Assembly: GCF_000024085.1 (NCBI RefSeq)
Contig: NC_013166.1
Location: 1,674,001 to 1,738,000 of the forward strand
Reading direction: 5' to 3'
From: Kangiella koreensis DSM 16069
GTDB taxonomy: Bacteria > Pseudomonadota > Gammaproteobacteria > Enterobacterales > Kangiellaceae
Length of the DNA: 64,000 nucleotides
Below the pieces are notes generated by a model. The model ran no database searches. It had not been told where the DNA came from and worked only from the letters and a program-made list of their open reading frames with translations. Positions 1-64,000 of this stretch are shown piece by piece; the first letter of the stretch is position 1, and every line of letters begins with the position of its first letter. The translations under genes were made by a program, and so were the position numbers.

Positions 1-47
1 ACCTCTACACTGCCAGTGTAGCGCTCTCCCAGCTGAGCTATAGCCCC
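1..47 (-). tRNA. tRNA-Ala (anticodon GGC), partial at window edge
   Basis: Read on the minus strand, the 5' end at 47 begins GGGGCTATAGCTC, a typical bacterial tRNA-Ala acceptor and D-arm. The anticodon loop reads CTGGCAG, giving anticodon GGC. The TpsiC arm and 3' end lie outside the window. Confidence 0.93.
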
Positions 48-176
48 AAAACAATGGCGCGCATTTTAGCACGGGGCTTGTTACTGTCAACTGGAATTTG
101 ATGCAAATTATCGACTTAGCTTGAAAAGCTGAGTATAGTTTTCGCCATCTAACACTAACAAGAGTTTGAGTCTGTT

Positions 177-2237
177 ATGAAACCTTTATACTTATTGTTT
201 GGCTTACTGGCATTTAGTGCTGGTGCTGGTGCTGGTGAGGCTGAGGCGTCTAAGCCTTTTACGGCTGAAGACATGGTGACTATGAAGCGGGTTGCCTCCC
301 CTGCTCTGTCGCCTGACGGCAATTCTGTAGCTTATGTGCTTCGCTCGACTGATCTTGAAGCTGACAAGGGTACTTTTGATATATACCTGACCAGCGCAAT
401 TGATGAAGACTCTGAGCCAAAACAGCTCACTTCCGACCCAGCAGCTGATACTAGTCCTAAGTGGTCGGCAGATGGCAAGCATCTCTATTTCTTGTCCAGC
501 CGTAGCGGCACTAATCAGCTTTGGCGCTATAGCGTTGCATCTGAGTCAGTTGAGCAGGTTTCTGATGTGCCGGTCAGCATTGGCACTTATAAAGTCTCTG
601 CAAAGAATGATCGAGTGGTATTCAGCGCATCGGTTTTCCCTGAATGCGAAACTCTAGTCTGCACAAAAGAAAAATCTGAAGCGGCTAGCAATAGCAAACA
701 AGAAGGCAAGCTGTACGACAAAATGTTTGTCCGCCATTGGGATCACTGGCTGGATGGTACCCAAAGCCGCCTGTTTAGCGCGAAATTAGGCAGTAAGCCT
801 TTTTCCGATGCCACCCCCCTATCCCACAGCCTGAATGGTAACGTGCCATCGAGCCCTTTTGGCGGTGATGAGGAATACACCATCAGTCCGGATGGCAAAA
901 CAGTTATTTTTACCTTGCGAATCGCCGATAAGAATGAGCCAACCTCTACCAACTTTGATCTGTATGAAGTTTCTATCTCGGGTGGCAAGGTTAACAACCT
1001 GACTAAAGAAAATTTGGCCTGGGACACTTACCCTGTATTTAGTCCTGATGGAAAGAAACTAGCCTGGCTGGCTATGGATCGTCCTGGATTTGAAGCCGAC
1101 CGTCGCCAACTACACATTCGCGATCTGAAATCAGGTAAAACAGAAAATGTTACTAAAACTTGGGATCGTTCTTTTTATGGCTTTAAATTCAGCAAAAATG
1201 GTCAGCAAGTTTTCTTATACGGTAACCATATCGGCAAAAACGTTATCTGGTCATTTGATTTAAAGACTAAGCAGCGCTCGCAATTAACCGATGAAGGTTA
1301 TGTATCCGCATTTGATTTAGGCAAAGATAAAATCATTTATCAGTATGACGACTTGAACCAACCTGCTGATTTGTTTGTGATGGATCTTAATGGCGATAAT
1401 AAGCGTCAGCTAACGCATGTTAATCAAGATGTCATGTCCGAGCTTGAATTTGGTGACTATGAACAGTTCAGTTTCAAAGGCTGGAACGATGAAACGGTAT
1501 ACGGCTATATCGTCAAGCCTGTCGATTTTGAGGAAGAGAAAGAATATCCCTTAGCCTTTTTGATTCATGGCGGCCCACAAGGAAGCTTCGGTGATCACTT
1601 CCACTATCGTTGGAACCCACAGACTTACGCAGGTCAAGGGTTTGTCGCGGTCATGATCGACTTCCATGGCTCTACCGGCTATGGTCAGGACTTCACAGAC
1701 GCAATTACTGGCGACTGGGGTGGCAAACCACTGGAAGATTTGCAGAAAGGTTTGGCTTATGTTGAAGATACATACACGTTTGTCGATACTAATAACGCCT
1801 GTGCTTTAGGTGCTTCTTATGGCGGTTACATGATCAACTGGATTGCCGGTAATTGGTCTGATCAATTTAAATGTCTGGTTAATCATGACGGTATTTTCGA
1901 CAACCGCATGATGTACTACTCAACAGAAGAGCTTTGGTTCGTTGAATGGGAAAATGGTGGTACTTATTTCGATAATCCGGAAAATTTTGAGAAACATAAT
2001 CCAGTTCACTTTGTTAAAAACTGGAAAGCACCAATGCTAGTCGTTCAAGGCAGCAAGGACTATCGAGTTCCTGAAACACAGTCTTTAGCCACTTTCACAG
2101 CGCTTCAGCGCCAGGATATTCCAAGCCAATTATTAATATTCGAAAATGAAAATCACTGGGTTTTAAAGCCTAATAACAGCATTCAGTGGCATCAAGTAGT
2201 CAATAACTGGTTACATCAATGGCTAAAAGACGACTAA
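177..2237 (+). CDS. Secreted S9 family serine peptidase (acylaminoacyl/dipeptidyl peptidase type)
   Basis: A 686-aa prolyl-oligopeptidase-fold peptidase that cleaves short peptides, probably in the periplasm. An N-terminal signal peptide (MKPLYLLFGLLAFSAGAGAG) is followed by a WD40-like beta-propeller (about residues 30-420) with repeated 'SPDGK' blades. The C-terminal alpha/beta hydrolase domain has the nucleophile motif GASYGGY (Ser547), with Asp628 (GSKDYRV) and His660 (ENENHW) completing the triad. The oxyanion region is HGGPQGSFGD. Its length and GxSYGG motif fit the S9C/DPP5-like group. It is monocistronic, ending in a strong terminator. Secreted S9 peptidases are common in marine bacteria that feed on protein. 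The family is sure; the exact substrate is not. Confidence 0.93.
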   Translation: MKPLYLLFGLLAFSAGAGAGEAEASKPFTAEDMVTMKRVASPALSPDGNSVAYVLRSTDLEADKGTFDIYLTSAIDEDSEPKQLTSDPAADTSPKWSADGKHLYFLSSRSGTNQLWRYSVASESVEQVSDVPVSIGTYKVSAKNDRVVFSASVFPECETLVCTKEKSEAASNSKQEGKLYDKMFVRHWDHWLDGTQSRLFSAKLGSKPFSDATPLSHSLNGNVPSSPFGGDEEYTISPDGKTVIFTLRIADKNEPTSTNFDLYEVSISGGKVNNLTKENLAWDTYPVFSPDGKKLAWLAMDRPGFEADRRQLHIRDLKSGKTENVTKTWDRSFYGFKFSKNGQQVFLYGNHIGKNVIWSFDLKTKQRSQLTDEGYVSAFDLGKDKIIYQYDDLNQPADLFVMDLNGDNKRQLTHVNQDVMSELEFGDYEQFSFKGWNDETVYGYIVKPVDFEEEKEYPLAFLIHGGPQGSFGDHFHYRWNPQTYAGQGFVAVMIDFHGSTGYGQDFTDAITGDWGGKPLEDLQKGLAYVEDTYTFVDTNNACALGASYGGYMINWIAGNWSDQFKCLVNHDGIFDNRMMYYSTEELWFVEWENGGTYFDNPENFEKHNPVHFVKNWKAPMLVVQGSKDYRVPETQSLATFTALQRQDIPSQLLIFENENHWVLKPNNSIQWHQVVNNWLHQWLKDD

Positions 2238-2290
2238 TTCAGGCTATCGAACTAAACCATTCATAGCTAATCACTATCTAAAATCAACAA

Positions 2291-2316
2291 AAAGGTGCCT
2301 CCCGGCACCTTTTTTT
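2291..2316 (+). terminator. Rho-independent terminator after the S9 peptidase
   Basis: Stem AAAGGTGCC/GGCACCTTT with a four-base loop, then a T run (2310-2316). It lies about 55 bases after the stop codon. Confidence 0.9.
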
Positions 2317-2457
2317 CACATTTAACCCTTTAAAATACTATATTGAAACATTTGTTAACCTTTTGTCATTACTGAACATTAGGTTATAAAAAAGGTCGAG
2401 CGTTATAATATCCAAGAGTTGGAGTAATCCTAAAATTTTTGAAAGCGGGAAAAAATA

Positions 2458-3675
2458 ATGACCAAGAGAATCCTAGTTGGTACAGCAATAGTTATTGCAA
2501 CCATAATTATTATTGGTGTACTACTGAAATTAAAACCTGAGCCACCAAAGAAGAAACCCTTTGTCCAAGCTATCGTCGTTGAAACCAAGACAGTCGAAGG
2601 TGAAGACATTCAATTCATTGTTGACAGCCAAGGACCAGTCCTACCAGTTGAAAACTCAACGATGGTTGCTGAGGTTAGCGGCCGCATTATCAGTGTCTCT
2701 GATAACTTTCGAGTTGGCGCCTTTGTGGAAAAAGGTGAAACTTTGTTCGCTATTGACCCAGCAAACTATGTCGCTAATGTTCGCAGCGCAGAAGCTGCCC
2801 TAGCACAAGCTCAGGCAAGTTATCAGGATGCAAAAGCCAGAACAGAACAAGCTCGCAAGGACTGGAAAAAAATTGGTAAAGGTGAACCTTCTGACCTGGT
2901 TCTAAGACTCCCGCAACTCAAACAAGCAGAAGCTTCGGTTCAATCAGCAGAAGCAGATCTAATGCGTGCCCGTCGCGATTTAGAGCGAACAAAAGTTAAA
3001 GCCAGTTTTAACGCCTTAATTCAAAGCAAGATGGTTGGCTTAGGTCAGTTCGTTAATGTGGGTAGTCAGGTAGCCACTCTGTACGGTACTGAGTATGCGG
3101 AAGTTCGCTTACCGGTTCCGGATCAAGAGCTAGCTTATCTGAGCTTACCGGATATGGAAAATCCCCAAAAACAGCCAGATGTCCGCCTAATGGGTAGCTA
3201 TGCAGGAAAAGAGCAAAATTGGTTTGGTAAGATTGTCCGCACCGAAGGTGTTGTTGAGCAAACGAACCGCTTAACCTACTTAGTTGCTCAGATTCAAGAC
3301 CCTTATAATTTAAAAGCACAGAATAGTGATGACAGACCGCTTAGGTTCGGAACATTTGTCCGAGCTGAGATTGCAGGTAAACAGCGTGAAGGCCTTATAG
3401 CTCTTCCACGCCAAGCTCTTTACTTCGGTAACACCGTTTTAATCCTGGAAAATGAAAGTGAGATTCGCTTGCAGGAAGTTACTTTAGCGCGGACCGAGGC
3501 CAACACTATTTACATCGATACTGGTCTGAACTCTGGTGATGAGGTCATCGTAACGCCGGTCCACAATCCCGTTAACGGTATGAAAGTCCAAAAAGTTGGC
3601 AGCCAATCAAAGTCCAGCACTGCAAATACCAATGACACCGCTTTAAGTTCAAGCGCTGACACAGCTAAGCAATAA
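2458..3675 (+). CDS. RND efflux periplasmic adaptor subunit (HlyD/MFP family)
   Basis: A 405-aa membrane fusion protein linking an inner-membrane RND pump to an outer-membrane channel. One N-terminal membrane segment (about residues 5-23) anchors it. The split lipoyl domain is visible around 'VAEVSGRIISVSDNFRVGAFVEKGETLFAIDP', interrupted by an alpha-helical coiled-coil hairpin rich in Ala/Gln/Glu (about residues 103-175), followed by beta-barrel and membrane-proximal domains. The tail after about residue 380 is Ser/Thr/Asn rich and probably disordered. The stop codon lies 11 bases before the permease gene, so the two form an operon. No outer-membrane factor gene is linked, so it presumably uses a TolC encoded elsewhere. 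A TATAAT at 2404-2409 may be its -10 box, without an obvious -35. Confidence 0.92.
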   Translation: MTKRILVGTAIVIATIIIIGVLLKLKPEPPKKKPFVQAIVVETKTVEGEDIQFIVDSQGPVLPVENSTMVAEVSGRIISVSDNFRVGAFVEKGETLFAIDPANYVANVRSAEAALAQAQASYQDAKARTEQARKDWKKIGKGEPSDLVLRLPQLKQAEASVQSAEADLMRARRDLERTKVKASFNALIQSKMVGLGQFVNVGSQVATLYGTEYAEVRLPVPDQELAYLSLPDMENPQKQPDVRLMGSYAGKEQNWFGKIVRTEGVVEQTNRLTYLVAQIQDPYNLKAQNSDDRPLRFGTFVRAEIAGKQREGLIALPRQALYFGNTVLILENESEIRLQEVTLARTEANTIYIDTGLNSGDEVIVTPVHNPVNGMKVQKVGSQSKSSTANTNDTALSSSADTAKQ

Positions 3676-3686
3676 GGAATTCGCAG

Positions 3687-6600
3687 ATGGTCAAACAATA
3701 CGACACACACACGGGGATCATTTCCTGGTTCGCGCGCAACTCAGTTGCTGCGAACCTACTGATGATTTTCATCATTGTTGCCGGTTTTATAGGGCTTAGC
3801 CACCTTCGTCAGCAAGTATTTCCAGACATTGTTATCAACTCGGTAAGCATTCAAGTCCCCTACCCTGGTGCTGCGCCTCAGGAAGTTGAAGAAGGGATTG
3901 TGATCCTGATTGAAGAAAATATTAAAGAAATTGAAGGGATCAAGAAAGTTACTTCAACTGCTTCTGAAGGAATGGGAAGCATCAATATAGAAATCCAGGA
4001 TAACTATGAAGTGTCTGAGGTGATGGACGAAATCAAAGTCAGAGTTGACGCCATCCCTAATCTACCAGACCTTGCCGAACGCCCAGTCATTTATGAAAAC
4101 CGCATGCAACGTCAAGTGATGCGCCTCAATGTGTTTGGCGATGCTAATGAAAGAACACTCAAAGAGTATGGTAAAGACATTAAGAATGAACTACTGGCAC
4201 TACCCAATGTTGGCCTGGTTGAAGTTGAAGGTGCTCGTCCTTATGAGGTAGGAATACAGGTCAGCGACCATCAATTACGCAAATATGGCTTAACTCTACA
4301 GGATGTTGCCAATGCCGTTCGAAGCCACTCTTTGGACTTACCTAGTGGCACCATTAAAACTCTGGGCGGCGATATCTTGGTTAGAACCAAAAACCAGGCA
4401 TACGATGCTTACGATTTTGCAAAAATACCGGTCATAACGCGCCCCGATGGCACGACTCTCTTGCTTGCAGATATTGCAGCAATTGATGATGGTTTTGCTG
4501 AGTGGAACTTCCTATCGCGCTTTGATGGCAAGCCCACAGTCAGCTTGAGAATTCGCTCGTCTTTAGAATCAGATGACCTGCTCATTGCTGAACAAATTTA
4601 TGATTACCTTGATAAAAAGACACCCACACTTCCTGCAGGCCTGTCCATAGAGGCATGGGGCGATGGCACCTATTATCTTAAGGGTCGCCTGGAGATGATG
4701 CAGAAAAATATGTTCGTGGGCATCTTGTTGGTGTTCATTGTTCTTGCACTCTTCTTGCGCTTTAAACTGGCTTTCTGGGTCATGATTGGCATACCGCTCT
4801 GCTTCCTGGGGGCATTTGCTTTAATGTACATGTATCCAGGCTTCGCCATGACCATTAACATGATTACCCTCTTCGGATTTATTCTGGTGCTGGGGATCGT
4901 GGTCGATGATGCGATTATTATTGCGGAGTCGGCCTGGGCATCAATCGAAGAAAAGGGACACAGCATTGACAGTGTTGTGGAAGGCTCAAAGAGAGTTGCC
5001 CTTCCCGCAACCTTTGGTGTATTAACCACCATTGCAGCATTTTACCCGATGCTAGCTATCAGCGGTCCATGGAGTAATGCGATGGCATCCATGGGTCTCG
5101 TGGTGATGTTCTGTTTGATGTTCTCCCTAGTTGAATCAAAACTTATTTTGCCGGCTCACTTGGCTCACATGAAACTCAACAAACTTGAAGATACTAAAAA
5201 TCCGAAAGTAAGAGCCGTCAAAGGTTTCTTCCGCGCGATACGTTTAAAAGTTAAAGATCTTCTATCCCGCTTTATTAATAACGTTTACAGACCCAAGCTC
5301 GAGATGTTTCTTAAATACAAAGGGCTAACGATCTTAAGCTTTGTCTGTATCTTATTTATTACAACGATTGGTTTCATTGGTAGTGGTTGGGTAAAAACCA
5401 GCTTATTCCCGAACATACCTAATGACGGTGTATTTGTAGAAATTAAGATGGCTGAAGGTGCGACGGCAGAACAAGCCATGAGTAATGTTCAGATTGTATG
5501 GGACAAACTTAACAAGCTGCATAAAGAAGTCGAAGCTGAGCATGGGATTGGAGTATTCCAACATGCCTTTATGTGGACTCGCGAAAATACTGGCGGTTAT
5601 ATGTGGACCGAACTGGTGAAGAGTGAAGATTTGCCTATTCATCAGTTTGAACTGATTGACCGCTGGCGTGATATGGTCGGTACCCTACCCGCAGTTGAGG
5701 AAATCAGCTTCGGTGGCGGTGGTGGCGGCCCTGGTGGTGATGGCGTTGGTTATCGTCTAGTGGGAACAGACATTGACGAATTACAGATTGTGACAGAGAA
5801 GATTCGCGCTAAGCTGGCTGAGTATGATGGTGTTTATGACATCAGCGACAATTTGTCTGGTGGTAAAGAAGAAATTGTAGTTGAGGTGAAGCCACATGGT
5901 TATAACCTGGGTTTAAGCACTCAAATACTATCTCAGCAAGTAAGGAATGCTTTCTATGGTTCAGAGGCTCAGCGCTTCCTTCGTGACAACGAAGAAGTTA
6001 AAGTTTTTGTTCGTTACCCTCTTGAAGACAGACGCTCAATCGGCAACCTGGAACAAATGCCGATCAAAACGCCATCAGGCGAGTATGTGAGCTTTACTGA
6101 CGTTGCAGATTATCAAGTTCAGGAAGGTTATTCACGCATTTCGAGAATTGACGGTGTACGTGCCAACCGCATCAGTGCTGATGTTAGTCCTCAGGCGACA
6201 ATCACCTCAGGTGAAATCCATGAAGACATGATGCAGAATGTCATTCCAGGTATTTTGGCACAACACCCAACGGTTAAACTTGAGCCAGGCGGCCCAAGCG
6301 AAGATCAGCAGAAACTAAGCAAAGAGCTGGGCATCGGTGGTTTAATTGCCTTAATCCTCATTTATGGTTTGATGGCCATTCCTCTAAAATCATACATCAA
6401 ACCAGTAGTGGTGATGTCAGCTATACCGTTCGGCATCATTGGTGCCATGGTTGGTCACTTATTGCTCGGCATTAACCTCAGTATGTTCTCCTTCTTTGGT
6501 ATTATTGCCTTGTCAGGAGTTGTGGTTAATGACAGCTTATTGATGGTTGACTTTATTGGTCGTGCGCGTGCTGAAGGTATGTCACGTATTGAGGCTGCTG

Positions 6601-6872
6601 TTAATGCCGGTACCCGCCGTTTCAGAGCGATTATCCTGACCTCACTAACGACCTTCTTTGGTTTGTTGCCAATTACCACTGAAACCAGTTTGCAAGCACA
6701 ATTAGTTATCCCAATGGCAGTTTCACTGGCCTTCGGTATCGTATTTGCTACCGTGATTACTCTAATCTGGGTACCCTGCCTGTATGTGACATTAGGCAGC
6801 GTCAAAGATTGGTTCCTTGGTCGTGATGCTAAAAGCTTAAGCAAAGAGCAAGAAGCATACGAAAACAATTAA
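3687..6872 (+). CDS. RND efflux transporter permease subunit (AcrB/HAE superfamily)
   Basis: A 1061-aa proton-driven RND pump with the expected 12 membrane segments: one near the N-terminus (residues about 20-40), clusters at about 335-500 and 865-1040, and two large periplasmic porter loops. Family signatures include 'FPDIVINSVSIQVPYPGAAP' and the transmembrane 'GIVVDDAIIIAES' segment with the paired acidic residues of the proton relay. It differs from classic AcrB: the second periplasmic loop carries a glycine run (GGGGGGPGGD, about residues 676-685), and the sequence is more like the broad marine 'efflux RND permease' group than drug pumps of known substrate. It is co-transcribed with the upstream adaptor. 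The substrate is unknown. Confidence 0.92.
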   Translation: MVKQYDTHTGIISWFARNSVAANLLMIFIIVAGFIGLSHLRQQVFPDIVINSVSIQVPYPGAAPQEVEEGIVILIEENIKEIEGIKKVTSTASEGMGSINIEIQDNYEVSEVMDEIKVRVDAIPNLPDLAERPVIYENRMQRQVMRLNVFGDANERTLKEYGKDIKNELLALPNVGLVEVEGARPYEVGIQVSDHQLRKYGLTLQDVANAVRSHSLDLPSGTIKTLGGDILVRTKNQAYDAYDFAKIPVITRPDGTTLLLADIAAIDDGFAEWNFLSRFDGKPTVSLRIRSSLESDDLLIAEQIYDYLDKKTPTLPAGLSIEAWGDGTYYLKGRLEMMQKNMFVGILLVFIVLALFLRFKLAFWVMIGIPLCFLGAFALMYMYPGFAMTINMITLFGFILVLGIVVDDAIIIAESAWASIEEKGHSIDSVVEGSKRVALPATFGVLTTIAAFYPMLAISGPWSNAMASMGLVVMFCLMFSLVESKLILPAHLAHMKLNKLEDTKNPKVRAVKGFFRAIRLKVKDLLSRFINNVYRPKLEMFLKYKGLTILSFVCILFITTIGFIGSGWVKTSLFPNIPNDGVFVEIKMAEGATAEQAMSNVQIVWDKLNKLHKEVEAEHGIGVFQHAFMWTRENTGGYMWTELVKSEDLPIHQFELIDRWRDMVGTLPAVEEISFGGGGGGPGGDGVGYRLVGTDIDELQIVTEKIRAKLAEYDGVYDISDNLSGGKEEIVVEVKPHGYNLGLSTQILSQQVRNAFYGSEAQRFLRDNEEVKVFVRYPLEDRRSIGNLEQMPIKTPSGEYVSFTDVADYQVQEGYSRISRIDGVRANRISADVSPQATITSGEIHEDMMQNVIPGILAQHPTVKLEPGGPSEDQQKLSKELGIGGLIALILIYGLMAIPLKSYIKPVVVMSAIPFGIIGAMVGHLLLGINLSMFSFFGIIALSGVVVNDSLLMVDFIGRARAEGMSRIEAAVNAGTRRFRAIILTSLTTFFGLLPITTETSLQAQLVIPMAVSLAFGIVFATVITLIWVPCLYVTLGSVKDWFLGRDAKSLSKEQEAYENN

Positions 6873-6890
6873 GTTTTATGCTAATACAAA

Positions 6891-6915
6891 ACAAAGGGGC
6901 TATCTGCCCCTTTGT
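6891..6915 (+). terminator. Terminator after the RND permease
   Basis: Perfect 10-bp stem ACAAAGGGGC/GCCCCTTTGT with loop TATCT, located 19 bases after the stop codon. The following T run is short. Confidence 0.75.
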
Positions 6916-7045
6916 TTATATTAAATGTTTTATAAAAACTTAATACTGATCAATAGCAGCCCCCCTTTTTTTTCTCTACAATGGTGTTGTTTTTATAAAG
7001 CCTGGCTTTACACTATTACGTATCAAACACCGAGCACAAAATCAT

Positions 7046-8491
7046 ATGTTCAAACGCACAAAAATTGTTGCCACCCTAGGTCCTGCTACAGAATCCGACG
7101 ACACCATTCGATCATTAATCAAAGCTGGCGCTAATGTTTTTCGACTGAACTTCTCTCATGGCGAAGCTAAAGATCACATTCACCGAGCTGAACAAATCCG
7201 TAGAATTTCTCGCGATATGAATCGCTATATCGCAATTCTTGGTGACTTACAAGGTCCTAAAATTCGTATTGCTCGCTTTCAGAATGGCAAAATCAATCTA
7301 GAAGTCGGAGCAACCTTCATCCTTGACTCAGAACTGGAGAAAGAAGCCGGTAACGAAGAACGCGTAGGAATTGATTACAAACAACTCCCTGCTGATTTAA
7401 AGGAAGGTAATCATCTGATGCTGGATGATGGCCGAATTCAACTTGAGGTTAAGCGTTTAACTGCTACAGAAATCGTTACCGAAGTCATTATTGGCGGTGT
7501 ATTAAGTAATAATAAAGGGATTAACCTATTAGGTGGTGGCCTTTCAGCACCAGCCTTAACTGACAAAGATCGCTCGGACATCAAAATTGCTGCCGCAATG
7601 CATGTAGATTATTTAGCCGTTTCATTTCCAAGAAGTGCTGACGATATGCATGAAGCTCGTAAGCTGCTGCAAAAGGCAGGAGGTAACAGCAACCTGGTTG
7701 CAAAAATTGAGCGTGCTGAAACCGTTAACGACGATAAAATCTTAGACTCTATTATCATGGCATCCGATGCAGTTATGGTCGCTCGTGGTGATCTGGGTGT
7801 TGAAATTGGTGATGCTCAATTAATCGGTGTGCAAAAACATATTATTTCACGCTCGCGAGCACTCAATCGTGTGGTAATAACAGCCACACAAATGATGGAG
7901 AGCATGATCCACAACCCTATTCCGACTCGAGCTGAGGTATTCGATGTCGCTAATGCTGTTTTAGATGGTACCGATGCAGTGATGTTAAGCGCAGAAACCG
8001 CAACGGGCGATAATCCGGCCCGTACCGTTCAGGCTATGGCAAATGTCTGTCTGGGCGCAGAAAAACAGTCCATGATCCGCATGTCTCGTCATCGTAATGA
8101 GATGTCTTTCGAATTGATTGATGAAGCAATTGCCATGGCAACCATGTACACAGCCAATCATCTCAAAGGCGTTAAAGCAATTGTTGCCCTGACCGAGTCT
8201 GGCTCAACCGCATTATGGTTATCGCGGATTCGCTCTGGAATGCCAATCTTTGCCTTAAGTCGCAGCGAGCAAACTTTACGCAAAGTTGCACTCTATCGTG
8301 GTGTTGAAGCGATTGAATTTGATCCAACCGTACTGGCCAAACATGATGTGAACCGCCTTGCAGTAGAAGAATTAAGATTACGCAATTTCGTAGAAGACGG
8401 TGACTTGGTGATTATTACCAAAGGTGACTCAATGGGCGTACTTGGTGGCACCAACGCAATGAAAGTTGTACGAGTTGGTCAAGTATACTAA
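7046..8491 (+). CDS. pyk: Pyruvate kinase
   Basis: A 481-aa enzyme converting phosphoenolpyruvate and ADP to pyruvate and ATP, the last glycolytic step. It has the full length of the family. The N-terminal 'TKIVATLGPATES' and 'NVFRLNFSHG' nucleotide/substrate motifs are present, along with the catalytic Lys region in 'LVAKIERAE', the 'VMVARGDLGVEIG' metal-binding segment and 'ITATQMMESMI...PTRAEVFDVANAVLDGTDAVMLS'. The C-terminal allosteric domain (about residues 355-481) is intact. The start is the ATG inside CATATG at 7046. The overlapping upstream ORF in another frame is a shadow. Sequence style favours the PykA (AMP-activated) type, but that subtype is not certain. Confidence 0.97.
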   Translation: MFKRTKIVATLGPATESDDTIRSLIKAGANVFRLNFSHGEAKDHIHRAEQIRRISRDMNRYIAILGDLQGPKIRIARFQNGKINLEVGATFILDSELEKEAGNEERVGIDYKQLPADLKEGNHLMLDDGRIQLEVKRLTATEIVTEVIIGGVLSNNKGINLLGGGLSAPALTDKDRSDIKIAAAMHVDYLAVSFPRSADDMHEARKLLQKAGGNSNLVAKIERAETVNDDKILDSIIMASDAVMVARGDLGVEIGDAQLIGVQKHIISRSRALNRVVITATQMMESMIHNPIPTRAEVFDVANAVLDGTDAVMLSAETATGDNPARTVQAMANVCLGAEKQSMIRMSRHRNEMSFELIDEAIAMATMYTANHLKGVKAIVALTESGSTALWLSRIRSGMPIFALSRSEQTLRKVALYRGVEAIEFDPTVLAKHDVNRLAVEELRLRNFVEDGDLVIITKGDSMGVLGGTNAMKVVRVGQVY

Positions 8492-8507
8492 CTCTAAATA
8501 ACTGCCA

Positions 8508-9404
8508 CTAACCTCCACTGTTATAAACAAATACAATCACGCCAAGGAAGGCCAGCACTACACCCGCTAAACGTCGTTCGTTAATTTCTTCTTTCAGGAA
8601 TAGCCAAGCAAATAGTACAATAAATGCTATTGAAGTTTCGTTCAAAACCGAAGCAATAATAGCGTCAGTGTATTTATAGCCCCCCAGCCAAAGCATCATC
8701 GAGATATAGGTTCCAAGCACACTGGCAATTATTAAGATCCGCCAGTCTCTAGGCTGCTTCAGCTCTCGGACTACACTTAAAAATTTACGACCGATGAGCA
8801 GCAGGATAATTGAACCAATTATGCCACCGATAAGGCGTAAGCTGATAATCCAGAAAAAACCATCGCCTTCCAGAATCCTCTTTACCATCACCACGCCAAC
8901 CGCATTCAGGAAAACAGCTCCGGCTGCGAGTGCCAGACCTTGCCACAAAACTGGTGCATCAACATTTTTGCGATTGCGTTGCCAGGTTACCAGGACGATT
9001 CCCATTAACACCATTAAGAAACCAATAAACTGGCTCCAGTGCAAAGTTTCATTTAAAAATAAGACTGAAAGCACTATGACGAATGGGCTGTAAAGACTAG
9101 AAACAATAGCGGTATTTCCTGCTCCGACTTTCCGCAAAGCCAGAAAATACCAAGTGTCTGACAAAGCAATCCCAATAAAGCCACTAACGGCTACAATCGT
9201 CCAGTTAAGAGTATCCAACTGCGGCAATTGAAATCCTTCCATTAATAAAGCAGTGGGTACTAATAGAAATGTTGCCAGGGTGTTTTTGAAGAGGTTGAGC
9301 GCGGTCGCACTGAGAGTTTCGCCAGAATGTTTGAATAAAATGATCGCGGTTGCCCAGCATATCGCTGATGAAAGCGCGAGTATCTCGCCGAAACCAAAAG
9401 TCAT
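8508..9404 (-). CDS. EamA/DMT-superfamily transporter
   Basis: A 298-aa integral membrane protein with ten predicted hydrophobic segments arranged as two EamA repeats (about residues 5-140 and 150-295). It matches the drug/metabolite transporter family, members of which export or import amino acids, nucleosides or drugs. It is convergent with pyruvate kinase, the stop codons being only 16 bases apart, and I see no terminator between them. No neighbour indicates the substrate. Confidence 0.88.
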   Translation of the reverse strand: MTFGFGEILALSSAICWATAIILFKHSGETLSATALNLFKNTLATFLLVPTALLMEGFQLPQLDTLNWTIVAVSGFIGIALSDTWYFLALRKVGAGNTAIVSSLYSPFVIVLSVLFLNETLHWSQFIGFLMVLMGIVLVTWQRNRKNVDAPVLWQGLALAAGAVFLNAVGVVMVKRILEGDGFFWIISLRLIGGIIGSIILLLIGRKFLSVVRELKQPRDWRILIIASVLGTYISMMLWLGGYKYTDAIIASVLNETSIAFIVLFAWLFLKEEINERRLAGVVLAFLGVIVFVYNSGG

Positions 9405-9510
9405 AAATCAATCTCAATACAGTGGCGAAAGCCAAAATAGCTCAGCGACTGGGCCATAAAATAGCGCAACTTAGCATAAAGTGGCCTCTTGGCCTATAGT
9501 TTTAAATAGC

Positions 9511-10572
9511 TCAGGTATTGGGAATTAAGACAGTATAATCGAGATCTAATACAACATTCTCTGGGAAGTCTGTTTTAGGGTTGGTAGCTGAACACACCTG
9601 CTCCTTGATAGACTCCCATTGCACATTCTTAAAACCAATGGTTCTAAGTCTTAGTGCGCCCATGCCAAAACCCAGTTCGTACTTATTCTGCACTTGTGTC
9701 GCTGCATAAATCGTATTGCCCGCGTAGCAAGGATTAAGATGCGCTCCACCATTAATAGCAGCTAGCCACTGAGCATTAGCCAGTCCATTATGCGACAGGC
9801 TACGACATAGCGAAATAATATGGCCTCCATAAACTAAGCGTTGTTGGTGCTGACTGTCTTGCATTTGGTGGTAATTAAAATGCACTTTGGCATTGTTCTG
9901 ATATAGCTTAGTTGCCATGGTGTGTTCGCTAGCATCAATTGTCAGACCATCAATATGATCAATCCACTCCCCTACTTCATAATCCTTAAGTGCAAACTCT
10001 TCGCCACTAGATATATAACTATACTGATCGGCATTAAACTGATCCGGCAAGGCAAGGTAAGCCGGACTGACTTCTGAATTTAGCTGTGGCTCGACCGCAA
10101 AAGTGTTCAACATTCCCTCTGCTTTTTTATGCACCATAACCCAACGCTTCCAGCTTGCCACTGAATGACCATCCTGATTCATTGCTCTAGAATGAACATA
10201 GACAATACCGGTCTTGCCATTGGAGTTCTCTTTTAAACCTATCACTTCAGATAGAACAGAAATGGTATCGCCGATAAATGCAGGCAACACAAATTGCACC
10301 TCAGCATAACCAAGGTTGGCAACCGCATTGAGCGAAATATCCTGAACCGTTTTACCAAAAGCGATATGAAAAAGGAGAAGGTTGTCGACAGGAGGCCGAT
10401 CAAAACCCACTTTACGGGCAAGATGGTGGCTACTGAATAAACTAAAACGGCTACCAGTTAATGCGATATAAAGACTAACATCGCCCTCTGTAATGGTGCG
10501 AGGAATAGGATGCTCAATAATCTGGCCTAAGGAAAAGTCTTCAAAGAACCGTCCAACCGATGATTTATTCAT
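9511..10572 (-). CDS. MaoC-like acyl-CoA hydratase, double hot-dog
   Basis: A 353-aa protein with two hot-dog domains. The N-terminal half (about 1-165) begins with 'GRFFEDFSLGQIIEHPIPRT', a typical MaoC opening, and continues with the 'ALTGSRFSLFSSHHLARKVGF' segment. The second half (about 190-350) retains 'HFNYHQMQDSQHQQRLVYGGHIISL'. Its length and architecture fit mesaconyl-CoA or itaconyl-CoA hydratases (Mch/Meh/Ich type) rather than short enoyl-CoA hydratases. It sits 53 bases downstream of a CitE lyase and in one direction with a CoA ligase and a second CitE. The likely job is hydration of an unsaturated C5-dicarboxylyl-CoA before lyase cleavage. The family is well supported; the substrate is inferred. 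Confidence 0.82.
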   Translation of the reverse strand: MNKSSVGRFFEDFSLGQIIEHPIPRTITEGDVSLYIALTGSRFSLFSSHHLARKVGFDRPPVDNLLLFHIAFGKTVQDISLNAVANLGYAEVQFVLPAFIGDTISVLSEVIGLKENSNGKTGIVYVHSRAMNQDGHSVASWKRWVMVHKKAEGMLNTFAVEPQLNSEVSPAYLALPDQFNADQYSYISSGEEFALKDYEVGEWIDHIDGLTIDASEHTMATKLYQNNAKVHFNYHQMQDSQHQQRLVYGGHIISLCRSLSHNGLANAQWLAAINGGAHLNPCYAGNTIYAATQVQNKYELGFGMGALRLRTIGFKNVQWESIKEQVCSATNPKTDFPENVVLDLDYTVLIPNT

Positions 10573-10625
10573 GCTTTATCGCTTTTGATAATATTGTTTT
10601 GTTAAAACACTACCTGAAATAGCGC

Positions 10626-11531
10626 TTATCGGCTAGCCCCAATTAACTCATTCTGGCCTAACTCTTTAACAGTGTCATAAAGCGTTAAAACTCGTTCAGC
10701 CCACTCTCTTAAAGAAGGTTCGATTAAACGGTCCTCAATAACCGCAACATTACGCCCTTCTTCGTTGGCTTGTTTAATCGCCGTAATGATAGCTTTGGCT
10801 CTATTGATATCATCAAGCTTAGGAGTAAAGGCATCATTGGTATAGTCCAGTTGAATGGGATGAACCACCGCCTTACCATCAAAACCAAGGTCACGCGCCT
10901 GACGACAGGAAAATTCGCAGGCTTGAACATTCTTTAAATCAAAATGCGGACCATCGATCACACACTTTTTATGAGCTCGAGCCGCTAACACCACCAGAGA
11001 CAAACTGGTCAACAAACCGGCTCTATCATTGGTCTGAGTGATTTTTAATTCGTTAGATAAGTCAGTAACTCCCATAACCACACAGGAGACACGCCCACTT
11101 GCAGCACAAATCTCTTCGGCACGTAGAACACCTAGCGGGCTTTCAATATTGATCATAATATTCAGCTTATTCGAAAACACATCATCAATCTGCTCAATAT
11201 ACTGAAGTAAACTTTCTGCTGATTCGATTCTAGGAAGCAATATTGCATCAATATCCAGATTTTTTATGGCGGCAAGGTCCTGTTCTCCCCACTCAGTACT
11301 CAGTGGATTGATACGTACAATGCGTTCTGAATACTCAAAAGTAGACGAGTTGGAGAATGCATTGAGCAAAACATCACGGGCAGTTTGCTTATGTTGAGGA
11401 GGAACTGACTCTTGCAGATCGAACACGATACTGTCGGCAGCTAAACCTCTGGCTTTTTCCAGATAACGCTCAACATGGGTAGGCACATAAAGCATGGTTC
11501 TGCGTGGACGATAATTGAGTGTTGGTTCCAT
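10626..11531 (-). CDS. CitE/HpcH-family CoA-ester lyase (malyl/citramalyl-CoA type)
   Basis: A 301-aa TIM-barrel lyase of the citrate-lyase beta-subunit-like family. Motifs are 'RRTMLYVPTHVERYLEKA', 'VFDLQESVPPQHK', 'RINPLSTEWGEQDL', the metal-ligand region 'INIESPLGVLRAEEI', 'VVMGVTDLSNELK' and 'GKAVVHPIQL'. Such enzymes cleave 3-hydroxyacyl-CoA esters such as malyl-, beta-methylmalyl- or citramalyl-CoA. It lies between the MaoC hydratase and the acyl-CoA ligase, a context that fits conversion of a C5 acid to acetyl-CoA plus pyruvate, or to propionyl-CoA plus glyoxylate. A (S)-citramalyl-CoA lyase role (itaconate-type pathway) is one option. Confidence 0.85.
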   Translation of the reverse strand: MEPTLNYRPRRTMLYVPTHVERYLEKARGLAADSIVFDLQESVPPQHKQTARDVLLNAFSNSSTFEYSERIVRINPLSTEWGEQDLAAIKNLDIDAILLPRIESAESLLQYIEQIDDVFSNKLNIMINIESPLGVLRAEEICAASGRVSCVVMGVTDLSNELKITQTNDRAGLLTSLSLVVLAARAHKKCVIDGPHFDLKNVQACEFSCRQARDLGFDGKAVVHPIQLDYTNDAFTPKLDDINRAKAIITAIKQANEEGRNVAVIEDRLIEPSLREWAERVLTLYDTVKELGQNELIGASR

Positions 11532-11571
11532 CTTTTATCCTTTGAAATTAATTGCTTTGTGATTAAAGAGT

Positions 11572-13224
11572 TTAAAGTAAATATTGATCTAAGTTTTGTA
11601 ATAACTTCTTGCGAAGCACTTTGCCATTCTTAGTGCGGGGGAAATCGCGCACTAAGTACACTTTTTTTGGTGCCTTATATTTAGCCAACTGCTCCTGCCC
11701 ATAATCTAACATTAGCGGTTCAGTAATTTGTTTACCTGGCTCAGGGATAATACAAACAACGACCAATGTTTTATCTTTGCCAACATCTTCACCCAAGGCA
11801 ACGCAGTCTGCAACATCGGGGTGTGCCTTGATGACTCGTTCGACTTCGTGTGGCGAAACGCGGAAGCCGAATGTATTGATAATGTCGTCTTTACGCCCCA
11901 GGAACCACACATAGTTCTGCTCATCACGCTTTGCATAGTCACCAGTAAAAAACCAGCCATCATGAACGGCTTTGACCGTTTCTTCCGGCAGATTCCAATA
12001 GGACAAAAATAATCCAGGATCATCTGCTCGAATACAAATCATGCCTTCTTGACCATTGGGGACAGGCTTTAACTCATCTTGCTCAACGTCTAATAGCGCA
12101 ACCTGATGACCGGGCTGAATAAAACCCGCAGCACCAGGTACAACCTTCGCCTGCTTGTGCTGAGAAATATAATACGAAATTTCGGACATACCGATAGCTT
12201 CATAAATCGGAGCATTGAATCGAGCCTCCCAAAGTGACTGCATTTCATCAGAGAGGTGCTCCCCCGCACTCATACAATGTTTAAGTGATGGCAAATCTTC
12301 ACCACTATATTCTGTCTTCTGAATAATTTGTCGATAAATAGTTGGCACACCAATAAAAATACTGCACTCATGTTTCTGAATCAGTTTCGGCCAAGTATGC
12401 GCGTCATTATGCCCTTCGTATGCAATAACGGTATGCCCATGCAACAAAGGGTCCATCAAGGCTGAACCTAGCACATAAGTCCAGTTAAACTTACCGGAAT
12501 GCATAATCCGCTCGGTTGTCCCTTCCTGAAAATCAAACCAGTAACGACTAGCGGGCAAGCGACCTAATAGCGCTCGTTGAGCATGTAGCACACCTTTGGG
12601 ATAGCCCGTCGTTCCAGAAGTATAAACAAGATAAGCGGGATCATTTACCGCGGTTTTGGTCGATTTAAACTCAACTGATGCGTTATTTAATGCATCATTA
12701 AAATCAATCAGCTTAAAATCATCGGTTTGTGGTAGTTCCCCTGCTCCCGTTAAGAATACGATTTTGATGGCCGTATTCTTTAATTCGCTTTCCAGCTCCT
12801 GCCACATGGATTTATGCGTAACAAGCACACTTGCTTGCGAGTCATTAGCCAAGTAAGCAACTTCACTTGAAGCAAGTAACGTCGAGGTTGGTACAGCAAT
12901 GGCTGAATATTTAATCGCACCAAAAAATGCTATTGGGTATTCCAAAGAGTTAGGCAGGCGAATTAATATTCTGTTGTCAGAGTCAATGTTTAAAGATTGC
13001 AATAAATTAGCAAACTGAGAGGTTTTCTGAGCTAACTGAGCATAAGTGATTTGGCTAGTACCTAGTGACTCATCTTCGACGATAAGTGCTGCCTGATTAG
13101 CTTTATCACTTATTGCATGTTGGTCAACACAAGCCTCGCAAATATTAAAATGACTGGGAAGTTGCCATTGCCACTCGTCAATCTCCTGATTGTAGTGAAC
13201 AACATCTTCAAAGGTATATTTCAT
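11572..13224 (-). CDS. Acyl-CoA synthetase / AMP-dependent CoA ligase
   Basis: A 550-aa ANL-superfamily adenylating enzyme that activates a carboxylic acid with ATP and CoA. The ATP P-loop reads 'YTSGTTGYPKG' (about residues 202-212). Other motifs are 'YEAIGMSEISYY', 'GWFFTGDYAKRDEQ', the hinge 'GRKDDIINTFGFRVSPHEVE', and the C-terminal catalytic lysine in 'FPRTKNGKVLRKKL'. It resembles acetyl-/benzoate-CoA ligases. It lies 8 bases downstream of the second CitE gene and 40 bases upstream of the first, so it should supply the CoA ester for the cluster, in place of the CoA-transferase found in known itaconate operons. The substrate is unknown. Confidence 0.9.
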   Translation of the reverse strand: MKYTFEDVVHYNQEIDEWQWQLPSHFNICEACVDQHAISDKANQAALIVEDESLGTSQITYAQLAQKTSQFANLLQSLNIDSDNRILIRLPNSLEYPIAFFGAIKYSAIAVPTSTLLASSEVAYLANDSQASVLVTHKSMWQELESELKNTAIKIVFLTGAGELPQTDDFKLIDFNDALNNASVEFKSTKTAVNDPAYLVYTSGTTGYPKGVLHAQRALLGRLPASRYWFDFQEGTTERIMHSGKFNWTYVLGSALMDPLLHGHTVIAYEGHNDAHTWPKLIQKHECSIFIGVPTIYRQIIQKTEYSGEDLPSLKHCMSAGEHLSDEMQSLWEARFNAPIYEAIGMSEISYYISQHKQAKVVPGAAGFIQPGHQVALLDVEQDELKPVPNGQEGMICIRADDPGLFLSYWNLPEETVKAVHDGWFFTGDYAKRDEQNYVWFLGRKDDIINTFGFRVSPHEVERVIKAHPDVADCVALGEDVGKDKTLVVVCIIPEPGKQITEPLMLDYGQEQLAKYKAPKKVYLVRDFPRTKNGKVLRKKLLQNLDQYLL

Positions 13225-13232
13225 GATAGCCC

Positions 13233-14354
13233 TTAAATCATTCCATAAGGCCAGTTCTCACGAATTACATGAACCGGTAATCGTTTCAGTACATCCAGTG
13301 CGAAAGCCTTATCTTTTTCGTCCAGCGACTTCAGTGCATAAGCTCGTAGCAAACTTTGCAGTGCTTTACCAAACATTGGAGGATCGAGCATCTCCCCTTC
13401 AAACTTAATCGCGCCACCTAGCAATGCATCGGCATCAATCGCTGCCTGAAGGACCTTTACGTTACGCTCAATTTGCAACGGTGATGGGGTAAAAGCAACT
13501 TTGCATAAGTGAATGTGAAAAGGATGAATCACCTGCTTGCCCGTTAAGCCCATTTGCGCCTCTTCTAAAGCATGGTGGTGTACAACATGTGACTCACGCT
13601 CGCCATGTAAATCAAGCCAGCGACGGACATCATGAGGCTCAATATAATTCTCAGGCATTGGCGTTTTGTTAATTAAAACCTCAACACCGCCTATCACACC
13701 CGTCCCAGCGATACGCGCTTCTAGCAGCAGCATTCGCAAATACGTTTTCAGTTCATCAATCCAACCTTCAGGTGTTAAGTGAATTGCCATCGCTTTCGAA
13801 AAATCATGAATACCAAACACTACATGACGCACGGTTGAAAACTGCATCAACTCTGGAGAAATCTTGAGTGAGCGAGGATGCTCAATGATTGGCTGAATTT
13901 CAATTTTAGGATTAACGCTAACCAGCCAGGACGAAAGGTCGCGTATTTCTGCGGCACCGTAAACCTCACCCGCCTTGGCCAAAACGATCACATCAATATA
14001 ATCCGACATATCGCGGATCAGCTTTAAGTCTTCTTCATACTCATCGGTACGGAATGGGTTGATGCGGACTGCGATTTGAAAGGTTCGATTTTCGAATAGT
14101 GGGAGTTCTTGACGTAATAATTCTCGACTCATGGCTTTTTGTCGACAGCCATCCTCAAGATCAAATAGCAGTGTGTGCGCGTTAGTATTATGTGCGTATT
14201 TTCTCATCCGCGCAGAGGCTTGCTCCATAGTTTCATAGACACCATCTGCCGGAGAGTACTTCACTGGTGGATAATACAGCTGAATTCCTGGCCAGAAGCC
14301 CCCCAATACGACCTGTTCATCCACTTTTTCTAAAAAAGAGTGCTCTTGCATCAT
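13233..14354 (-). CDS. CitE-like aldolase/lyase, divergent 373-aa member
   Basis: A 373-aa HpcH/HpaI-CitE superfamily protein, longer than the usual 290-320 aa. Visible motifs are 'TLLFDLEDGCRQKAMSRELL', 'IAVRINPFRTDEYEEDLKLI', 'IEIQPIIEHPRSLKI', 'HVVFGIHDFSKAM' and 'GLTGKQVIHPFHIHLCKVAF'. A C-terminal helical extension (about 310-373) follows. The catalytic Glu/Asp metal ligands look retained. It is the first gene of the minus-strand operon, separated from the divergent third CitE gene by the regulatory region at about 14355-14517. With three CitE paralogues in one locus, they probably divide steps or stereochemistry; which does what cannot be read from sequence. Confidence 0.8.
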   Translation of the reverse strand: MMQEHSFLEKVDEQVVLGGFWPGIQLYYPPVKYSPADGVYETMEQASARMRKYAHNTNAHTLLFDLEDGCRQKAMSRELLRQELPLFENRTFQIAVRINPFRTDEYEEDLKLIRDMSDYIDVIVLAKAGEVYGAAEIRDLSSWLVSVNPKIEIQPIIEHPRSLKISPELMQFSTVRHVVFGIHDFSKAMAIHLTPEGWIDELKTYLRMLLLEARIAGTGVIGGVEVLINKTPMPENYIEPHDVRRWLDLHGERESHVVHHHALEEAQMGLTGKQVIHPFHIHLCKVAFTPSPLQIERNVKVLQAAIDADALLGGAIKFEGEMLDPPMFGKALQSLLRAYALKSLDEKDKAFALDVLKRLPVHVIRENWPYGMI

Positions 14355-14393
14355 TTATACTAATCCGACCAGTTGTTTGCATAAATAAATCAT

Positions 14394-14427
14394 ATTCAAA
14401 CGATTAATTCAAATTTTTGTTTGAATT
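14394..14427. promoter_or_regulatory. Repeated operator-like motif in the divergent CitE promoter region
   Basis: ATTCAAA occurs at 14394-14400 and again at 14407-14413, and its reverse complement TTTGAAT at 14420-14426, so the three copies are spaced exactly 13 bases apart. The last two form the palindrome AATTCAAA-N6-TTTGAATT. It sits between two divergent operons of the same pathway, as an operator for a shared regulator would. No regulator gene is linked. Confidence 0.5.
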
Positions 14428-14517
14428 TAATTCGCTGCGCGATAGTATAAATTAGACATCGTAGCCTGCTAATAGGTTGCAACTAGAGTTATCTACCTGA
14501 TAAATAAGGAGAATATA

Positions 14518-15510
14518 GTGAGTTCAATGGTTCATCCTAAAGAGGCATTGTTTGATGCAGAAAAACCATTTCCGGTCATTCCAAGCTGCGAACATTTCGC
14601 CGGAAGTGAAAAACTAATCCGAAAAGCACTCGAAATGCAGGATACCATTGGACCCGTATTTGATATTACTTGTGACTGCGAAGATGGCGCTCAAGCCGGC
14701 AAAGAAAAAGAACATGCCACCATGATTGCCGAGGTATTGTCGAGCGATGCTAATAAGCACAAGATGGCGGGTGTTCGAATTCATGATTATCAGCACCCAC
14801 ATTGGAAAGCTGACCTTGATATTCTCGTTCCAAAGATTGGTAATATCGTAACCTACTTCACCCTGCCTAAAACAACTTGCGCTGCACACATTCAAGAAAT
14901 GGTGGATTACATTAAAAGCTTATGCAACAAGCACGGTATTGATCGTAACATTCCAGTGCACGTGTTAATCGAAACACACGGCGCTTTAAGAGAAGTTTGG
15001 GATATTGCACAAATTGATAGCGTTCAGGTTTTGGATTTTGGCATGATGGACTTTGTCAGTAGCCATCAAGGAGCGATTCCAGCCTCCTCCATGCGCAGTC
15101 CAGGCCAGTTTGATCATCCACTGCTAGCACGTGCTAAAACTGAAATGTCTGCGGCTGCATTAGCCAATGGAGTTGTTCCTTCGCATAACGTCACTCTGGA
15201 TCTTAAAAACCCCTATCAGACCTACAAAGATGCAGAACGAGCTCGTAATGAATTCGGTTTCTTGCGGATGTGGAGTATTTATCCCACTCAAATCAAATCG
15301 ATCGTTGATGCCATGAAGCCAGACTACTCGGAAGTCAATGATGCCGCTAATATTTTAATCGCTGCTCAAGATAACCACTGGGGCCCGATTCAATACGATG
15401 GTGAACTCCATGACCGCGCTACTTATCGCTATTATTGGCAGTTATTAGAACGCGCTCACCTTAGTGATTTAGCCTTACCAGATGAAGCCCAAAAGCGATT
15501 CTTTGCTTAA
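14518..15510 (+). CDS. CitE/HpcH-family CoA-ester lyase, divergently transcribed
   Basis: A 330-aa third member of the CitE-like lyases. Its start is GTG (at 14518), preceded by AAGGAG at a good distance. Motifs are 'VFDITCDCEDGAQAGKEKEH', 'MAGVRIHDYQHPHWKADLDI', 'VHVLIETHGALREVWDIA', 'VLDFGMMDFVSSHQGAI' and 'RMWSIYPTQIKSIVDAM'. It is distinct from the two CitE proteins on the minus strand and is presumably under the same control. Its likely reaction is retro-Claisen cleavage or hydrolysis of a hydroxy-dicarboxylyl-CoA. Confidence 0.83.
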   Translation: MSSMVHPKEALFDAEKPFPVIPSCEHFAGSEKLIRKALEMQDTIGPVFDITCDCEDGAQAGKEKEHATMIAEVLSSDANKHKMAGVRIHDYQHPHWKADLDILVPKIGNIVTYFTLPKTTCAAHIQEMVDYIKSLCNKHGIDRNIPVHVLIETHGALREVWDIAQIDSVQVLDFGMMDFVSSHQGAIPASSMRSPGQFDHPLLARAKTEMSAAALANGVVPSHNVTLDLKNPYQTYKDAERARNEFGFLRMWSIYPTQIKSIVDAMKPDYSEVNDAANILIAAQDNHWGPIQYDGELHDRATYRYYWQLLERAHLSDLALPDEAQKRFFA

Positions 15511-15526
15511 TGTTTCTCGAATATCA

Positions 15527-15562
15527 CACAAAAAAGTAGCCGTTTATGACTGCTTTTTTGTG
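15527..15562. terminator. Bidirectional terminator between the CitE lyase and RiPP operons
   Basis: CACAAAAAAGTAG pairs with CTGCTTTTTTGTG (one G-T pair) across a ten-base loop. A/T runs on both sides let it serve the plus-strand lyase and the minus-strand ABC gene. Confidence 0.85.
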
Positions 15563-15612
15563 TATGCCATATAAGTACTGTAACAAAAGCAATAAAAGAG
15601 TTTAATGCAATA

Positions 15613-17376
15613 TTAAGTAGAATGACTTTCTGCTAACTGATCACTCATCAAATGATAGTACGTACCTAACCTCTGCTCTCTTAAATACTCGTGAGTACCT
15701 TGTTGAACGATTTTGCCATTTTCAAGTACGATTACTCGATCTGCTTTCGAGATTGTTGAGTATCGATGCGCAATCATAATGGTTGTTCGACCTTGCATCA
15801 AATTGTCTAAAGCTTGTTGAACTTTTAGTTCACTAAAAGAGTCCAGCGCACTTGTAGCTTCGTCCAGTATCAGTATTTTAGGATTACGTAGCAATGCTCT
15901 AGCAATAGCTATTCGTTGCTTTTGCCCTCCGGACAACTGTACACCTCGCTCACCAACAATGGTCTTATATCCATCAGGAAAGCCTTCTATGAAGTCATCA
16001 GCAAAAGCTTGCTTAGCCACCCTTTTTACATCATCTAGAACTGCTTCAGCATTTGCTCCGTAGGCTATATTATCAAAAATACTACCATCAAATAATGTAG
16101 GATCTTGCTCAACAATGGCAGAGTGTTTTCGAATATATTCTTTCGATAGCTCTAAGCTCGACCTTGAATCAAAGTACAACTCTCCTTCCTGGGGCTTGTA
16201 AAAACCCAAAACTAATCTCGCAACCGTTGACTTTCCCGCCCCCGAAGCCCCAATTAAGGCAATTTTCTCACCTGCTTTAATAGAAAGGGAAAAGTTTTGC
16301 AGAGCCTTAACCTGCCGTCTCTCAGGGTAGAAAAAAGTAACTTTATCGAACTCTAGCTTGCCAGTCAGTGGTGGGCTCTTTGTTAATTCTTTGAATAGAA
16401 CTTTGCTTATTGATGCAGAGTCGATGATTTCAAAAATTCTTTCAGTAGAACCTATCGATCTTTGCCAATTCTGCCAAAAGTCACTCAAAGCGCCTGCCGA
16501 AGTAGCGACCATCGCAGAATAGATAACAAAACTGGTTAATTCACCTATAGTAAGATTATCGTCCATTATCTGTAACGCACCTAACCACAAGGTAGCTAAT
16601 AAAACTAAATAGATAACTAAAGAAGCTGCCCCTTGAAATGAAGCAACAAACCGAGCACAGCTTTTGGAGACATCTAATGCTTTATGAATCGACTCATCGT
16701 AGTGTCTCAATGCTGTTTCTTGTCGATTAAAGGCTTGCACCAATCTGATGTTGGAAAAATTTTCATGAGCCACTTTACCTGCCTTGGCGTGGCATTCTTG
16801 TATTTGTTTTGAGCGTTTCTGAATATTGCTGCCAACCCACTTTGCGAAATACATAGTCACAGGCAAGAAGACAAGTAAAATCAAACTGAGCATTGGTGAT
16901 GTAATCAACAACAAGACCAATCCACCGAGGCAGACCAGAAAGGCACGCAAAGCCACGGCCAATCCTGTAGTTAATGTGTCGTGTAGAACCTCCACATCGG
17001 ATGATAGCCGATTGGTTATCTCACCGATATTATGTCTATCATAAAAAGAAATACCTTTACCAACCAAGACCTGGTGCAATCTTGTTCTAATCTTTGCTAC
17101 AACCATATAACCAGTAGTCTCAAAAAAGTAATATCTAAGCGCAGTTGAGATAGCATAAATAGTTAGCAAAATAATCATGCCAATAGCCAGCAACGTGTAA
17201 TTATGTTGGGGATCACCATCAGCCAGCGAGTCTATAAAGTCCGAAACGGCAACTGGGTACAACAGTTGAATACCCACCGTGATAATCATAAACAGCAAAC
17301 CTAATAACAATCTCTTAACAAATGGCCTTACTAAAGACAATCTTTTTAGGTGAGGGTTTTTCTTTTTGCTACTCAT
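15613..17376 (-). CDS. ABC exporter, fused membrane-ATPase, of the RiPP operon
   Basis: A 587-aa half-transporter. Six membrane segments (about residues 20-310) are followed by a nucleotide-binding domain with Walker A 'GASGAGKST', signature 'LSGGQ' and Walker B 'ILILDEATSALD', then the H-loop 'IAHR'. It is of the BmrA/MsbA/TAP-like type. There is no N-terminal C39 peptidase domain, because the protein opens directly with the membrane domain. If it exports the modified peptide, leader removal must be done by another protein, most simply the Clp-fold protease of the operon. Its ATG overlaps the stop of the thioredoxin-like gene by four bases (ATGA), implying coupling. It is the last gene of the operon. 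Confidence 0.9.
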   Translation of the reverse strand: MSSKKKNPHLKRLSLVRPFVKRLLLGLLFMIITVGIQLLYPVAVSDFIDSLADGDPQHNYTLLAIGMIILLTIYAISTALRYYFFETTGYMVVAKIRTRLHQVLVGKGISFYDRHNIGEITNRLSSDVEVLHDTLTTGLAVALRAFLVCLGGLVLLLITSPMLSLILLVFLPVTMYFAKWVGSNIQKRSKQIQECHAKAGKVAHENFSNIRLVQAFNRQETALRHYDESIHKALDVSKSCARFVASFQGAASLVIYLVLLATLWLGALQIMDDNLTIGELTSFVIYSAMVATSAGALSDFWQNWQRSIGSTERIFEIIDSASISKVLFKELTKSPPLTGKLEFDKVTFFYPERRQVKALQNFSLSIKAGEKIALIGASGAGKSTVARLVLGFYKPQEGELYFDSRSSLELSKEYIRKHSAIVEQDPTLFDGSIFDNIAYGANAEAVLDDVKRVAKQAFADDFIEGFPDGYKTIVGERGVQLSGGQKQRIAIARALLRNPKILILDEATSALDSFSELKVQQALDNLMQGRTTIMIAHRYSTISKADRVIVLENGKIVQQGTHEYLREQRLGTYYHLMSDQLAESHST

Positions 17377-17936
17377 GCAACGGCCTCGCTATCACGACCA
17401 CCTTTGACTTGCTCGGCAAAGCTTTCCCAATCAGAATCACCTATAAATCCATAAGCTTGAAGCTTTGCCTCGTGACTAATAAAAAGGTAAAAAGGCGAAG
17501 CAAAAGTTGGATTAAGTTTCTTATAGTTTTTATTACTGACAAACCAAACGTTATCAAGCAAGATAGAGTTATTTAAAAAGCTCTTCATTATTACTGTTGA
17601 CTCTTTACTTATTATTGAGATGCAAATACCTAACTCGCGCATTAATGGATGTAAATACTCAATTTGTGGTATCTTTTCCTGGCATTTTGGGCATTGACTA
17701 GAAACAAATAATAAAACCGATGGAGCCCCAGTAATATTAAGTCCCTCATAATCGTTGCTTGATATTCGTCTTCCTTTAATATCTGGGACTTTTTCTCCGA
17801 TATGAACCGGAGAAATCTCATCTATTGTAGATGAACTATCACGGATTATTTTTAATAAATTTAGCGTTAACTTAAAGTTTATTGCTGAAATCAAACATAA
17901 AATAACCAATACTATGTATACCAACTCCATACCCAT
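17373..17936 (-). CDS. MauD/TlpA-like membrane-anchored thioredoxin-fold protein (CPKC)
   Basis: A 187-aa protein with one N-terminal membrane segment (about residues 4-25) and an extracytoplasmic thioredoxin-like domain. The active-site motif is CPKC in 'LFVSSQCPKCQEKIPQIEYL' (Cys near 107 and 110). The C-terminal strand region 'TFASPFYLFIS' supplies the usual cis-Pro position. It resembles MauD, the disulfide-handling protein for methylamine dehydrogenase maturation, and it follows a MauE-like gene. No methylamine dehydrogenase genes are present, so the pair has been recruited into the RiPP operon, plausibly to form or isomerise the disulfide of the two-cysteine peptide. It lies 10 bases after the MauE-like gene. 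The start could also be the ATG two codons later. Confidence 0.82.
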   Translation of the reverse strand: MGMELVYIVLVILCLISAINFKLTLNLLKIIRDSSSTIDEISPVHIGEKVPDIKGRRISSNDYEGLNITGAPSVLLFVSSQCPKCQEKIPQIEYLHPLMRELGICISIISKESTVIMKSFLNNSILLDNVWFVSNKNYKKLNPTFASPFYLFISHEAKLQAYGFIGDSDWESFAEQVKGGRDSEAVA

Positions 17937-17946
17937 TTACATCACC

Positions 17947-18453
17947 CTATGATTTAAGAATCATCATTACATCATCCAAATTGATCAAAAATATGCTTAA
18001 AAGCAACCCGGTAGAGGCCAGTAACAAGTGCCCAGAAAGATCAATAGACTCGTTTAAACTACCAGTTGTAATATACAGACCTGTAGAAACGATTATTAGT
18101 CCATTTCTGAAGAAGTCCCAAACAGAAACGGGGCGTTCACTCTTGCCAAAACAGTTGCACCGAATGCTACTATCCCTTCTCCAAAATGACATAACAAACA
18201 AGGTGATAACAACGAATAGCACTAAAGTGATAAGCATAACCCAATATGTAAAGAGATTAGCAAAAAGGAGTATAGATAAAGTTGCTTCAACAGTAATAAG
18301 CGAAATCGAAGAAATACTTGACTGTCTACCAGTGAAATCAAACGAAGAAACCAAGTTCATTTTAAAATCACCATAATTGAACCCCTTTGCCCATGCAGCC
18401 CCAAATAGAATAAAACCAATCAACCATCGAATAATTTCGCTTATTAGTTCCAT
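17947..18453 (-). CDS. MauE/DoxX-like integral membrane protein
   Basis: A 168-aa protein with four to five hydrophobic segments (about 5-22, 45-70, 72-95, 110-130, 140-160) and the family's characteristic CxCFG signature (RCNCFGKSE, after residue 95). MauE-type proteins, like VKOR/DsbB-type partners, sit next to thioredoxin-like MauD proteins and are thought to support periplasmic disulfide formation. Its start codon shares one base with the protease stop (TAATG), so it is translationally coupled. Within a RiPP operon the simplest reading is an oxidative folding partner for the CPKC protein. This is inference. Confidence 0.78.
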   Translation of the reverse strand: MELISEIIRWLIGFILFGAAWAKGFNYGDFKMNLVSSFDFTGRQSSISSISLITVEATLSILLFANLFTYWVMLITLVLFVVITLFVMSFWRRDSSIRCNCFGKSERPVSVWDFFRNGLIIVSTGLYITTGSLNESIDLSGHLLLASTGLLLSIFLINLDDVMMILKS

Positions 18454-19334
18454 TACTCATTAACCTCTAACTGATTCCATCTAGGAGCTAAACCATCAGG
18501 CTGGTTATAGCGGACATAACCTTTCTCACTACTGAGAATCATAGTATCGACCCAAGGATCATCGACTGAATGACGCAATGAACCTCCCACAGTGGCTTGT
18601 ATTTCTTCCGAAATCACCCAAGCAAGGTCTTCCACCTCTCCATCACGAATGATGTTTAAACCCATATCGTACATTTCATCGGTAGTTATCGCATAATGAT
18701 GTGAATTGTATCCATGCATAAGTTTACCAATCACTTTTTTCCTGATACCCACATTAGTTAGCTGATTACTTAATAACTCATCAGCAATTTGTTCTGCTTC
18801 TTGTGTGATGCGATAGAATGCTGTGAGGGTAGGAGGAAAAATACTATTACATAACAAACTCACCTGCTCTTCATTAGCTTTGGCAGCATCTACTCCAAAC
18901 CATCTTTCACACATATCGCCAAATTGCTTAATGTCTAAAAAAGATAATGTTGACTCACCTCCACCACCTGATGAACCACTTAAGTGAGGATCTATCGGTG
19001 AAAAGATCGCCATGTCACCACTGATAATTTCATCAGCAGACAATGCAAGTATAGTTCCGGATGACTCACAGTAATACGGAACTATAAAGCTTAATTTATC
19101 TGTAAACTTACGAAGCAATAAGGCTATTCTTCTTGCAGCATTGACAACCCCGCCACGAGAGTGAATCAAAACATCAAGGTGCTTAACATGTCCTATTAAC
19201 TTTAAATGCGAATAAAGCTTAGGAATTATCTCTTGATCGAGATTGGAACATGCCAGCACCAGCAGTTTACTCTGTCTAATAGTTTCAATTCTTTTCATCT
19301 GAGAAATTGAGTTAAAGTATTTTAAGTTCGACAT
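18453..19334 (-). CDS. Clp-fold serine protease of the SDH proteinase family, RiPP operon
   Basis: A 293-aa ClpP/crotonase-fold protein matching the 'serine dehydrogenase proteinase' family. The conserved core is 'LIHSRGGVVNAARRIALLLR' (about 57-76), the nucleophile segment 'ESSGTILALSADEIISGD' (Ser91/Ser92, corresponding to the SAGT of the family) and 'AIFSPIDPHLSG' (109-120). It lacks a signal peptide, so it is cytoplasmic or membrane-associated. Its start lies inside the end of the ATP-grasp gene (13-base overlap), implying tight co-expression. Because the exporter has no peptidase domain, it is the best candidate for removing the precursor's leader. I know of no proven case of an SDH protease in this role. 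Confidence 0.82.
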   Translation of the reverse strand: MSNLKYFNSISQMKRIETIRQSKLLVLACSNLDQEIIPKLYSHLKLIGHVKHLDVLIHSRGGVVNAARRIALLLRKFTDKLSFIVPYYCESSGTILALSADEIISGDMAIFSPIDPHLSGSSGGGGESTLSFLDIKQFGDMCERWFGVDAAKANEEQVSLLCNSIFPPTLTAFYRITQEAEQIADELLSNQLTNVGIRKKVIGKLMHGYNSHHYAITTDEMYDMGLNIIRDGEVEDLAWVISEEIQATVGGSLRHSVDDPWVDTMILSSEKGYVRYNQPDGLAPRWNQLEVNE

Positions 19335-20326
19335 TCGACTTCTCGACTTAAAGTAGCGGCTAATTTTTCAAGAATATTAAACTCAGGGATTAGCTGTTGA
19401 ATATATAAAAAGTTTCCACTGGGATTATTCTCTAGAAATACATACTCATCATCAGGAGTGACAATAATATCCATGGCACTGTAATTTAAATCATAGCTTT
19501 TTATTAAAGACAGGCAGCGATCTTTGATGTGTTCAGGAAGCTCCGTAGCTTCATACAAAATTTCAGCAGACATATCCCTCGAATCTACCCTTGTACGCTC
19601 ATCATCTTGTGAATGAATTTTGGCTGCAAATACTGCGTCTTCCACAACGGTAACTCTTAATTCATATTTTTTTTGTATGTACTCTTGAAAGTGGCAAGGT
19701 ATTTCTCTAACAGCATCAAGATTCTCCATCATTTCTTCATCAACGATTACCGTCGACAGACCATCAGTAACTCGCTCATTATCCTCAACAGAACCACTCG
19801 CCAAGTCAGCTGTAGACAAAGTTTTAAAAATGAGGTCACTCCTAATTAACGATTTAAATTTAAGGACCTCTTCAGGGCAGTTAGTAACCAATGATGCTGG
19901 AATTTCAAAACCAAAGTTCCTCGCGCGATTCAACTGCTCTCCTTTCCAACCTGCACCTCTAAGTGCAACTGGATGACTGACCCAAAAACAATCTAAAGGA
20001 TACAGCAACCCAAAAAGTGCTTGCTCGGTTTCTTGTTTTGCAAAAGCTAATTCTTGATTTAATAGATCATTACTGATGAATGAAAATGGAGCTGGTCTTC
20101 TATTCCATACAGCTCCAACAGTATTTAAATCGATAAAGTTTCCGGAGGGAATATGCTCTATAATTACCTTTGACACTTTTCCAGTGTACTTTTGCAAAAT
20201 TTTATAATCACGAGGGAACTGGTCCAAATTGATACGAAAATATGTCTGATCTTTTTTCTGAAAAATGGGCGAGATTAAATCAGCATGAATATCCATGCTA
20301 TTGCTTATAATTAATATTGTTTTCAT
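19322..20326 (-). CDS. ATP-grasp peptide maturase, MvdD/graspetide type
   Basis: A 334-aa ATP-grasp ligase of the MvdC/MvdD-like RiPP maturases, which join Asp/Glu side chains to Ser/Thr (esters) or Lys (amides) of a precursor peptide. The N-terminal 'MKTILIISNSMDIHADLISP' and 'FRINLDQFP' segments and the 'GAVWNRRP' motif (about 71-78) are hallmarks. The Mg-ATP site is seen in 'SAMDIIV' and 'FLENNPSGNFLYIQQ' (Glu299, Asn301). The start was chosen at the ATG at 20326: everything aligned with the family begins there. The open frame extends to 20539, but that 71-codon extension has no domain and runs through a terminator hairpin and the precursor gene. Recognition of a specific leader is expected from the N-terminal domain. 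Confidence 0.9.
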   Translation of the reverse strand: MKTILIISNSMDIHADLISPIFQKKDQTYFRINLDQFPRDYKILQKYTGKVSKVIIEHIPSGNFIDLNTVGAVWNRRPAPFSFISNDLLNQELAFAKQETEQALFGLLYPLDCFWVSHPVALRGAGWKGEQLNRARNFGFEIPASLVTNCPEEVLKFKSLIRSDLIFKTLSTADLASGSVEDNERVTDGLSTVIVDEEMMENLDAVREIPCHFQEYIQKKYELRVTVVEDAVFAAKIHSQDDERTRVDSRDMSAEILYEATELPEHIKDRCLSLIKSYDLNYSAMDIIVTPDDEYVFLENNPSGNFLYIQQLIPEFNILEKLAATLSREVECRT

Positions 20327-20333
20327 AGCACTA

Positions 20334-20364
20334 GTAAAAAAGCCCTGGCCGTAGCCAAGGCTTT
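20334..20364 (-). terminator. Intrinsic terminator between precursor and maturase genes
   Basis: On the minus strand AAAGCCTTGGC and GCCAGGGCTTTT form a stem (one G-T pair) around a short TACG-type loop, followed by a run of T. It begins 15 bases after the precursor stop and ends just before the ATP-grasp start. Partial read-through would give abundant precursor mRNA and less enzyme mRNA. Confidence 0.82.
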
Positions 20365-20378
20365 CTGACACTCCGTTA

Positions 20379-20552
20379 TTAACAGAAAATTCCGTTTTCG
20401 TTACCCCAACGGTCATATCCTCGAGCCCACCAACCGGTACATCCAGCGGTAGAAACACCGTCACGAGCTTTCCATTGGTTTTCAGCTTTGGTGGCATGTG
20501 TCTTTTCTGACATTTTGAAAGCAAACAATTTAGTTTCATTTTGCTTTTTCAT
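20379..20552 (-). CDS. Candidate RiPP (graspetide-type) precursor peptide, 57 aa
   Basis: The ATG at 20552 follows an AGGAG ribosome binding site with about seven bases of spacing. The frame encodes 57 residues and stops at 20379, just before the terminator and the ATP-grasp gene. The N-terminal half is a Lys/Glu-rich leader-like segment (MKKQNETKLFAFKMSEKTHA). The C-terminal half is Gly/Trp/Cys rich: Asp31, Ser34, Thr35, Cys38, Thr39, then TGWWARGYDRWGNENGIFC with Asp47, Glu52 and terminal Cys57. Possible side-chain acceptors (Ser/Thr) and donors (Asp/Glu) suit ATP-grasp macrocyclisation, and the two Cys suit a disulfide. The frame is different from the long ORF that covers it. That this is the substrate of the neighbouring maturase is inferred from position, size and composition; the leader/core border is not known. 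Confidence 0.82.
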   Translation of the reverse strand: MKKQNETKLFAFKMSEKTHATKAENQWKARDGVSTAGCTGWWARGYDRWGNENGIFC

Positions 20553-20577
20553 TGTTTTCTCCTTTGTTTAGATTTAA

Positions 20578-20594
20578 GTATGCGGCAAGCATAC
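20578..20594 (-). other. Hairpin in the 5' UTR of the precursor gene
   Basis: GTATGC-GGCAA-GCATAC forms a 6-bp stem between the predicted transcription start and the ribosome binding site. An alternative pairing TGCGGC/GCCGCA with the sequence just upstream in the transcript is possible, so the UTR can fold in two ways. Confidence 0.4.
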
Positions 20595-20612
20595 GACCAC
20601 TCGCCGCAACTA

Positions 20613-20642
20613 ATCCTACAGTTAGAAAACAAAAAATGTCAA
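20613..20642 (-). promoter_or_regulatory. Promoter of the RiPP operon
   Basis: A minus-strand TTGACA (20642-20637), an 18-bp spacer and TAGGAT (20618-20613) form a near-consensus sigma-70 promoter about 60 bases upstream of the precursor start codon. Confidence 0.65.
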
Positions 20643-20973
20643 CAAGATATCCATAACAAATTTAATGCAAAATCGCATCGACAAAACAAGGCAAATTCGC
20701 ATTAAACATTTGTTTTTAGTTAACTAAAATTCATTATCTTGAAAGAAGCGAAACCCATAAATCATTAGATTAACTAATCGATAGAATGCTAAACATATCC
20801 GCACCCCCCCTTACTTAAGGCTCAACAAATAAGACAAACAAATAGTCTTAATAATGAGAGCTTAGCAAGAGAATTGCTGAGTTCTCAATGCAATATTGAA
20901 TCGAAAAAGAATATCGCCAACAGCCCACCAATGCAGATTTGATTTCCAACATTAAGCAGTTCCCTCATAAAAG
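20643..20973. other. AT-rich intergenic stretch without a supported gene
   Basis: Upstream of the RiPP promoter and downstream of the DUF5916 gene. It is strongly AT-rich with no convincing stem-loop terminator or conserved frame. A 27-codon hydrophobic frame right after the DUF5916 stop lacks a ribosome binding site and was not accepted. Confidence 0.5.
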
Positions 20974-23220
20974 TTAAAGCTGGAACGCGTAACTGAATTT
21001 AGAAAAGAAAGTTTTACCTGTTTTTTCAAAACGATTCACCGTATCGTCTTCAAACCCATTATCAGAATAGCCAAGATAAAATACCGTTCTGGGGTTCCAT
21101 TTGTAACCATAGAGAATCTGTCTGTTAACAATGGTTTCTTTACTAACCTGACTTGGATTTGAATAAAGTGGTGCATTAAAGTCAACGTCTGTATAGCGTA
21201 GAACTAATTTTAAATAACTATAATTATTAAACTGGTAACGTGTGTCAAAGTTAAATATATCAGCTTCAAATAACTGCCCCTGGTCAACCTTAAAATCAGT
21301 AAACTGCCACTCGCCTCTAAATGACCAATGTGCATTTACTTGCCAGCTTGCAAAAATACCGTATTCAGTAAAGTCAGCTGCTCTGGCATGACGATAATCA
21401 ACACTATCCCCCCAATCGATGTTGTAACCAATCTGCAAAGCGTTATCAGGATAAAAGGAGCCGGTATGTGAGTAGTACTGCTGAGGTAACCAGTTATTCT
21501 GATAAAACTCATAACTCACATTTCCAATAAGATTAAAGCCTGAGCGGTATTTACCGTTTGCATTCAGAGTGACAGTTGCCAGATCCCAGAGTTTTTGATC
21601 AGTATATTCCGTAACCCGCTCACCTTTTACCTGAATGCTATAGTCTGCAAAAAAGTCGCCCTGTGACTGATCGCCGAACCACCGACGCTTCACTCCAAGA
21701 GCCTGCCTGTCATAGCCTACTTGTGGCTTATAGCCAAGATCAGTTCTAAAATCTTCATCGAAGTCGATATGGGTAGCAAAGACATCCCAATTGCGCCCGT
21801 TATGCGAATAATTAATCCTATACCCTAACCCGCTACTAGTTGGTGCCAGGCCAAATTCCTGCTGCAATTGCTCAGGGTTTTCAGAGTCCGAGTACATGAT
21901 TTCATAGCGCAATTCATCCACATCCGTAATCGAATATTTACCATCAATCGCAGCAACACTATTACTGTACCCCTCTCCTCCACGGTGAGTAACCATGCCA
22001 CCAATCTGCGACTTCTCACCCAAGTCATAAGCATATCTTGCAGCAAAAACATCTGACTCCATATTGCTACCGTCAGAGTTTTGCAAAGTGGCAAAGCTAG
22101 AACCTAGACTGCCAGGAATTAAAAATGAAGTCTGTTGATCGCGGCTAGCAAGAATGCCATAAGAATGCTCATCTGACTTGCCAATATATTTAGCGCCAAA
22201 ATCTGGGTCAGCAATGGTTCTAGTATGCAACAATGTAAATGGGGTTCTAAAGTATTCAGCTCCCTCTAAAAAGAAAGGCCGCTTCTCTGAGTAAAACAAG
22301 GAAAACTGAGTGTTAACATCAAGTTGAGCGGCATCCGTTTCAACTTGCGAGAAGTCAGGATTAATAGTGGCATTAAGCATCGAACTATCGGTTATTCCCC
22401 AACGCAAATCCATTCCAGCATCCCAGTCAACACCCTCGCCCTGCCAATCAGGCTCTGTCGGTGGGTTACGCACTTCTGAATCCTGGGCCGCAATATAAGG
22501 CGTAAGTTCAAGGTTGCGACCACTTTCAATATTTTCAAATCCCTGAGCTTTATCAATTTGACAGACGTAACAATTAACATCACGCTCTTGTGGTGACAGC
22601 GCAAAGCGATGCATGAAACCACGAGGATAGAAACGAACAAAATCGATGCCCCAAGTTTTTACTCCTTTGTCATCAGGGAAGCGTAGCACTTTAAAGGGCA
22701 ATTCAATTTCAACGGTATAACCGGTTTCAGTGATTTCTGCAGCGCTATACCAAATCCCATTCCAAGACGTATCTTCTGATAAGCTTACATCATCTTCAAT
22801 ACTATCAGATTGAATGCCAACGGGATTGACAAAGAAGTTATAGGCTTTGCGACTATCATTGAAGGTATCAACCTTAAAACCTACCTGGTCATCACCCCAT
22901 GCTGTATCACGATCTCGGTAGGAATAATGCAACTTTTGCGGTTCCGGATCTTCTGCCACAAAAGCTACCAATAAGGATGAGCCATTTTGTGCAATATAAG
23001 CAGTGGTCTTAACCGGTGCTGGTGTATTTTCACCGGGACGGGTTTCATAGTCTAAAGTGACCTTTTCCGCACTGTCCCAGATCGCTTCATCAAGCTTACC
23101 GTCCAAAGTAAGCTCTCCCTCTACCTGGGGAATATTGAGCGTGTCAATTTTCTCAGCGAATACAGCAGATGAGCTGGTCGCAAGTACTATAGAGATAAAA
23201 TAGTTTTTCAACAGTTGCAT
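20974..23220 (-). CDS. DUF5916 outer-membrane protein with CBM9-like N-terminal domain
   Basis: A 748-aa exported protein. After a signal peptide (about 1-22) comes a carbohydrate-binding-family-9-like domain (about 25-225) with the typical 'VEGELTLDGKLDEAIWDSAE' opening and 'TAWGDDQVGFKVDTFNDSRK' segment. The rest is a DUF5916 region with alternating aromatic strands and a terminal aromatic residue pattern (FSYAFQL), as in outer-membrane beta-barrels. 'FSQVETDAAQLDVNTQFSLF' followed by 'SEKRPFFLEG' is a signature of this family. The function is not established. These proteins are common in marine gammaproteobacteria and Bacteroidetes. It stands alone with its own intergenic regions. Confidence 0.82.
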   Translation of the reverse strand: MQLLKNYFISIVLATSSSAVFAEKIDTLNIPQVEGELTLDGKLDEAIWDSAEKVTLDYETRPGENTPAPVKTTAYIAQNGSSLLVAFVAEDPEPQKLHYSYRDRDTAWGDDQVGFKVDTFNDSRKAYNFFVNPVGIQSDSIEDDVSLSEDTSWNGIWYSAAEITETGYTVEIELPFKVLRFPDDKGVKTWGIDFVRFYPRGFMHRFALSPQERDVNCYVCQIDKAQGFENIESGRNLELTPYIAAQDSEVRNPPTEPDWQGEGVDWDAGMDLRWGITDSSMLNATINPDFSQVETDAAQLDVNTQFSLFYSEKRPFFLEGAEYFRTPFTLLHTRTIADPDFGAKYIGKSDEHSYGILASRDQQTSFLIPGSLGSSFATLQNSDGSNMESDVFAARYAYDLGEKSQIGGMVTHRGGEGYSNSVAAIDGKYSITDVDELRYEIMYSDSENPEQLQQEFGLAPTSSGLGYRINYSHNGRNWDVFATHIDFDEDFRTDLGYKPQVGYDRQALGVKRRWFGDQSQGDFFADYSIQVKGERVTEYTDQKLWDLATVTLNANGKYRSGFNLIGNVSYEFYQNNWLPQQYYSHTGSFYPDNALQIGYNIDWGDSVDYRHARAADFTEYGIFASWQVNAHWSFRGEWQFTDFKVDQGQLFEADIFNFDTRYQFNNYSYLKLVLRYTDVDFNAPLYSNPSQVSKETIVNRQILYGYKWNPRTVFYLGYSDNGFEDDTVNRFEKTGKTFFSKFSYAFQL

Positions 23221-23351
23221 TATAGTTATTCAGTTTCCTTCGAATGGCGATTATTGTAATTTAAACATAAGCTTATGGTGGCAAAACTTGTAACAGGATA
23301 TTACAAGCGCATATAGACTACAAGAAGGCATACTTTCAAGTTTCAGATATA

Positions 23352-23380
23352 AAAAAACAGCTGACTGGCAGCTGTTTTTT
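23352..23380. terminator. Bidirectional-looking terminator downstream of the GlyGly-CTERM gene
   Basis: Perfect stem AAAAAACAGCTG/CAGCTGTTTTTT with loop ACTGG, 24 bases beyond the stop of the minus-strand gene at 23404. The A and T runs on both sides would work in either direction. Confidence 0.88.
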
Positions 23381-23403
23381 TATAGGTGTATTAAATAAAT
23401 CTG

Positions 23404-24642
23404 TTAACTTTGCTTTCTACGAGCCCAACCCAATAAGCCGAGTAAAGACAGTCCTAAAAGACTCCAACTACCACCGCCAGAGCCATAACTGGTTGATGAT
23501 GGAGGTGGATTTACCACTGTACTTTGCATATCACGCTCTGCATCTTCTAATGGCACTTCAAGAAGTGGCGAAAACTCGCTAGATACATCGTCTAATATTT
23601 CGCCCGTATTGGCATCAATCAGTTCGATACGGAAGTCATAGTAATCAGTCGGGTAGCCAGACTGCCACTCCGCATCTACAGCAATCACATCATCAGCATT
23701 GGCACCGACCACAGTAAATACAGCAGTTTCAGTCTCATACTCCCAGCTGTAGCCTGGTCTTCTTTGGTATAACACCGCATAGACATCTCTTGAACTTTGC
23801 TCAGTGTCAACATCGAAACTGATGGTAAAGTCACGGTAAAAACCATCATTATCATTGTCCGTCCAGATTTCAGTTTTAACGGTGCTCACCCAAGTATCAC
23901 TTGATACATTACCTGACTCATATGTTTTATCCTCCAGTGGCAACCAGCCAAGATCAGGGTCATCATATTCAGAAATAGTATCAACCACACCTGAGTAACC
24001 ATACTCAAACAAGTCAATCAATACCTCATAACGACCCGGAGGGAAACCGCTGTTAAGCTTAGTGGTCACCGTATAGTCATCAGAAGAATTGTCCCCATAA
24101 ATGCTAAATACATCGGTTGTGTAATAGTGCGTCCACTCGCTTTCACCATTTTTACGAATAAATAATTCAGCATAAACGTCATAATGCTCGTCATAATAAG
24201 CATCAACATCAAAGTTTACGCTTAGCTTGGTGTAATAACCATCAGCATCATAATCCTCATAAAGATAAACCGAGGCATCATAAAAATATAAGTGGTTCAG
24301 GCTCGAACTTGAGCTTTTTTCAGATGCTTCAGGAAGCTCGCTCTTTTGAGCGCGCATAACGCTACGAATTTTTTCAGGTGTCTTGTCTAATTCAAGCTGT
24401 AACTCCGCCTTTAAGTTTGTGGTCACCTGCTTTGATGAATAAGAAGATGTACGATTAACATCTACGGCCTCTTCGGCAACCTTACTTACACTACTGGAGG
24501 TTTCACTTTTACTCTCTACCACGCTGGTGGTGGCTGACTTGGTAGCAATGCGAACCTGAGGTTCATTGGCTAAAGCCTGCCCTGCAAACAAAATGTAGGA
24601 CAAAGTCACCCCAAGTGGCAGTAATGTTTTTGCTATTTTCAT
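23404..24642 (-). CDS. Choice-of-anchor H type surface protein with GlyGly-CTERM signal
   Basis: A 412-aa exported protein with a Sec signal peptide (about 1-25), a Ser/Glu/Val-rich linker, and two copies of an acidic, Tyr/Asp-rich beta domain. The first copy starts near 'HLYFYDASVYLYEDYDADGY' and the second near 'VSTVKTEIWTDNDNDGFYRD'. The C-terminus has the tripartite GlyGly-CTERM signal: Gly-rich motif (YGSGGGSW), hydrophobic helix (SLLGLSLLGLLGW) and basic end (ARRKQS). This signal is known to be processed by rhombosortase for surface delivery. The acidic repeats may bind calcium. No rhombosortase gene is in the window. Confidence 0.85.
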   Translation of the reverse strand: MKIAKTLLPLGVTLSYILFAGQALANEPQVRIATKSATTSVVESKSETSSSVSKVAEEAVDVNRTSSYSSKQVTTNLKAELQLELDKTPEKIRSVMRAQKSELPEASEKSSSSSLNHLYFYDASVYLYEDYDADGYYTKLSVNFDVDAYYDEHYDVYAELFIRKNGESEWTHYYTTDVFSIYGDNSSDDYTVTTKLNSGFPPGRYEVLIDLFEYGYSGVVDTISEYDDPDLGWLPLEDKTYESGNVSSDTWVSTVKTEIWTDNDNDGFYRDFTISFDVDTEQSSRDVYAVLYQRRPGYSWEYETETAVFTVVGANADDVIAVDAEWQSGYPTDYYDFRIELIDANTGEILDDVSSEFSPLLEVPLEDAERDMQSTVVNPPPSSTSYGSGGGSWSLLGLSLLGLLGWARRKQS

Positions 24643-24806
24643 AATGGACTCCTAGTACCCAACGCCTTTTTCACTGCTTGAAGCTCGCTAAAAGAGGCAG
24701 AAAAACGATGTGATTACTCATCTATGGCCTTATTAAAGCAATCAGCAACTGAATCCTTCCTGAATTAAAAAACTAGGAACTTGCTAATAAATGCACGCTT
24801 TAGCGT

Positions 24807-24835
24807 GTGAAAATTTCAAGCCTATAACCTATAAT
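24807..24835 (+). promoter_or_regulatory. Promoter overlapping the upstream in-frame ATG of the reductase gene
   Basis: GTGAAA at 24807-24812, a 17-bp spacer and a perfect TATAAT at 24830-24835. The first in-frame ATG (24834) lies inside this -10 box, so transcripts from this promoter would start after it and translation should begin at 24864. Confidence 0.6.
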
Positions 24836-24863
24836 GAGTGCAAAATTGAAGATTGAGAGTCGT

Positions 24864-25595
24864 ATGCCATTACCCACTTTTCGTGTTGAATTAACCGAAA
24901 ACCAACAAATAACACCTAAAGTCCATAAACTTGTATTCAAGTTTGTGGAGCCTCAGCACTTTACCTATGTTCCAGGTCAGTTTGTGTCTTTTATCTTGCC
25001 CCACGAAGGCGACAAACCTTTAAAACGAAGCTATTCCATTGCCAACCTCGAACAGAACCCTGAAAACACCCAGCACCTTGAAATCGTGGTCGCTTATGTG
25101 GAGGGAGGCAAAGCAACTGAGTTCTTTTTTAATGCCAGACCCGGTCTAGAGATTGATATCACCGGCCCATTTGGACTCTTATATCTACCCGAAGAGTTAC
25201 CCAAACGTGTGTTTTTAATCGGTACAGGTACTGGCGTTGCGCCCTACCGCTGTATGCTCAATCAGCTCAACGATTATCCAGACACAGAGTTCCATATTCT
25301 GTTTGGTGCTCAATATGAAGAAGATATGTTTTACCTGGATGATTTTAAACGTGCAGCTGAGCAAGATAATATATTCTTTCATCGTTGCTTAAGTAAACAG
25401 GATCCCTTGTCAGAAGGTTGCTCAAAAGGCTATGTTCAACATAAGTTAGAAAGTTTTGATCCCAGCCCAGAAACCGATCTGGTTTATTTGTGTGGCAATC
25501 CAAACATGGTTGACGATGTCTTTAATCTTTTAAAAGACAAAGAATTTGGGGTAAAACAAGTCAAACGTGAAAAATACGTATTTAGTAAATACTAA
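24864..25595 (+). CDS. Ferredoxin/flavodoxin-NADP reductase family protein
   Basis: A 243-aa FAD/NAD(P)-dependent oxidoreductase of the FNR fold. The FAD-binding half contains 'FVPGQFVSF'-like 'YVPGQFVSFILP' and the FAD motif 'RSYSIAN' (RxYS). The NADP half begins with 'VFLIGTGTGVAPYRCML', then 'FHILFGAQYEEDMFY' and 'LVYLCGNPNMVDDV'. It ends with an aromatic residue (KYVFSKY) as in plant/bacterial FNRs. The start at 24864 is preferred because the earlier ATG at 24834 overlaps a -10 box. The probable role is electron transfer between NADPH and ferredoxin or another small carrier. The exact partner is unknown. Confidence 0.85.
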   Translation: MPLPTFRVELTENQQITPKVHKLVFKFVEPQHFTYVPGQFVSFILPHEGDKPLKRSYSIANLEQNPENTQHLEIVVAYVEGGKATEFFFNARPGLEIDITGPFGLLYLPEELPKRVFLIGTGTGVAPYRCMLNQLNDYPDTEFHILFGAQYEEDMFYLDDFKRAAEQDNIFFHRCLSKQDPLSEGCSKGYVQHKLESFDPSPETDLVYLCGNPNMVDDVFNLLKDKEFGVKQVKREKYVFSKY

Positions 25596-25631
25596 TCTAT
25601 AAATTAAAACTATTAGAATCAGGACACTATT

Positions 25632-27365
25632 ATGAACAAGACCTTATATTTGAAAAAAACAGTGTGCACCTTATCTTTTGCCATCGCATTAGCGCTTGGT
25701 GCTTGCAGCAACGAATCGGAAACAGTTGTAACACCAGAGTCCAATGAACAAGTAGCTGAAGTGACTAGCGAAGGCCAAACTCGAGGCTCTGATCAGGATA
25801 TAATTAAAGAAAGTGTCGAGTATAGCCGTTTTGATATTTATGCACCTTTTACGTTAACCAGTGATTTGTCACATTTATCAGCTAACCAAAAGAAAATGAT
25901 CAGCTTGCTGATCGATGCTGGCAAAATTATGGACAACCTGTTCTGGAAACAAGCATACGGTGATAAAGAAGCTCTATTAGCCAAAATTGAAGACCCTAAA
26001 GCCAAACAGTTTGCCATCATTAACTATGGTCCATGGGATCGCTTGGATGGCAACAAACCTTTTATTGAAGGTTATGACGTTAAAAACAAAGGAGCACAGT
26101 TCTACCCTGCCGATATGACTGTTGCTCAGTTCGAAGCTTGGGAGCAGAAAGATAAAGATGGTCTATACTCCCTGGTTCGTCGCGATGAAAATGGTAAATT
26201 AAAGCTCGTTCCTTACTCGGTTGCTTTTAAAGATCAACTTGAAGAAGCCAGTCGTTTGTTAAAAGGTGCTGCATTACTTGCTGAAAATGAAGGCTTTAAG
26301 AAATACCTTGAACTTCGTGCTGATGCTTTATTAACCGACAACTATCAACCTTCGGATTTTGCCTGGATGGATATGAAAACCAATCCTGTAGAAGTTGTCA
26401 TAGGCCCTATTGAAAACTACGAAGATCAGCTGTTTGGCTATAAAACTGCTTTTTCAGCATATGTATTAATCAAAGATTTAGCATGGAGCGAACGCTTGTC
26501 TCGCTTCGCTGCCTTCCTACCAGAGTTGCAGAAAGGACTGCCCGTCGATGAAAAGTACAAACAAGAAATGCCTGGAACTGACAGCGATCTGAATGCTTAT
26601 GATGTGGTTTATTATGCAGGCGATAGCAACGCTGGCTCAAAAACGATTGCAATTAACTTACCCAACGACGAGCAGGTTCAGCTAGCGAAAGGAACCCGTC
26701 GCCTGCAACTCAAAAATGCAATGCAGGCCAAGTTCGATAAAATCCTGGTTCCTATTTCTGAGCAACTTATCACCCCGGAACAGCGCAAGCATATTACTTT
26801 TGATGCATTTTTTGCTAACACCATGTTCCATGAAGTTGCGCATGGCCTTGGCATCAAAAATACTATCGATGGTTCGAATACCGTTCGAGCAGCGCTTAAA
26901 GATACAGCATCAGCCTTAGAAGAAGGCAAAGCGGATATCTTAGGGCTCTACATGGTTAGTAAGCTTTACGAGAAAGGTGAAATTAAAGATGGAGAGCTAA
27001 TGGACAACTACGTCACCTTCCTTGCTGGCATATTCCGCTCGGTTCGCTTTGGCGCTTCCAGCGCTCATGGACGCGCAAACATGGTTCGCTTCAACTTCTT
27101 TAAGGAAGCTGGTGCCTTCAGCCGTGATCCAGAAACAGGGTATTACAGTGTGAACTTTGACAGGATGACAGTAGCAATCGACGCGCTTTCAAATAAAATC
27201 CTAACCATCCAAGGCGATGGTGATTATGAAGGAGCACAAAAACTGTTAGAAGAACAAGGTATTATCGATGATCAGCTTGCAAGCGACTTAAAACTTCTAG
27301 AAGAAAAGCAAATACCAGTCGATGTAACTTTCAATCAGGGAAAGGAAGTATTAGGTATCGACTAA
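25632..27365 (+). CDS. Zinc metallopeptidase-like lipoprotein (M49/DPP III-related)
   Basis: A 577-aa lipoprotein: the signal peptide ends in the lipobox LGAC (Cys about 25). The catalytic helix reads 'MFHEVAHGLGIKNT', a plain HExxH. A downstream 'ALEEGKADILGLYM' supplies the third zinc ligand, as in the EExxAD/EECRAE motif of dipeptidyl peptidase III. Classical DPP III has HELLGH with one extra residue; here the shorter HEVAH occurs, as in the bacterial 'Zn-dependent hydrolase' relatives of M49. It probably trims peptides in the periplasm. It follows the reductase by 37 bases but has its own ribosome binding site, so the link may be only positional. Confidence 0.8.
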   Translation: MNKTLYLKKTVCTLSFAIALALGACSNESETVVTPESNEQVAEVTSEGQTRGSDQDIIKESVEYSRFDIYAPFTLTSDLSHLSANQKKMISLLIDAGKIMDNLFWKQAYGDKEALLAKIEDPKAKQFAIINYGPWDRLDGNKPFIEGYDVKNKGAQFYPADMTVAQFEAWEQKDKDGLYSLVRRDENGKLKLVPYSVAFKDQLEEASRLLKGAALLAENEGFKKYLELRADALLTDNYQPSDFAWMDMKTNPVEVVIGPIENYEDQLFGYKTAFSAYVLIKDLAWSERLSRFAAFLPELQKGLPVDEKYKQEMPGTDSDLNAYDVVYYAGDSNAGSKTIAINLPNDEQVQLAKGTRRLQLKNAMQAKFDKILVPISEQLITPEQRKHITFDAFFANTMFHEVAHGLGIKNTIDGSNTVRAALKDTASALEEGKADILGLYMVSKLYEKGEIKDGELMDNYVTFLAGIFRSVRFGASSAHGRANMVRFNFFKEAGAFSRDPETGYYSVNFDRMTVAIDALSNKILTIQGDGDYEGAQKLLEEQGIIDDQLASDLKLLEEKQIPVDVTFNQGKEVLGID

Positions 27366-27399
27366 AGAACCAACTGTTAACAAATATTCTATATCAAAG

Positions 27400-27424
27400 A
27401 AAAGGCGTCTACGGACGTCTTTTT
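27400..27424 (+). terminator. Terminator after the metallopeptidase gene
   Basis: AAAAGGCGTC pairs with GACGTCTTTT across a four-base loop (TACG), followed by T. It lies 34 bases after the stop codon. Confidence 0.8.
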
Positions 27425-27537
27425 GATATTTACCTTGTCACTTAAGTTCCTAACCTGTGCTAGGACTAAACAATGCTCTCTGCTAAAATGCATCCCATCG
27501 CATTCTTATTTCTCACTAACTAAGCTATAACAACCCT

Positions 27538-27930
27538 ATGGCAACTTACTCACTACTAGTAACCGCTAGCCCCTACTCTTCTCAGGGACAGCTGAGTGCT
27601 ATTCAATTTGCTAAAACTTTGCTTGAGCAAGGTCATGAGCTAATGCGTGTATTTTTCTATGCTGATGGAGTATTAGTAGCCAGTCGCTTACATGCCCCAC
27701 CTGCAGATGAAATTAATTTAACTAAGGCTTGGGCGAAGCTTGCTATAGAAAAGGATATTGAATTGATAGCTTGTGTTACTGCAGCCAACAAGCGTGGCAT
27801 TGTGAACGTTGCTGAAGCAGAGCGAAATGCTTTGACTGGCAACAACCTTGACCCTGCCTTTGAAATTAGCGGTCTTGGCCAACTCACCGAAGCGATGCTT
27901 AACAGCGACCGCTTAGTCACATTTGGATAA
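27538..27930 (+). CDS. tusD: Sulfur relay protein TusD (DsrE family)
   Basis: A 130-aa DsrE/F-fold sulfurtransferase subunit. TusBCD accepts persulfide sulfur from TusA and passes it to TusE for MnmA-dependent 2-thiolation of tRNA wobble uridine. The sequence has the TusD opening 'YSLLVTASPYSSQGQLSAIQ' and the conserved active Cys region 'IELIACVTAANKRGI' (Cys about 79). It is first in the order tusD-tusC-tusB-tusE, with 3-10 base gaps, a single operon. Confidence 0.93.
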   Translation: MATYSLLVTASPYSSQGQLSAIQFAKTLLEQGHELMRVFFYADGVLVASRLHAPPADEINLTKAWAKLAIEKDIELIACVTAANKRGIVNVAEAERNALTGNNLDPAFEISGLGQLTEAMLNSDRLVTFG

Positions 27931-27933
27931 ATC

Positions 27934-28302
27934 ATGATGAACAAATCCATTTGCATAGTATTTAACAAGGCACCCTACGGCTCGCAAGCAGGCCGTGAAT
28001 TATTAGACATTGCTTTGATGGCGGCAGCTTTTGATATGCCAATAACAGCACTATTCGTTGAGCAAGGTGTCTATCAATTATTAAAGGGACAAGAACCGGA
28101 TATTCTTAATATCAAGAACCATTCTGCAACATTTAAGGCGCTGCCTCTTTATGGCATTGAAGATATTTTGGTAGAAGAAGATGCACTACAAAAGTTTAAT
28201 TTAAATGTGCAGGAACTAGTAGAGATTGACGAGTTAAAAACGATTAGTTCCAGCCATGCACAAATCCTTCTCGCGAACAGCGATTTTGTTTTAACGCTTT
28301 AA
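27934..28302 (+). CDS. tusC: Sulfur relay protein TusC (DsrF family)
   Basis: A 122-aa subunit of the TusBCD hexamer with the typical 'FNKAPYGSQAGRELLDIALM' N-terminal motif and 'ALFVEQGVYQLLKGQ' segment. It lies three bases after tusD. Like many TusC proteins it lacks the catalytic Cys and is structural. The second Met (27937) could also be the start. Confidence 0.92.
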   Translation: MMNKSICIVFNKAPYGSQAGRELLDIALMAAAFDMPITALFVEQGVYQLLKGQEPDILNIKNHSATFKALPLYGIEDILVEEDALQKFNLNVQELVEIDELKTISSSHAQILLANSDFVLTL

Positions 28303-28312
28303 AGGTTTGCTC

Positions 28313-28588
28313 ATGAAAAGTTTGTATATCATTAACCAACCACAAAAGCTCAATCAGGCATTACCTTTTATCAGCGAGCATGATGGTATTTTGCTGATTG
28401 AGGATGCTGTTGTAGTGGCAACCTATAACAGCGTTCAAGTTAACCATCAGACTCTTTATGTGTTAGTTGAAGATTTAATTGCTCGTGGTTTAAAGGATAA
28501 GGCTGGAGCAGAACAATGGACTTTAGTTGATTACCCACAGTTCGTGGAACTAACACTGCAATACGACAAGTCTGTTTCTTGGCTATAG
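28313..28588 (+). CDS. tusB: Sulfur relay protein TusB (DsrH family)
   Basis: A 91-aa small subunit of TusBCD: 'LYIINQPQKL', 'GILLIEDAVVVATYN' and 'VYLVEDLIARGL'-like 'LYVLVEDLIARGL' match DsrH. The ATG at 28313 is preferred over an in-frame TTG at 28307, giving a normal N-terminus (MKSLYIINQ) and a suitable distance to the upstream AAAGG. It lies between tusC and tusE. Confidence 0.9.
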   Translation: MKSLYIINQPQKLNQALPFISEHDGILLIEDAVVVATYNSVQVNHQTLYVLVEDLIARGLKDKAGAEQWTLVDYPQFVELTLQYDKSVSWL

Positions 28589-28597
28589 GGAGTATGC

Positions 28598-28924
28598 ATG
28601 AACGATTTACTGGCAGGCTTACCTCGCGACAAACAAGGCTATTTAACCGACTCAAGCTTTTGGAATGAGGATGTTGCTAACGCCATAGCTAGCGAAGAAG
28701 CTATTGAATTAACCGAAGACCATTGGCAGGTTGTCTGGTATGTGCGTAAATTTTATGAAGAGTTTAATACCAGTCCCTCCATTCGCCCTTTAGTTAAGTA
28801 TCTGGCCAAAGAGTGGTCACCCGAAAAAGGCACCAGTATCTACTTGCATCTGCTTTTTCCTGAGGGCCCGGCCAAGCAAGCAACAAAAATTGCTGGGTTA
28901 CCGAAACCAGCACGCTGCGTCTAA
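28598..28924 (+). CDS. tusE: Sulfur carrier TusE (DsrC/TusE family)
   Basis: A 108-aa protein that receives persulfide from TusBCD and delivers it to MnmA. It carries the 'DKQGYLTDSSFWNEDVANAI' opening, 'LTEDHWQVVWYVRKFYEEF' and the C-terminal 'GLPKPARCV' tail with the essential penultimate Cys107. Only one Cys is present in the tail, fitting TusE (sulfur carrier) rather than DsrC proper, which has a second upstream Cys. It is the last gene of the tus operon. Confidence 0.94.
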   Translation: MNDLLAGLPRDKQGYLTDSSFWNEDVANAIASEEAIELTEDHWQVVWYVRKFYEEFNTSPSIRPLVKYLAKEWSPEKGTSIYLHLLFPEGPAKQATKIAGLPKPARCV

Positions 28925-29138
28925 CTTCAATAGATCAAGCAATCCAGCTGATTTTTATGCTGAATTACAACTTTTACAGAAATATATAAGGTGTTACAAA
29001 TTACACATTAAGCTTGCGTTAAGTTTAATTGTTTAGGATAGCAAGCAAGAGTAAAATGGCGACATTCAATGAATGGCAAATTGTGACGTAAATTGCGTCT
29101 AAGAATAACAACCCGACATTAATGGTTAAGGTGAACCT

Positions 29139-29795
29139 ATGAAACGCATTGTTAATCAAGTACTTGCAGTGATAGTAATATTTGGATTGAGTTTTGCAGC
29201 TAGCGCAAAAGTTGATCCAAAAGTCCACTTAGAGCAAGTAACACAACAAATCAGTGCTGAGATTCTTGAAAATAAGGATAAAATCAAGGCTGATGCAGAA
29301 TACGCAAAAGGTCTTATTGAGACCTATTTATTACCTGAGGTAGATACAGAGTATATGGCGAAGCGTATCTTAGGTCGGGAATACTGGACAGAATCGACTG
29401 AAGCACAACGTCAAACCTTCATTGAGCAGTTTATCAGCTTATTATTAAACAGCTATGCTAAAGGCTTAGCCAATTATGATGGTCAGCCAATTACTTATGA
29501 AGACACTCAATATTCAACCAGTGGTAACACTGCCAATGTACGCTCAGTCATCATCCCTCAAGAAGGCGAACCAATCCTGATTGATTATCGCTTAAAACTT
29601 GGTGCTGATGATAAATGGTTGGTGACTGACGTTATTATCGAAGGTGTCAGCATGGCTAAAAGTTATGCCACTCAATATCGTGAAAGAATTGCACAAATTG
29701 GTATTGAAGCAACTTTGCAGGAACTTGCTGAAGAGAACAAAAAAGCTAAAAATGCCAGCGAAATCAGTGACGAGAATCCAAACGAAAAAACATAA
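29139..29795 (+). CDS. mlaC: MlaC/Ttg2D family phospholipid-binding periplasmic protein
   Basis: A 218-aa exported protein with a signal peptide (about 1-23, ending ASA-KVD). It shows the MlaC pattern: 'LLPEVDTEYMAKRILGREYW', 'FIEQFISLLLNSYAKGLANY' and 'DYRLKLGADDKWLVTDVIIEGVSMAKSYATQY'. MlaC ferries phospholipids between outer and inner membranes. The other mla genes are not adjacent, and it has its own terminator, so it is an orphan copy here. The Lys/Glu/Asn-rich tail (about 195-218) is likely disordered. The symbol refers to the family. Confidence 0.85.
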   Translation: MKRIVNQVLAVIVIFGLSFAASAKVDPKVHLEQVTQQISAEILENKDKIKADAEYAKGLIETYLLPEVDTEYMAKRILGREYWTESTEAQRQTFIEQFISLLLNSYAKGLANYDGQPITYEDTQYSTSGNTANVRSVIIPQEGEPILIDYRLKLGADDKWLVTDVIIEGVSMAKSYATQYRERIAQIGIEATLQELAEENKKAKNASEISDENPNEKT

Positions 29796-29807
29796 TCAAC
29801 TCTCATA

Positions 29808-29837
29808 AAAAAGGCCAGCCTCCAAGCTGGCCTTTTT
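29808..29837. terminator. Terminator between convergent mlaC and peroxiredoxin genes
   Basis: AAAAAAGGCCAGC and GCTGGCCTTTTTT form a long perfect stem around a CTCCAA-type loop. A and T runs on both sides suit both converging genes. Confidence 0.92.
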
Positions 29838-29850
29838 TGTAATAAGCAAA

Positions 29851-30324
29851 CTAGAGTTTGCTTAGAATGTTTTCCGCAGAACTTTTTTCAAAGCCTTTCT
29901 CATCAACTTCCAGCGCTTTTACTACACCATCGTCAACAATCATGGCAAAACGTTTACTGCGTACGCCCATACCGAAACCTGTAGCATCCATCTCGATACC
30001 CATTGCTTCCGTAAAATCAGCGTTTCCGTCCGCGAGCATCATGATCTCATCAGCATTTTGCGCCTTGCCCCAGGCATCCATCACAAACACGTCGTTAACA
30101 GACATACATGCAATAGTATCAACGCCTTTAGACTTGATATCATCTGCTTGCACCACGAAACCAGGCAAGTGTGCTGCACTACAGGTCGGCGTGAAAGCAC
30201 CTGGCACTGCAAATAAAACCACCTTCTTGCCTGAGAAAATATCGTCCGTTGAGATATCCTGCGGGCCATCTTTGCCCATCACTTTCAGGGTTACATTGGG
30301 TAACGCGTCACCTATTCCAATCAT
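29851..30324 (-). CDS. Peroxiredoxin, Prx5/glutathione-type
   Basis: A 157-aa atypical peroxiredoxin that reduces peroxides. The peroxidatic Cys lies in 'FAVPGAFTPTCSAAHLPGF' (Cys about 48), with the conserved Thr and, later, an Arg ('GVRSKRFAM'). 'GIGDALPNVTLK' is the usual opening. No second resolving Cys in the Prx5 position is obvious: the other Cys is in 'TIACMSVND' (about residue 73), so reduction may use glutathione/glutaredoxin. It stands alone, convergent with mlaC. Confidence 0.92.
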   Translation of the reverse strand: MIGIGDALPNVTLKVMGKDGPQDISTDDIFSGKKVVLFAVPGAFTPTCSAAHLPGFVVQADDIKSKGVDTIACMSVNDVFVMDAWGKAQNADEIMMLADGNADFTEAMGIEMDATGFGMGVRSKRFAMIVDDGVVKALEVDEKGFEKSSAENILSKL

Positions 30325-30428
30325 AGTTTTCCTCTATATTTCTCTGTTATTTGAACTATTATCTTAACGCTATATTTATTTATAGGGCAAAGTTTATTAG
30401 AGTACCTGTACACCACAGGAGAAAATTC

Positions 30429-32171
30429 ATGAAACTATCATTCAGAAACCTCGCTCTGTTCACATTATCATTAGGCTTATCAGCCACAATGCTTACAACA
30501 TGCCTGCAAGCTGCCGACAGAGTTACTGGTAAAGAATTTGCTACACGCTCCGAAGTCATTGCACAAAATGGCATGGCGGCGACCAGTCATCCGCTAGCAA
30601 CCCAAATTGCTCTGGATGTCATGAAGAAAGGTGGCAATGCAATTGATGCAGCCATCGCAGCCAACGCCGCTCTTGGCTTAATGGAGCCCACTGGTAACGG
30701 TATTGGTGGCGACCTATACGCCATTGTCTGGAGCGCAAAAGACAAGAAACTACATGGTCTTAATGCTTCTGGACGCTCTCCTCTTGGCTTGTCTTATAAC
30801 GAGCTAAAAACCGAACTCGATAAATTAAATCGCCAGGATCTTCCACCCTACGGCATGTTGCCTATATCAGTACCCGGCACAGTTGATGGTTGGTTTGAGC
30901 TACACGGTAAATTCGGCAAATTACCAATGAAGCAAGTTTTGGCTCCAGCCATCAGCTATGCTGAGAATGGCTTCCCAGTTACTGAACTGATTGCTTATTA
31001 CTGGGACCTGAGCGTGCCCCGCCTAAGCCCACAGCCTGGTGCTTTCGCTGAAACTTTCACTATCGAAGGCAAAGCACCGCGCAAAGGCCAAATCTTCAAG
31101 AATCCGGATCTGGCGAATACTTACCGCACTCTTGCTGCAAAAGGTCGTGATGCTTTCTACAAAGGTGAAATCGCGCGCAAGATCGATACTTTCATGAAGG
31201 AAAATGGTGGCTACCTGCGATATGAAGATTTTGCAAAACACACTTCAGACTGGGTTGAGCCACTAGGCGTTGACTATAAGGGGTACACTTTGTGGGAACT
31301 GCCGCCAAATGGCCAAGGCATTGCTGCATTGCAAATGCTGCAAATTCTCAAAAACTTCGACCTAAAAGCCATGGGCTTTAACACCACCGAGTCTTTACAC
31401 ACGCTTGTTGAAGCTAAGAAACTGGCTTTCGAAGATCGAGCTAAATTCTATGTAGATACGGACTTTAGTAAACAGCCCATTGATGAACTGATTTCAGAAA
31501 AATACGGCAAACAACGCGCCAAACTGATTGGTGATCGTGCAGCACGCACGGTACAAGCAGGTAACCCAGGGCTAGAAGAAGGCGATACCATTTATTTAAC
31601 AACCGCCGATAAAGACGGCAACATGGTGTCTCTAATTCAAAGTAACTATCGCGGCATGGGCTCCGGCGTGGTCACACCAGGCCTTGGCTTTGTATTCCAG
31701 GATCGCGGCCAATTATTCTCCATGGATCCAGAACATGCCAATGTCTATGAACCTGGCAAGCGTCCTTTCCACACCATTATTCCAGCCTTTATCACCAAAA
31801 ACGGAAAGCCATTCATGAGCTATGGCGTTATGGGCGGCGCTATGCAGCCACAAGGCCATGTCCAGATCCTAATAAACATGGTGGATTATGGCATGAGCCT
31901 GCAAGAAGCTGGTGATGCCACACGTTGGCAACACTTAGGCTCAACAGAGCCAACTGAAAGCCAGGCAGCCTATCTGAAAAATGGTGGCTACATTGAGTTT
32001 GAATCAGGTGTACCACAAGAAGTATTACGCGACCTGCAACAACGTGGACATGATGTTCGCTTCGGTAATGGTGGCTTTGGTGGTTACCAGGCCATTATGT
32101 GGGATGAGGAAGAAGGTGTTTATTATGGCGCTTCAGAGTCTCGCAAGGATGGTCACGCGGCTGGATATTAA
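30429..32171 (+). CDS. ggt: Gamma-glutamyltransferase, periplasmic
   Basis: A 580-aa Ntn-hydrolase that cleaves gamma-glutamyl bonds (e.g. glutathione). It is made as a proenzyme that self-cleaves before a catalytic Thr. The start at the ATG at 30429 is chosen because it has GGAGAA upstream and begins a clear signal peptide (MKLSFRNLALFTLSLGLSAT); the 26-codon upstream extension is not convincing. The large subunit has 'GNAIDAAIAANAALGLMEP' and 'GIGGDLYAIV'. The processing site is in 'LEEGDTIYLTTADKDGNMVS', where the Thr after Gly-Asp aligns with E. coli Thr391. The small subunit includes 'MGSGVVTPGLGFVFQDRG' and 'YGVMGGAMQPQGHVQ'. Confidence 0.92.
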   Translation: MKLSFRNLALFTLSLGLSATMLTTCLQAADRVTGKEFATRSEVIAQNGMAATSHPLATQIALDVMKKGGNAIDAAIAANAALGLMEPTGNGIGGDLYAIVWSAKDKKLHGLNASGRSPLGLSYNELKTELDKLNRQDLPPYGMLPISVPGTVDGWFELHGKFGKLPMKQVLAPAISYAENGFPVTELIAYYWDLSVPRLSPQPGAFAETFTIEGKAPRKGQIFKNPDLANTYRTLAAKGRDAFYKGEIARKIDTFMKENGGYLRYEDFAKHTSDWVEPLGVDYKGYTLWELPPNGQGIAALQMLQILKNFDLKAMGFNTTESLHTLVEAKKLAFEDRAKFYVDTDFSKQPIDELISEKYGKQRAKLIGDRAARTVQAGNPGLEEGDTIYLTTADKDGNMVSLIQSNYRGMGSGVVTPGLGFVFQDRGQLFSMDPEHANVYEPGKRPFHTIIPAFITKNGKPFMSYGVMGGAMQPQGHVQILINMVDYGMSLQEAGDATRWQHLGSTEPTESQAAYLKNGGYIEFESGVPQEVLRDLQQRGHDVRFGNGGFGGYQAIMWDEEEGVYYGASESRKDGHAAGY

Positions 32172-32191
32172 AGTGTTTCAGTAAGAGCTAA

Positions 32192-32236
32192 CAAAAGCTC
32201 TGCCAGATTGCTTGTAACAGTCTGGCAGAGCTTTTT
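32192..32236. terminator. Long terminator between ggt and the PspC gene
   Basis: AAAGCTCTGCCAGA pairs perfectly with TCTGGCAGAGCTTT around a 14-base loop. A T run follows on the plus strand, and the matching A run on the other side could end the minus-strand gene. Confidence 0.88.
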
Positions 32237-32255
32237 CTATATCATCTATCACTAA

Positions 32256-32435
32256 CTACTCTTCAGGCAATACAATCCATAAAATCAAATAGACCAAGAC
32301 GCCCGCAAAGGCGGTGAAAATACTTAGTAATACATAGACTAGACGTGTCGGATTAGGCTTCCAGCCCAACCACTTGGCTAAACCACCACAGACACCCGCT
32401 ATCATACGATCTTTGCTACGCTTTAGTTGTGCCAT
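32256..32435 (-). CDS. PspC-domain small membrane protein, 59 aa
   Basis: A short gene with ATG at 32435 and GGGGAAA upstream. The protein starts 'MAQLKRSKDRMIAGVCGGLA', the exact PspC domain opening (basic N-terminus, then AGVCGGLA), followed by 'KWLGWKPNPTRLVYVLLSI' and a hydrophobic segment ending 'LILWIVLPEE', the usual PspC end. PspC proteins take part in phage-shock membrane stress signalling or are stand-alone small membrane proteins. No pspA/B genes are adjacent. Confidence 0.9.
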   Translation of the reverse strand: MAQLKRSKDRMIAGVCGGLAKWLGWKPNPTRLVYVLLSIFTAFAGVLVYLILWIVLPEE

Positions 32436-32900
32436 ACATTTCCCCTTTCCTTATTAACTTTTAAGATTAGCATAGCAACAGCTTAGCTGTTGACCAACCA
32501 GCAGTTTGTAAATCTTTGTGATAGTTCAAGAAGTTAACAACATAAAAGACGAGCCGCTACAGACTGCTCAGTCATACAGTCATATAGCGGCTCTGGGGTA
32601 GAACCTTACGTAACAAGTTAAGAAAGGTCTTCTGTAAGCTTTCCTTCAGCTAAATTCTAATTGCTTGCCGTGGTAGATAAGCGGTAAGTGAATTTGAGTT
32701 GGTTTAAGCGAGAATTTAAACCACTTACCGCACATTATTCCCAACCGTTAAATTTGTTAACAGTTACAATCTACCGCTCAATAACTTCAGAATATCCATT
32801 ATAGTTAAAAAGCTAAGACTACAATCAGTAGTGGAAAGCGAACGAATGGCATTCTAGAGCAAATTCTAAGATTTATCTAGATACAGCATTGCAATTAAAT
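32436..32900. other. Non-coding stretch with two large inverted repeats
   Basis: No supported reading frame. It contains GAGCCGCTA (32551-32559) facing TAGCGGCTC (32585-32593), and GCGGTAAGTG (32681-32690) facing CACTTACCGC (32722-32731) with an inner GGTTTAA/TTAAACC stem (32701-32707, 32716-32722). These perfect arms suggest structured RNA, either a small RNA or UTR elements, rather than chance, but no promoter/terminator frame was clear. Confidence 0.45.
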
Positions 32901-32915
32901 CCTGACTTATAACTA

Positions 32916-32943
32916 TTGGGCATAAATACACAGTGGCTATAAT
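32916..32943 (+). promoter_or_regulatory. Candidate promoter of the pheL-pheA operon
   Basis: TTGGGC (32916-32921), 16-bp spacer, perfect TATAAT (32938-32943), about 43 bases before the leader peptide start. A second possible promoter, TTGACA (32951-32956) with 17 bp to TAGGAT, would start transcription at the leader ATG and is less likely. Confidence 0.6.
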
Positions 32944-32985
32944 AATTCAGTTGACAGGATGGCAGCTGCTTCATAGGATTGAAGC

Positions 32986-33063
32986 ATGAACATACACACC
33001 CAACAGTTTTACTTTTATTTCTTTACTCTGAAATTTTCGGAGGAGCCTTGTTCGCGTAACTAA
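32986..33063 (+). CDS. pheL: Phenylalanine operon leader peptide, 25 aa
   Basis: A short frame with AGGAT upstream of the ATG. The peptide begins MNIHTQQ and then has the control run FYFYFF, with another Phe soon after (TLKF): seven aromatic codons in ten. It ends at the TAA at 33061. A terminator hairpin and the pheA gene follow. The whole matches phenylalanine attenuators: low charged tRNA-Phe stalls the ribosome in the Phe/Tyr run and prevents termination. The sequence differs from the E. coli PheL peptide, as leaders usually do. Confidence 0.88.
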   Translation: MNIHTQQFYFYFFTLKFSEEPCSRN

Positions 33064-33116
33064 AAGTAAAACACATAGAACAGCTGAAAAACCTCCCTCT
33101 TGGGAGGTTTTTTTTT
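33006..33116 (+). promoter_or_regulatory. Phe attenuator: alternative hairpins and terminator
   Basis: The terminator stem AAAAACCTCCC (33087-33097)/GGGAGGTTTTT (33102-33112) is followed by a T run. An upstream 12-bp perfect pair, GTTTTACTTTTA (33006-33017) inside the Phe/Tyr codons with TAAAAGTAAAAC (33061-33072), would form when the leader is free. GGAGG (33039-33043) can pair with CCTCC (33092-33096) and so block the terminator when the ribosome stalls early. Confidence 0.85.
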
Positions 33117-33146
33117 GCCCACAACAATGTAAAAAGAGCATGAGAT

Positions 33147-34343
33147 ATGAACAAACCAGAAGTCGATCTAAAACAACTTCGCAAGGCGATAAGCAGTCTT
33201 GATTCAGAGCTACTTAGTATATTTGCACAGAGGCGCCAACTAAGCCTGCAAGTTGCAGCCTATAAATTCGACAACAGTGGACAAATACGGGATGAAGGAA
33301 GAGAAAAGAAACTGCTTACCCAACTGGTCGATAAAGGACTAGAGTTTGGAATCGCACCGAACACTACCCTAACCCTGTTTCACAGCATTATTGAAGACTC
33401 GGTACGCAGTCAGTATGACTTCTTTTTAGAACAAGAAAAGGGACAAGGATTACATACAGTAAAGGTTGCAGTTTTGGGAGAGCCTGAATCCTACAGCCAC
33501 ATTGCGTTAAAAAATCATTTCTCCACCAAAAAGCAAAGACTTGAAACTGTGCATTGCCACTCCTTCATGCAAATATTCAAGGAAGTGGACAATGGGTCTG
33601 TGGATCTGGGTATCGTGCCAATCGAAAACACCACCTCAGGAAACATTACCGAAATCTACGACCTGCTTACAGAGCATCACCTTAAAATAGTCGGTGAAGA
33701 AAAACTAAAAGTCCGTCATTGCCTCGTAGGCACTGAGCAAGCTTCTCTCGAAACATTGAAAGATGTCTATTCACATCCTCAAGCCATCGCTCAATGCAAA
33801 AAATTCTTCCTTGATCACCCACATATTCAAAGTCATTTTCGCAGCAGTTCCAGCTCGGCGATCAAACTGGTAGCCGAATACCAGAACCCAAGCATTGGCG
33901 CCATTGCCAGCGAACAAGCAGCCGAACAATCGGGACTGAAAGTTTTGTCATATGCCATCAATAACTACCAGGAAAACTATACACGGTTCTTACTAATTGC
34001 TAAGCAAGCTATAACTGTTCCATCGGTGATACCCGCCAAAACCACTTTAGCTTTGGAAACTGGACAACAACCCGGCGCCCTGCTCGATTGCCTGCAGATC
34101 CTGAAAAATCATCGGATCAATATGAGCAAACTGGAATCGAGGCCAATCCCAACCCAACCTTGGCATGAGCGGTTCTACATTGACCTGGAGGGTAATGCTT
34201 CAGATAGCAACGTATTAAATGCCTTAGACGAACTTGAGAAAGTAGCCCACAAACTTGAGTGTTTAGGTTGTTACGCAAAACATGACGTTGTCGCAACCAA
34301 ACTCGATACATCCATTATTGAACACTCGGAGCAAGACCAATGA
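33147..34343 (+). CDS. pheA: Bifunctional chorismate mutase / prephenate dehydratase (P-protein)
   Basis: A 398-aa enzyme making phenylpyruvate from chorismate. The AroQ chorismate mutase domain is at about 5-90 ('LRKAISSLDSELLSIFAQRR'). The prephenate dehydratase domain is at about 108-285, with the signature 'VPIENTTSGNITEIYDLL' and the 'NYTRFLLIAKQ' Thr-Arg-Phe motif. The ACT regulatory domain is at about 300-380, with 'GALLDCLQILKNHRINMSKLESRP', the Phe feedback site. It is preceded by the pheL attenuator and overlaps the DAHP synthase gene by four bases (ATGA). Confidence 0.96.
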   Translation: MNKPEVDLKQLRKAISSLDSELLSIFAQRRQLSLQVAAYKFDNSGQIRDEGREKKLLTQLVDKGLEFGIAPNTTLTLFHSIIEDSVRSQYDFFLEQEKGQGLHTVKVAVLGEPESYSHIALKNHFSTKKQRLETVHCHSFMQIFKEVDNGSVDLGIVPIENTTSGNITEIYDLLTEHHLKIVGEEKLKVRHCLVGTEQASLETLKDVYSHPQAIAQCKKFFLDHPHIQSHFRSSSSSAIKLVAEYQNPSIGAIASEQAAEQSGLKVLSYAINNYQENYTRFLLIAKQAITVPSVIPAKTTLALETGQQPGALLDCLQILKNHRINMSKLESRPIPTQPWHERFYIDLEGNASDSNVLNALDELEKVAHKLECLGCYAKHDVVATKLDTSIIEHSEQDQ

Positions 34344-35401
34344 ATTCTGCAAACCCCATTCAAATCAAATCCGCTAAAGTTGAGAACGCTAATATTGAAC
34401 GGCTAGATTTACTTACTCCACCACAGCAACTCAAACACCAACTGCCTCTTTCGGGACAGGCCAAAAGTACGGTCGTAAATAGTCGTTCAATTATTCAGAA
34501 TATTTTAAACGGCGAAGACAAAAGGCTAATGGTGATTAGTGGTCCTTGCTCTATTCATGACATTGACAGTGCAAAAGAATACGCAACACGTCTGTATCGA
34601 CTCCACCAGGAATTTAGCGATAAGCTTTTCATCATCATGCGAGTGTATTTCGAAAAACCTAGAACCAATGTCGGTTGGAAAGGGTTAATCAATGACCCTG
34701 AACTAGATGGTAGCAACAATATCAACTTAGGTCTGCGCAAGGCTCGCTCTTTATTGCTCTGGTTAGCGGAATTAGGGCTTCCTGTTGCCACAGAAGCACT
34801 CGATCCCATCACTCCGCAATACATTTCCGATCTCATCAGCTGGTCGGCCATTGGCGCGCGTACCACAGAGTCGCAAACCCATCGTGAAATGGCCTCAGGC
34901 TTATCCATGCCAGTAGGCTTTAAAAACAGTACTGACGGTTCGCTTGATTCAGCCGTCAATGCCATTCTGGCCGCATCTTCCCCACACAGTTTTATTGGCA
35001 TTGATAATAGTGGTCAAAGCGCCCTGCTTCATACCCGAGGAAATCCTGACTGCCATATCATTCTACGTGGTGGAGCTAAGCCAAACTATGATCAACAAAG
35101 TGTGGCTAAGTGTGTTGATAAATTACAGCAAAAAAAACTGAACACAGCAGTCATTATTGATTGCAGTCACGGCAACTCAAATAAAGATTTCAACAATCAA
35201 CCAAAGGTTATGCAGGATGTGGTTAAACAGATCACAACCGGTAATCATCATATTAAAGGCCTCATGCTGGAGAGTCATTTAAAACAAGGTAATCAATCGC
35301 TGGGCGCGAATTTAACCTACGGACAGTCGATTACGGATAGCTGCATTAGCTGGGATGTAACAGAGAAATTGTTAAAAGATACTTTTAATAGCTTGAGTTA
35401 A
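34340..35401 (+). CDS. 3-deoxy-7-phosphoheptulonate (DAHP) synthase, class I
   Basis: A 353-aa first enzyme of the shikimate pathway (phosphoenolpyruvate plus erythrose 4-phosphate). Class I, AroF/G/H type: 'LMVISGPCSIHD', 'IIMRVYFEKPRTNVGWKGL', 'GLPVATEALDPITPQYISDL', 'WSAIGARTTESQTHREMASG', 'MPVGFKNSTDG', 'HIILRGG' and 'VIIDCSHGNSNKD'. It is translationally coupled to pheA and thus under Phe attenuation; by context it is likely the Phe-responsive isozyme, but inhibitor specificity cannot be read safely. Its stop overlaps the stop of the convergent arfB gene. Confidence 0.95.
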   Translation: MNSANPIQIKSAKVENANIERLDLLTPPQQLKHQLPLSGQAKSTVVNSRSIIQNILNGEDKRLMVISGPCSIHDIDSAKEYATRLYRLHQEFSDKLFIIMRVYFEKPRTNVGWKGLINDPELDGSNNINLGLRKARSLLLWLAELGLPVATEALDPITPQYISDLISWSAIGARTTESQTHREMASGLSMPVGFKNSTDGSLDSAVNAILAASSPHSFIGIDNSGQSALLHTRGNPDCHIILRGGAKPNYDQQSVAKCVDKLQQKKLNTAVIIDCSHGNSNKDFNNQPKVMQDVVKQITTGNHHIKGLMLESHLKQGNQSLGANLTYGQSITDSCISWDVTEKLLKDTFNSLS

Positions 35402-35814
35402 ATTTGCGGTTTCTTGCGCATTGATTTCTTTTGTCCGTGTTGTGTTTTTTTATCAAGACGTCGTTTTTTTGCCGCTTTGGATGGCTTAGTTTTAATCCGC
35501 TTTTTCTTGGGCTTGGCAACTGACTGAATCAGAATACGCAAACGTGACAAAGCATCATCACGATTACGCTCCTGAGTACGATGTTTCTGCGCTTTAATGA
35601 CCACCACCCCGTCTTGGGTAATACGGTTGTCATTGAGCGCTAACAGTTCGGTTTTATAAAACTCAGGCAATGAGGAAGCGTTAATATCAAAGCGCAAATG
35701 AATCGCACTGGCGACTTTGTTGACGTTTTGACCACCCGCACCCTGCGCACGGATAGCCGTTAAATCAATTTCAGAATCCGCAAGAACAACATTGTTGGAA
35801 ATAACCAATGGCAT
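35398..35814 (-). CDS. arfB: Alternative ribosome-rescue factor ArfB (YaeJ)
   Basis: A 138-aa peptidyl-tRNA hydrolase that frees ribosomes stalled without a stop codon. The catalytic GGQ is in 'IRAQGAGGQNVNKVASAIHLRF' (Gly-Gly-Gln about 27-29). The long basic C-terminal tail (about 105-138, Lys/Arg rich, KKKRIKTKPSKAAKKRRL) enters the empty mRNA channel. It lies 3 bases after trhO, so they are co-transcribed, and converges on the DAHP synthase gene with a 4-base overlap. Confidence 0.95.
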   Translation of the reverse strand: MPLVISNNVVLADSEIDLTAIRAQGAGGQNVNKVASAIHLRFDINASSLPEFYKTELLALNDNRITQDGVVVIKAQKHRTQERNRDDALSRLRILIQSVAKPKKKRIKTKPSKAAKKRRLDKKTQHGQKKSMRKKPQI

Positions 35815-35817
35815 AAC

Positions 35818-36876
35818 TTAGCGCTTAGCCTTTTGTTTCTGCATTTCTCTGACACGCTTCTTTTGTTGGCGGCGTTTGGCAATGGCTGTCAGTACCTCTG
35901 AGCCAATGTGCTCTTCACCGCGCGCTTTGGCCAGTTGAACCTGGCGTTCGCGCTCTGCGTAACGCTGACGCTGCTCAGGCGTTTGCTGGTCATAGCAATG
36001 AGGGCAACTGACGCCTTTCTCATATTTTTCATGTTGCATTTCTTCTGCCGTAATCGGCATACGGCAGGCATGGCACTGATCATACTGGCCTTTCTTCAGA
36101 TCATGATCGACAGCAACACGATTATCGAATACAAAACACTCCCCTTCCCATAGGGTTTCATCTTTAGGTACTTCTTCTAAGTACTTAAGAATACCACCTT
36201 CCAAATGGAAGACACTTTCAAAGCCCTGCTCTTTTAAATAGGCAGTGGATTTTTCACAGCGAATACCGCCAGTACAGAACATGGCGACTTTTTTATGTTT
36301 ATTCGGGTCAAGGTTTTGCTTAACGTATTCAGGAAACTCACGAAAGGTTTCTGTATTAGGATTGAGAGCGCCTTTAAAAGTACCGATTTGAACTTCGTAA
36401 TCATTACGAGTATCCACCAGCACCACCTCAGGGTCAGAAATCAAAGCATTCCAATCTTCTGGCTTAACATAAGTGCCAACCACGCGTTTAGGATCAATTC
36501 CTTCAACACCCATGGTGACGATTTCTTTCTTTAGCTTAACCTTGGTGCGATAAAATGGCATCGCTTCGTCATAAGACTCTTTGTAGTCAATATCGGCCAA
36601 ACGCTCATCGTGTTTGAACCAGGCCAGGAGAGTATCAATTGCCTTGCGAGTTCCCGCCACAGTACCGTTAATGCCCTCTTTCGCTAACAGCAAGGTGCCT
36701 TTGATATCATTATCCAGCATCACATCCAGCAACGGTTGACGGATAGCTTCGAAATCCTCAAGGGTGACAAACTTATACATGGCGCAGACCACAATCGGGT
36801 GCGTCGTTGCGTTATAAATAGAAGATGATGTAGACACAGCAGATGATTCTGCTGATACAGATTTGGTTTGACTCAT
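35818..36876 (-). CDS. trhO: tRNA uridine(34) hydroxylase TrhO (YceA), rhodanese family
   Basis: A 352-aa enzyme that makes 5-hydroxyuridine at the tRNA wobble position. The acylphosphatase-like N-terminal domain ('[19 protein letters not shown]') precedes a rhodanese domain with the active loop '[20 protein letters not shown]' (Cys about 205). A zinc-finger-like cluster follows (CHACRMPI...CPHCYD). The C-terminus is basic. It heads a two-gene unit with arfB. Confidence 0.95.
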
Positions 36877-37093
36877 TGTTACCTCTCGCTCGCTGGAACG
36901 TAAAACCAGTGCAAAATTCAGCCGCGATTGTAACGGTTATTGAGGTATTTGTGTAGGGTTTGTGGTTGTTTTTTAAACAAATCACATAACTGTATTTCTC
37001 GAAATAATGTGATAATTTTAAGATCAAAGCAACCAATACCCCTTTCCTCAGGGATACTTCGCGCCTTCAAGACTACATTTTCTGATTTGTCCT

Positions 37094-37645
37094 TTAGCAC
37101 TCTTCTGATGCACCATAACCACAATGAGAAGATAGCCAATATTCACTTCTCGAGAAGTCAGAAAAAGCAATTAACCCTTTAAGTTCTGAAAATAAAAAAC
37201 TTGATATGAAATTATCTTCATTACCAAAAACACTAACACGTAATACGTTTATGCTCTTACCTAAAACTGCTACTTCTAATTGTTCAACATTGTCATCACA
37301 AGAATGTATTCCATGCCTATCTGAAAGCTCCACTCTAAAAGTATAAATACCATATTGCCAAGAGATATCTTCACAATATGAAGCAGAGTTAAATTGTTCA
37401 AATAAATCATGAGGGATTGTAATCACAGAGTGGTACATAATTAAGCACACGCTAAACTGCTCATTTGTGCAAACATCTACATCAGTAACATCAGCAGTCC
37501 CGTACTCAACAAGTTGAACAGACTTTGAGTCAGAAACAGACAAACTAACCTTTGCCGAGCTTAACGAATAGTATTCATAATTTTTGGTTTTAGCATCTAC
37601 AGTACTTAACGATACTAACAATAAAGCTAATAATATGCTTTTCAC
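37094..37645 (-). CDS. Hypothetical secreted protein, 183 aa
   Basis: I do not recognise this family. It has a clear Sec signal peptide (MKSILLALLLVSLSTVDA) and a mature part with about seven Cys, suggesting disulfides in the periplasm. The predicted content is mostly beta strands. It lies between TrhO and the DUF45 hydrolase and is AT-richer than its neighbours. There is a 34-base gap to the next minus-strand gene upstream. Its coding nature rests on the signal peptide and on being the only long frame here. Confidence 0.7.
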   Translation of the reverse strand: MKSILLALLLVSLSTVDAKTKNYEYYSLSSAKVSLSVSDSKSVQLVEYGTADVTDVDVCTNEQFSVCLIMYHSVITIPHDLFEQFNSASYCEDISWQYGIYTFRVELSDRHGIHSCDDNVEQLEVAVLGKSINVLRVSVFGNEDNFISSFLFSELKGLIAFSDFSRSEYWLSSHCGYGASEEC

Positions 37646-37678
37646 ACTGTCTCCGAATTTGATATAGCACTCATGATT

Positions 37679-38359
37679 TCAACACCAGACCTTGTGCCCG
37701 TGCTCTTTAAGCCACTGTTCTGACTCTCGATAGTCGGGGCAGTTGGCTTCAACCAGTCGCCAGAAGTGATTGGAATGATTCATATATTGTAGATGGCAGA
37801 GTTCGTGGATGATTAAATAGTCTTGTACGGGGACTGGAGCCATCATTAAAAGCGGATTAAATTGCAACACGCCTTTTGCGGTGCAATGTCCCCACTTGGT
37901 TTTGGTTTTACGAAAACGGACAGCGTTAACTTTGCTCTCCACTTCCATCACTGAAGCGATTTGCCAGACTCTGGGTTCGAAGTCTTTTTTAGCTTGCTGT
38001 AGTAACCATTGTTGAAATTGCTTTTTTATATAGTCTTCTTCCAGTTGGCGCACCTGAATATAAAGATTTTCGCTATCGACATTGACCTGATTTTTACCAA
38101 GCGAGAGGCTTAGTCGATATTCTTTACCACAAAACAAAATAGGTTCGCCCTCTTCTAACTTTAAGCGCTCACTATTCTTTTGCTTCTGAAGTTTGAGTTT
38201 TTTAAGAATCCAGGGGCTTTTCAGTTCGACAAATTCATCGATCCAGTTTTGCGGCGCTTTTAGTGGCGCACGCACTTCGACGCCATCATCACGAACATAA
38301 ATGACCAAGGTTTTGCGCTTGCTGCGCGTGATGGTTAGCTTAAAGGGTTGGTGCTGCAT
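37679..38359 (-). CDS. YgjP/DUF45-family metal-dependent hydrolase
   Basis: A 226-aa protein of the YgjP-like (M48-related) metallopeptidase family. The zinc motif is 'LIIHELCHLQYMNHSNHFW' (HExxH plus downstream His). Other signatures are 'VRFRKTKTKWGHCTAKGVLQ' and 'FNPLLMMAPVPVQDYLI', with the final 'CPDYRESEQWLKEHG'. It is cytoplasmic. Members are often found near restriction or nucleotide genes, but here the neighbour is a GIY-YIG protein. The biological substrate is unknown. Confidence 0.88.
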   Translation of the reverse strand: MQHQPFKLTITRSKRKTLVIYVRDDGVEVRAPLKAPQNWIDEFVELKSPWILKKLKLQKQKNSERLKLEEGEPILFCGKEYRLSLSLGKNQVNVDSENLYIQVRQLEEDYIKKQFQQWLLQQAKKDFEPRVWQIASVMEVESKVNAVRFRKTKTKWGHCTAKGVLQFNPLLMMAPVPVQDYLIIHELCHLQYMNHSNHFWRLVEANCPDYRESEQWLKEHGHKVWC

Positions 38360-38383
38360 TGGTTATGGTTTATGACCTATGGC

Positions 38384-38677
38384 TTATAGTTTTAGTTTAC
38401 TTTTCGGGGGGATTTCGTTGATCACCAGCTTACCTGAAGCGAGTAATTTTTTTTGCTCTCTGGTCAATCGCTTGACTTTAATCTCTGCTTTTAGCGCTTC
38501 TGATTTACTCTCAAACTCAGTGTGAAAAATCATCGTCAATGGTTGTCGGCCACGCAAATACTTGGCGCATTTCGGCCCATTCGACTGATGTTCTTCAAAA
38601 CGACGATGCAGATCATTGGTGATACCCGTATACAAGGTATCGTCACCACAACGTAAGATATATAAATGCCAGTTCAT
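38384..38677 (-). CDS. GIY-YIG domain nuclease-like protein (YhbQ/UPF0213 type)
   Basis: A 97-aa single-domain GIY-YIG protein: 'HLYILRCGDDTLYTGITND' (the YIL and YTGI strands), 'HRRFEEHQSNGPKCAKYLRG' and 'SKSEALKAEIKVKRLTREQK' cover the catalytic Tyr, Arg and Glu. Small proteins of this type have DNA-cleaving activity in some bacteria, with unclear roles. It is upstream of, and in the same direction as, the DUF45 gene. Confidence 0.9.
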   Translation of the reverse strand: MNWHLYILRCGDDTLYTGITNDLHRRFEEHQSNGPKCAKYLRGRQPLTMIFHTEFESKSEALKAEIKVKRLTREQKKLLASGKLVINEIPPKSKLKL

Positions 38678-38730
38678 TAAATTGATTTACTCTTACTTTG
38701 CTCTTACTTGACTCACGACAAAATCTTTAC

Positions 38731-39240
38731 TTATTCTTTATAGAGGCGGCCAGCACGGATCAAGCGTGGTTTAAAATAAGGATTGTCCATGGTGGTTACG
38801 GAAACCGTTTTACCGCTCGATGGCGCATGTACAAACTGCTTATTGCCGATATAAATGCCCACATGGGACGGTTTGCCATTGATACGGTAAAACAATAAGT
38901 CGCCCGGTTGTAACTCTTCAATTCTTACTTCACGGGATGCGTACAACTGGTCACGTGATGTCCTTGGAACATAGTCGCCGACCTGAGTATGGGTAAAATA
39001 CACTAGGCCACTGCAATCAAAACCCTGCTTTGGTGTTGAGCCGCCATAACGGTAGCGTTTCCCCAACATGGATTGTGCCATTAAAGCGATATTTTCGCCT
39101 TTGTCAGAAGTTGCTTCATAACGGCTCTGAGTAGACTGCCGGCTAGAATCGCTAATCGTTCGTTCAGGCGTGCTAGAGCAGGCAGCAAGCCATAAGCTCG
39201 ATACCACGATAAGAATGAATAATGATAATTTTTTGTTCAT
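38731..39240 (-). CDS. NlpC/P60 family lipoprotein, peptidoglycan endopeptidase (Spr/MepS-like)
   Basis: A 169-aa lipoprotein: the lipobox LAAC is near residue 21. The NlpC/P60 domain (about 50-165) has the catalytic Cys in 'GFDCSGLVYFTHTQ', His in 'PSHVGIYIGNKQFVHAP' and the third residue further on. It likely cuts D-iGlu-mDap cross-links or stems during wall growth. The size and single domain match Spr/MepS. It is monocistronic. Confidence 0.93.
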   Translation of the reverse strand: MNKKLSLFILIVVSSLWLAACSSTPERTISDSSRQSTQSRYEATSDKGENIALMAQSMLGKRYRYGGSTPKQGFDCSGLVYFTHTQVGDYVPRTSRDQLYASREVRIEELQPGDLLFYRINGKPSHVGIYIGNKQFVHAPSSGKTVSVTTMDNPYFKPRLIRAGRLYKE

Positions 39241-39316
39241 TGTCCTACCCTAGCAGATGAAATCTGAACTTACCCTAAACCAGCGCACAGTCATTATGCC
39301 CCACAGTTAATTCTTA

Positions 39317-40312
39317 CTACACATTTAACAATTCTAAAGCAGGCTCTTGTAGCTCGGCAAATTGACTCCGAAGATCTAAAATCTGCTCCTCCCAATAACG
39401 AATCGAATCAAACCAGGGAAAAGCCTGTTGAAATGCAGGATCGCTCCAGCGCTTTGCCAGCCAGGCGCTGTGATAAAACATACGCAGAGTTCGTAAGGGT
39501 TCGATTAATTTTAGTTGCTTTACCGGAAACTTTTGAAACTCTTCATAACCCTCAATTATTTCTGCTATCTGCGACAGCTTTTGCGGACGCTCGCCGGACA
39601 ATAACATCCACAAGTCTTGCACCGCAGGCGCCATCCGCGAATCATCGAAATCCACAAAATGAGGGTTATCATCACGCCATAATATATTACCAATATGGCA
39701 ATCGCCATGAGTCCTAATATAATCAAGCTCGCCTACTGCCTGCCACTGCTTGCCCACTTCCTTCAAAATATCTTCAGCCAAGGTTCGATACGGCAAATGA
39801 TACTCACGAGGTACAGCATGTTCCATCAGATACTCAAAGCTCTGTTGACCAAAAGTCTCGACAGTTAAGCTTGGGCGGAATTGATAGGGTTTGATTTCAC
39901 CTAAGGCATGAATACGACCAATGAATCGACCCAATGTAAATAGGCTGTCCAGGTCGTCCAGCTCGGGGGCATGACCACCTTTGCGCGGATACAGCGCGTA
40001 ATAAAAACCGTCATACTCAAACAGAGTTTTACTGTGCAGCGACAGTGGTGCTACAACCGGCAACTCAGATTCTGCCAGCTCAGTGGTAAACTCATGTTCT
40101 TCTAGTATTTGCTCTTGCGTCCATCGCTCTGGACGATAAAACTTAGCAATAATCGGTTGCTGTTCTTCAATGCCAATTTGATAGACTCGATTTTCATAAC
40201 TGTTAAGAGTTAGTATTCGACCATCGCTATAAAACCCCAAGGCTTCAATCGCATCTAGGATGAAGTCTGGAGTCAGCTTATTAAAAGGATGTGCTTGCGA
40301 CTGCTCGCTCAT
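39317..40312 (-). CDS. srkA: Stress response serine/threonine kinase SrkA (YihE/RdoA)
   Basis: A 331-aa APH-fold kinase. It opens with 'LTPDFILDAIEALGFYSDGR' and 'ALNSYENRVYQIG'-like 'TLNSYENRVYQIGIEEQQPI', which position the phosphate-binding loop, then 'AKFYRPERWTQEQILEEHEF', the catalytic loop 'IRTHGDCHIGNILWRDDNP' and 'HFVDFDDSRMAP'. SrkA protects cells in stress, probably by countering MazEF-type death. It lies 6 bases after the DUF502 gene, so they may be one operon. Confidence 0.93.
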   Translation of the reverse strand: MSEQSQAHPFNKLTPDFILDAIEALGFYSDGRILTLNSYENRVYQIGIEEQQPIIAKFYRPERWTQEQILEEHEFTTELAESELPVVAPLSLHSKTLFEYDGFYYALYPRKGGHAPELDDLDSLFTLGRFIGRIHALGEIKPYQFRPSLTVETFGQQSFEYLMEHAVPREYHLPYRTLAEDILKEVGKQWQAVGELDYIRTHGDCHIGNILWRDDNPHFVDFDDSRMAPAVQDLWMLLSGERPQKLSQIAEIIEGYEEFQKFPVKQLKLIEPLRTLRMFYHSAWLAKRWSDPAFQQAFPWFDSIRYWEEQILDLRSQFAELQEPALELLNV

Positions 40313-40318
40313 GAAAAG

Positions 40319-41008
40319 TTAACCTTCATCGTCGTTCTTATCTTTCTTAGAGTCGCTCTTGGAGTCTTCCTTAGCATCTCCTTCATCTTCTTTAACTTCG
40401 GCTTTATCAGGAGTGACGACAGATTTATCCGTTCCCATTGATGCGGTCAGTACTTTTTTCATGGCATCGCTAGGCGACATATCCAGATCTTTACACTTCG
40501 ACTTCGGCATGAAAAATGTAAAGCCACCAATCTGATAGCTCATGGGTACATAGACTGCTACCAATTCATCACGCTCGCCTAAACTCACATCGCTGGCTGT
40601 AATAAACCCAATAACCTCAACACCCTCACTCACTTCGCATAAGACTGCCTGCTTCAAGTCTTCTTCTTTATCGGGTGACAGGAAACGCATAATGTCATTA
40701 AAAGCATTATAGATGGTGTTAACAAAAGGAATTCGTTCCATCAGCTTATTAAGGCCTGACAGAATCAACTGCCCCAAATAAAACCTAATCAGCAGTCCTA
40801 AACCAAAAATCAGCAGCAGACCTAAAATCAATCCTAACCCAGGCCAATAAGCATCTTCAGAAATGACCAGCAACAAAATCTCGCGCAGATAGGTTTCAAG
40901 CGTACTTAACAACCAACCAATCAAGGCAATGGTTAGCAAAATAGGCAGAATCGCAATCAGTCCCTGTAGGAAAATCCCACTAATATCTTTCATACCGCCA
41001 ATTTTCAT
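40319..41008 (-). CDS. DUF502 family membrane protein
   Basis: A 229-aa protein with two membrane segments (about 10-30 and 55-77) and the DUF502 signature 'GLNKLMERIPFVNTIYNAFND' with 'MRFL' following, then 'VLCEVSEGVEVIGFITASDV' and 'VYVPMSYQIGGFTFFMPKSK'. The C-terminal 30 residues are a low-complexity Asp/Lys/Ser tail. The function is unknown; family members are often fused to or near stress or envelope genes. Confidence 0.88.
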   Translation of the reverse strand: MKIGGMKDISGIFLQGLIAILPILLTIALIGWLLSTLETYLREILLLVISEDAYWPGLGLILGLLLIFGLGLLIRFYLGQLILSGLNKLMERIPFVNTIYNAFNDIMRFLSPDKEEDLKQAVLCEVSEGVEVIGFITASDVSLGERDELVAVYVPMSYQIGGFTFFMPKSKCKDLDMSPSDAMKKVLTASMGTDKSVVTPDKAEVKEDEGDAKEDSKSDSKKDKNDDEG

Positions 41009-41068
41009 TTATTCATTATTCCGTTCAAGAAAACATGCCGAAACAATAGCATACTTACTGTATAGCGA

Positions 41069-42268
41069 CTATGAATGCTTTGCGGTAGATTTGTATGCTG
41101 AGTGAGCCTCGTAATAGTCTAACAATTGATCAATTTCTTTAGTCTCATAGCGTAGCGCCTTATCAATTGCCTCACGAAAAGCTGGCTCAACAATATCATG
41201 GTATGAATAGGTCAACACAGGGTTAAAACCTCTCGCCAATTTATGCTCTCCTTGCGCACCAGGTTCGAAAACCTCAAGCTTTTGTTCAATGGCATAATCA
41301 ATTCCCTGGTAATAGCAGGTTTCAAAGTGCAAAAACTCTTCCTCAACTAACGAGCCCCAATAGCGACCGTATAGATGTGTTTTTGAGCGAATGAAGTAGG
41401 CTCCAGCCAACCGCTGATTGTCCTTCTTGGCGAATAGCAATAACACCTGATCTCCCATGCTTTTTGCCAGCAAAGGGAAAAACTCAGGCGTTAACTGTGA
41501 CCAGCTACCTTTTTCATCAAAGGTCTTCTTATACATATCGTAGAAAAGCTGCCAGTCTTCATCCGTTGCTTGCCTCCCCGTCAACCACTCAAAGCTCCAG
41601 CCACAGCTAGCAACCTGACGTCGTTCACGCAGAATATTCTTACGTTTTTTAGCTTTAAGATTCGAGAGAAAGTCATCAAATGAGGCGTAACTCTGGTTCA
41701 TCCAATGAAACTGAATATCACGACGAGGCAATAAAGAGCTGTTCGATAGCAGATCAACTCCATCTTGATCCAGGAAGTTAATGTGCCATGAACTGATGTA
41801 GTTCTGCTTTAGCCATTCAGACACAGTATTGATAATGGCAAGCTGCTGCTCTGGTTCAAGATTCTTGTGCAACAATCTAGGGCCAGTAATGGGCGACAAA
41901 GGCGATGCAGTCAAAGCTTTAGGATAATACTCCAGCCCATGCCGTTGATAGGCATTAGCCCACGCCCAATCAAAAACGAACTCACCAAAGGAGTGGCCTT
42001 TAATATAAAGTGGCATAAATGCCACAAGCTGGCCATTCTGATAGGCCACAAGATGCAGAGGCTTCCAGCCCCTCTCTGCTGTAACCGAGCCACTGTCCTC
42101 TAACGCCTGCAAAAAGCGGTAATCGATGAAAGGATTGGTTTCATGAGCTACAAAGCCTAGCCTCGACCATTCAGAGTCACTGATTGCAGTAATCGACTCT
42201 ACAAAGCTAATGGATAGGCCATCATCAGGACTGCTGATTTCAGTGTTATTAGAAGTGTGTTGACTCAA
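41069..42268 (-). CDS. GNAT/FemAB-like N-acyltransferase (COG3146/DUF482 type)
   Basis: A 399-aa predicted acyltransferase of the 'peptidogalycan biosynthesis' group. It carries 'FIDYRFLQALEDSGSV', 'HLVAYQNGQLVAFMPLYIKG', 'RHGLEYYPKALTASPLSPIT', 'DFLSNLKAKKRKNILRERRQ' and 'LFAKKDNQRLAGAYFIRSKT'. The C-terminus has 'FEPGAQGEHKLARGFNPVLT', the signature of the family. The protein has two GNAT-like halves as in FemAB proteins. Substrates are not established. Confidence 0.85.
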   Translation of the reverse strand: MSQHTSNNTEISSPDDGLSISFVESITAISDSEWSRLGFVAHETNPFIDYRFLQALEDSGSVTAERGWKPLHLVAYQNGQLVAFMPLYIKGHSFGEFVFDWAWANAYQRHGLEYYPKALTASPLSPITGPRLLHKNLEPEQQLAIINTVSEWLKQNYISSWHINFLDQDGVDLLSNSSLLPRRDIQFHWMNQSYASFDDFLSNLKAKKRKNILRERRQVASCGWSFEWLTGRQATDEDWQLFYDMYKKTFDEKGSWSQLTPEFFPLLAKSMGDQVLLLFAKKDNQRLAGAYFIRSKTHLYGRYWGSLVEEEFLHFETCYYQGIDYAIEQKLEVFEPGAQGEHKLARGFNPVLTYSYHDIVEPAFREAIDKALRYETKEIDQLLDYYEAHSAYKSTAKHS

Positions 42269-42317
42269 GGTAGTTTACTGCTAAGAGATTTCATTTAAGC
42301 TATCACGAAACCTTAAG

Positions 42318-42351
42318 CAAAAAAAAGCCCACTCAAAAGCATAAGTGGGCT
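42318..42351 (-). terminator. Terminator of the 26-aa membrane peptide gene
   Basis: On the minus strand AGCCCACT and AGTGGGCT form a perfect stem around a ten-base loop, then a run of seven or more T. It lies about 97 bases after the small gene's stop codon. Confidence 0.82.
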
Positions 42352-42447
42352 AAACTTGGGGGTAAGTTTTAAAACAAAACAATCTATAGGGGTGCTCGTT
42401 GGGGCAAATCATCAGAATTGATTATAAATTCTGACAAAATTCATAAT

Positions 42448-42528
42448 TTATAGTAATGCAATGACAAGCATTGAAACAACAATGGCTGCAATTACTAGTT
42501 CTAATGCACCTTCAGTAATCTCGTTCAT
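42448..42528 (-). CDS. Small membrane peptide, 26 aa, unknown
   Basis: The ATG at 42528 follows AAGGAGATAGAC, a strong ribosome binding site. The product is a short acidic head (MNEITEGALE) plus one hydrophobic helix rich in Val/Ile/Ala (LVIAAIVVSMLVIALL), as in a single-pass membrane microprotein or type I toxin-like peptide. It is followed by a proper terminator, so the unit is complete. I do not recognise the family. The strong signals are the main support for a real gene. Confidence 0.65.
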   Translation of the reverse strand: MNEITEGALELVIAAIVVSMLVIALL

Positions 42529-42855
42529 GTCTATCTCCTTCAGTTAATGACTCTATGTCTCTGTTACGGAGTGAATTCTACTCCTCTTGTGTTACATTTT
42601 TAAGACAAATTCGCTGGATATTTTTTAGGGGCAAGCATTAGTTTTATTTATATAAAAAGTCGCATTTGCAATATTACGCAAACGTCATAACTGATTAATT
42701 CACCTAAGTTACTCTAATCCTTATGAAAAGCATCAAATCAAATCTGCAGGGATATTGGCGGTGCTGATATAGGTTAAGGACACGCTACTTAAGTCTTTGA
42801 TTTTAAATTGTGAAGCAGGTCTGTTTTAAAGTGATATGTACTAGTCTCAGAAACA
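42529..42855. other. Intergenic stretch upstream of the 26-aa peptide gene
   Basis: AT-rich. It should hold the promoter of the small peptide gene, but I see no clear pair of boxes. No further frame is supported. Confidence 0.5.
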
Positions 42856-42883
42856 AAAACAGCCACCCGAAGGCAGCTGTTTT
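42856..42883 (-). terminator. Terminator of the M3 peptidase gene
   Basis: AAAACAGC (42856-42863) pairs with GCTGTTTT (42876-42883). On the minus strand it is followed by TTTTG. It lies about 25 bases after the stop codon. Confidence 0.75.
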
Positions 42884-42908
42884 GGCATAACTTGATTAGC
42901 TAATCTAT

Positions 42909-45113
42909 TTAATCAATCAAGCCACGACTTTTTAGCAAGTACTTTGGATCGGCTTCTTTGCCACGGAATTTCTTATACAACTCCAATGGGTCTTCAGTTC
43001 CGCCCTTCGATAAAATATATTCGACGAATTTATCAGCTGTTTCCTTATCAAAAATACCATTTTCACGGAATGCCTGGTAAGCATCAGCACCAAAGATTTC
43101 TGACCATATATAGCTGTAATAGCCTGCTGAGTAGCCACCCGAGAAGATGTGCGAGAAATAAGTGGTGCGATAACGTGGAGCAATCTCAGGGATCAGTCCA
43201 ACCTCATCAAGAACCGCTTTTTCAAAAGCATCTGCATCTTTAATCTCATCACCCACTTCCTGAGTGTGCCATGCTAAATCCAACAATGTCGCAGCCATAT
43301 ATTCAGTGGTTGCAAAACCTTGGTTAAACTGAGACGCAGCCTGAATTTTGTCAATCATCTCCTGAGGAATAACTTCGCCGGTCTTGTAATGTTTAGCGAA
43401 TTTACCCAATACTTCTGGCTCCAACATCCAATTCTCAAGCACTTGCGATGGGAACTCAACAAAGTCACGAGGCACCGAAGTACCGGTTTGCGATGGATAA
43501 ACGCCGTCAGAAAGCAAACCATGGGTTGCATGACCAAACTCGTGGAATAAAGTGCTCGCCTGATCAAAGGTCAACAATGCTGGCTCATCACCTACTGGGC
43601 GCGGAAAGTTTAGGACATTAACGATAATTGGTTTAACGAACTCACCGTCTTCAGTAACGAACTGCTTACGATAAGAGTTCATCCAGGCACCACCACGCTT
43701 GCTATCACGAACATAGAAGTCAGCAAGGTAAATACCAATTAACTCACCCTTTTCATCCTTTACTTCGAAAGTACGGACATCCTCATGGTATTTAGGCAAG
43801 TCGAAGCGCTCTTCGAAGTTCATTCCAAATAGACGGTTTGCCGTATAGAACACACCTTGAAGAGTGCTATCCAGAGAGAAATAAGGCTTTATTTCTTCTT
43901 CGTTAAGCGAGTACTTGGCTTTGCGGATTTTTTCCGCATAGTGACGCCAGTCATGAGCCGCAAAAGTAAAGTCACCGCCCTCTTTATTTATCATTTCCTG
44001 CATGGCAGCCACTTCTGCTTTTGCCTGCTTGATTGCAGCTGGCCACACCTGGTCTAACAATTCGGAAACGTTTTCAGCATTTTTAGCAGTACGCTCCTCA
44101 AGAACAAAGTCAGCATGTGACTTGTAACCCATCAAGTCAGCTTTTTGTGCTCTAAGGGCAGCTAACTCAATGGCAATATTCTTGTTGTCATACTCGTTAT
44201 CATTGTCACCACGATTGGTGTAGCCTGAATAAACTTTCTCACGCAGATCACGTCTGGTTGAATTAATCAGGAAAGGATCTTTGCTTGGGCGATGTGTGGT
44301 AATGACCCATTTGCCTTCATGGCCGCGCTCTTCAGCTGTTTTAGCAGAGGCATCAATAAACCATTGCGGTAAGCCTGCCAAGTCTTCTTCTTTATCAAGA
44401 ACCAACTCCCAATTATTGGTTTCAGCAAGCACATTTTCAGCGAACTGTAATGACAATTGAGTCTCTTTCTTATTCAACTCACGCAACTTTTGCTTTTGTT
44501 CATCGTTGAGCTCAGCACCACCACGGACAAACGATTTATAGCTATCTTCCAATAGGCGCATCTGATCGGAGCGCAATCCCAGCTCATCTTTCTTAGCGTA
44601 GAGTGCAGAAACACGCTTAAACAAATTCTCGTTTAAATTAACATCGTCTCGAAGCGATGAAAGCTGAGGGCCGATCTCTTTTGAAATAGCTTGTAAAGTC
44701 GGATTAGTATTAGCTGACGTCAGGTTGTAAAAAACATTCGTCACTTTATTCAATAACTTGCCATTATATTCCATCGCCTCAATCGTATTGGCGAAAGTTG
44801 GCTCTTCTGGATTATTCGCAACCTCATCAACTTCAATGCGAACTTCGGCAATAGCACGCTCAAAAGCGGGCTTGAAATGTTCATCTTTAATCTGGTCGAA
44901 AGGTGGCATGCCGTACGGTGTATCCCACTCTTCAAAAAATGGATTAGATGCAGTTGCATCATTCTTGGTATCCGTACCGTTAGCTCCATCCACTGACTCT
45001 ATAGACTGAGCTTTTTCGGATTCAACAGGACTCTTCTGCTCCGAACTATCATTCGAGCACCCTGCTGCAATTAATGCAGACATTACGGCTGCGGCTACGG
45101 TTAGTTTTTTCAT
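42909..45113 (-). CDS. M3 family metallopeptidase lipoprotein (peptidyl-dipeptidase Dcp-like)
   Basis: A 734-aa zinc peptidase that removes dipeptides from short peptides. Start choice: of several in-frame ATGs, the one at 45113 gives a clean lipoprotein signal (MKKLTVAAAVMSALIAAGC) with AAGG at a suitable distance, whereas the upstream extension has none. The zinc motif is in 'TLFHEFGHATHGLLSDGVYP' (HExxH plus the downstream Glu). The N-terminal half is helical, with 'PFFEEWDTPYGMPPFDQIKD' at the start, and the C-terminal 'YFSHIFSGGYSAGYYSYIWS' is a hallmark of M3A. Unlike cytoplasmic Dcp, it is a lipoprotein. Confidence 0.93.
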   Translation of the reverse strand: MKKLTVAAAVMSALIAAGCSNDSSEQKSPVESEKAQSIESVDGANGTDTKNDATASNPFFEEWDTPYGMPPFDQIKDEHFKPAFERAIAEVRIEVDEVANNPEEPTFANTIEAMEYNGKLLNKVTNVFYNLTSANTNPTLQAISKEIGPQLSSLRDDVNLNENLFKRVSALYAKKDELGLRSDQMRLLEDSYKSFVRGGAELNDEQKQKLRELNKKETQLSLQFAENVLAETNNWELVLDKEEDLAGLPQWFIDASAKTAEERGHEGKWVITTHRPSKDPFLINSTRRDLREKVYSGYTNRGDNDNEYDNKNIAIELAALRAQKADLMGYKSHADFVLEERTAKNAENVSELLDQVWPAAIKQAKAEVAAMQEMINKEGGDFTFAAHDWRHYAEKIRKAKYSLNEEEIKPYFSLDSTLQGVFYTANRLFGMNFEERFDLPKYHEDVRTFEVKDEKGELIGIYLADFYVRDSKRGGAWMNSYRKQFVTEDGEFVKPIIVNVLNFPRPVGDEPALLTFDQASTLFHEFGHATHGLLSDGVYPSQTGTSVPRDFVEFPSQVLENWMLEPEVLGKFAKHYKTGEVIPQEMIDKIQAASQFNQGFATTEYMAATLLDLAWHTQEVGDEIKDADAFEKAVLDEVGLIPEIAPRYRTTYFSHIFSGGYSAGYYSYIWSEIFGADAYQAFRENGIFDKETADKFVEYILSKGGTEDPLELYKKFRGKEADPKYLLKSRGLID

Positions 45114-45387
45114 CATAATTACCTTGATCATAGTTACTTTAAATTTAGATTTCCCCAATACACACCTGCAAACAAGTGTGCCAAAATCTCATATAACCCA
45201 TCGGTTATACGGGCTCCCAGGGTAATAGGCAAGGTGGTCGCTTAGCAAATATGTAACAAATCTCAACAAAATAAGCGTGCGGGGGTATTTTAAGCATCAA
45301 TTGTTAGCGGGCTACATTCTGTTAATACTCAGTTAAGCTATTGATATGCTATGCTTTGCGCACATCAGCAGAAATAAATATAACATT

Positions 45388-47211
45388 ATGAGAATTGGGG
45401 TCTTTTTACTGTTTTGGAGCTTGTCCAATACCAGTCTGGCTAATGATGCAGAGCCTCTGAACCAATGCCAGAGTGCCATAAAGTCACGCCCACACTCTGA
45501 AGCTCTAAAGACCTGCCTGCACTCCCTGGAAGCGCAGCAAAATAAAAGCTCTCCAGTGACGATTCAGCTCTGGCTTGAATTAGCCGACTTATACTCACAG
45601 CAAGGTCTTCACGCCGATACTGATTATTATTTAGCCAAAATTAAGCAAAGTGAGTTTTTCCTCAGTAATACAGAGGTTCAATATCGTTGGAACCGATTGG
45701 TAGGTCTTAAATTATTGCATCAAACCAAGTATGAACAGGCCAAAGAATATCTCCACCAAGGCTACAAGATTGCGAAAAACGAAAGTAATAAAGAATGGCT
45801 TGCCAAAAGCAGTAATGATCTGGGATTGATCCACTTTAAGCAGCTTGATTACAAAAACGCCCTCTTGTATTACAAGGAAAGCCTTAAGCATAAAGAAGCG
45901 ATTGGTAACCTTTATTATATAGGTACGACGCTTAATAACCTTGGCCTGCTAAATAAGGATATGGGAGATATCGAACAGTCCATCAGCTATTACGAACAGG
46001 CGCTACAAACCTATTTGGATTACACTCAGCTTGATGACTTTGATGTTCGCGTCTTTTCGAATATTTCCCACCTCTACGAAGATCTCGCTGTTATTTATGC
46101 TCTCAGCGGCAATAATGAGAAACAAAACCAATACATAGATAAAATTATTGCCACTTTCTCTACTAAGCTTTCAAACAATGAAAAAGTCAGGGCTTTAAAA
46201 AATCTTGCTCTGGTTCATATCAAGCAAAAGCAAAGCAGCGAAGCGCGTAAATTTATAGATAAGGCAAGAAAGTTTGCAGGGGATGACTCAAACTATCTTG
46301 ATGAAATCTACTACATTGAAGCCTATATCAGCTATTTAGAGAAGAACTATGAGCAAGCCATATCGCTAGTCAATACCGCGATAAGTCATACCAAAGAACA
46401 TAGTAAACCGCGAGTGTTAAGTGACTCTCATCAGCTGCTATACACTATCTACGAACAACGAGGTCAATATCAAAAAGCCTTCGAGCACCTAAACAAACAT
46501 TACCAGTACAAAGAGCAAGAGCTTCAAGCGCAATACCAAAGCGATTTTCAGTTGATTAAGCAGCAAATATCCAAGGAGCGATTGGAGCGCCAACTGGTCA
46601 CCGAACAATTAGCCAATGAGAAGCAGAGCAATAGAATCCGCTCATTATCGAATATTATTCTTGCCTCTTTAATCATTCTTCTGGCTCTGGCCTTTCTTGT
46701 CATTTTTCTGGTTTACCGAAAACGCAAAGAAAAGCAGGCTCTACTGGCCTCTATAAAGTCACATAAAGAAAAATTATTATTACTAGAGTCCGAAGCACTG
46801 CAAGAAAAAGATAGCTTAGAAGATAAAAATTCTGAGCAAAAAAGTTTGCTAGCAGAAAGATTCGACGATGAAGCCTGCACCGATGAACAATTTAGACAGT
46901 CCCTGGTAGAACTGCTGATAGAAACAGTTAATCTATGGGAGAAAGCGAGTCAGTTGGACAGGATTGAGCTTGCCGAAAAAAGTCGCATATGGCGAGTATC
47001 AATTGATGAAGGTCGTCTAAGAACACGATCTCTGGATAAATACCTGAATATCCAAAAAATCCCGCAGAACCCGCGCTGGCGTAATGTGGTTAAAACGAGC
47101 CACTACGTATTAGCCGAGTGTGAGCTAAGCCAAAGTGACCGAGCTTTATTAGAAGACAAACTTGAACAGGTTATGTCTCTTATTAAAGCCCGATCCATGG
47201 AACATGGTTAA
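45388..47211 (+). CDS. TPR-repeat membrane protein with conserved C-terminal domain
   Basis: A 607-aa protein: signal peptide (MRIGVFLLFWSLSNTSLA), then at least six TPR-like repeats (about 45-375; e.g. 'YKNALLYYKESLKHKEAIGN', 'IEQSISYYEQALQTYLDY'). A coiled-coil, one membrane helix (about 430-450) and a cytoplasmic part follow. The C-terminal 110 residues contain 'LIETVNLWEKASQLDRIELA' and 'IWRVSIDEGRLRTRSLDKYL', which I recall in other gammaproteobacterial TPR sensor proteins. It lacks a GGDEF or kinase domain. The start is set at the ATG at 45388 because it begins the signal peptide. Likely an envelope sensor; the output is unknown. Confidence 0.8.
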   Translation: MRIGVFLLFWSLSNTSLANDAEPLNQCQSAIKSRPHSEALKTCLHSLEAQQNKSSPVTIQLWLELADLYSQQGLHADTDYYLAKIKQSEFFLSNTEVQYRWNRLVGLKLLHQTKYEQAKEYLHQGYKIAKNESNKEWLAKSSNDLGLIHFKQLDYKNALLYYKESLKHKEAIGNLYYIGTTLNNLGLLNKDMGDIEQSISYYEQALQTYLDYTQLDDFDVRVFSNISHLYEDLAVIYALSGNNEKQNQYIDKIIATFSTKLSNNEKVRALKNLALVHIKQKQSSEARKFIDKARKFAGDDSNYLDEIYYIEAYISYLEKNYEQAISLVNTAISHTKEHSKPRVLSDSHQLLYTIYEQRGQYQKAFEHLNKHYQYKEQELQAQYQSDFQLIKQQISKERLERQLVTEQLANEKQSNRIRSLSNIILASLIILLALAFLVIFLVYRKRKEKQALLASIKSHKEKLLLLESEALQEKDSLEDKNSEQKSLLAERFDDEACTDEQFRQSLVELLIETVNLWEKASQLDRIELAEKSRIWRVSIDEGRLRTRSLDKYLNIQKIPQNPRWRNVVKTSHYVLAECELSQSDRALLEDKLEQVMSLIKARSMEHG

Positions 47212-47214
47212 AGC

Positions 47215-47733
47215 TTAAAAAGTGCTACGAACTTTTATCGGCTCTACCTCACGTATCTCATAAACACAGTCAAAGCTCAGCCCCTGAGTGAAATCATAGT
47301 TAACATGATGTCCGTCTGCGGCCTGTAAATTATCCACAAAGCTCAGAGGTGCTGTAAAACGAGGTATCAATCCCTGTGGGTATTGATCGGCATGTAGCGA
47401 AGAATAAGCGTTACAGGTATTGGTGCCAATCATTGCAGCTTGATAAAAATGGTCAACCTGACCGCAGGTTTTCTGGTTCGACACCTTCTCACTCTCTAAC
47501 TCACAAGTCTCTTTTGACTGTGTGCCACCCTTCTTATGCGCCAACCAGCTGGCATAATCGAAAAACTGCGCATAATTGGTGTATTGATGGTTCAATTGCG
47601 CTTCATTAAAGTTAAAGCTCACCACAACAGCGACATTAGCATTATTAGTATTGAATGAGTCGGTTGGTAATTCATGAGCTTTTAGAGGCGAAAGTAAGGC
47701 TAGGCTTGTTAAAGCAAAGCATATTTTTTTCAT
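47215..47733 (-). CDS. Hypothetical secreted protein, 172 aa
   Basis: Unrecognised. A signal peptide (MKKICFALTSLALLSPLKA) is followed by a mature part with 'VAVVVSFNFNEAQLNHQYTN' and four Cys. The start at 47733 is preferred because it begins the signal peptide; an ATG seven codons upstream is possible. It converges on the TPR protein gene with only 3 bases between stops. No domain is visible. Confidence 0.7.
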   Translation of the reverse strand: MKKICFALTSLALLSPLKAHELPTDSFNTNNANVAVVVSFNFNEAQLNHQYTNYAQFFDYASWLAHKKGGTQSKETCELESEKVSNQKTCGQVDHFYQAAMIGTNTCNAYSSLHADQYPQGLIPRFTAPLSFVDNLQAADGHHVNYDFTQGLSFDCVYEIREVEPIKVRSTF

Positions 47734-48007
47734 AATCTGTATGACTCCAATCATTGATTTTATTTGTCAATCTACACTCTAGGCGGGAATATCCAGTTTG
47801 ACCAGTTTTATATAGGGTAAAAATGGGTAAATAACATTAAAAACAATAGGTTATGAAAAGCCTGTAGCTTATATATCTACCATCCAAATCGCTTGCCACA
47901 ATTCTTATTTGACATGACTATATTCGAATAATGCGTGCAACTGTACATTATTTAAACAGCAATACTGTTAAAATACCTCTAAGTAACGCTAGATAAGGAG
48001 GTTTATC

Positions 48008-48541
48008 ATGTCACGCTTACTCTATCGATGCGACAATCTCGCAGAAATTGAAAACACCTATAAAGATCTTCGCGATGCCGGTGTTGAAGATGCCCACCTG
48101 CATGTCATTGCCAAACAGGATGGTCAATTGTTAAGACGTGGTCTGAATGCCGCTAATACCTGGTATAAAACCGATATCCTTAATGGCTGGAGTAAAGGTG
48201 TACGTTATGGCTTAGCTGCCGGTATTCTTGCCAGCCTGATTTTTGCCGCTTCTGAGGTGTTCAGTGGTTACTATGGCTTTTGGGGGATACTGACCACTCT
48301 TGTTGTGTTTACCGCTTTTGGCACCTGGCTGGGTGGCTTTATAGGCTTACAAACTAAAAACCACGCTCTTAAAGACTTCTATCATTTCGTTGATGAGGGT
48401 GAGTATTTGCTGCTGATTGATCTCAGTTTGGCCGAGGCTAAACACATCAAAACAGTTTTACAATATCACCCCAACCTTAAACTGGTCAGTGATGAAGTGG
48501 AAACCACCATTCCTTTGGACATCATGGAGCGTATGCACTGA
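48008..48541 (+). CDS. Hypothetical two-TM protein with regulatory-type ends
   Basis: A 177-aa protein with a strong AAGGAGG ribosome binding site. Residues 1-55 look like a small alpha/beta fold ('RLLYRCDNLAEIENTYKDLRDAGVEDAHLHVIA'-like pattern, cut here). Two membrane helices (about 67-85, 95-118) with a Gly-rich second helix follow, and then another soluble part ending 'LDIMERMH'. The order resembles DUF1269/YflT-like stress proteins, but the match is not sure. It stands alone. Confidence 0.7.
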   Translation: MSRLLYRCDNLAEIENTYKDLRDAGVEDAHLHVIAKQDGQLLRRGLNAANTWYKTDILNGWSKGVRYGLAAGILASLIFAASEVFSGYYGFWGILTTLVVFTAFGTWLGGFIGLQTKNHALKDFYHFVDEGEYLLLIDLSLAEAKHIKTVLQYHPNLKLVSDEVETTIPLDIMERMH

Positions 48542-48615
48542 GCTGTTTGTTTATCCCGCGTTTCAATTAGCCCCCGAAAGAGGCATAATAGCGCCTTTTT
48601 CAGGGAGTCCTTGCC

Positions 48616-49185
48616 ATGAGCATTCTTAATACCCTAACTGAGCGCGCCAATAACCAATGTGAATTATGCGGCTCTAACGAAAACCTATCCGTTTATGAAG
48701 TCCCGCCAGCAGAAGCAAACTCCGACAAATGCATTCTAGTTTGTTCAACCTGTAGCAGCCAGCTCGAAACCCCAGAGTCGATTGATGTAAACCATTGGCG
48801 TTGTTTAAATGATTCGATGTGGAGCCAGGTTCCTGCTGTTCAGGTTGTATCTTGGAGAATGCTCAAAAAGCTCGCAAGCATGGGTGAAACCTGGGCTCAA
48901 GATCAGCTCGATATGATGTACATGGAAGATGAAGTGCGTCAATGGGCTGAAATGAGTCTAGCCGATGACTCTCGTGAACCAACCCTCGACAGCAACGGCA
49001 CGCCACTGCAAGCTGGTGATAATGTGGTACTGATCAAAGACCTCGACGTCAAAGGCGGAGGCTTCACCGCCAAAAGAGGAACCGCAGTACGCGGCATATC
49101 TTTAAGCGATAATCCTTTGCATATTGAAGGCCGCGTCAACGGCCAAAGAATCGTCATAATTGCTGCCTACGTGAAGAAGTCGTAA
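48616..49185 (+). CDS. PhnA/YjdM domain protein
   Basis: A 189-aa protein of the PhnA (YjdM) family: an N-terminal zinc ribbon (CELCGSNENL...CSTC, about residues 14-50), a helical middle (about 65-115) and the C-terminal PhnA domain ('SNGTPLQAGDNVVLIKDLDV', 'GGGFTAKRGTAVRGI', 'IEGRVNGQRIVI'). Despite the name, family members are not needed for phosphonate use, and the role is unclear. GGGAG lies just before the start. It is not near other phn genes. Confidence 0.85.
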   Translation: MSILNTLTERANNQCELCGSNENLSVYEVPPAEANSDKCILVCSTCSSQLETPESIDVNHWRCLNDSMWSQVPAVQVVSWRMLKKLASMGETWAQDQLDMMYMEDEVRQWAEMSLADDSREPTLDSNGTPLQAGDNVVLIKDLDVKGGGFTAKRGTAVRGISLSDNPLHIEGRVNGQRIVIIAAYVKKS

Positions 49186-49216
49186 CTGACAAAACTCCAC
49201 AAGATAATCACACACT

Positions 49217-49259
49217 CTAAAGCATGTCATCCTGACGAAAGTCAGGATCTGCTCTTTAG
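49217..49259. repeat. Nested inverted repeat, dispersed-repeat-like
   Basis: ATCCTGAC (49229-49236), GAAA loop, GTCAGGAT (49241-49248), with outer arms CTAAAG/CTTTAG (49217-49222, 49254-49259). It lies between convergent genes, so it may act as a terminator-like stem or be a copy of a dispersed palindromic repeat. Confidence 0.5.
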
Positions 49260-49276
49260 TGCCTTTTGCCATCCTC

Positions 49277-50323
49277 CTAATTTCTAACCTTCCGCTTCTG
49301 CCTATACCAAAACCAAAACCAAACCCCAGTAACCGATAACAAAATCAAAGCCAATCCACTGAGGAAGATCAGCGTCAGATAGATATTGCCACCAATATTG
49401 GCGATATGAAGTGGATAGACTTTTTGCGCTAGTCGATAACCCAAAGTCTGCTCGCGAATATTGGTCCATTCGCTAACCTCATGGGTTGCGGAATCAAAGG
49501 CAATTCTTGTGCGACCATTTTTGTGCCACTCTTCAGGCTGAGTCATTCGCATACTGTTTGAAGCCCAGGAAATTAACTTAGGTTGAGCTTCGGGCATTAT
49601 GACTTCGGCTGCCGCAAAGCGCTCCTGCCAGCTTGCACTGCTTAAAATGGGAATGTCTATTAATGGCCGCTCTTGACCCTTCTGAGGGAAGAGTGTCTGC
49701 AGAGCTGTTCCCACGGCAGTGCTATACATCATGGCAGTGCCAGTTGCTACAGCAATGAGGATGGGCACAAATAGTATGACGCCAACCGTTCGATGGGACT
49801 GCCACAAAGTCTGCCCCCATTGCTTCTGGCTTGGTTTTGACAATCTTACCGAAAAGTCCTTCTTACTCCATCGCTTTCTAGGCCACCACTTTATCAGCCC
49901 AGAGAAAATCAATAACAGACAGCCAATGCCAAAAATACCCTGTAACTCTTTACCCAGTTCATGCAAAAAAAGATGGTGATGAAACTCGACCATCCATTCA
50001 ATCCAGTCACCCATCGCCGAACGCGACAATAATAAGTCACCTTCGGCCGAGTAATAATGGTGAGTCCCTTGATCGTCAACCGTCTCTATCCACGGATGAT
50101 ATTCGGATGGCACAAATCCATAATTAGCGGGACGTTGGTCAAAGACCTTAGCTGCCTGTTCCTGTGAGGGAATGGTTGGTAAATTCAATGAGGAATACGT
50201 CAGCTGCAATAGTTCTGTTTTAAAGAGCAGCAAGGTCCCAGTAATCGCTACCAATAAAAGCCAAAGGCTGAGCGCAAGGCCCAGCCATTTGTGTAGGATA
50301 GTAATGACCCGTCTAGTTCGCAT
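49277..50323 (-). CDS. PepSY-associated membrane protein (iron-uptake type)
   Basis: A 348-aa protein with four membrane helices (about 12-32, 128-148, 178-200, 318-342) and periplasmic PepSY-like regions, opening with the typical 'RVITILHKWLGLALSLWLLL'. Such PepSY-TM proteins often lie next to siderophore receptors and are thought to help release iron from the imported chelate by reduction. It is 43 bases downstream of the TonB receptor gene and in the same direction, so it forms the second gene of an iron module. Confidence 0.87.
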   Translation of the reverse strand: MRTRRVITILHKWLGLALSLWLLLVAITGTLLLFKTELLQLTYSSLNLPTIPSQEQAAKVFDQRPANYGFVPSEYHPWIETVDDQGTHHYYSAEGDLLLSRSAMGDWIEWMVEFHHHLFLHELGKELQGIFGIGCLLLIFSGLIKWWPRKRWSKKDFSVRLSKPSQKQWGQTLWQSHRTVGVILFVPILIAVATGTAMMYSTAVGTALQTLFPQKGQERPLIDIPILSSASWQERFAAAEVIMPEAQPKLISWASNSMRMTQPEEWHKNGRTRIAFDSATHEVSEWTNIREQTLGYRLAQKVYPLHIANIGGNIYLTLIFLSGLALILLSVTGVWFWFWYRQKRKVRN

Positions 50324-50366
50324 ACAACATCTCGCTACACTAGACGGTTACAATAATGACTAGCCA

Positions 50367-52496
50367 TTACCATTGTTTGCGCCAGTTGATGCTTACCGTA
50401 CGACCACGTCCGGTAAAGTTACGGCCGTCATTGCCCGCTGTTTGTGCGTAGTAAGTGAAGTAGTATTCATCGAAAAGGTTTTCCAGACCGATAGTAAACT
50501 CACCTGCATTTTGCGTTGCAATGTTCATGGTGAAATCTACAGTGTCATAACCATCAAAGTTATTAATAGCTTCGGCACCTGTATAAATATTTCGATCAAA
50601 CAACTTATTCCATTGCAGACGCGTATTGATATCTCCAGTCCAGTACTGAGACCAGTACAGGTTCAAGCGACGCGGTGTCATGTTGCTGCCACCTAATGGA
50701 GTATCAACCTGACCATCACCATCGCTATCAAAGTCACCATCAGTGTCTGCGTACATCAAACCAATTGTGGCATCATTGTTCAGTGCATAGTTGGTATCAA
50801 TTTCAAAACCTGAAATCTCAGTCTTTTCACGATTGACGATGAAGATACCATCCGAGTTAGGCGACAAACGCGCTCCAAGGTCTGAATTTGATTCGAAGTA
50901 GCTTGCCGAAAAGTTTAGCGAGTCACCGCGATATTCAACACCCACTTCATTATTATCAGTCACCACAGGCTGAAGGTTCAGGAAAGTTTCGACCTGCTGA
51001 TCAGGTTGGTCAATTGCACGCAACACTCGACCCACATCAGGCATGCTGAATGCTTCAGAAACACTGATAAAACCACGCCATTCGGAGTTAAAGTTATAGA
51101 CCGCACCAAAGTTGGTTAGCAGCTCATTAAATGAAGGGCTACCGCCCTCAACAAAGGTACTGTTGTATGAATACAGAGTCGTGAAGTCATCAACTTTCAA
51201 GTTGCCGTATTCATAACGCAAACCAGCACTTAAGGTTAAACCATTATTCATATAGCGGGCTTGCACATAAGGAGCCCAGTTCTCAAAGCTGGTTTCTGGC
51301 ACCCACTTACGACCTGTCTGCGCCAACTCTTGATAAGTTGTGTCCTCAAGGAAGTCGACACCAGCGGTCATATCCACTGGCATATCCGCAATTTGCTGCC
51401 AGTTAAGCGTTACGCGTGAACCTAATTTACTGGAGTCATTACGTGACTGATCAAAAATATCAGTACCATATGCAGGGTCCTGGAACGTTGCAAAACGACC
51501 GCCACCATATAGTGCAGAAAAATCTTGTGAGAAAAGTTGCCAATTCAGTGCACCGCCAAGGAAGTCGCTATCACGCCACTCAAAGCTGGCAGTAGTTATT
51601 TCATTCTCAGCAGGATCACCTTCTAGTAAGCCACGCTCTGATATTGCAGGAATACCAGCGGCACGATCGCCGGTAACTGTAATATAGTCACCATTAGAAG
51701 CCAATTCATAGTGATTCAACATCACACGGAATTCTTGCTCGTTGTTAAGACGGTAGACAAACTTACCAAAAATATCCTGGCTTGAAGAATCCATGGTATC
51801 GCCCTGAGTGGTATCAACACCGATAGCGTTACCGTTACCATCAAAATATAAGCCCGTTTCACGCAAATGCGCGCCCAGCATGATTTCGTAATCGTCAGTG
51901 CCATGACTCCATAAATAGCCCGCATGGTAACCAAGACTATCGCCTGAATCGGTAGGTTGCATCGAAACACCCGCGTTCACTTCATGCGAAGTGCCACTAG
52001 CTGATTTGGTCACGATGTTAATAATACCGCCGCTGGCACCCATTCCCTGAATGGCGCTAGCACCATGAATAACCTCAACACGTTCAATCATTAACGGGTC
52101 AATAGTATTGGCAGCACGCGCACCATCACGTAATGGATTTGACTGAGGGACACCATCAATCAAATACAGAGGTTTGCGACCACGAAGAGTTTCACCCGAA
52201 CTGGTTAGTTTCTGGCGTGATGGACTGAATGAAGGCACCAGGTTCCCTAGGATATCGGATAAAGAATTAGCGACAGACAACTGCAAACGGATTTCTTCAC
52301 CGTCAATGACTGTAATTGTTGCTGGAACTGAACTGGCCGGTAATGGCGCGCGAGTGGCCATGATGGTTAATACTTCGGCGTCTTCTTTGGACACTGACTG
52401 CTCAGAAGTGCTTTCTTCTGCTGCGTATACTTTCCCTGATAGAGCTAAGCCCGATAAAGCTGCTAAAACAGCTATTGAAATGACTGATTGTTTCAT
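50367..52496 (-). CDS. TonB-dependent ferric-siderophore-type receptor
   Basis: A 709-aa outer-membrane receptor. The start at 52496 gives a clear signal peptide (MKQSVISIAVLAALSGLALS) with cleavage after VYA. The TonB box region 'AEVLTIMAT' precedes the plug (about 45-165: 'VPATITVIDGEEIRLQLSVA', 'GRKPLYLIDGVPQSNP', 'IERVEVIHGASAIQGMGASG'). A 22-strand barrel follows and ends in the aromatic 'RTVSINWRKQW'. The Fur-like box just upstream and the PepSY gene downstream indicate ferric siderophore uptake, but the ligand is unknown. Confidence 0.92.
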   Translation of the reverse strand: MKQSVISIAVLAALSGLALSGKVYAAEESTSEQSVSKEDAEVLTIMATRAPLPASSVPATITVIDGEEIRLQLSVANSLSDILGNLVPSFSPSRQKLTSSGETLRGRKPLYLIDGVPQSNPLRDGARAANTIDPLMIERVEVIHGASAIQGMGASGGIINIVTKSASGTSHEVNAGVSMQPTDSGDSLGYHAGYLWSHGTDDYEIMLGAHLRETGLYFDGNGNAIGVDTTQGDTMDSSSQDIFGKFVYRLNNEQEFRVMLNHYELASNGDYITVTGDRAAGIPAISERGLLEGDPAENEITTASFEWRDSDFLGGALNWQLFSQDFSALYGGGRFATFQDPAYGTDIFDQSRNDSSKLGSRVTLNWQQIADMPVDMTAGVDFLEDTTYQELAQTGRKWVPETSFENWAPYVQARYMNNGLTLSAGLRYEYGNLKVDDFTTLYSYNSTFVEGGSPSFNELLTNFGAVYNFNSEWRGFISVSEAFSMPDVGRVLRAIDQPDQQVETFLNLQPVVTDNNEVGVEYRGDSLNFSASYFESNSDLGARLSPNSDGIFIVNREKTEISGFEIDTNYALNNDATIGLMYADTDGDFDSDGDGQVDTPLGGSNMTPRRLNLYWSQYWTGDINTRLQWNKLFDRNIYTGAEAINNFDGYDTVDFTMNIATQNAGEFTIGLENLFDEYYFTYYAQTAGNDGRNFTGRGRTVSINWRKQW

Positions 52497-52522
52497 GACT
52501 TTACAAATCTTCTTAAATGAGG

Positions 52523-52541
52523 ATGCAAATGATAACAATTC
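52523..52541 (-). promoter_or_regulatory. Fur-box-like operator of the TonB receptor
   Basis: The plus-strand sequence here, ATGCAAATGATAACAATTC, resembles the 19-bp Fur consensus (GATAATGATAATCATTATC), sharing the central ATGATAA core. It lies 27-45 bases upstream of the receptor start codon. Confidence 0.55.
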
Positions 52542-52712
52542 CCATTAGCAGATCAAGTCTTTTTTGCATTAACCTATAAAATTATAAACATGAACTTTAT
52601 AAGGTTAACACCATAGGACAAACAGCTCCCAAATAAGCATCAGGGATTGCCTTTTCTGGGCAATTCATATATCTTACGCCGCCTAGATTGCAAGGCAGTC
52701 TAGGCAATTTAC

Positions 52713-52803
52713 GGTGAAGTGTCCGAGTGGCTGAAGGAGCACGCCTGGAAAGTGTGTATACGTTAATAGCGTATCGAGGGTTCGAATCCCTCCTTCACCG
52801 CCA
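52713..52803 (+). tRNA. tRNA-Ser (anticodon GGA)
   Basis: A 91-base class II tRNA: acceptor arm GGTGAAG/CTTCACC, discriminator G and encoded CCA at 52801-52803. The anticodon stem CACGC/GTGTG frames the loop CTGGAAA, giving GGA (reads UCC/UCU). A long variable arm and the TpsiC arm GAGGGTTCGAATCCCTC are present. A terminator follows. Confidence 0.97.
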
Positions 52804-52811
52804 TACAATAA

Positions 52812-52836
52812 ATACCCGCCTTGTGCGGGTATTTTT
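52812..52836 (+). terminator. Terminator after tRNA-Ser
   Basis: ATACCCGC pairs with GCGGGTAT around a five-base loop, followed by TTTT. It lies nine bases after the tRNA CCA end. Confidence 0.88.
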
Positions 52837-52908
52837 GTATCTACGGTAGGGATGAACTTTGAACAGCAAAGCTGCCCGAAGGGTAACGAGCGAAGCTCCA
52901 CTATAATC

Positions 52909-52979
52909 CATCTGACCCACAGGGCAAGTAATGCTCCAAGCATTACTATTGCATTCCCCACATCCATGTGGGTCAGATG
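52909..52979. repeat. 13-bp perfect inverted repeat with inner hairpin
   Basis: CATCTGACCCACA (52909-52921) is repeated in reverse complement at 52967-52979. Between them is GTAATGC-N5-GCATTAC (52928-52946). The region lies between tRNA-Ser and the DUF6580 gene and has no accepted gene. It looks like a small palindromic mobile or dispersed element. Confidence 0.55.
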
Positions 52980-53047
52980 TGAGGAATAATCGAACTTATC
53001 CAGAACAAGTTTAGTGCTTCACCAACCTACAATCTAAAAAGCAAAAT

Positions 53048-53575
53048 TTAGGCTCTCTGAGCTTCCCTCTTCCCCAACCAATACTTATGTATCTGCCAAT
53101 AGCTGAGAAATAACACACCACTAAACAATAAATCACCCATCATGCTGCGTTGCAAGAATGGTAAAGCCATGGTGTAGCATTCAATCAGCCCTGCCCAGGT
53201 TATACTGTAGTAGCCTGAAACTAGCCATACGCCAAAGTTGCTGATCAGAAAAAATACCAATGAGCTGCTGATGGTTGCACCTATGACTTTCAGACTGCTG
53301 ACTCTATTGTGTAACCAAAAGCCTATCAGTACAGCAAAGGCCATAGCTGCATAAACAAAAATGATGGTGTTGTGGAATCCTAAAAACAGATCGGCCAGCA
53401 ACATTGAAGCCAACGGTACGGCGAAAGCCATCCACTTTTTATCAAAGTAAGTACCGGCGAATAAAGCCAGCGCCATCACCGGAGTGATGTTATGGGGGTG
53501 CGGAAAAATACGGTAAAGTGACACTGCCACAATCAGTGCGATTAAAGTATAAACTTTAGGGTTTATTTTTTGCAT
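53048..53575 (-). CDS. DUF6580-like membrane protein, candidate cobalamin-uptake permease
   Basis: A 175-aa protein with five to six membrane helices, resembling ECF-transporter substrate-binding (S) components in size and hydrophobic pattern; 'RIFPHPHNITPVMALALFAG' and 'ADLFLGFHNTIIFVYAAMAF' are prominent. The start at 53575 has AAAGGA at the right distance; the ATG eight codons upstream overlaps the previous gene and is less likely. It sits downstream of a cobalamin adenosyltransferase and a B12 receptor behind a cobalamin riboswitch, so a role in vitamin B12 uptake is the natural inference. Confidence 0.75.
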   Translation of the reverse strand: MQKINPKVYTLIALIVAVSLYRIFPHPHNITPVMALALFAGTYFDKKWMAFAVPLASMLLADLFLGFHNTIIFVYAAMAFAVLIGFWLHNRVSSLKVIGATISSSLVFFLISNFGVWLVSGYYSITWAGLIECYTMALPFLQRSMMGDLLFSGVLFLSYWQIHKYWLGKREAQRA

Positions 53576-53586
53576 TCCGGTTTCCT

Positions 53587-54135
53587 TTAACGTTGCCACT
53601 GAGCTTCTTTAGTTGACTCGGTTCGGGCAATCATACGACTTATAATAAATAACAAATCCGACAATCGATTGAGATAAATAATACTCAACTCAGTCACCTC
53701 TTCTTGCTCTATCAGTGCAACCAATCGCCGCTCTGCTCTACGCGCGACGCAGCGAGCAAAGTGAGCTTTCGCCGAAGCAACACAAGCACCTGGAATTACA
53801 AACTCTTTTAACGGCGGTAGCTTCTGATTCCAGGTTTTTATCCATGCTTCAAGTTGCGCTATATCAGATGTCTTTAGCAACACTTGAGAGGGACTTGCTA
53901 ATTCACCACCCAGACTAAACAGCTGATTTTGAATGTTTTTCAGCGCACTAATAATCGCCTCATGTTGCGGCTTTTTGATAGATGCTACTAACATACCCAA
54001 GACTGCATTAAGCTCATCTACCGTACCAATTGCCTCAATACGAGGATGACTTTTTTTAACGTGCTGCTGATTGGCAAGGCGAGTCATTCCTTTGTCGCCC
54101 TGCCCTGTTGTGATTCGAGTTAGTCGATTACTCAT
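53587..54135 (-). CDS. Cob(I)alamin adenosyltransferase, PduO type
   Basis: A 182-aa enzyme attaching the adenosyl group of ATP to reduced corrinoid. The ATP motif 'RITTGQGDKGMTRLANQQHV' opens the protein. 'IEAIGTVDELNAVLGMLVAS' and 'ARCVARRAERRLVALIEQEE' with 'SIIYLNRLSDLLFIISRMIA' are PduO signatures. It lies 25 bases after the B12 receptor and 11 bases before the membrane protein. The name cobO or btuR would apply to the unrelated CobA type, so no symbol is given. Confidence 0.93.
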   Translation of the reverse strand: MSNRLTRITTGQGDKGMTRLANQQHVKKSHPRIEAIGTVDELNAVLGMLVASIKKPQHEAIISALKNIQNQLFSLGGELASPSQVLLKTSDIAQLEAWIKTWNQKLPPLKEFVIPGACVASAKAHFARCVARRAERRLVALIEQEEVTELSIIYLNRLSDLLFIISRMIARTESTKEAQWQR

Positions 54136-54160
54136 TGATTCACCGCTTCATCATATAAAC

Positions 54161-56125
54161 TTAAAAGACCAGATCAAAGGTCACAACAAAATCACGACCT
54201 TTGGCTGGGTAATAACCGTTAAATTGTGCGTAATCAATATACTCTTTATCCAACAAATTATCGACTCTAAGCCCGATGCGGGCATTGTCTAAGCGCCAGT
54301 ATAAAGCGCTGTTCCATAAGGTATACCCATCAACCTTTGCCAATGAATTGGAGGTATCGCCTTCTTGATAACGCTCACCACGATAGTGTGCTTCAAGGTA
54401 CCAACTCACATCCTGTGCGACTTGCCAGTCATACCAGGTCGTAATGGTGTTTTTTGAAACACCGGGTACTGTGTCATCAGCAGGCTCTGAGTTGGCATCA
54501 ACCCAATGATAAGTAACACCCAGTTCGTCTTCTTCGATAAGAAGCCGATAATCAAGCATTAGACCCAGTCGCGTTGACTCAGCGCCATTAACATTTGCGC
54601 CAGGGAAAAAAGCACCCGCCGGCGGAGTCGCTGAAGGGTCAAAAAAGATCTCATCTTCAAGCTTCAGCTGATAGACAGAGGCCTGCAATGAACTGGTTTC
54701 AAACTGACTGGTGATGCCAGCTTCGATGGAACGACCTTTTTGAGGTTCAAGACCCAACACAGTTTCTGAGGTATAGGCTTGCTCATCAACTTTAGCAAAA
54801 CGATAGTTGTTACTGTAGCGAATATAACCATCCAACACATGACTAAACTCATGACTTAAGCCAAGATCATAAGCTGTTGCAGAATTCTTTAACACAACGC
54901 CGTCAGGATATAAGGCAGCATCAATTAAATCATCTTCCACCTCAGCCAAGCGACCTGCGATCTCTAATGTAGTCTGCTTTGAGAGTGGCCAATATAACTG
55001 GCTATACAAGCTTTCCATGGTTTGTTGATTACTGCGAGCCAATAATGAAAACGCGTACTCGGATTCATCATAATCGATACCGCTAATCCAGCGTACTACA
55101 CCCTGCCCCAGTTGCCATTGACCTTGCACTCTAGGATAAATACTACTTTGAGTTCTATGAGTCTGGTTCACATTTGTAGTGGCAAAATTGATAAAACTGT
55201 TCACGCTATCAATGTCAGCTTCCTGATGATTCAGATCAATCGCAAACTGCCAATTGGAATTCAACTCAAGTTGCCCAAACAGGCGACTGAAAGACTCATC
55301 GGTGCTGACATAATCTTTAGCAAACTCCGGACGTGATTGTCTGCGGTCAGCTAAGTCTGTTTCTAACAATGCTCCCGGTGTTTGCTGTGTCTCATTACGA
55401 GAGCGATAGGAAAAGCGCCATTGCTGCTGACTGTCTTGATAATGCAGTTCAGCGCCAAGCTGATTATTGTCTAACTCATTATGCTCACGATAATTATCGC
55501 TAGTTTTTTTATCTCCTTTCAAAATCAGCGACCACTGCTCATCAAGCTCGAACGCAAGGTTAGCGGCCGCCTGTCGAGAGTCAAATCGACCTTGCGAGTA
55601 ACGAATAATATTCGATTGGCGGTTTCCAGACTTGGTGATGATATTGATCACACCTGCAACAGCTTGATCACCATACAGACTGCTAGCTGCTCCCTGAATT
55701 ATTTCTATACGCTCAATATCAATAATATTAATCGTATCTAAATCCGGAGAGGCTAAGTCGGTTTTATTAAGACGTTGTCCATCCACTAGAACCAATACAT
55801 TGCTACTGGCCTGCTCTGCTGAAATACCGCGCATGGAGACGCTGGTTTTGCCATTGGTATAGGAAACCTGCAAGCCGGGTACGCGACGTAATACCTGACT
55901 TAGATTGGTCGCAGCAATGCGTGCGATTTCATCTTGTGTGATAAGAGTGACATGGCTCGGAAGGTCAACTGTATTGCTTTCAAAACGGCTGGTCGTAATA
56001 ACCATAGTGTTAGGATCAGTGCTGCTATCGTCAATTACTCTGTTTTCTTCAGCTTTTACTAACGGCTGGAAGATAGCTCCCAGAATTAGAAGGGATACTA
56101 AACTCAATTTAAAAAGGTGTCTCAT
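54161..56125 (-). CDS. btuB: TonB-dependent vitamin B12 receptor (BtuB-like)
   Basis: A 654-aa outer-membrane receptor: signal peptide (about 1-24), TonB box region near 'PNTMVITTSRFES', plug domain with 'HVTLITQDEIARIAATNLSQ', 'LRRVPGLQVSY' and 'VLVDGQRLNKTDLASPDLDT', then a barrel ending 'GRDFVVTFDLVF' with the terminal Phe. A cobalamin riboswitch immediately upstream makes vitamin B12 the likely ligand. It is first in a B12 operon with the adenosyltransferase and membrane protein. Confidence 0.93.
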   Translation of the reverse strand: MRHLFKLSLVSLLILGAIFQPLVKAEENRVIDDSSTDPNTMVITTSRFESNTVDLPSHVTLITQDEIARIAATNLSQVLRRVPGLQVSYTNGKTSVSMRGISAEQASSNVLVLVDGQRLNKTDLASPDLDTINIIDIERIEIIQGAASSLYGDQAVAGVINIITKSGNRQSNIIRYSQGRFDSRQAAANLAFELDEQWSLILKGDKKTSDNYREHNELDNNQLGAELHYQDSQQQWRFSYRSRNETQQTPGALLETDLADRRQSRPEFAKDYVSTDESFSRLFGQLELNSNWQFAIDLNHQEADIDSVNSFINFATTNVNQTHRTQSSIYPRVQGQWQLGQGVVRWISGIDYDESEYAFSLLARSNQQTMESLYSQLYWPLSKQTTLEIAGRLAEVEDDLIDAALYPDGVVLKNSATAYDLGLSHEFSHVLDGYIRYSNNYRFAKVDEQAYTSETVLGLEPQKGRSIEAGITSQFETSSLQASVYQLKLEDEIFFDPSATPPAGAFFPGANVNGAESTRLGLMLDYRLLIEEDELGVTYHWVDANSEPADDTVPGVSKNTITTWYDWQVAQDVSWYLEAHYRGERYQEGDTSNSLAKVDGYTLWNSALYWRLDNARIGLRVDNLLDKEYIDYAQFNGYYPAKGRDFVVTFDLVF

Positions 56126-56204
56126 TGTAGTCTCGTAAATTACGAGCGGGCATTAAAAGATAAAATTCATCTACTATCCGGGCAAATACCCTAAGCAGAG
56201 CCCA

Positions 56205-56430
56205 CCGATCTGCTCGATACACTGTTCAGGCCGGTCTCCGGGCTTATGATCCTTAGGGTCTGTTGACCCTTAGCTACTTACCTTCCCAAGCTATTATCTC
56301 GAATGATGAATTTAACTCAGTGGTCTATCAAGTAGCGCTATCAATTACCGTTGCGGGGGCAGCATCAGATTTAAACTGATTTCCCGATTATCTTCGCAGT
56401 CAATTGACCTATGAAGACCTGATCAGGGGA
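56205..56430 (-). ncRNA. Cobalamin (B12) riboswitch
   Basis: Minus-strand RNA between about 56430 and 56205 has the conserved B12 box AAGCCCGGAGACCGGCC (56245-56229) and the upstream core GCTGCCCCCGCAACGG (56363-56348). The surrounding stems match the class I cobalamin aptamer. It ends about 80 bases before the BtuB-like gene and should switch that operon off when adenosylcobalamin is abundant. Limits are approximate. Confidence 0.95.
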
Positions 56431-56517
56431 TGAACCTCAATTTACTTGCCAAGCATAAAACTTTCTTTAAAAGGTTCACGACTGGCAAAAGCGGTGCTAT
56501 TATAACAAAAATCATTT

Positions 56518-56533
56518 GGACGTCTATACGTCT
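56518..56533 (+). promoter_or_regulatory. MetJ-type operator before metH
   Basis: GGACGTCTATACGTCT matches two tandem met boxes (consensus AGACGTCT twice) at 14 of 16 bases. It lies 53-68 bases before the metH start, as expected for repression by MetJ with S-adenosylmethionine. Confidence 0.7.
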
Positions 56534-56585
56534 TTTTATATTTCCATGAGTTATATAGAGTTCGTGGTATTGAGATACTAATTTA

Positions 56586-59500
56586 ATGAATAAAAGCAAA
56601 CAGTTACAAGAGTCACTTAAGCAACGTATTTTATTGCTGGATGGCGCTATGGGCACCATGATTCAGCAATATGAGCTAACAGAAGCAGATTACCGGGGCG
56701 AACGTTTTGCTGATTGGCCAAGCGACCTTAAGGGTAATAATGACCTATTGAGTCTTAGCCAGCCACAGATCATTTCTGATATCCACAAAGCCTACCTTGA
56801 AGCGGGTTCTGACATCATTGAAACCAACACCTTCAATGCGACTCGAGTAGCCATGGCTGATTACGGCATGCAGGATTTGTCGGCAGACATTAATCGAGAG
56901 TCAGCGCGTTTAGCCAGAGCTGTTGCGGATCAATATTCAACACCCGACAAGCCACGCTTTGTAGCGGGTGTTATCGGACCGACTAATAGAACCTGTAGTA
57001 TTTCACCGGACGTGAATGATCCCGGTTTTAGGAATATCTACTTCGATGAGTTAGCGGATGCCTATTACGAATCGACGCATGCTCTGATTGAAGGTGGAGC
57101 CGATATCATTCTCATCGAAACAGTATTCGATACTTTGAATGCAAAAGCGGCCATTTTTGCGGTCAAAAAATACTTTGATGATCACCAGATTGATTATCCC
57201 ATCATGTTATCAGGAACCATTACTGATGCATCCGGCAGAACCCTGACCGGCCAAACCACCGAAGCCTTTTATAACTCTATTCGTCATGCTAACCCTATCA
57301 GTGTTGGCTTAAATTGTGCTCTGGGCCCCAAAGATTTGCGAGCTTACATTGAAGAGTTATCACGCATTAGTGAGTTTGCTGTTTCAGCCCACCCTAACGC
57401 CGGATTGCCCAATGAGTTCGGAGGTTATGATGAAACGCCTGATGACATGTCAAGAGAAATGTCGGAGTGGATTGAGAAAGGCTTCATTAATATCATTGGT
57501 GGCTGTTGCGGCACAACTCCGGAGCACATTGCTCGATTTAATGACATGATTGCAGGTGCCAAACCGAGAACAAAGTTCAATCAAGAACCGAGATGTCGCC
57601 TGTCTGGTTTAGAAGCTCTAAATCTTGATGCCAAGAGCCTGTTCGTCAATGTGGGCGAACGGACTAATGTCACTGGCTCGGCTAAGTTCCTGCGATTAAT
57701 AAAGGAAGATGATTTTGAAACCGCCATTGAAGTAGCACTGGAGCAAGTCGAAAACGGTGCCCAGGTGATCGATATCAACATGGATGAAGGCATGTTGGAT
57801 TCTAAGGCCGCCATGCAGCGATTCTTGAACCTGATTGCTTCCGAACCTGATATCAGCCGTGTTCCAATCATGCTCGACTCTTCTAAGTGGGACATTATTG
57901 AAGCTGGGTTAAAATGTGTTCAAGGCAAAGGTATCGTCAATTCAATTTCCCTGAAAGAAGGCGAGCCACAATTTCTAGAACAGGCTCATTTGGCGCAGCG
58001 TTATGGCGCAGCTGTGATTGTTATGGCTTTTGATGAAGATGGTCAGGCTGATACTTTTGAGCGTAAAACAGAAATTTGCCGCAGAGCTTATGATTTATTA
58101 ATCAAGGAACTGAACTTCGATCCGCAAGATATTATTTTTGACCCCAATATTTTCGCCATTGCCACTGGCATCGAAGAACACAATAACTATGCGGTGGACT
58201 TTATTGAAGCCACGCGTTGGATAAAACAGAATTTACCTGGCGCGCGCGTTTCAGGCGGTGTCTCCAATGTTTCTTTTTCCTTCCGCGGTAACAATACAGT
58301 TCGCGAAGCGATTCACGCAGTATTCCTTTATCACGCCATCAGGGCTGGCATGGACATGGGCATCGTTAATGCTGGTCAACTTGAAGTCTACAGTGCCATC
58401 CCTGAAGACCTGAAAGAAGCCGTTGAAAACGTGGTGCTTAATCGCTCGCCCGAGGCGACTGAAAAACTGCTTGAACTCGCAGAGCAATATCGCGGCTCAG
58501 GTCAGGAAGTCAAAGAGAAAGAAACTCAAGAGTGGCGACAATGGCCGGTTAATAAACGCCTCGAACATTCTTTAGTCAAAGGTATCACTGAATTTATTGA
58601 TGACGACGTTGAAGAAGCTCGTCAACAGGCTGAGCGTCCTTTGCATGTTATCGAGGGGCCGTTGATGGATGGCATGAATGTGGTCGGTGATTTATTTGGC
58701 TCGGGTCAGATGTTCCTGCCACAAGTGGTGAAGTCTGCACGAGTGATGAAAAAAGCCGTAGCCTATTTGTTCCCCTATATGGAGGAAGAGAAGAAACGGC
58801 TCAAGCTTGCTGACAAGCCAAAAGGCAAGATTGTTCTGGCCACAGTAAAAGGCGATGTACATGACATAGGAAAGAATATTGTCGGTGTTGTGCTGCAATG
58901 TAATGGCTACGAAGTGATTAATTTAGGTGTCATGGTAGCCTGCGATAAAATTCTTGATACGGCTATTGAGCAAAACTGCGACATTGTCGGTCTGTCCGGT
59001 TTGATTACACCTTCGCTGGAAGAAATGGTACATGTGGCCAAAGAAATGCAGCGCCGCGGCCTCGACTTGCCCTTACTAATTGGCGGCGCTACTACTTCGA
59101 AAATTCATACTGCCGTCAAGATCGAACCCCACTATGAGCACCCTGCCATGTATGTCATGGATGCTTCTCGCGTGGTTGGCGTAGTGAATAAATTGCTGGG
59201 CGAACACAAGGATGAGTTTGTCAGCGAAATCAAAGCCGAATATCACAAGCTCAGAACCGAGCGTGAAAAGCGGCAAAAGAAATCCAGTCTGGCTAGCCTA
59301 GAAAAAGCAAGACAGTTTGCAGCAAACATTGATTGGTCTCAGGCCAATATTACCAAGCCCTCTTTTCTCGGAACCAAAGTCTTTAGTGATTACCCACTAG
59401 AAGACTTATTACCACGTATTGATTGGACACCGTTTTTCCGTTCCTGGCAACTAGCTGGTAAATTTCCCAATATTCTTGATGATGAAATAGTGGGCGAGAC

Positions 59501-60269
59501 AGCACGCAAGCTTTATGCTGATGCTCAAACCATGCTAAAAAGCATTGTCGAAGAACAATGGTTAACGGCGCGCGCGGTCATTGGTTTCTATCCTGCAAAT
59601 GCTCAAGGTGATGATATCGAAATCTACGCCGATGACTCACGGAAGACAATAATTCACCGATTGCACCATCTGCGTCAGCAAAAGCAGACTCGCGATGGAA
59701 AGTTTAATTACTGCCTGTCTGACTTTATTGCCCCAAAAGAAACCGGGCTTAAGGATTACATTGGTGGTTTTGCGGTAACCTCAGGAATCGGAATTGATGA
59801 GCATGTCAAAGCCTTCGAAGCGAAACACGATGACTATAATGCCATTCTGTTAAAGGCCTTGGCAGATCGATTAGCCGAAGCCTTCGCGGAGAGGATGCAT
59901 GAGCTGGTGCGCAAGGATTATTGGGGTTATGTGCCGGATGAGAAGCTTGATAATGCAGAGCTAATATCGGAGCAATACCAAGGGATCCGCCCTGCTCCAG
60001 GTTATCCGGCCTGCCCGGACCATACGGAAAAAGGAACCCTGTGGACCATGCTGAAACCCGATGCTGAAATTGAGCTCAATATTACCGAACACTTTGCCAT
60101 GTATCCCACTGCAGCAGTTTCCGGATGGTACTTCGCCCACCCTGAATCCCGCTACTTTGGTGTAGGGAAAATTGAAAAGGATCAGGTCAAGGACTACGCG
60201 CAGCGTAAAGGTTGGGATCTGGAGCTGGCCGAAAAGTGGCTGGCCCCTACCTTAAACTACGATAACTGA
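56586..60269 (+). CDS. metH: Methionine synthase, cobalamin-dependent
   Basis: A 1227-aa full-length MetH transferring the methyl of methyltetrahydrofolate to homocysteine. Modules are in order: homocysteine domain (about 1-325, zinc site Cys in 'GLNCALG' and '[11 protein letters not shown]'), folate domain (about 355-610, '[12 protein letters not shown]'), cap and B12 domain (about 650-895, with axial His759 in '[20 protein letters not shown]'), and activation domain (about 925-1227, '[19 protein letters not shown]'). His759 has the same number as in E. coli MetH. It is divergent from the B12-uptake operon, linking cofactor supply and use. Confidence 0.97.
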
Positions 60270-60282
60270 GGTCATGTAAACT

Positions 60283-60310
60283 TTGAACTTTATTGAAAAT
60301 AAGCTATCCT
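60283..60310 (+). promoter_or_regulatory. Candidate promoter of the metal-resistance operon
   Basis: TTGAAC (60283-60288), 16-bp spacer, TATCCT (60305-60310), about 33 bases before the first gene. No clear CueR or CusR box could be identified. Confidence 0.4.
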
Positions 60311-60342
60311 ATTGAGGTTCATGACTATTAACAGGTTATTTA

Positions 60343-60693
60343 GTGCACCATAAATTCATACACATACTGACCATCGTATTGGCATTACTGGCGTTTACTA
60401 GCCTGTCGAGTGCTATGGTTGATATGCCTTGTATGGACTCGCATGAACAACCTGCTCATCAAATGAACCATGCTGACATGGATCATTCAATGGATCACAC
60501 AAAGGATCAGCCAATGGACTGTTGCGAGGATGGTGGTAATTGCAATATGACCACCTGTTCAACAGTGGCATTAATCGTTGAGCCACAAGCAAACTCCCAA
60601 ACAGCCCAACACAACCAATCTATCGATTTATATTCCGATCAGGCGATAGCCTCAATTTCCAGCTCTCTCTATCGCCCACCCATAAACTGCTAA
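60343..60693 (+). CDS. Small exported His/Met/Cys-rich metal-binding protein
   Basis: A 116-aa protein with GTG start at 60343 and a signal peptide (about 1-24). The mature part is rich in metal ligands: 'MPCMDSHEQPAHQMNHADMD', 'HSMDHTKDQPMDCCEDG' and 'CNMTTC'. It is like the CopL-type or periplasmic copper sponges found at the head of copper operons. It precedes the Cus-like efflux genes by 148 bases. It probably binds Cu(I) or Ag(I). The start is the first in-frame start that gives a full signal peptide. Confidence 0.78.
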   Translation: MHHKFIHILTIVLALLAFTSLSSAMVDMPCMDSHEQPAHQMNHADMDHSMDHTKDQPMDCCEDGGNCNMTTCSTVALIVEPQANSQTAQHNQSIDLYSDQAIASISSSLYRPPINC

Positions 60694-60841
60694 CACAGCC
60701 TCGATCCGTCTGGAGCTTTCTGTCTAACAGAGTCTCGCTCAAGACATAACGCTGAGTTAGTCGTGTTAATTAAGCACTCTACTCATAAGCATTAGATTTA
60801 TAACCAACTTCATTGGTTCATCGCTCTGCTGGAGGAGTGAT

Positions 60842-62206
60842 ATGTTTAATTTATTTATAAGCCGTAATTTGTCTCTGAAATTCATTGCAGTAGCAATGGC
60901 TTTCTGCGCCACCTTTGTCAGCATGCCTGCGCAGGCAAGTTCAGAACAATCCCCACAAAAGTTAACTCTTGAGCAGGCAATAAGCCTGGCCCAACAAAAC
61001 GATCCATGGCTGCAAAGCAATCAATACCGTCAGCAAGCAGTTGAAGCGAAAAGTATTTCAGCAAATACTTATGCCGATCCAATGATTTCTATTTCTGCCG
61101 CTAATCTTCCGGTAGATAGCTTTGACTTTTCTCAGGAAGCCATGACCCAATTAAAAGTTGGCGTCACTCAAGCACTACCACGCGGTGACAGCTTGGCTCT
61201 TGCACAAAAAAGGCTACAACAGCTTGGCCAAGAGTTTCCGTTACAACGTCAAGATCGCAAAGCGAAAGTTAAAGCGACCGTTACTCAGTTATGGCTTGAT
61301 GTTTACCTGATAGAGCAAACCATCAACTTAATTGAACGCGATAGACAGCTCTTTGAACAACTTGCAGAAACCGTTTCTCTCAATTACTCCAGCGGGATGA
61401 GGCAAACTCGGCAACAAGATGTCATTCGCTCCCAGGTTGAACTGACTCGGCTTGATGATCGTTTAAGTAAACTGCATCAAGAGCTAGCGATTAAAAAGTC
61501 AATGCTAAAAGAATGGCTGATCAATGATAGTCATCTGTCCTTCGCTCACAACAATTTTTCGCTTCCAGCCATAGCCCCGAAAGTTAAATTAGAGCATGAA
61601 CAAGTGATTTCACTAGACTCTTCCGGTGATAAACAAATGCTCATTCAACATTTGCAACAACACCCACAAGTATTAGCGTTTGAACAAAAAGTTAAGGCGA
61701 GTCAAACCACTATTGATTTAGCCAAACAAAAATACAAACCTCAGTGGAACCTTAATGCCAGTTACGGGCATAGGGATGATGACCCTATGGGAAACAACCG
61801 CTCAGATTTATTTTCGGTTGGAGTGAGCTTTGATTTGCCGATATTTACCAGCAATCGCCAGGATCAAGAAGTCACTGCCAGTGTTAAGGAACGAGAAGCA
61901 ATAAAAACGGATAAATGGTTACTGCTACGCAGTTTATTATCAGCCACCATAAACTATCATGGCCAGCTAAATGAGCTAAACAAACGTCATTCTCTTTATA
62001 AAGAAAGTTTATTAAAAGAAATGAATCAGCAGGCCGAAGCAACACTGAATGCGTACACCAATGATAACGGTGATTTCACCGAAGTGATGCGCTCCAGAAT
62101 TGATGAACTCAATACAAAAATTGATGCCCTTAATGTCGAGATCAATTACCTCAAGACCATCGCACAACTTAACTATCTTTTAACTCAAGCTAATACTCCA
62201 GGGTGA
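60842..62206 (+). CDS. Outer-membrane efflux channel of the TolC/CusC family
   Basis: A 454-aa outer-membrane factor with signal peptide (about 1-33) and two OEP domains: the first opens 'LTLEQAISLAQQNDPWLQSN' and the second starts near 'QVLAFEQKVKASQTTIDLAK'. Long heptad-type helices fit the periplasmic tunnel. A GGAGGAG ribosome binding site lies seven bases before the start. It is 4 bases from the adaptor gene. The channel is assigned to copper/silver export by context. Confidence 0.9.
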   Translation: MFNLFISRNLSLKFIAVAMAFCATFVSMPAQASSEQSPQKLTLEQAISLAQQNDPWLQSNQYRQQAVEAKSISANTYADPMISISAANLPVDSFDFSQEAMTQLKVGVTQALPRGDSLALAQKRLQQLGQEFPLQRQDRKAKVKATVTQLWLDVYLIEQTINLIERDRQLFEQLAETVSLNYSSGMRQTRQQDVIRSQVELTRLDDRLSKLHQELAIKKSMLKEWLINDSHLSFAHNNFSLPAIAPKVKLEHEQVISLDSSGDKQMLIQHLQQHPQVLAFEQKVKASQTTIDLAKQKYKPQWNLNASYGHRDDDPMGNNRSDLFSVGVSFDLPIFTSNRQDQEVTASVKEREAIKTDKWLLLRSLLSATINYHGQLNELNKRHSLYKESLLKEMNQQAEATLNAYTNDNGDFTEVMRSRIDELNTKIDALNVEINYLKTIAQLNYLLTQANTPG

Positions 62207-62210
62207 AACT

Positions 62211-63827
62211 ATGAATAACAAATCTCTAGTAAGCATTATCATTGCCGGTTTGGTCGGTGCCATCCTGGGCGTAGCTGCAGTGACTTTATTTGGTGATTCC
62301 AGTGATTCGACAGAGCAGAAATCGAGCAAAAAAGAACCTTTGTATTGGGTGGCCCCAATGGATGCTAATTACAGACGTGACAAGCCCGGCAAGTCACCAA
62401 TGGGCATGGATTTAGTACCCGTGTATGAAAAAGATTCAGGCTCAGATTCACCAGGCACGGTTAGCATTTCTCCTGCGGTAGAAAATAATCTTGCGGTAAG
62501 AATTGCAGAAGTCAGGAAGGGCTACATTGAGCATGAAATTGATACCGTTGGTTATGTACAATTTGATGAAGACAAGCTCACTCATATTCATCCACGAGTT
62601 GAAGGCTGGATAGAAAAACTCTATGTCAAAGCTGCCGGCAACCCGGTCAAAAAAGGACAACCCTTGTATGAGCTTTACTCACCGCAACTGGTCAATGCTC
62701 AAGAAGAATATTTACTGGCATTGAAGCGTAACCACCGTGACTTGATTAATGCCGCAGAAAGTCGATTACGAGCACTGAAGCTATCTGATGCTGTAATTAA
62801 AGAACTAAGAACAACTCGCAGTGTTCAGCAGAATGTGGTTTTTTACTCACCCACTGATGGGTTTATTGATGAACTCAATATTCGCGAAGGTTTCTTTGTA
62901 AAGCCAGGAACAACCATGATGTCTGTCGGTGCCCTGGATCAAGTCTGGGTTGAAGCAGAAGTATATGAACGTCAAATTGATCGGGTTGAGGCAGGACTCC
63001 CTGTAAGCATGTCACTGGGTAATGGAAGTGCCGATATCTGGGAAGGAAACATTGACTACGTCTACCCTACCCTCAATGCTGAGAATCGCACTGGACGTGT
63101 TCGAATTCGTTTTGATAACCCAGATTATCAGCTCAAGCCCAATATGTTCAGCAACATCACGATTCATGCAAGTAGCAGCCAACAGTCAATTATTATTCCA
63201 CGAGAGGCTGTCATTCGAACTGAAAAGCAAGACCGAGTGGTGATGGCTCTTGGCGAAGGTAAATTTAAATCGATTGCAGTGAAACTGGGAGCTTTTGGTA
63301 ATGACTCAGTTGAAGTTATTGAAGGATTAAAAGCTGGAGAACGGATTGTGACATCAGCACAATTCTTAATTGATTCCGAGTCCAGTAAAAATTCAGACTT
63401 TAAACGTATAAGCCAAGACTCCTCAGTAGATACCGATACCAGCAGTGAAGCTGACACAGAATCAGTATGGGTCGAAGCAACGATCAACAGCGTTATGGCG
63501 CACCACAATATGTTGAACGTCAGTCATGGCCCCATTGAGCAATGGGGTTGGCCGTCAATGACTATGGATCTGGATACCGCTAAGGATGTAGATTTGTCGG
63601 CCGTTAAAGAAGGCATGACAGTTCATATTCAAATTACCCAATATCCCGATAACCGTTATGTCATTACTGAGATTCACATTCCAGCTCAAACTGAAGAAGA
63701 TCAACCTGAGGTAGATCACTCAAACATGAATCACTCAAACATGAATCACTCAAACATGAATCACTCAAACATGGATCATTCAGAGATGGATCATTCAGAA
63801 ATGAACCATGAGGAGAGTGAACAATGA
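62211..63827 (+). CDS. cusB: CusB-like adaptor with heavy-metal-binding and CusF-like domains
   Basis: A 538-aa membrane fusion protein for a heavy-metal RND pump. After the N-terminal anchor comes the metal-binding motif '[20 protein letters not shown]' followed by 'GMDLVPVYE' (about 45-75). The lipoyl/barrel adaptor core follows (about 85-395; '[20 protein letters not shown]', '[11 protein letters not shown]'-like '[20 protein letters not shown]'). A fused CusF-like beta-barrel follows (about 420-500, with Trp/Met ligands in '[12 protein letters not shown]'), then a His/Met repeat tail (about 502-538). Fusion of the CusF metal chaperone to CusB is known in related operons. The stop overlaps the pump start. 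Confidence 0.92.
63714..63803 (+). repeat. Six 15-bp tandem repeats coding a His/Met metal-binding tail
   Basis: Six units of 15 bp (four like AATCACTCAAACATG, two like GATCATTCAGAGATG) code pentapeptides [10 protein letters not shown] (three times) and DHSEM (twice). Each unit gives one His and one Met. The near-identical units suggest recent slippage expansion. Confidence 0.9.
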
Positions 63828-64000
63828 TTGCTGCGATTATTCGTTGGTCTATCCATAATCGGTTTTTTGTTTTATTGGCGACTCTGATTCTCATCAGCCT
63901 TGGTATTTACTCATTAAAGAAAACGCCAGTAGATGCGATACCTGATTTATCCGATGTGCAGGTCATCATTAAAACCAACTACCCCGGGCAAGCCCCGCAA
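63824..64000 (+). CDS. cusA: CusA-like heavy-metal RND efflux pump, 5' part only
   Basis: The ATG overlaps the adaptor stop (ATGA). The visible 59 residues read '[20 protein letters not shown]' and continue with '[20 protein letters not shown]', the opening of heavy-metal RND (HME) pumps: first membrane helix and the 'DAIPDLSD' signature. The gene continues beyond the window end. Confidence 0.93.

Follow-up and report, generated by a model that had tools for sequence, protein, structure and literature searches.

A probable graspetide-type RiPP cassette in Kangiella koreensis with a two-cysteine precursor family and a putative ClpP-fold leader protease

The question raised by this locus is whether a 57-codon open reading frame just ahead of an MvdD-like ATP-grasp gene encodes the substrate of that enzyme, and what kind of peptide the neighbouring genes would make from it. 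The locus lies in a window of 64,000 nucleotides from the marine bacterium Kangiella koreensis DSM 16069, to which all positions below refer, and its genes and signals are all on the minus strand. At a probability of roughly 0.6, we read it as a graspetide-type RiPP cassette, the product of which would carry one ester ring within a Cys38-Cys57 disulfide ring, after removal of the leader by a ClpP-fold protease.

A precursor peptide gene ahead of an ATP-grasp ligase gene

The 57-codon frame that the first-pass annotation had reported ahead of the ATP-grasp gene (20379..20552, minus) is present as described, and its homologues, conserved positions and codon-position differences identify it as a genuine peptide gene. 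A search from the single precursor sequence found 13 homologues besides the query itself (E <= 2.1e-9), and a profile search found 590 database matches at E <= 1; a second match in the same genome (E 0.267) was judged to be chance. The homologues in Kangiella taiwanensis, Rugamonas and Massilia are annotated “hypothetical protein”, and neither Pfam nor NCBIfam holds a model specific to the family. The best weak family match of the precursors, PF10014 (E 0.00068, 5 of 108 members, this set being the 120 listed precursors with 12 longer ones omitted), was also judged to be chance. The family comprises hundreds of unnamed small proteins, and may be larger or more diverse than this, since relatives were sought through five-residue words and such a search is blind to sequences that share none.

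Conservation within the family was assessed across the 120 matches listed of the 590, to which all precursor counts refer. Eight positions are identical in all 120 listed precursors. The predicted leader covers approximately residues 1-37, with the pattern KLFAFK...QWK.R.GV..AG, and the predicted core covers residues 38-57, with a cysteine at both ends. Cys38, Cys57 and Asp/Glu52 are each found in 120/120 listed precursors and Ser/Thr39 in 119/120 (in one member, P0217, a cysteine replaces it), and these four are the only near-invariant cross-linkable residues of the core. Exactly two cysteines occur in 119/120 listed cores, and the pattern C[ST]x(9-22)[DE]x[GD]xxC likewise fits 119/120.

For comparison of gene order we considered 18 loci and excluded two, L019 and L006, which lack a family precursor, leaving 16 close loci. 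In all 16 a family member lies just upstream of the maturase gene; the lack of a conserved peptide at this position in relatives, which would have overturned the proposal, thus did not materialise.

The frame of the ATP-grasp gene extends over this peptide: the whole open reading frame spans 19322-20539 and encodes 405 aa, or 334 aa if translation starts at the ATG at 20326, and its upstream extension and the precursor do use different frames, as had been noted. This leaves the alternative that the long frame, in a 405-aa or 364-aa form, is the real one and the 57-aa frame is a meaningless chance product. No stop codon interrupts the extension across 98% of the window's precursor, nor across any part of it in 3 of the 15 other loci, and the ATP-grasp database entry, P0015, is 364 aa long. 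However, the window is among only four loci in which the ATP-grasp frame is open over 98-100% of the nearest precursor; the frame is partly open in two further loci (72% and 76%) and closed in 10/16. In comparison with a Kangiella taiwanensis-like genome, differences in the precursor frame are distributed 12/6/38 over the codon positions, whereas following the ATP-grasp frame across the precursor gives 41 codons with a replacement and 2 with a synonymous change. The synonymous-site pattern, to which the first-pass annotation had itself pointed as a possible means of overturning its proposal, thus favours the 57-aa frame; together with the closed frame in 10/16 loci it rules out the 405-aa reading, and with homologues at E <= 2.1e-9 and 590 profile matches the chance-frame reading was rejected, its remaining probability being negligible. 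It had also been supposed that automatic calling would give a single 405-aa protein and lose the peptide. This was mistaken on both counts, as the peptide already has its own database entry (P0001), separate from the 364-aa P0015, and to call the precursor “hidden” is an overstatement.

The signals around the precursor gene are of uneven strength. Its ribosome-binding site, AAAGGAG (20559..20565, minus), can be read directly six bases ahead of the ATG, in agreement with the AGGAG originally described. A promoter-like TTGACA-18-TAGGAT upstream (20613..20642, minus) matches 10 of 12 bases, so the near-consensus match exists as claimed, and it is the best of 11 promoter matches in the region; shuffled sequence, however, averages 16.6, and as such matches are no commoner than in shuffles, a promoter here is plausible but falls short of proof. 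The supposed terminator between the precursor and maturase genes (20337..20366, minus) is a stable hairpin (-25.1 kcal/mol, z -4.49, 0/200 shuffles as good; z -3.25 and 1/200 for the exact 55-base gap), but a simple consensus terminator scan does not list it. Across the 16 close loci the start of this gap always folds to -18.0 kcal/mol or lower, although a z of -2 or below against the locus' own shuffles is reached in only 8. We consider the hairpin a likely attenuator, giving more precursor than enzyme.

The enzyme that follows (19322..20326, minus; 334 aa) is an MvdD-like ATP-grasp peptide ligase of the graspetide-synthetase type. It carries the MvdD pre-ATP-grasp domain PF21068 at 50.6 bits (cut-off 27), while membership of the curated MvdD and MvdC equivalogs was rejected, TIGR04184 scoring 200 bits (E 4.6e-59) against a cut-off of 475 and the MvdC model 163 bits against 425. 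Its relatives in the PDB are CdnC (4.5e-40), the “ATP grasp ligase” entries 5ig9 (9.1e-36) and 5ig8 (7.4e-28), and AMdnB (1.6e-22). D248 and R250 of the DxR motif are invariant in 16/16 loci, and the pattern [DE]xRD[MFLY] occurs in 107 of the 120 ATP-grasp homologues listed of 371 matches.

A conserved gene set in an inserted segment

All 16 close loci contain one to three precursors, the MvdD-like ATP-grasp ligase, a ClpP-fold protease, a MauE protein, a MauD-like thioredoxin and an ABC exporter without a peptidase domain. The proposal of a full system of precursor, maturase, protease, redox pair and exporter therefore stands at the level of genes in 16/16. These loci span Kangiella, Bowmanella, relatives of Massilia, and Hellea, so that the same gene set, with its own peptide family, is present in scattered, distantly related proteobacteria. 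The more distant ATP-grasp loci L019 and L006 lack the protease and redox pair as well as the family precursor, and no family peptide was detected by pattern at L008-L012; of one set of 10 loci, four belong to the 16 and the other six, at 28-36% identity, have no family peptide by pattern. A class-wide sample gave a match at E <= 1e-60 in 1/369 genomes, namely the window's own; ATP-grasp matches occur in 78 plasmid records, none of them reaching 60% identity; and a further count, 11/196, includes two Massilia genomes that had already been considered.

In K. koreensis the cassette is an insertion. Of 19 other Kangiella genomes, 18 have the two flanking genes no more than 475 bases apart, and BLAST comparison with four such empty sites gives matches that end at 15510-15561 and restart at 20970-20974, delimiting an inserted segment of ~5.4 kb (15562..20969).

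The protease predicted in the earlier reading is present in 16/16 loci and can be refined to a predicted ClpP-fold, SDH-type serine protease (18453..19334, minus; 293 aa). PF01972 exceeds its cut-off and a structure model shows the ClpP fold; NF047768 reaches 79 bits against a cut-off of 250, phmmer against PDB sequences gives no match at E <= 0.001, and the protein is without a strongly hydrophobic segment. S91, D115 and H212, a putative triad assigned by position, are invariant in the 16 loci. This enzyme probably cuts the leader. Its function is not fixed by sequence, and it might instead be a resistant copy of, or a guard for, a protease inhibited by the peptide, the leader being cut by another protease; against this, its gene follows the maturase gene in 16/16 loci, the putative triad is kept throughout, the other four cassette proteins matched no peptidase family in the window and, in the exporter, no peptidase domain rises above cut-off. 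We regard such a protective role as unlikely.

The putative redox pair comprises a MauE-family membrane protein (17947..18453, minus; 168 aa) and a MauD/ResA-like membrane-anchored thioredoxin-fold protein with a CPKC motif (17373..17936, minus; 187 aa). The former matches PF07291 at 81.3 bits (cut-off 27) and has four hydrophobic segments and a CxC at 99-101, both cysteines of which are invariant in the 15 sequences aligned, a count outside which stands the Hellea L045 MauE, missed by tblastn and recovered by phmmer. The latter matches PF00578 at 29.3 bits (cut-off 26), has one N-terminal hydrophobic segment, and keeps C82 and C85 in all 16; the MauD model TIGR02661 reaches 21 bits, below its cut-off of 189, and the ResA model also scores. 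ResA-like proteins are often reductants outside the cytosol, which gives some room to a reading in which the pair reduces or isomerises wrong disulfides, or serves another protein, and does not oxidise the peptide. However, mauE and mauD accompany a precursor family that keeps exactly two cysteines in 119/120 listed cores, and a peptide disulfide would still be handled whichever way the electrons flow. This reading is rather unlikely in our view, and oxidation of the peptide is preferred.

The last gene (15613..17376, minus; 587 aa) encodes an ABC exporter with membrane and ATPase parts in one chain. PF00664 and PF00005 are its only domains above cut-off, with no C39 peptidase among them, and the MsbA_rel model TIGR02204 matches at E 3e-160, below its cut-off.

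Proposed pathway and peptide chemistry

The pathway we propose draws on gene content and conserved residues. Because the likely attenuator sits between the precursor and enzyme genes, the short precursor would be made in excess. The MvdD-like ligase would bind its leader through the K-FAFK... motif, activate Asp/Glu52 as an acyl phosphate and couple it to the Ser/Thr39 hydroxyl, so that a single ester ring between side chains forms with a loss of 18 Da. Next, the ClpP-fold protease in the cytosol would remove the leader, most likely after Ala36-Gly37, to leave a 20-residue core from Cys38 to Cys57, although this AG/C site is a guess from conservation. The ABC transporter, having no peptidase domain, would export the cleaved core, and the MauE/MauD-like pair would form the disulfide between Cys38 and Cys57 outside the cytosol, with a loss of 2 Da, placing the ester ring inside a disulfide ring that links the first and last residues. 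With a pLDDT of 61.5 and a pTM of 0.18, the AlphaFold model of the precursor is too uncertain to lend structural support to the proximity of Cys38 to Cys57 or of the ring partners. The peptide may serve as a secreted antagonist, a signal or a protease inhibitor.

The genes thus support the earlier reading as a graspetide-like system, but the core suggests one ester plus a disulfide rather than the typical set of several rings. It is also conceivable, though unlikely, that the ligase makes another bond: an amide from Lys28, a ring from Asp/Glu31, a cysteine thioester, or several rings specific to single members. Residue 31 is acidic in 106/120 and residue 28 is lysine in 83/120 listed precursors, position 39 is cysteine in one member, and most listed cores carry further acids and donors (an additional Asp/Glu in 113/120, an additional Ser/Thr/Lys in 83/120), so extra rings are possible in single members; some graspetide synthetases, moreover, also form amides and non-native thioesters (PMC13097080). 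Against these possibilities, Ser/Thr39 and Asp/Glu52 are the only near-invariant donor and acceptor of the 120 listed cores, and residues 28 and 31 are more variable and lie within the presumed leader.

The cassette presents a minimal substrate, in which a single near-invariant donor is paired with a single invariant acceptor, and it brings a two-ring topology within reach of a test by mass alone. Hundreds of unnamed small proteins gain a likely function. Leader removal is a weak spot of graspetide biology: the responsible enzyme was called unknown in 2022 (PMC8939145), and a 2025 paper knows of no leader-removal enzyme for the graspimiditides (PMC12291112). The cassette supplies a further candidate, with a defined and different-looking fold, in 16/16 close loci.

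Comparison with known systems

The cassette shares with graspetides a synthetase-type ligase (PF21068; nearest structures CdnC, 5ig9, 5ig8 and AMdnB), a short precursor kept beside it in 16/16 close loci, and a conserved core donor and acceptor (Ser/Thr39 in 119/120 and Asp/Glu52 in 120/120 listed precursors). Microviridin cores carry the motif TxKxPSD and plesiocin cores TTx(4)EE; each occurs in 0/120 listed precursors, and the core is indeed unlike both, as first remarked. Among the listed precursors, 8/120 have Phhx(1,2)h, a leader motif, within their first 30 residues; as this is present in only about half of graspetide precursors (PMC8939145), it is not strictly defining.

Microviridins and chryseoviridins (MdnC, AMdnB, CdnC) use ligases of the same ATP-grasp superfamily, with PF21068, and likewise have a short precursor upstream of the ligase and an ABC exporter in the operon; the present cassette differs in its two invariant cysteines, ClpP-fold protease and MauE/MauD pair, and in ligase scores below the MvdD and MvdC cut-offs. 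For microviridins one leader protease has been reported, NosP, which a 2026 paper presents as the first that is specific to them (PMC13039773). With plesiocin, thuringinin, fuscimiditide and other graspetides the ATP-grasp ligase is held in common, and fuscimiditide also has the hairpin-like order seen here, a Ser/Thr donor ahead of an Asp/Glu acceptor (PMC12291112). As a rule, a characterised synthetase makes several linkages (PMC13097080), and in PMC8939145 just two of the predicted clusters were confined to one ester, so a lone ester ring would be unusual; here, in contrast, two invariant cysteines frame a single near-invariant donor and a single invariant acceptor. Conserved cysteines as such are not new to graspetide precursors, many predicted ones having them, where thioethers were considered (PMC8939145).

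Carter et al. 2026 define 43 graspetide groups (PMC13097080), and their main text, searched for Kangiella, Massilia, Janthinobacterium, MauE, ClpP and disulfide, has none of them; the abstracts and main-text passages searched yielded no description of the cassette. A tentative further claim, which we hold with less than even confidence, is that this is an undescribed mobile proteobacterial graspetide group with an ester nested in an end-to-end disulfide, and with a ClpP-fold leader peptidase and a membrane oxidase pair both dedicated to it, and that these would be the first disulfide machinery belonging to a graspetide system and the first RiPP leader protease of the ClpP-like SDH type. The disulfide would then join the few secondary graspetide modifications in PMC13097080. 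Two further parallels concern the accessory proteins: candidate RiPP families found by decRiPPter in Streptomyces include mauE, and one also mauD, proposed to act on the precursor, with MauE speculated to form disulfides (PMC7794033), though those precursors hold at least 8 cysteines; and SDH-type ClpP-like proteases (PF01972, NF047768) share PF01972 and the ClpP fold with the enzyme that is here found inside a RiPP cassette.

Reading frame and expression of the precursor gene

On the minus strand of the source genome (one contig of 2,852,073 bases), a precursor ORF of 57 codons (20379-20552), with AAAGGAG six bases 5' of its ATG, lies 5' of an MvdD-like ATP-grasp ORF, which encodes 334 aa from an ATG at 20326 or 405 aa when extended to 20539, and four more genes follow, reaching 15613. 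The first-pass annotation had expected automatic calling to lose the peptide, which is not the case: the database holds both the 57-aa precursor (P0001) and a 364-aa ATP-grasp protein (P0015). Searching with the precursor alone returned 13 homologues besides itself (E <= 2.1e-9), and a profile built from 23 sequences returned 590 proteins at E <= 1. Among the names shown, homologues are annotated at most as "hypothetical" or "uncharacterized protein", and a scan of 108 members found no Pfam or NCBIfam model for the family, only weak matches in no more than 6 members each.

The precursor genes of the window and the K. taiwanensis-like genome, equal in length (174 bases), show 12 differences at first, 6 at second and 38 at third codon positions. 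Read in the precursor frame, 40 codons change, 22 of them synonymously; read in the ATP-grasp frame, 43 change, 2 of them synonymously. Summed over 29 equal-length pairs (29 precursors of 16 loci), these differences number 81, 72 and 341. Across the nearest precursor, the ATP-grasp frame is fully closed in 10/16 loci, 72-76% open in 2 and 98-100% open in 4, window included. The codon-position pattern, the synonymous counts and the closed frames together show the 57-aa frame to be the coding one, bearing out the proposal of a true gene in a frame other than the ATP-grasp extension.

A hairpin occupies the gap between precursor and ATP-grasp gene in the window (z -4.49; -3.25 across the exact gap), but is absent from the list of a consensus scan. 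The start of the gap 3' of the last precursor folds at -18.0 kcal/mol or lower in 16/16 loci; against shuffles of the same gap, z <= -2 in just 8/16 (median -1.79), which makes it a strong hairpin in the window and a possible feature of the family. RiPP operons are expected to produce precursor in excess of enzyme.

Conservation and mobility of the cassette

ATP-grasp relatives came from named genomes (10 loci), the window's kin (4/61 genomes including its own; G023 just 32% identical) and kin of a Massilia match (11/196 genomes, two already in the set). The window's five proteins were used to compare 16 loci (window, G001, G049, Bowmanella, Massilia and relatives, Hellea). In all 16, between one and three precursors of the family (29 in total) accompany ATP-grasp, ClpP-like protease, MauE, MauD-like and ABC genes, so that the system originally proposed, of precursor, maturase, protease, redox pair and exporter, is kept whole. 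Gene order and strand are alike in 15/16, the exception being Hellea, whose ABC gene lies upstream and whose MauE/MauD genes are encoded on the opposite strand. Two loci with distant ATP-grasp genes (L019, L006) have no family precursor, protease or redox pair, L019 having an ABC match, and a pattern search found no family peptide in L008-L012. In the window's ClpP-fold protease (18453-19334, minus), the catalytic His site of ClpP is seemingly Asp and the Asp site seemingly His, as judged solely from where these residues fall along the sequence and its secondary structure.

The insertion (15562-20969) separates a CitE/HpcH-like gene from a DUF5916/CBM9 gene, whose protein (20974-23220, minus) adjoins it. 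Both flanking genes occur in 20/20 Kangiella genomes, their matched parts 16-475 bases apart in 18/19 others, 5.47 kb apart in the window with the cassette inside, and 8.5 kb apart in G010 (locus L050) with an RHS-like ORF and two near-identical ORFs that resemble REP-associated transposases. BLAST alignments to four empty sites stop at 15510-15561 and restart at 20970-20974; in the K. taiwanensis-like genome (G001), one contig holds an empty site at 281-282 kb and the cassette at 417-421 kb. The empty sites, the G010 insert and the G001 cassette elsewhere show, by genome comparison, a site open to insertions and a cassette that has moved. Cassette GC is 38.4%, versus 42.8% for the window. Close to each end of the insert (15604 and 20887) sits the direct repeat AATGCAATATT, 11 bases long. 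Six other Kangiella genomes (G004, G011, G013, G015, G016, G017) have two or three tandem copies of the DUF5916/CBM9 gene. Elsewhere in the window, a 412-aa protein (23404-24642, minus) shows by eye two internal repeats of ~100 aa each and ends in a Gly-rich, hydrophobic, basic tail resembling a GlyGly-CTERM sorting signal.

Precursor core and predicted rings

Residue counts rest on the best 120 of 590 profile matches (E <= 2.5e-17). F10, A11, F12, W27, V33, A36, C38 and C57 are invariant in this set, and residue 52 is always Asp or Glu (120); S/T39 (119), K8 (119) and G54 (118) are near-invariant, followed by G37 (117/120) and R44 (112/120). Counted from Cys38, cores span 17-28 residues (20 or 21 in 91/120), with exactly two Cys in 119/120 and a spacing of 10 to 21 from residue 39 to the acid. 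The core is thus flanked by Cys and holds between them a single hydroxyl that is near-invariant and a single acid that is invariant; the simplest reading would be one ester ring within one disulfide ring. A cut after Gly37 is proposed for the leader, because the AG pair N-terminal to Cys38 resembles the small-residue doublets that serve as cleavage signs in PMC8939145. Additional acids (113/120 cores) and donors (83/120) would leave room for extra rings. A structure model of the precursor gave no structural support for the proposed rings. P0217, the sole precursor of the 120 with Cys at position 39 instead of Ser/Thr, could possibly form a thioester or use an altered ring partner.

Relation to known graspetides

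The best 120 of 590 profile matches contain neither the microviridin nor the plesiocin core motif, in agreement with the first-pass view of a core unlike either, and the ATP-grasp protein does not reach the curated MvdD and MvdC cut-offs; the cassette thus differs from the microviridin system in both respects and from plesiocin in its core. Kangiella, Massilia, Janthinobacterium, MauE and ClpP are absent from the main text of two broad graspetide surveys, PMC13097080 included. The main text of the latter counts 43 graspetide groups, several with proteases as neighbours (more than half of group 9 with a neighbouring "serine proteinase"), and its group tables are supplementary to that text, so the cassette's group may already be listed there without description. 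At the gene level the cassette matches the features of graspetide systems, with a ring that is predicted.
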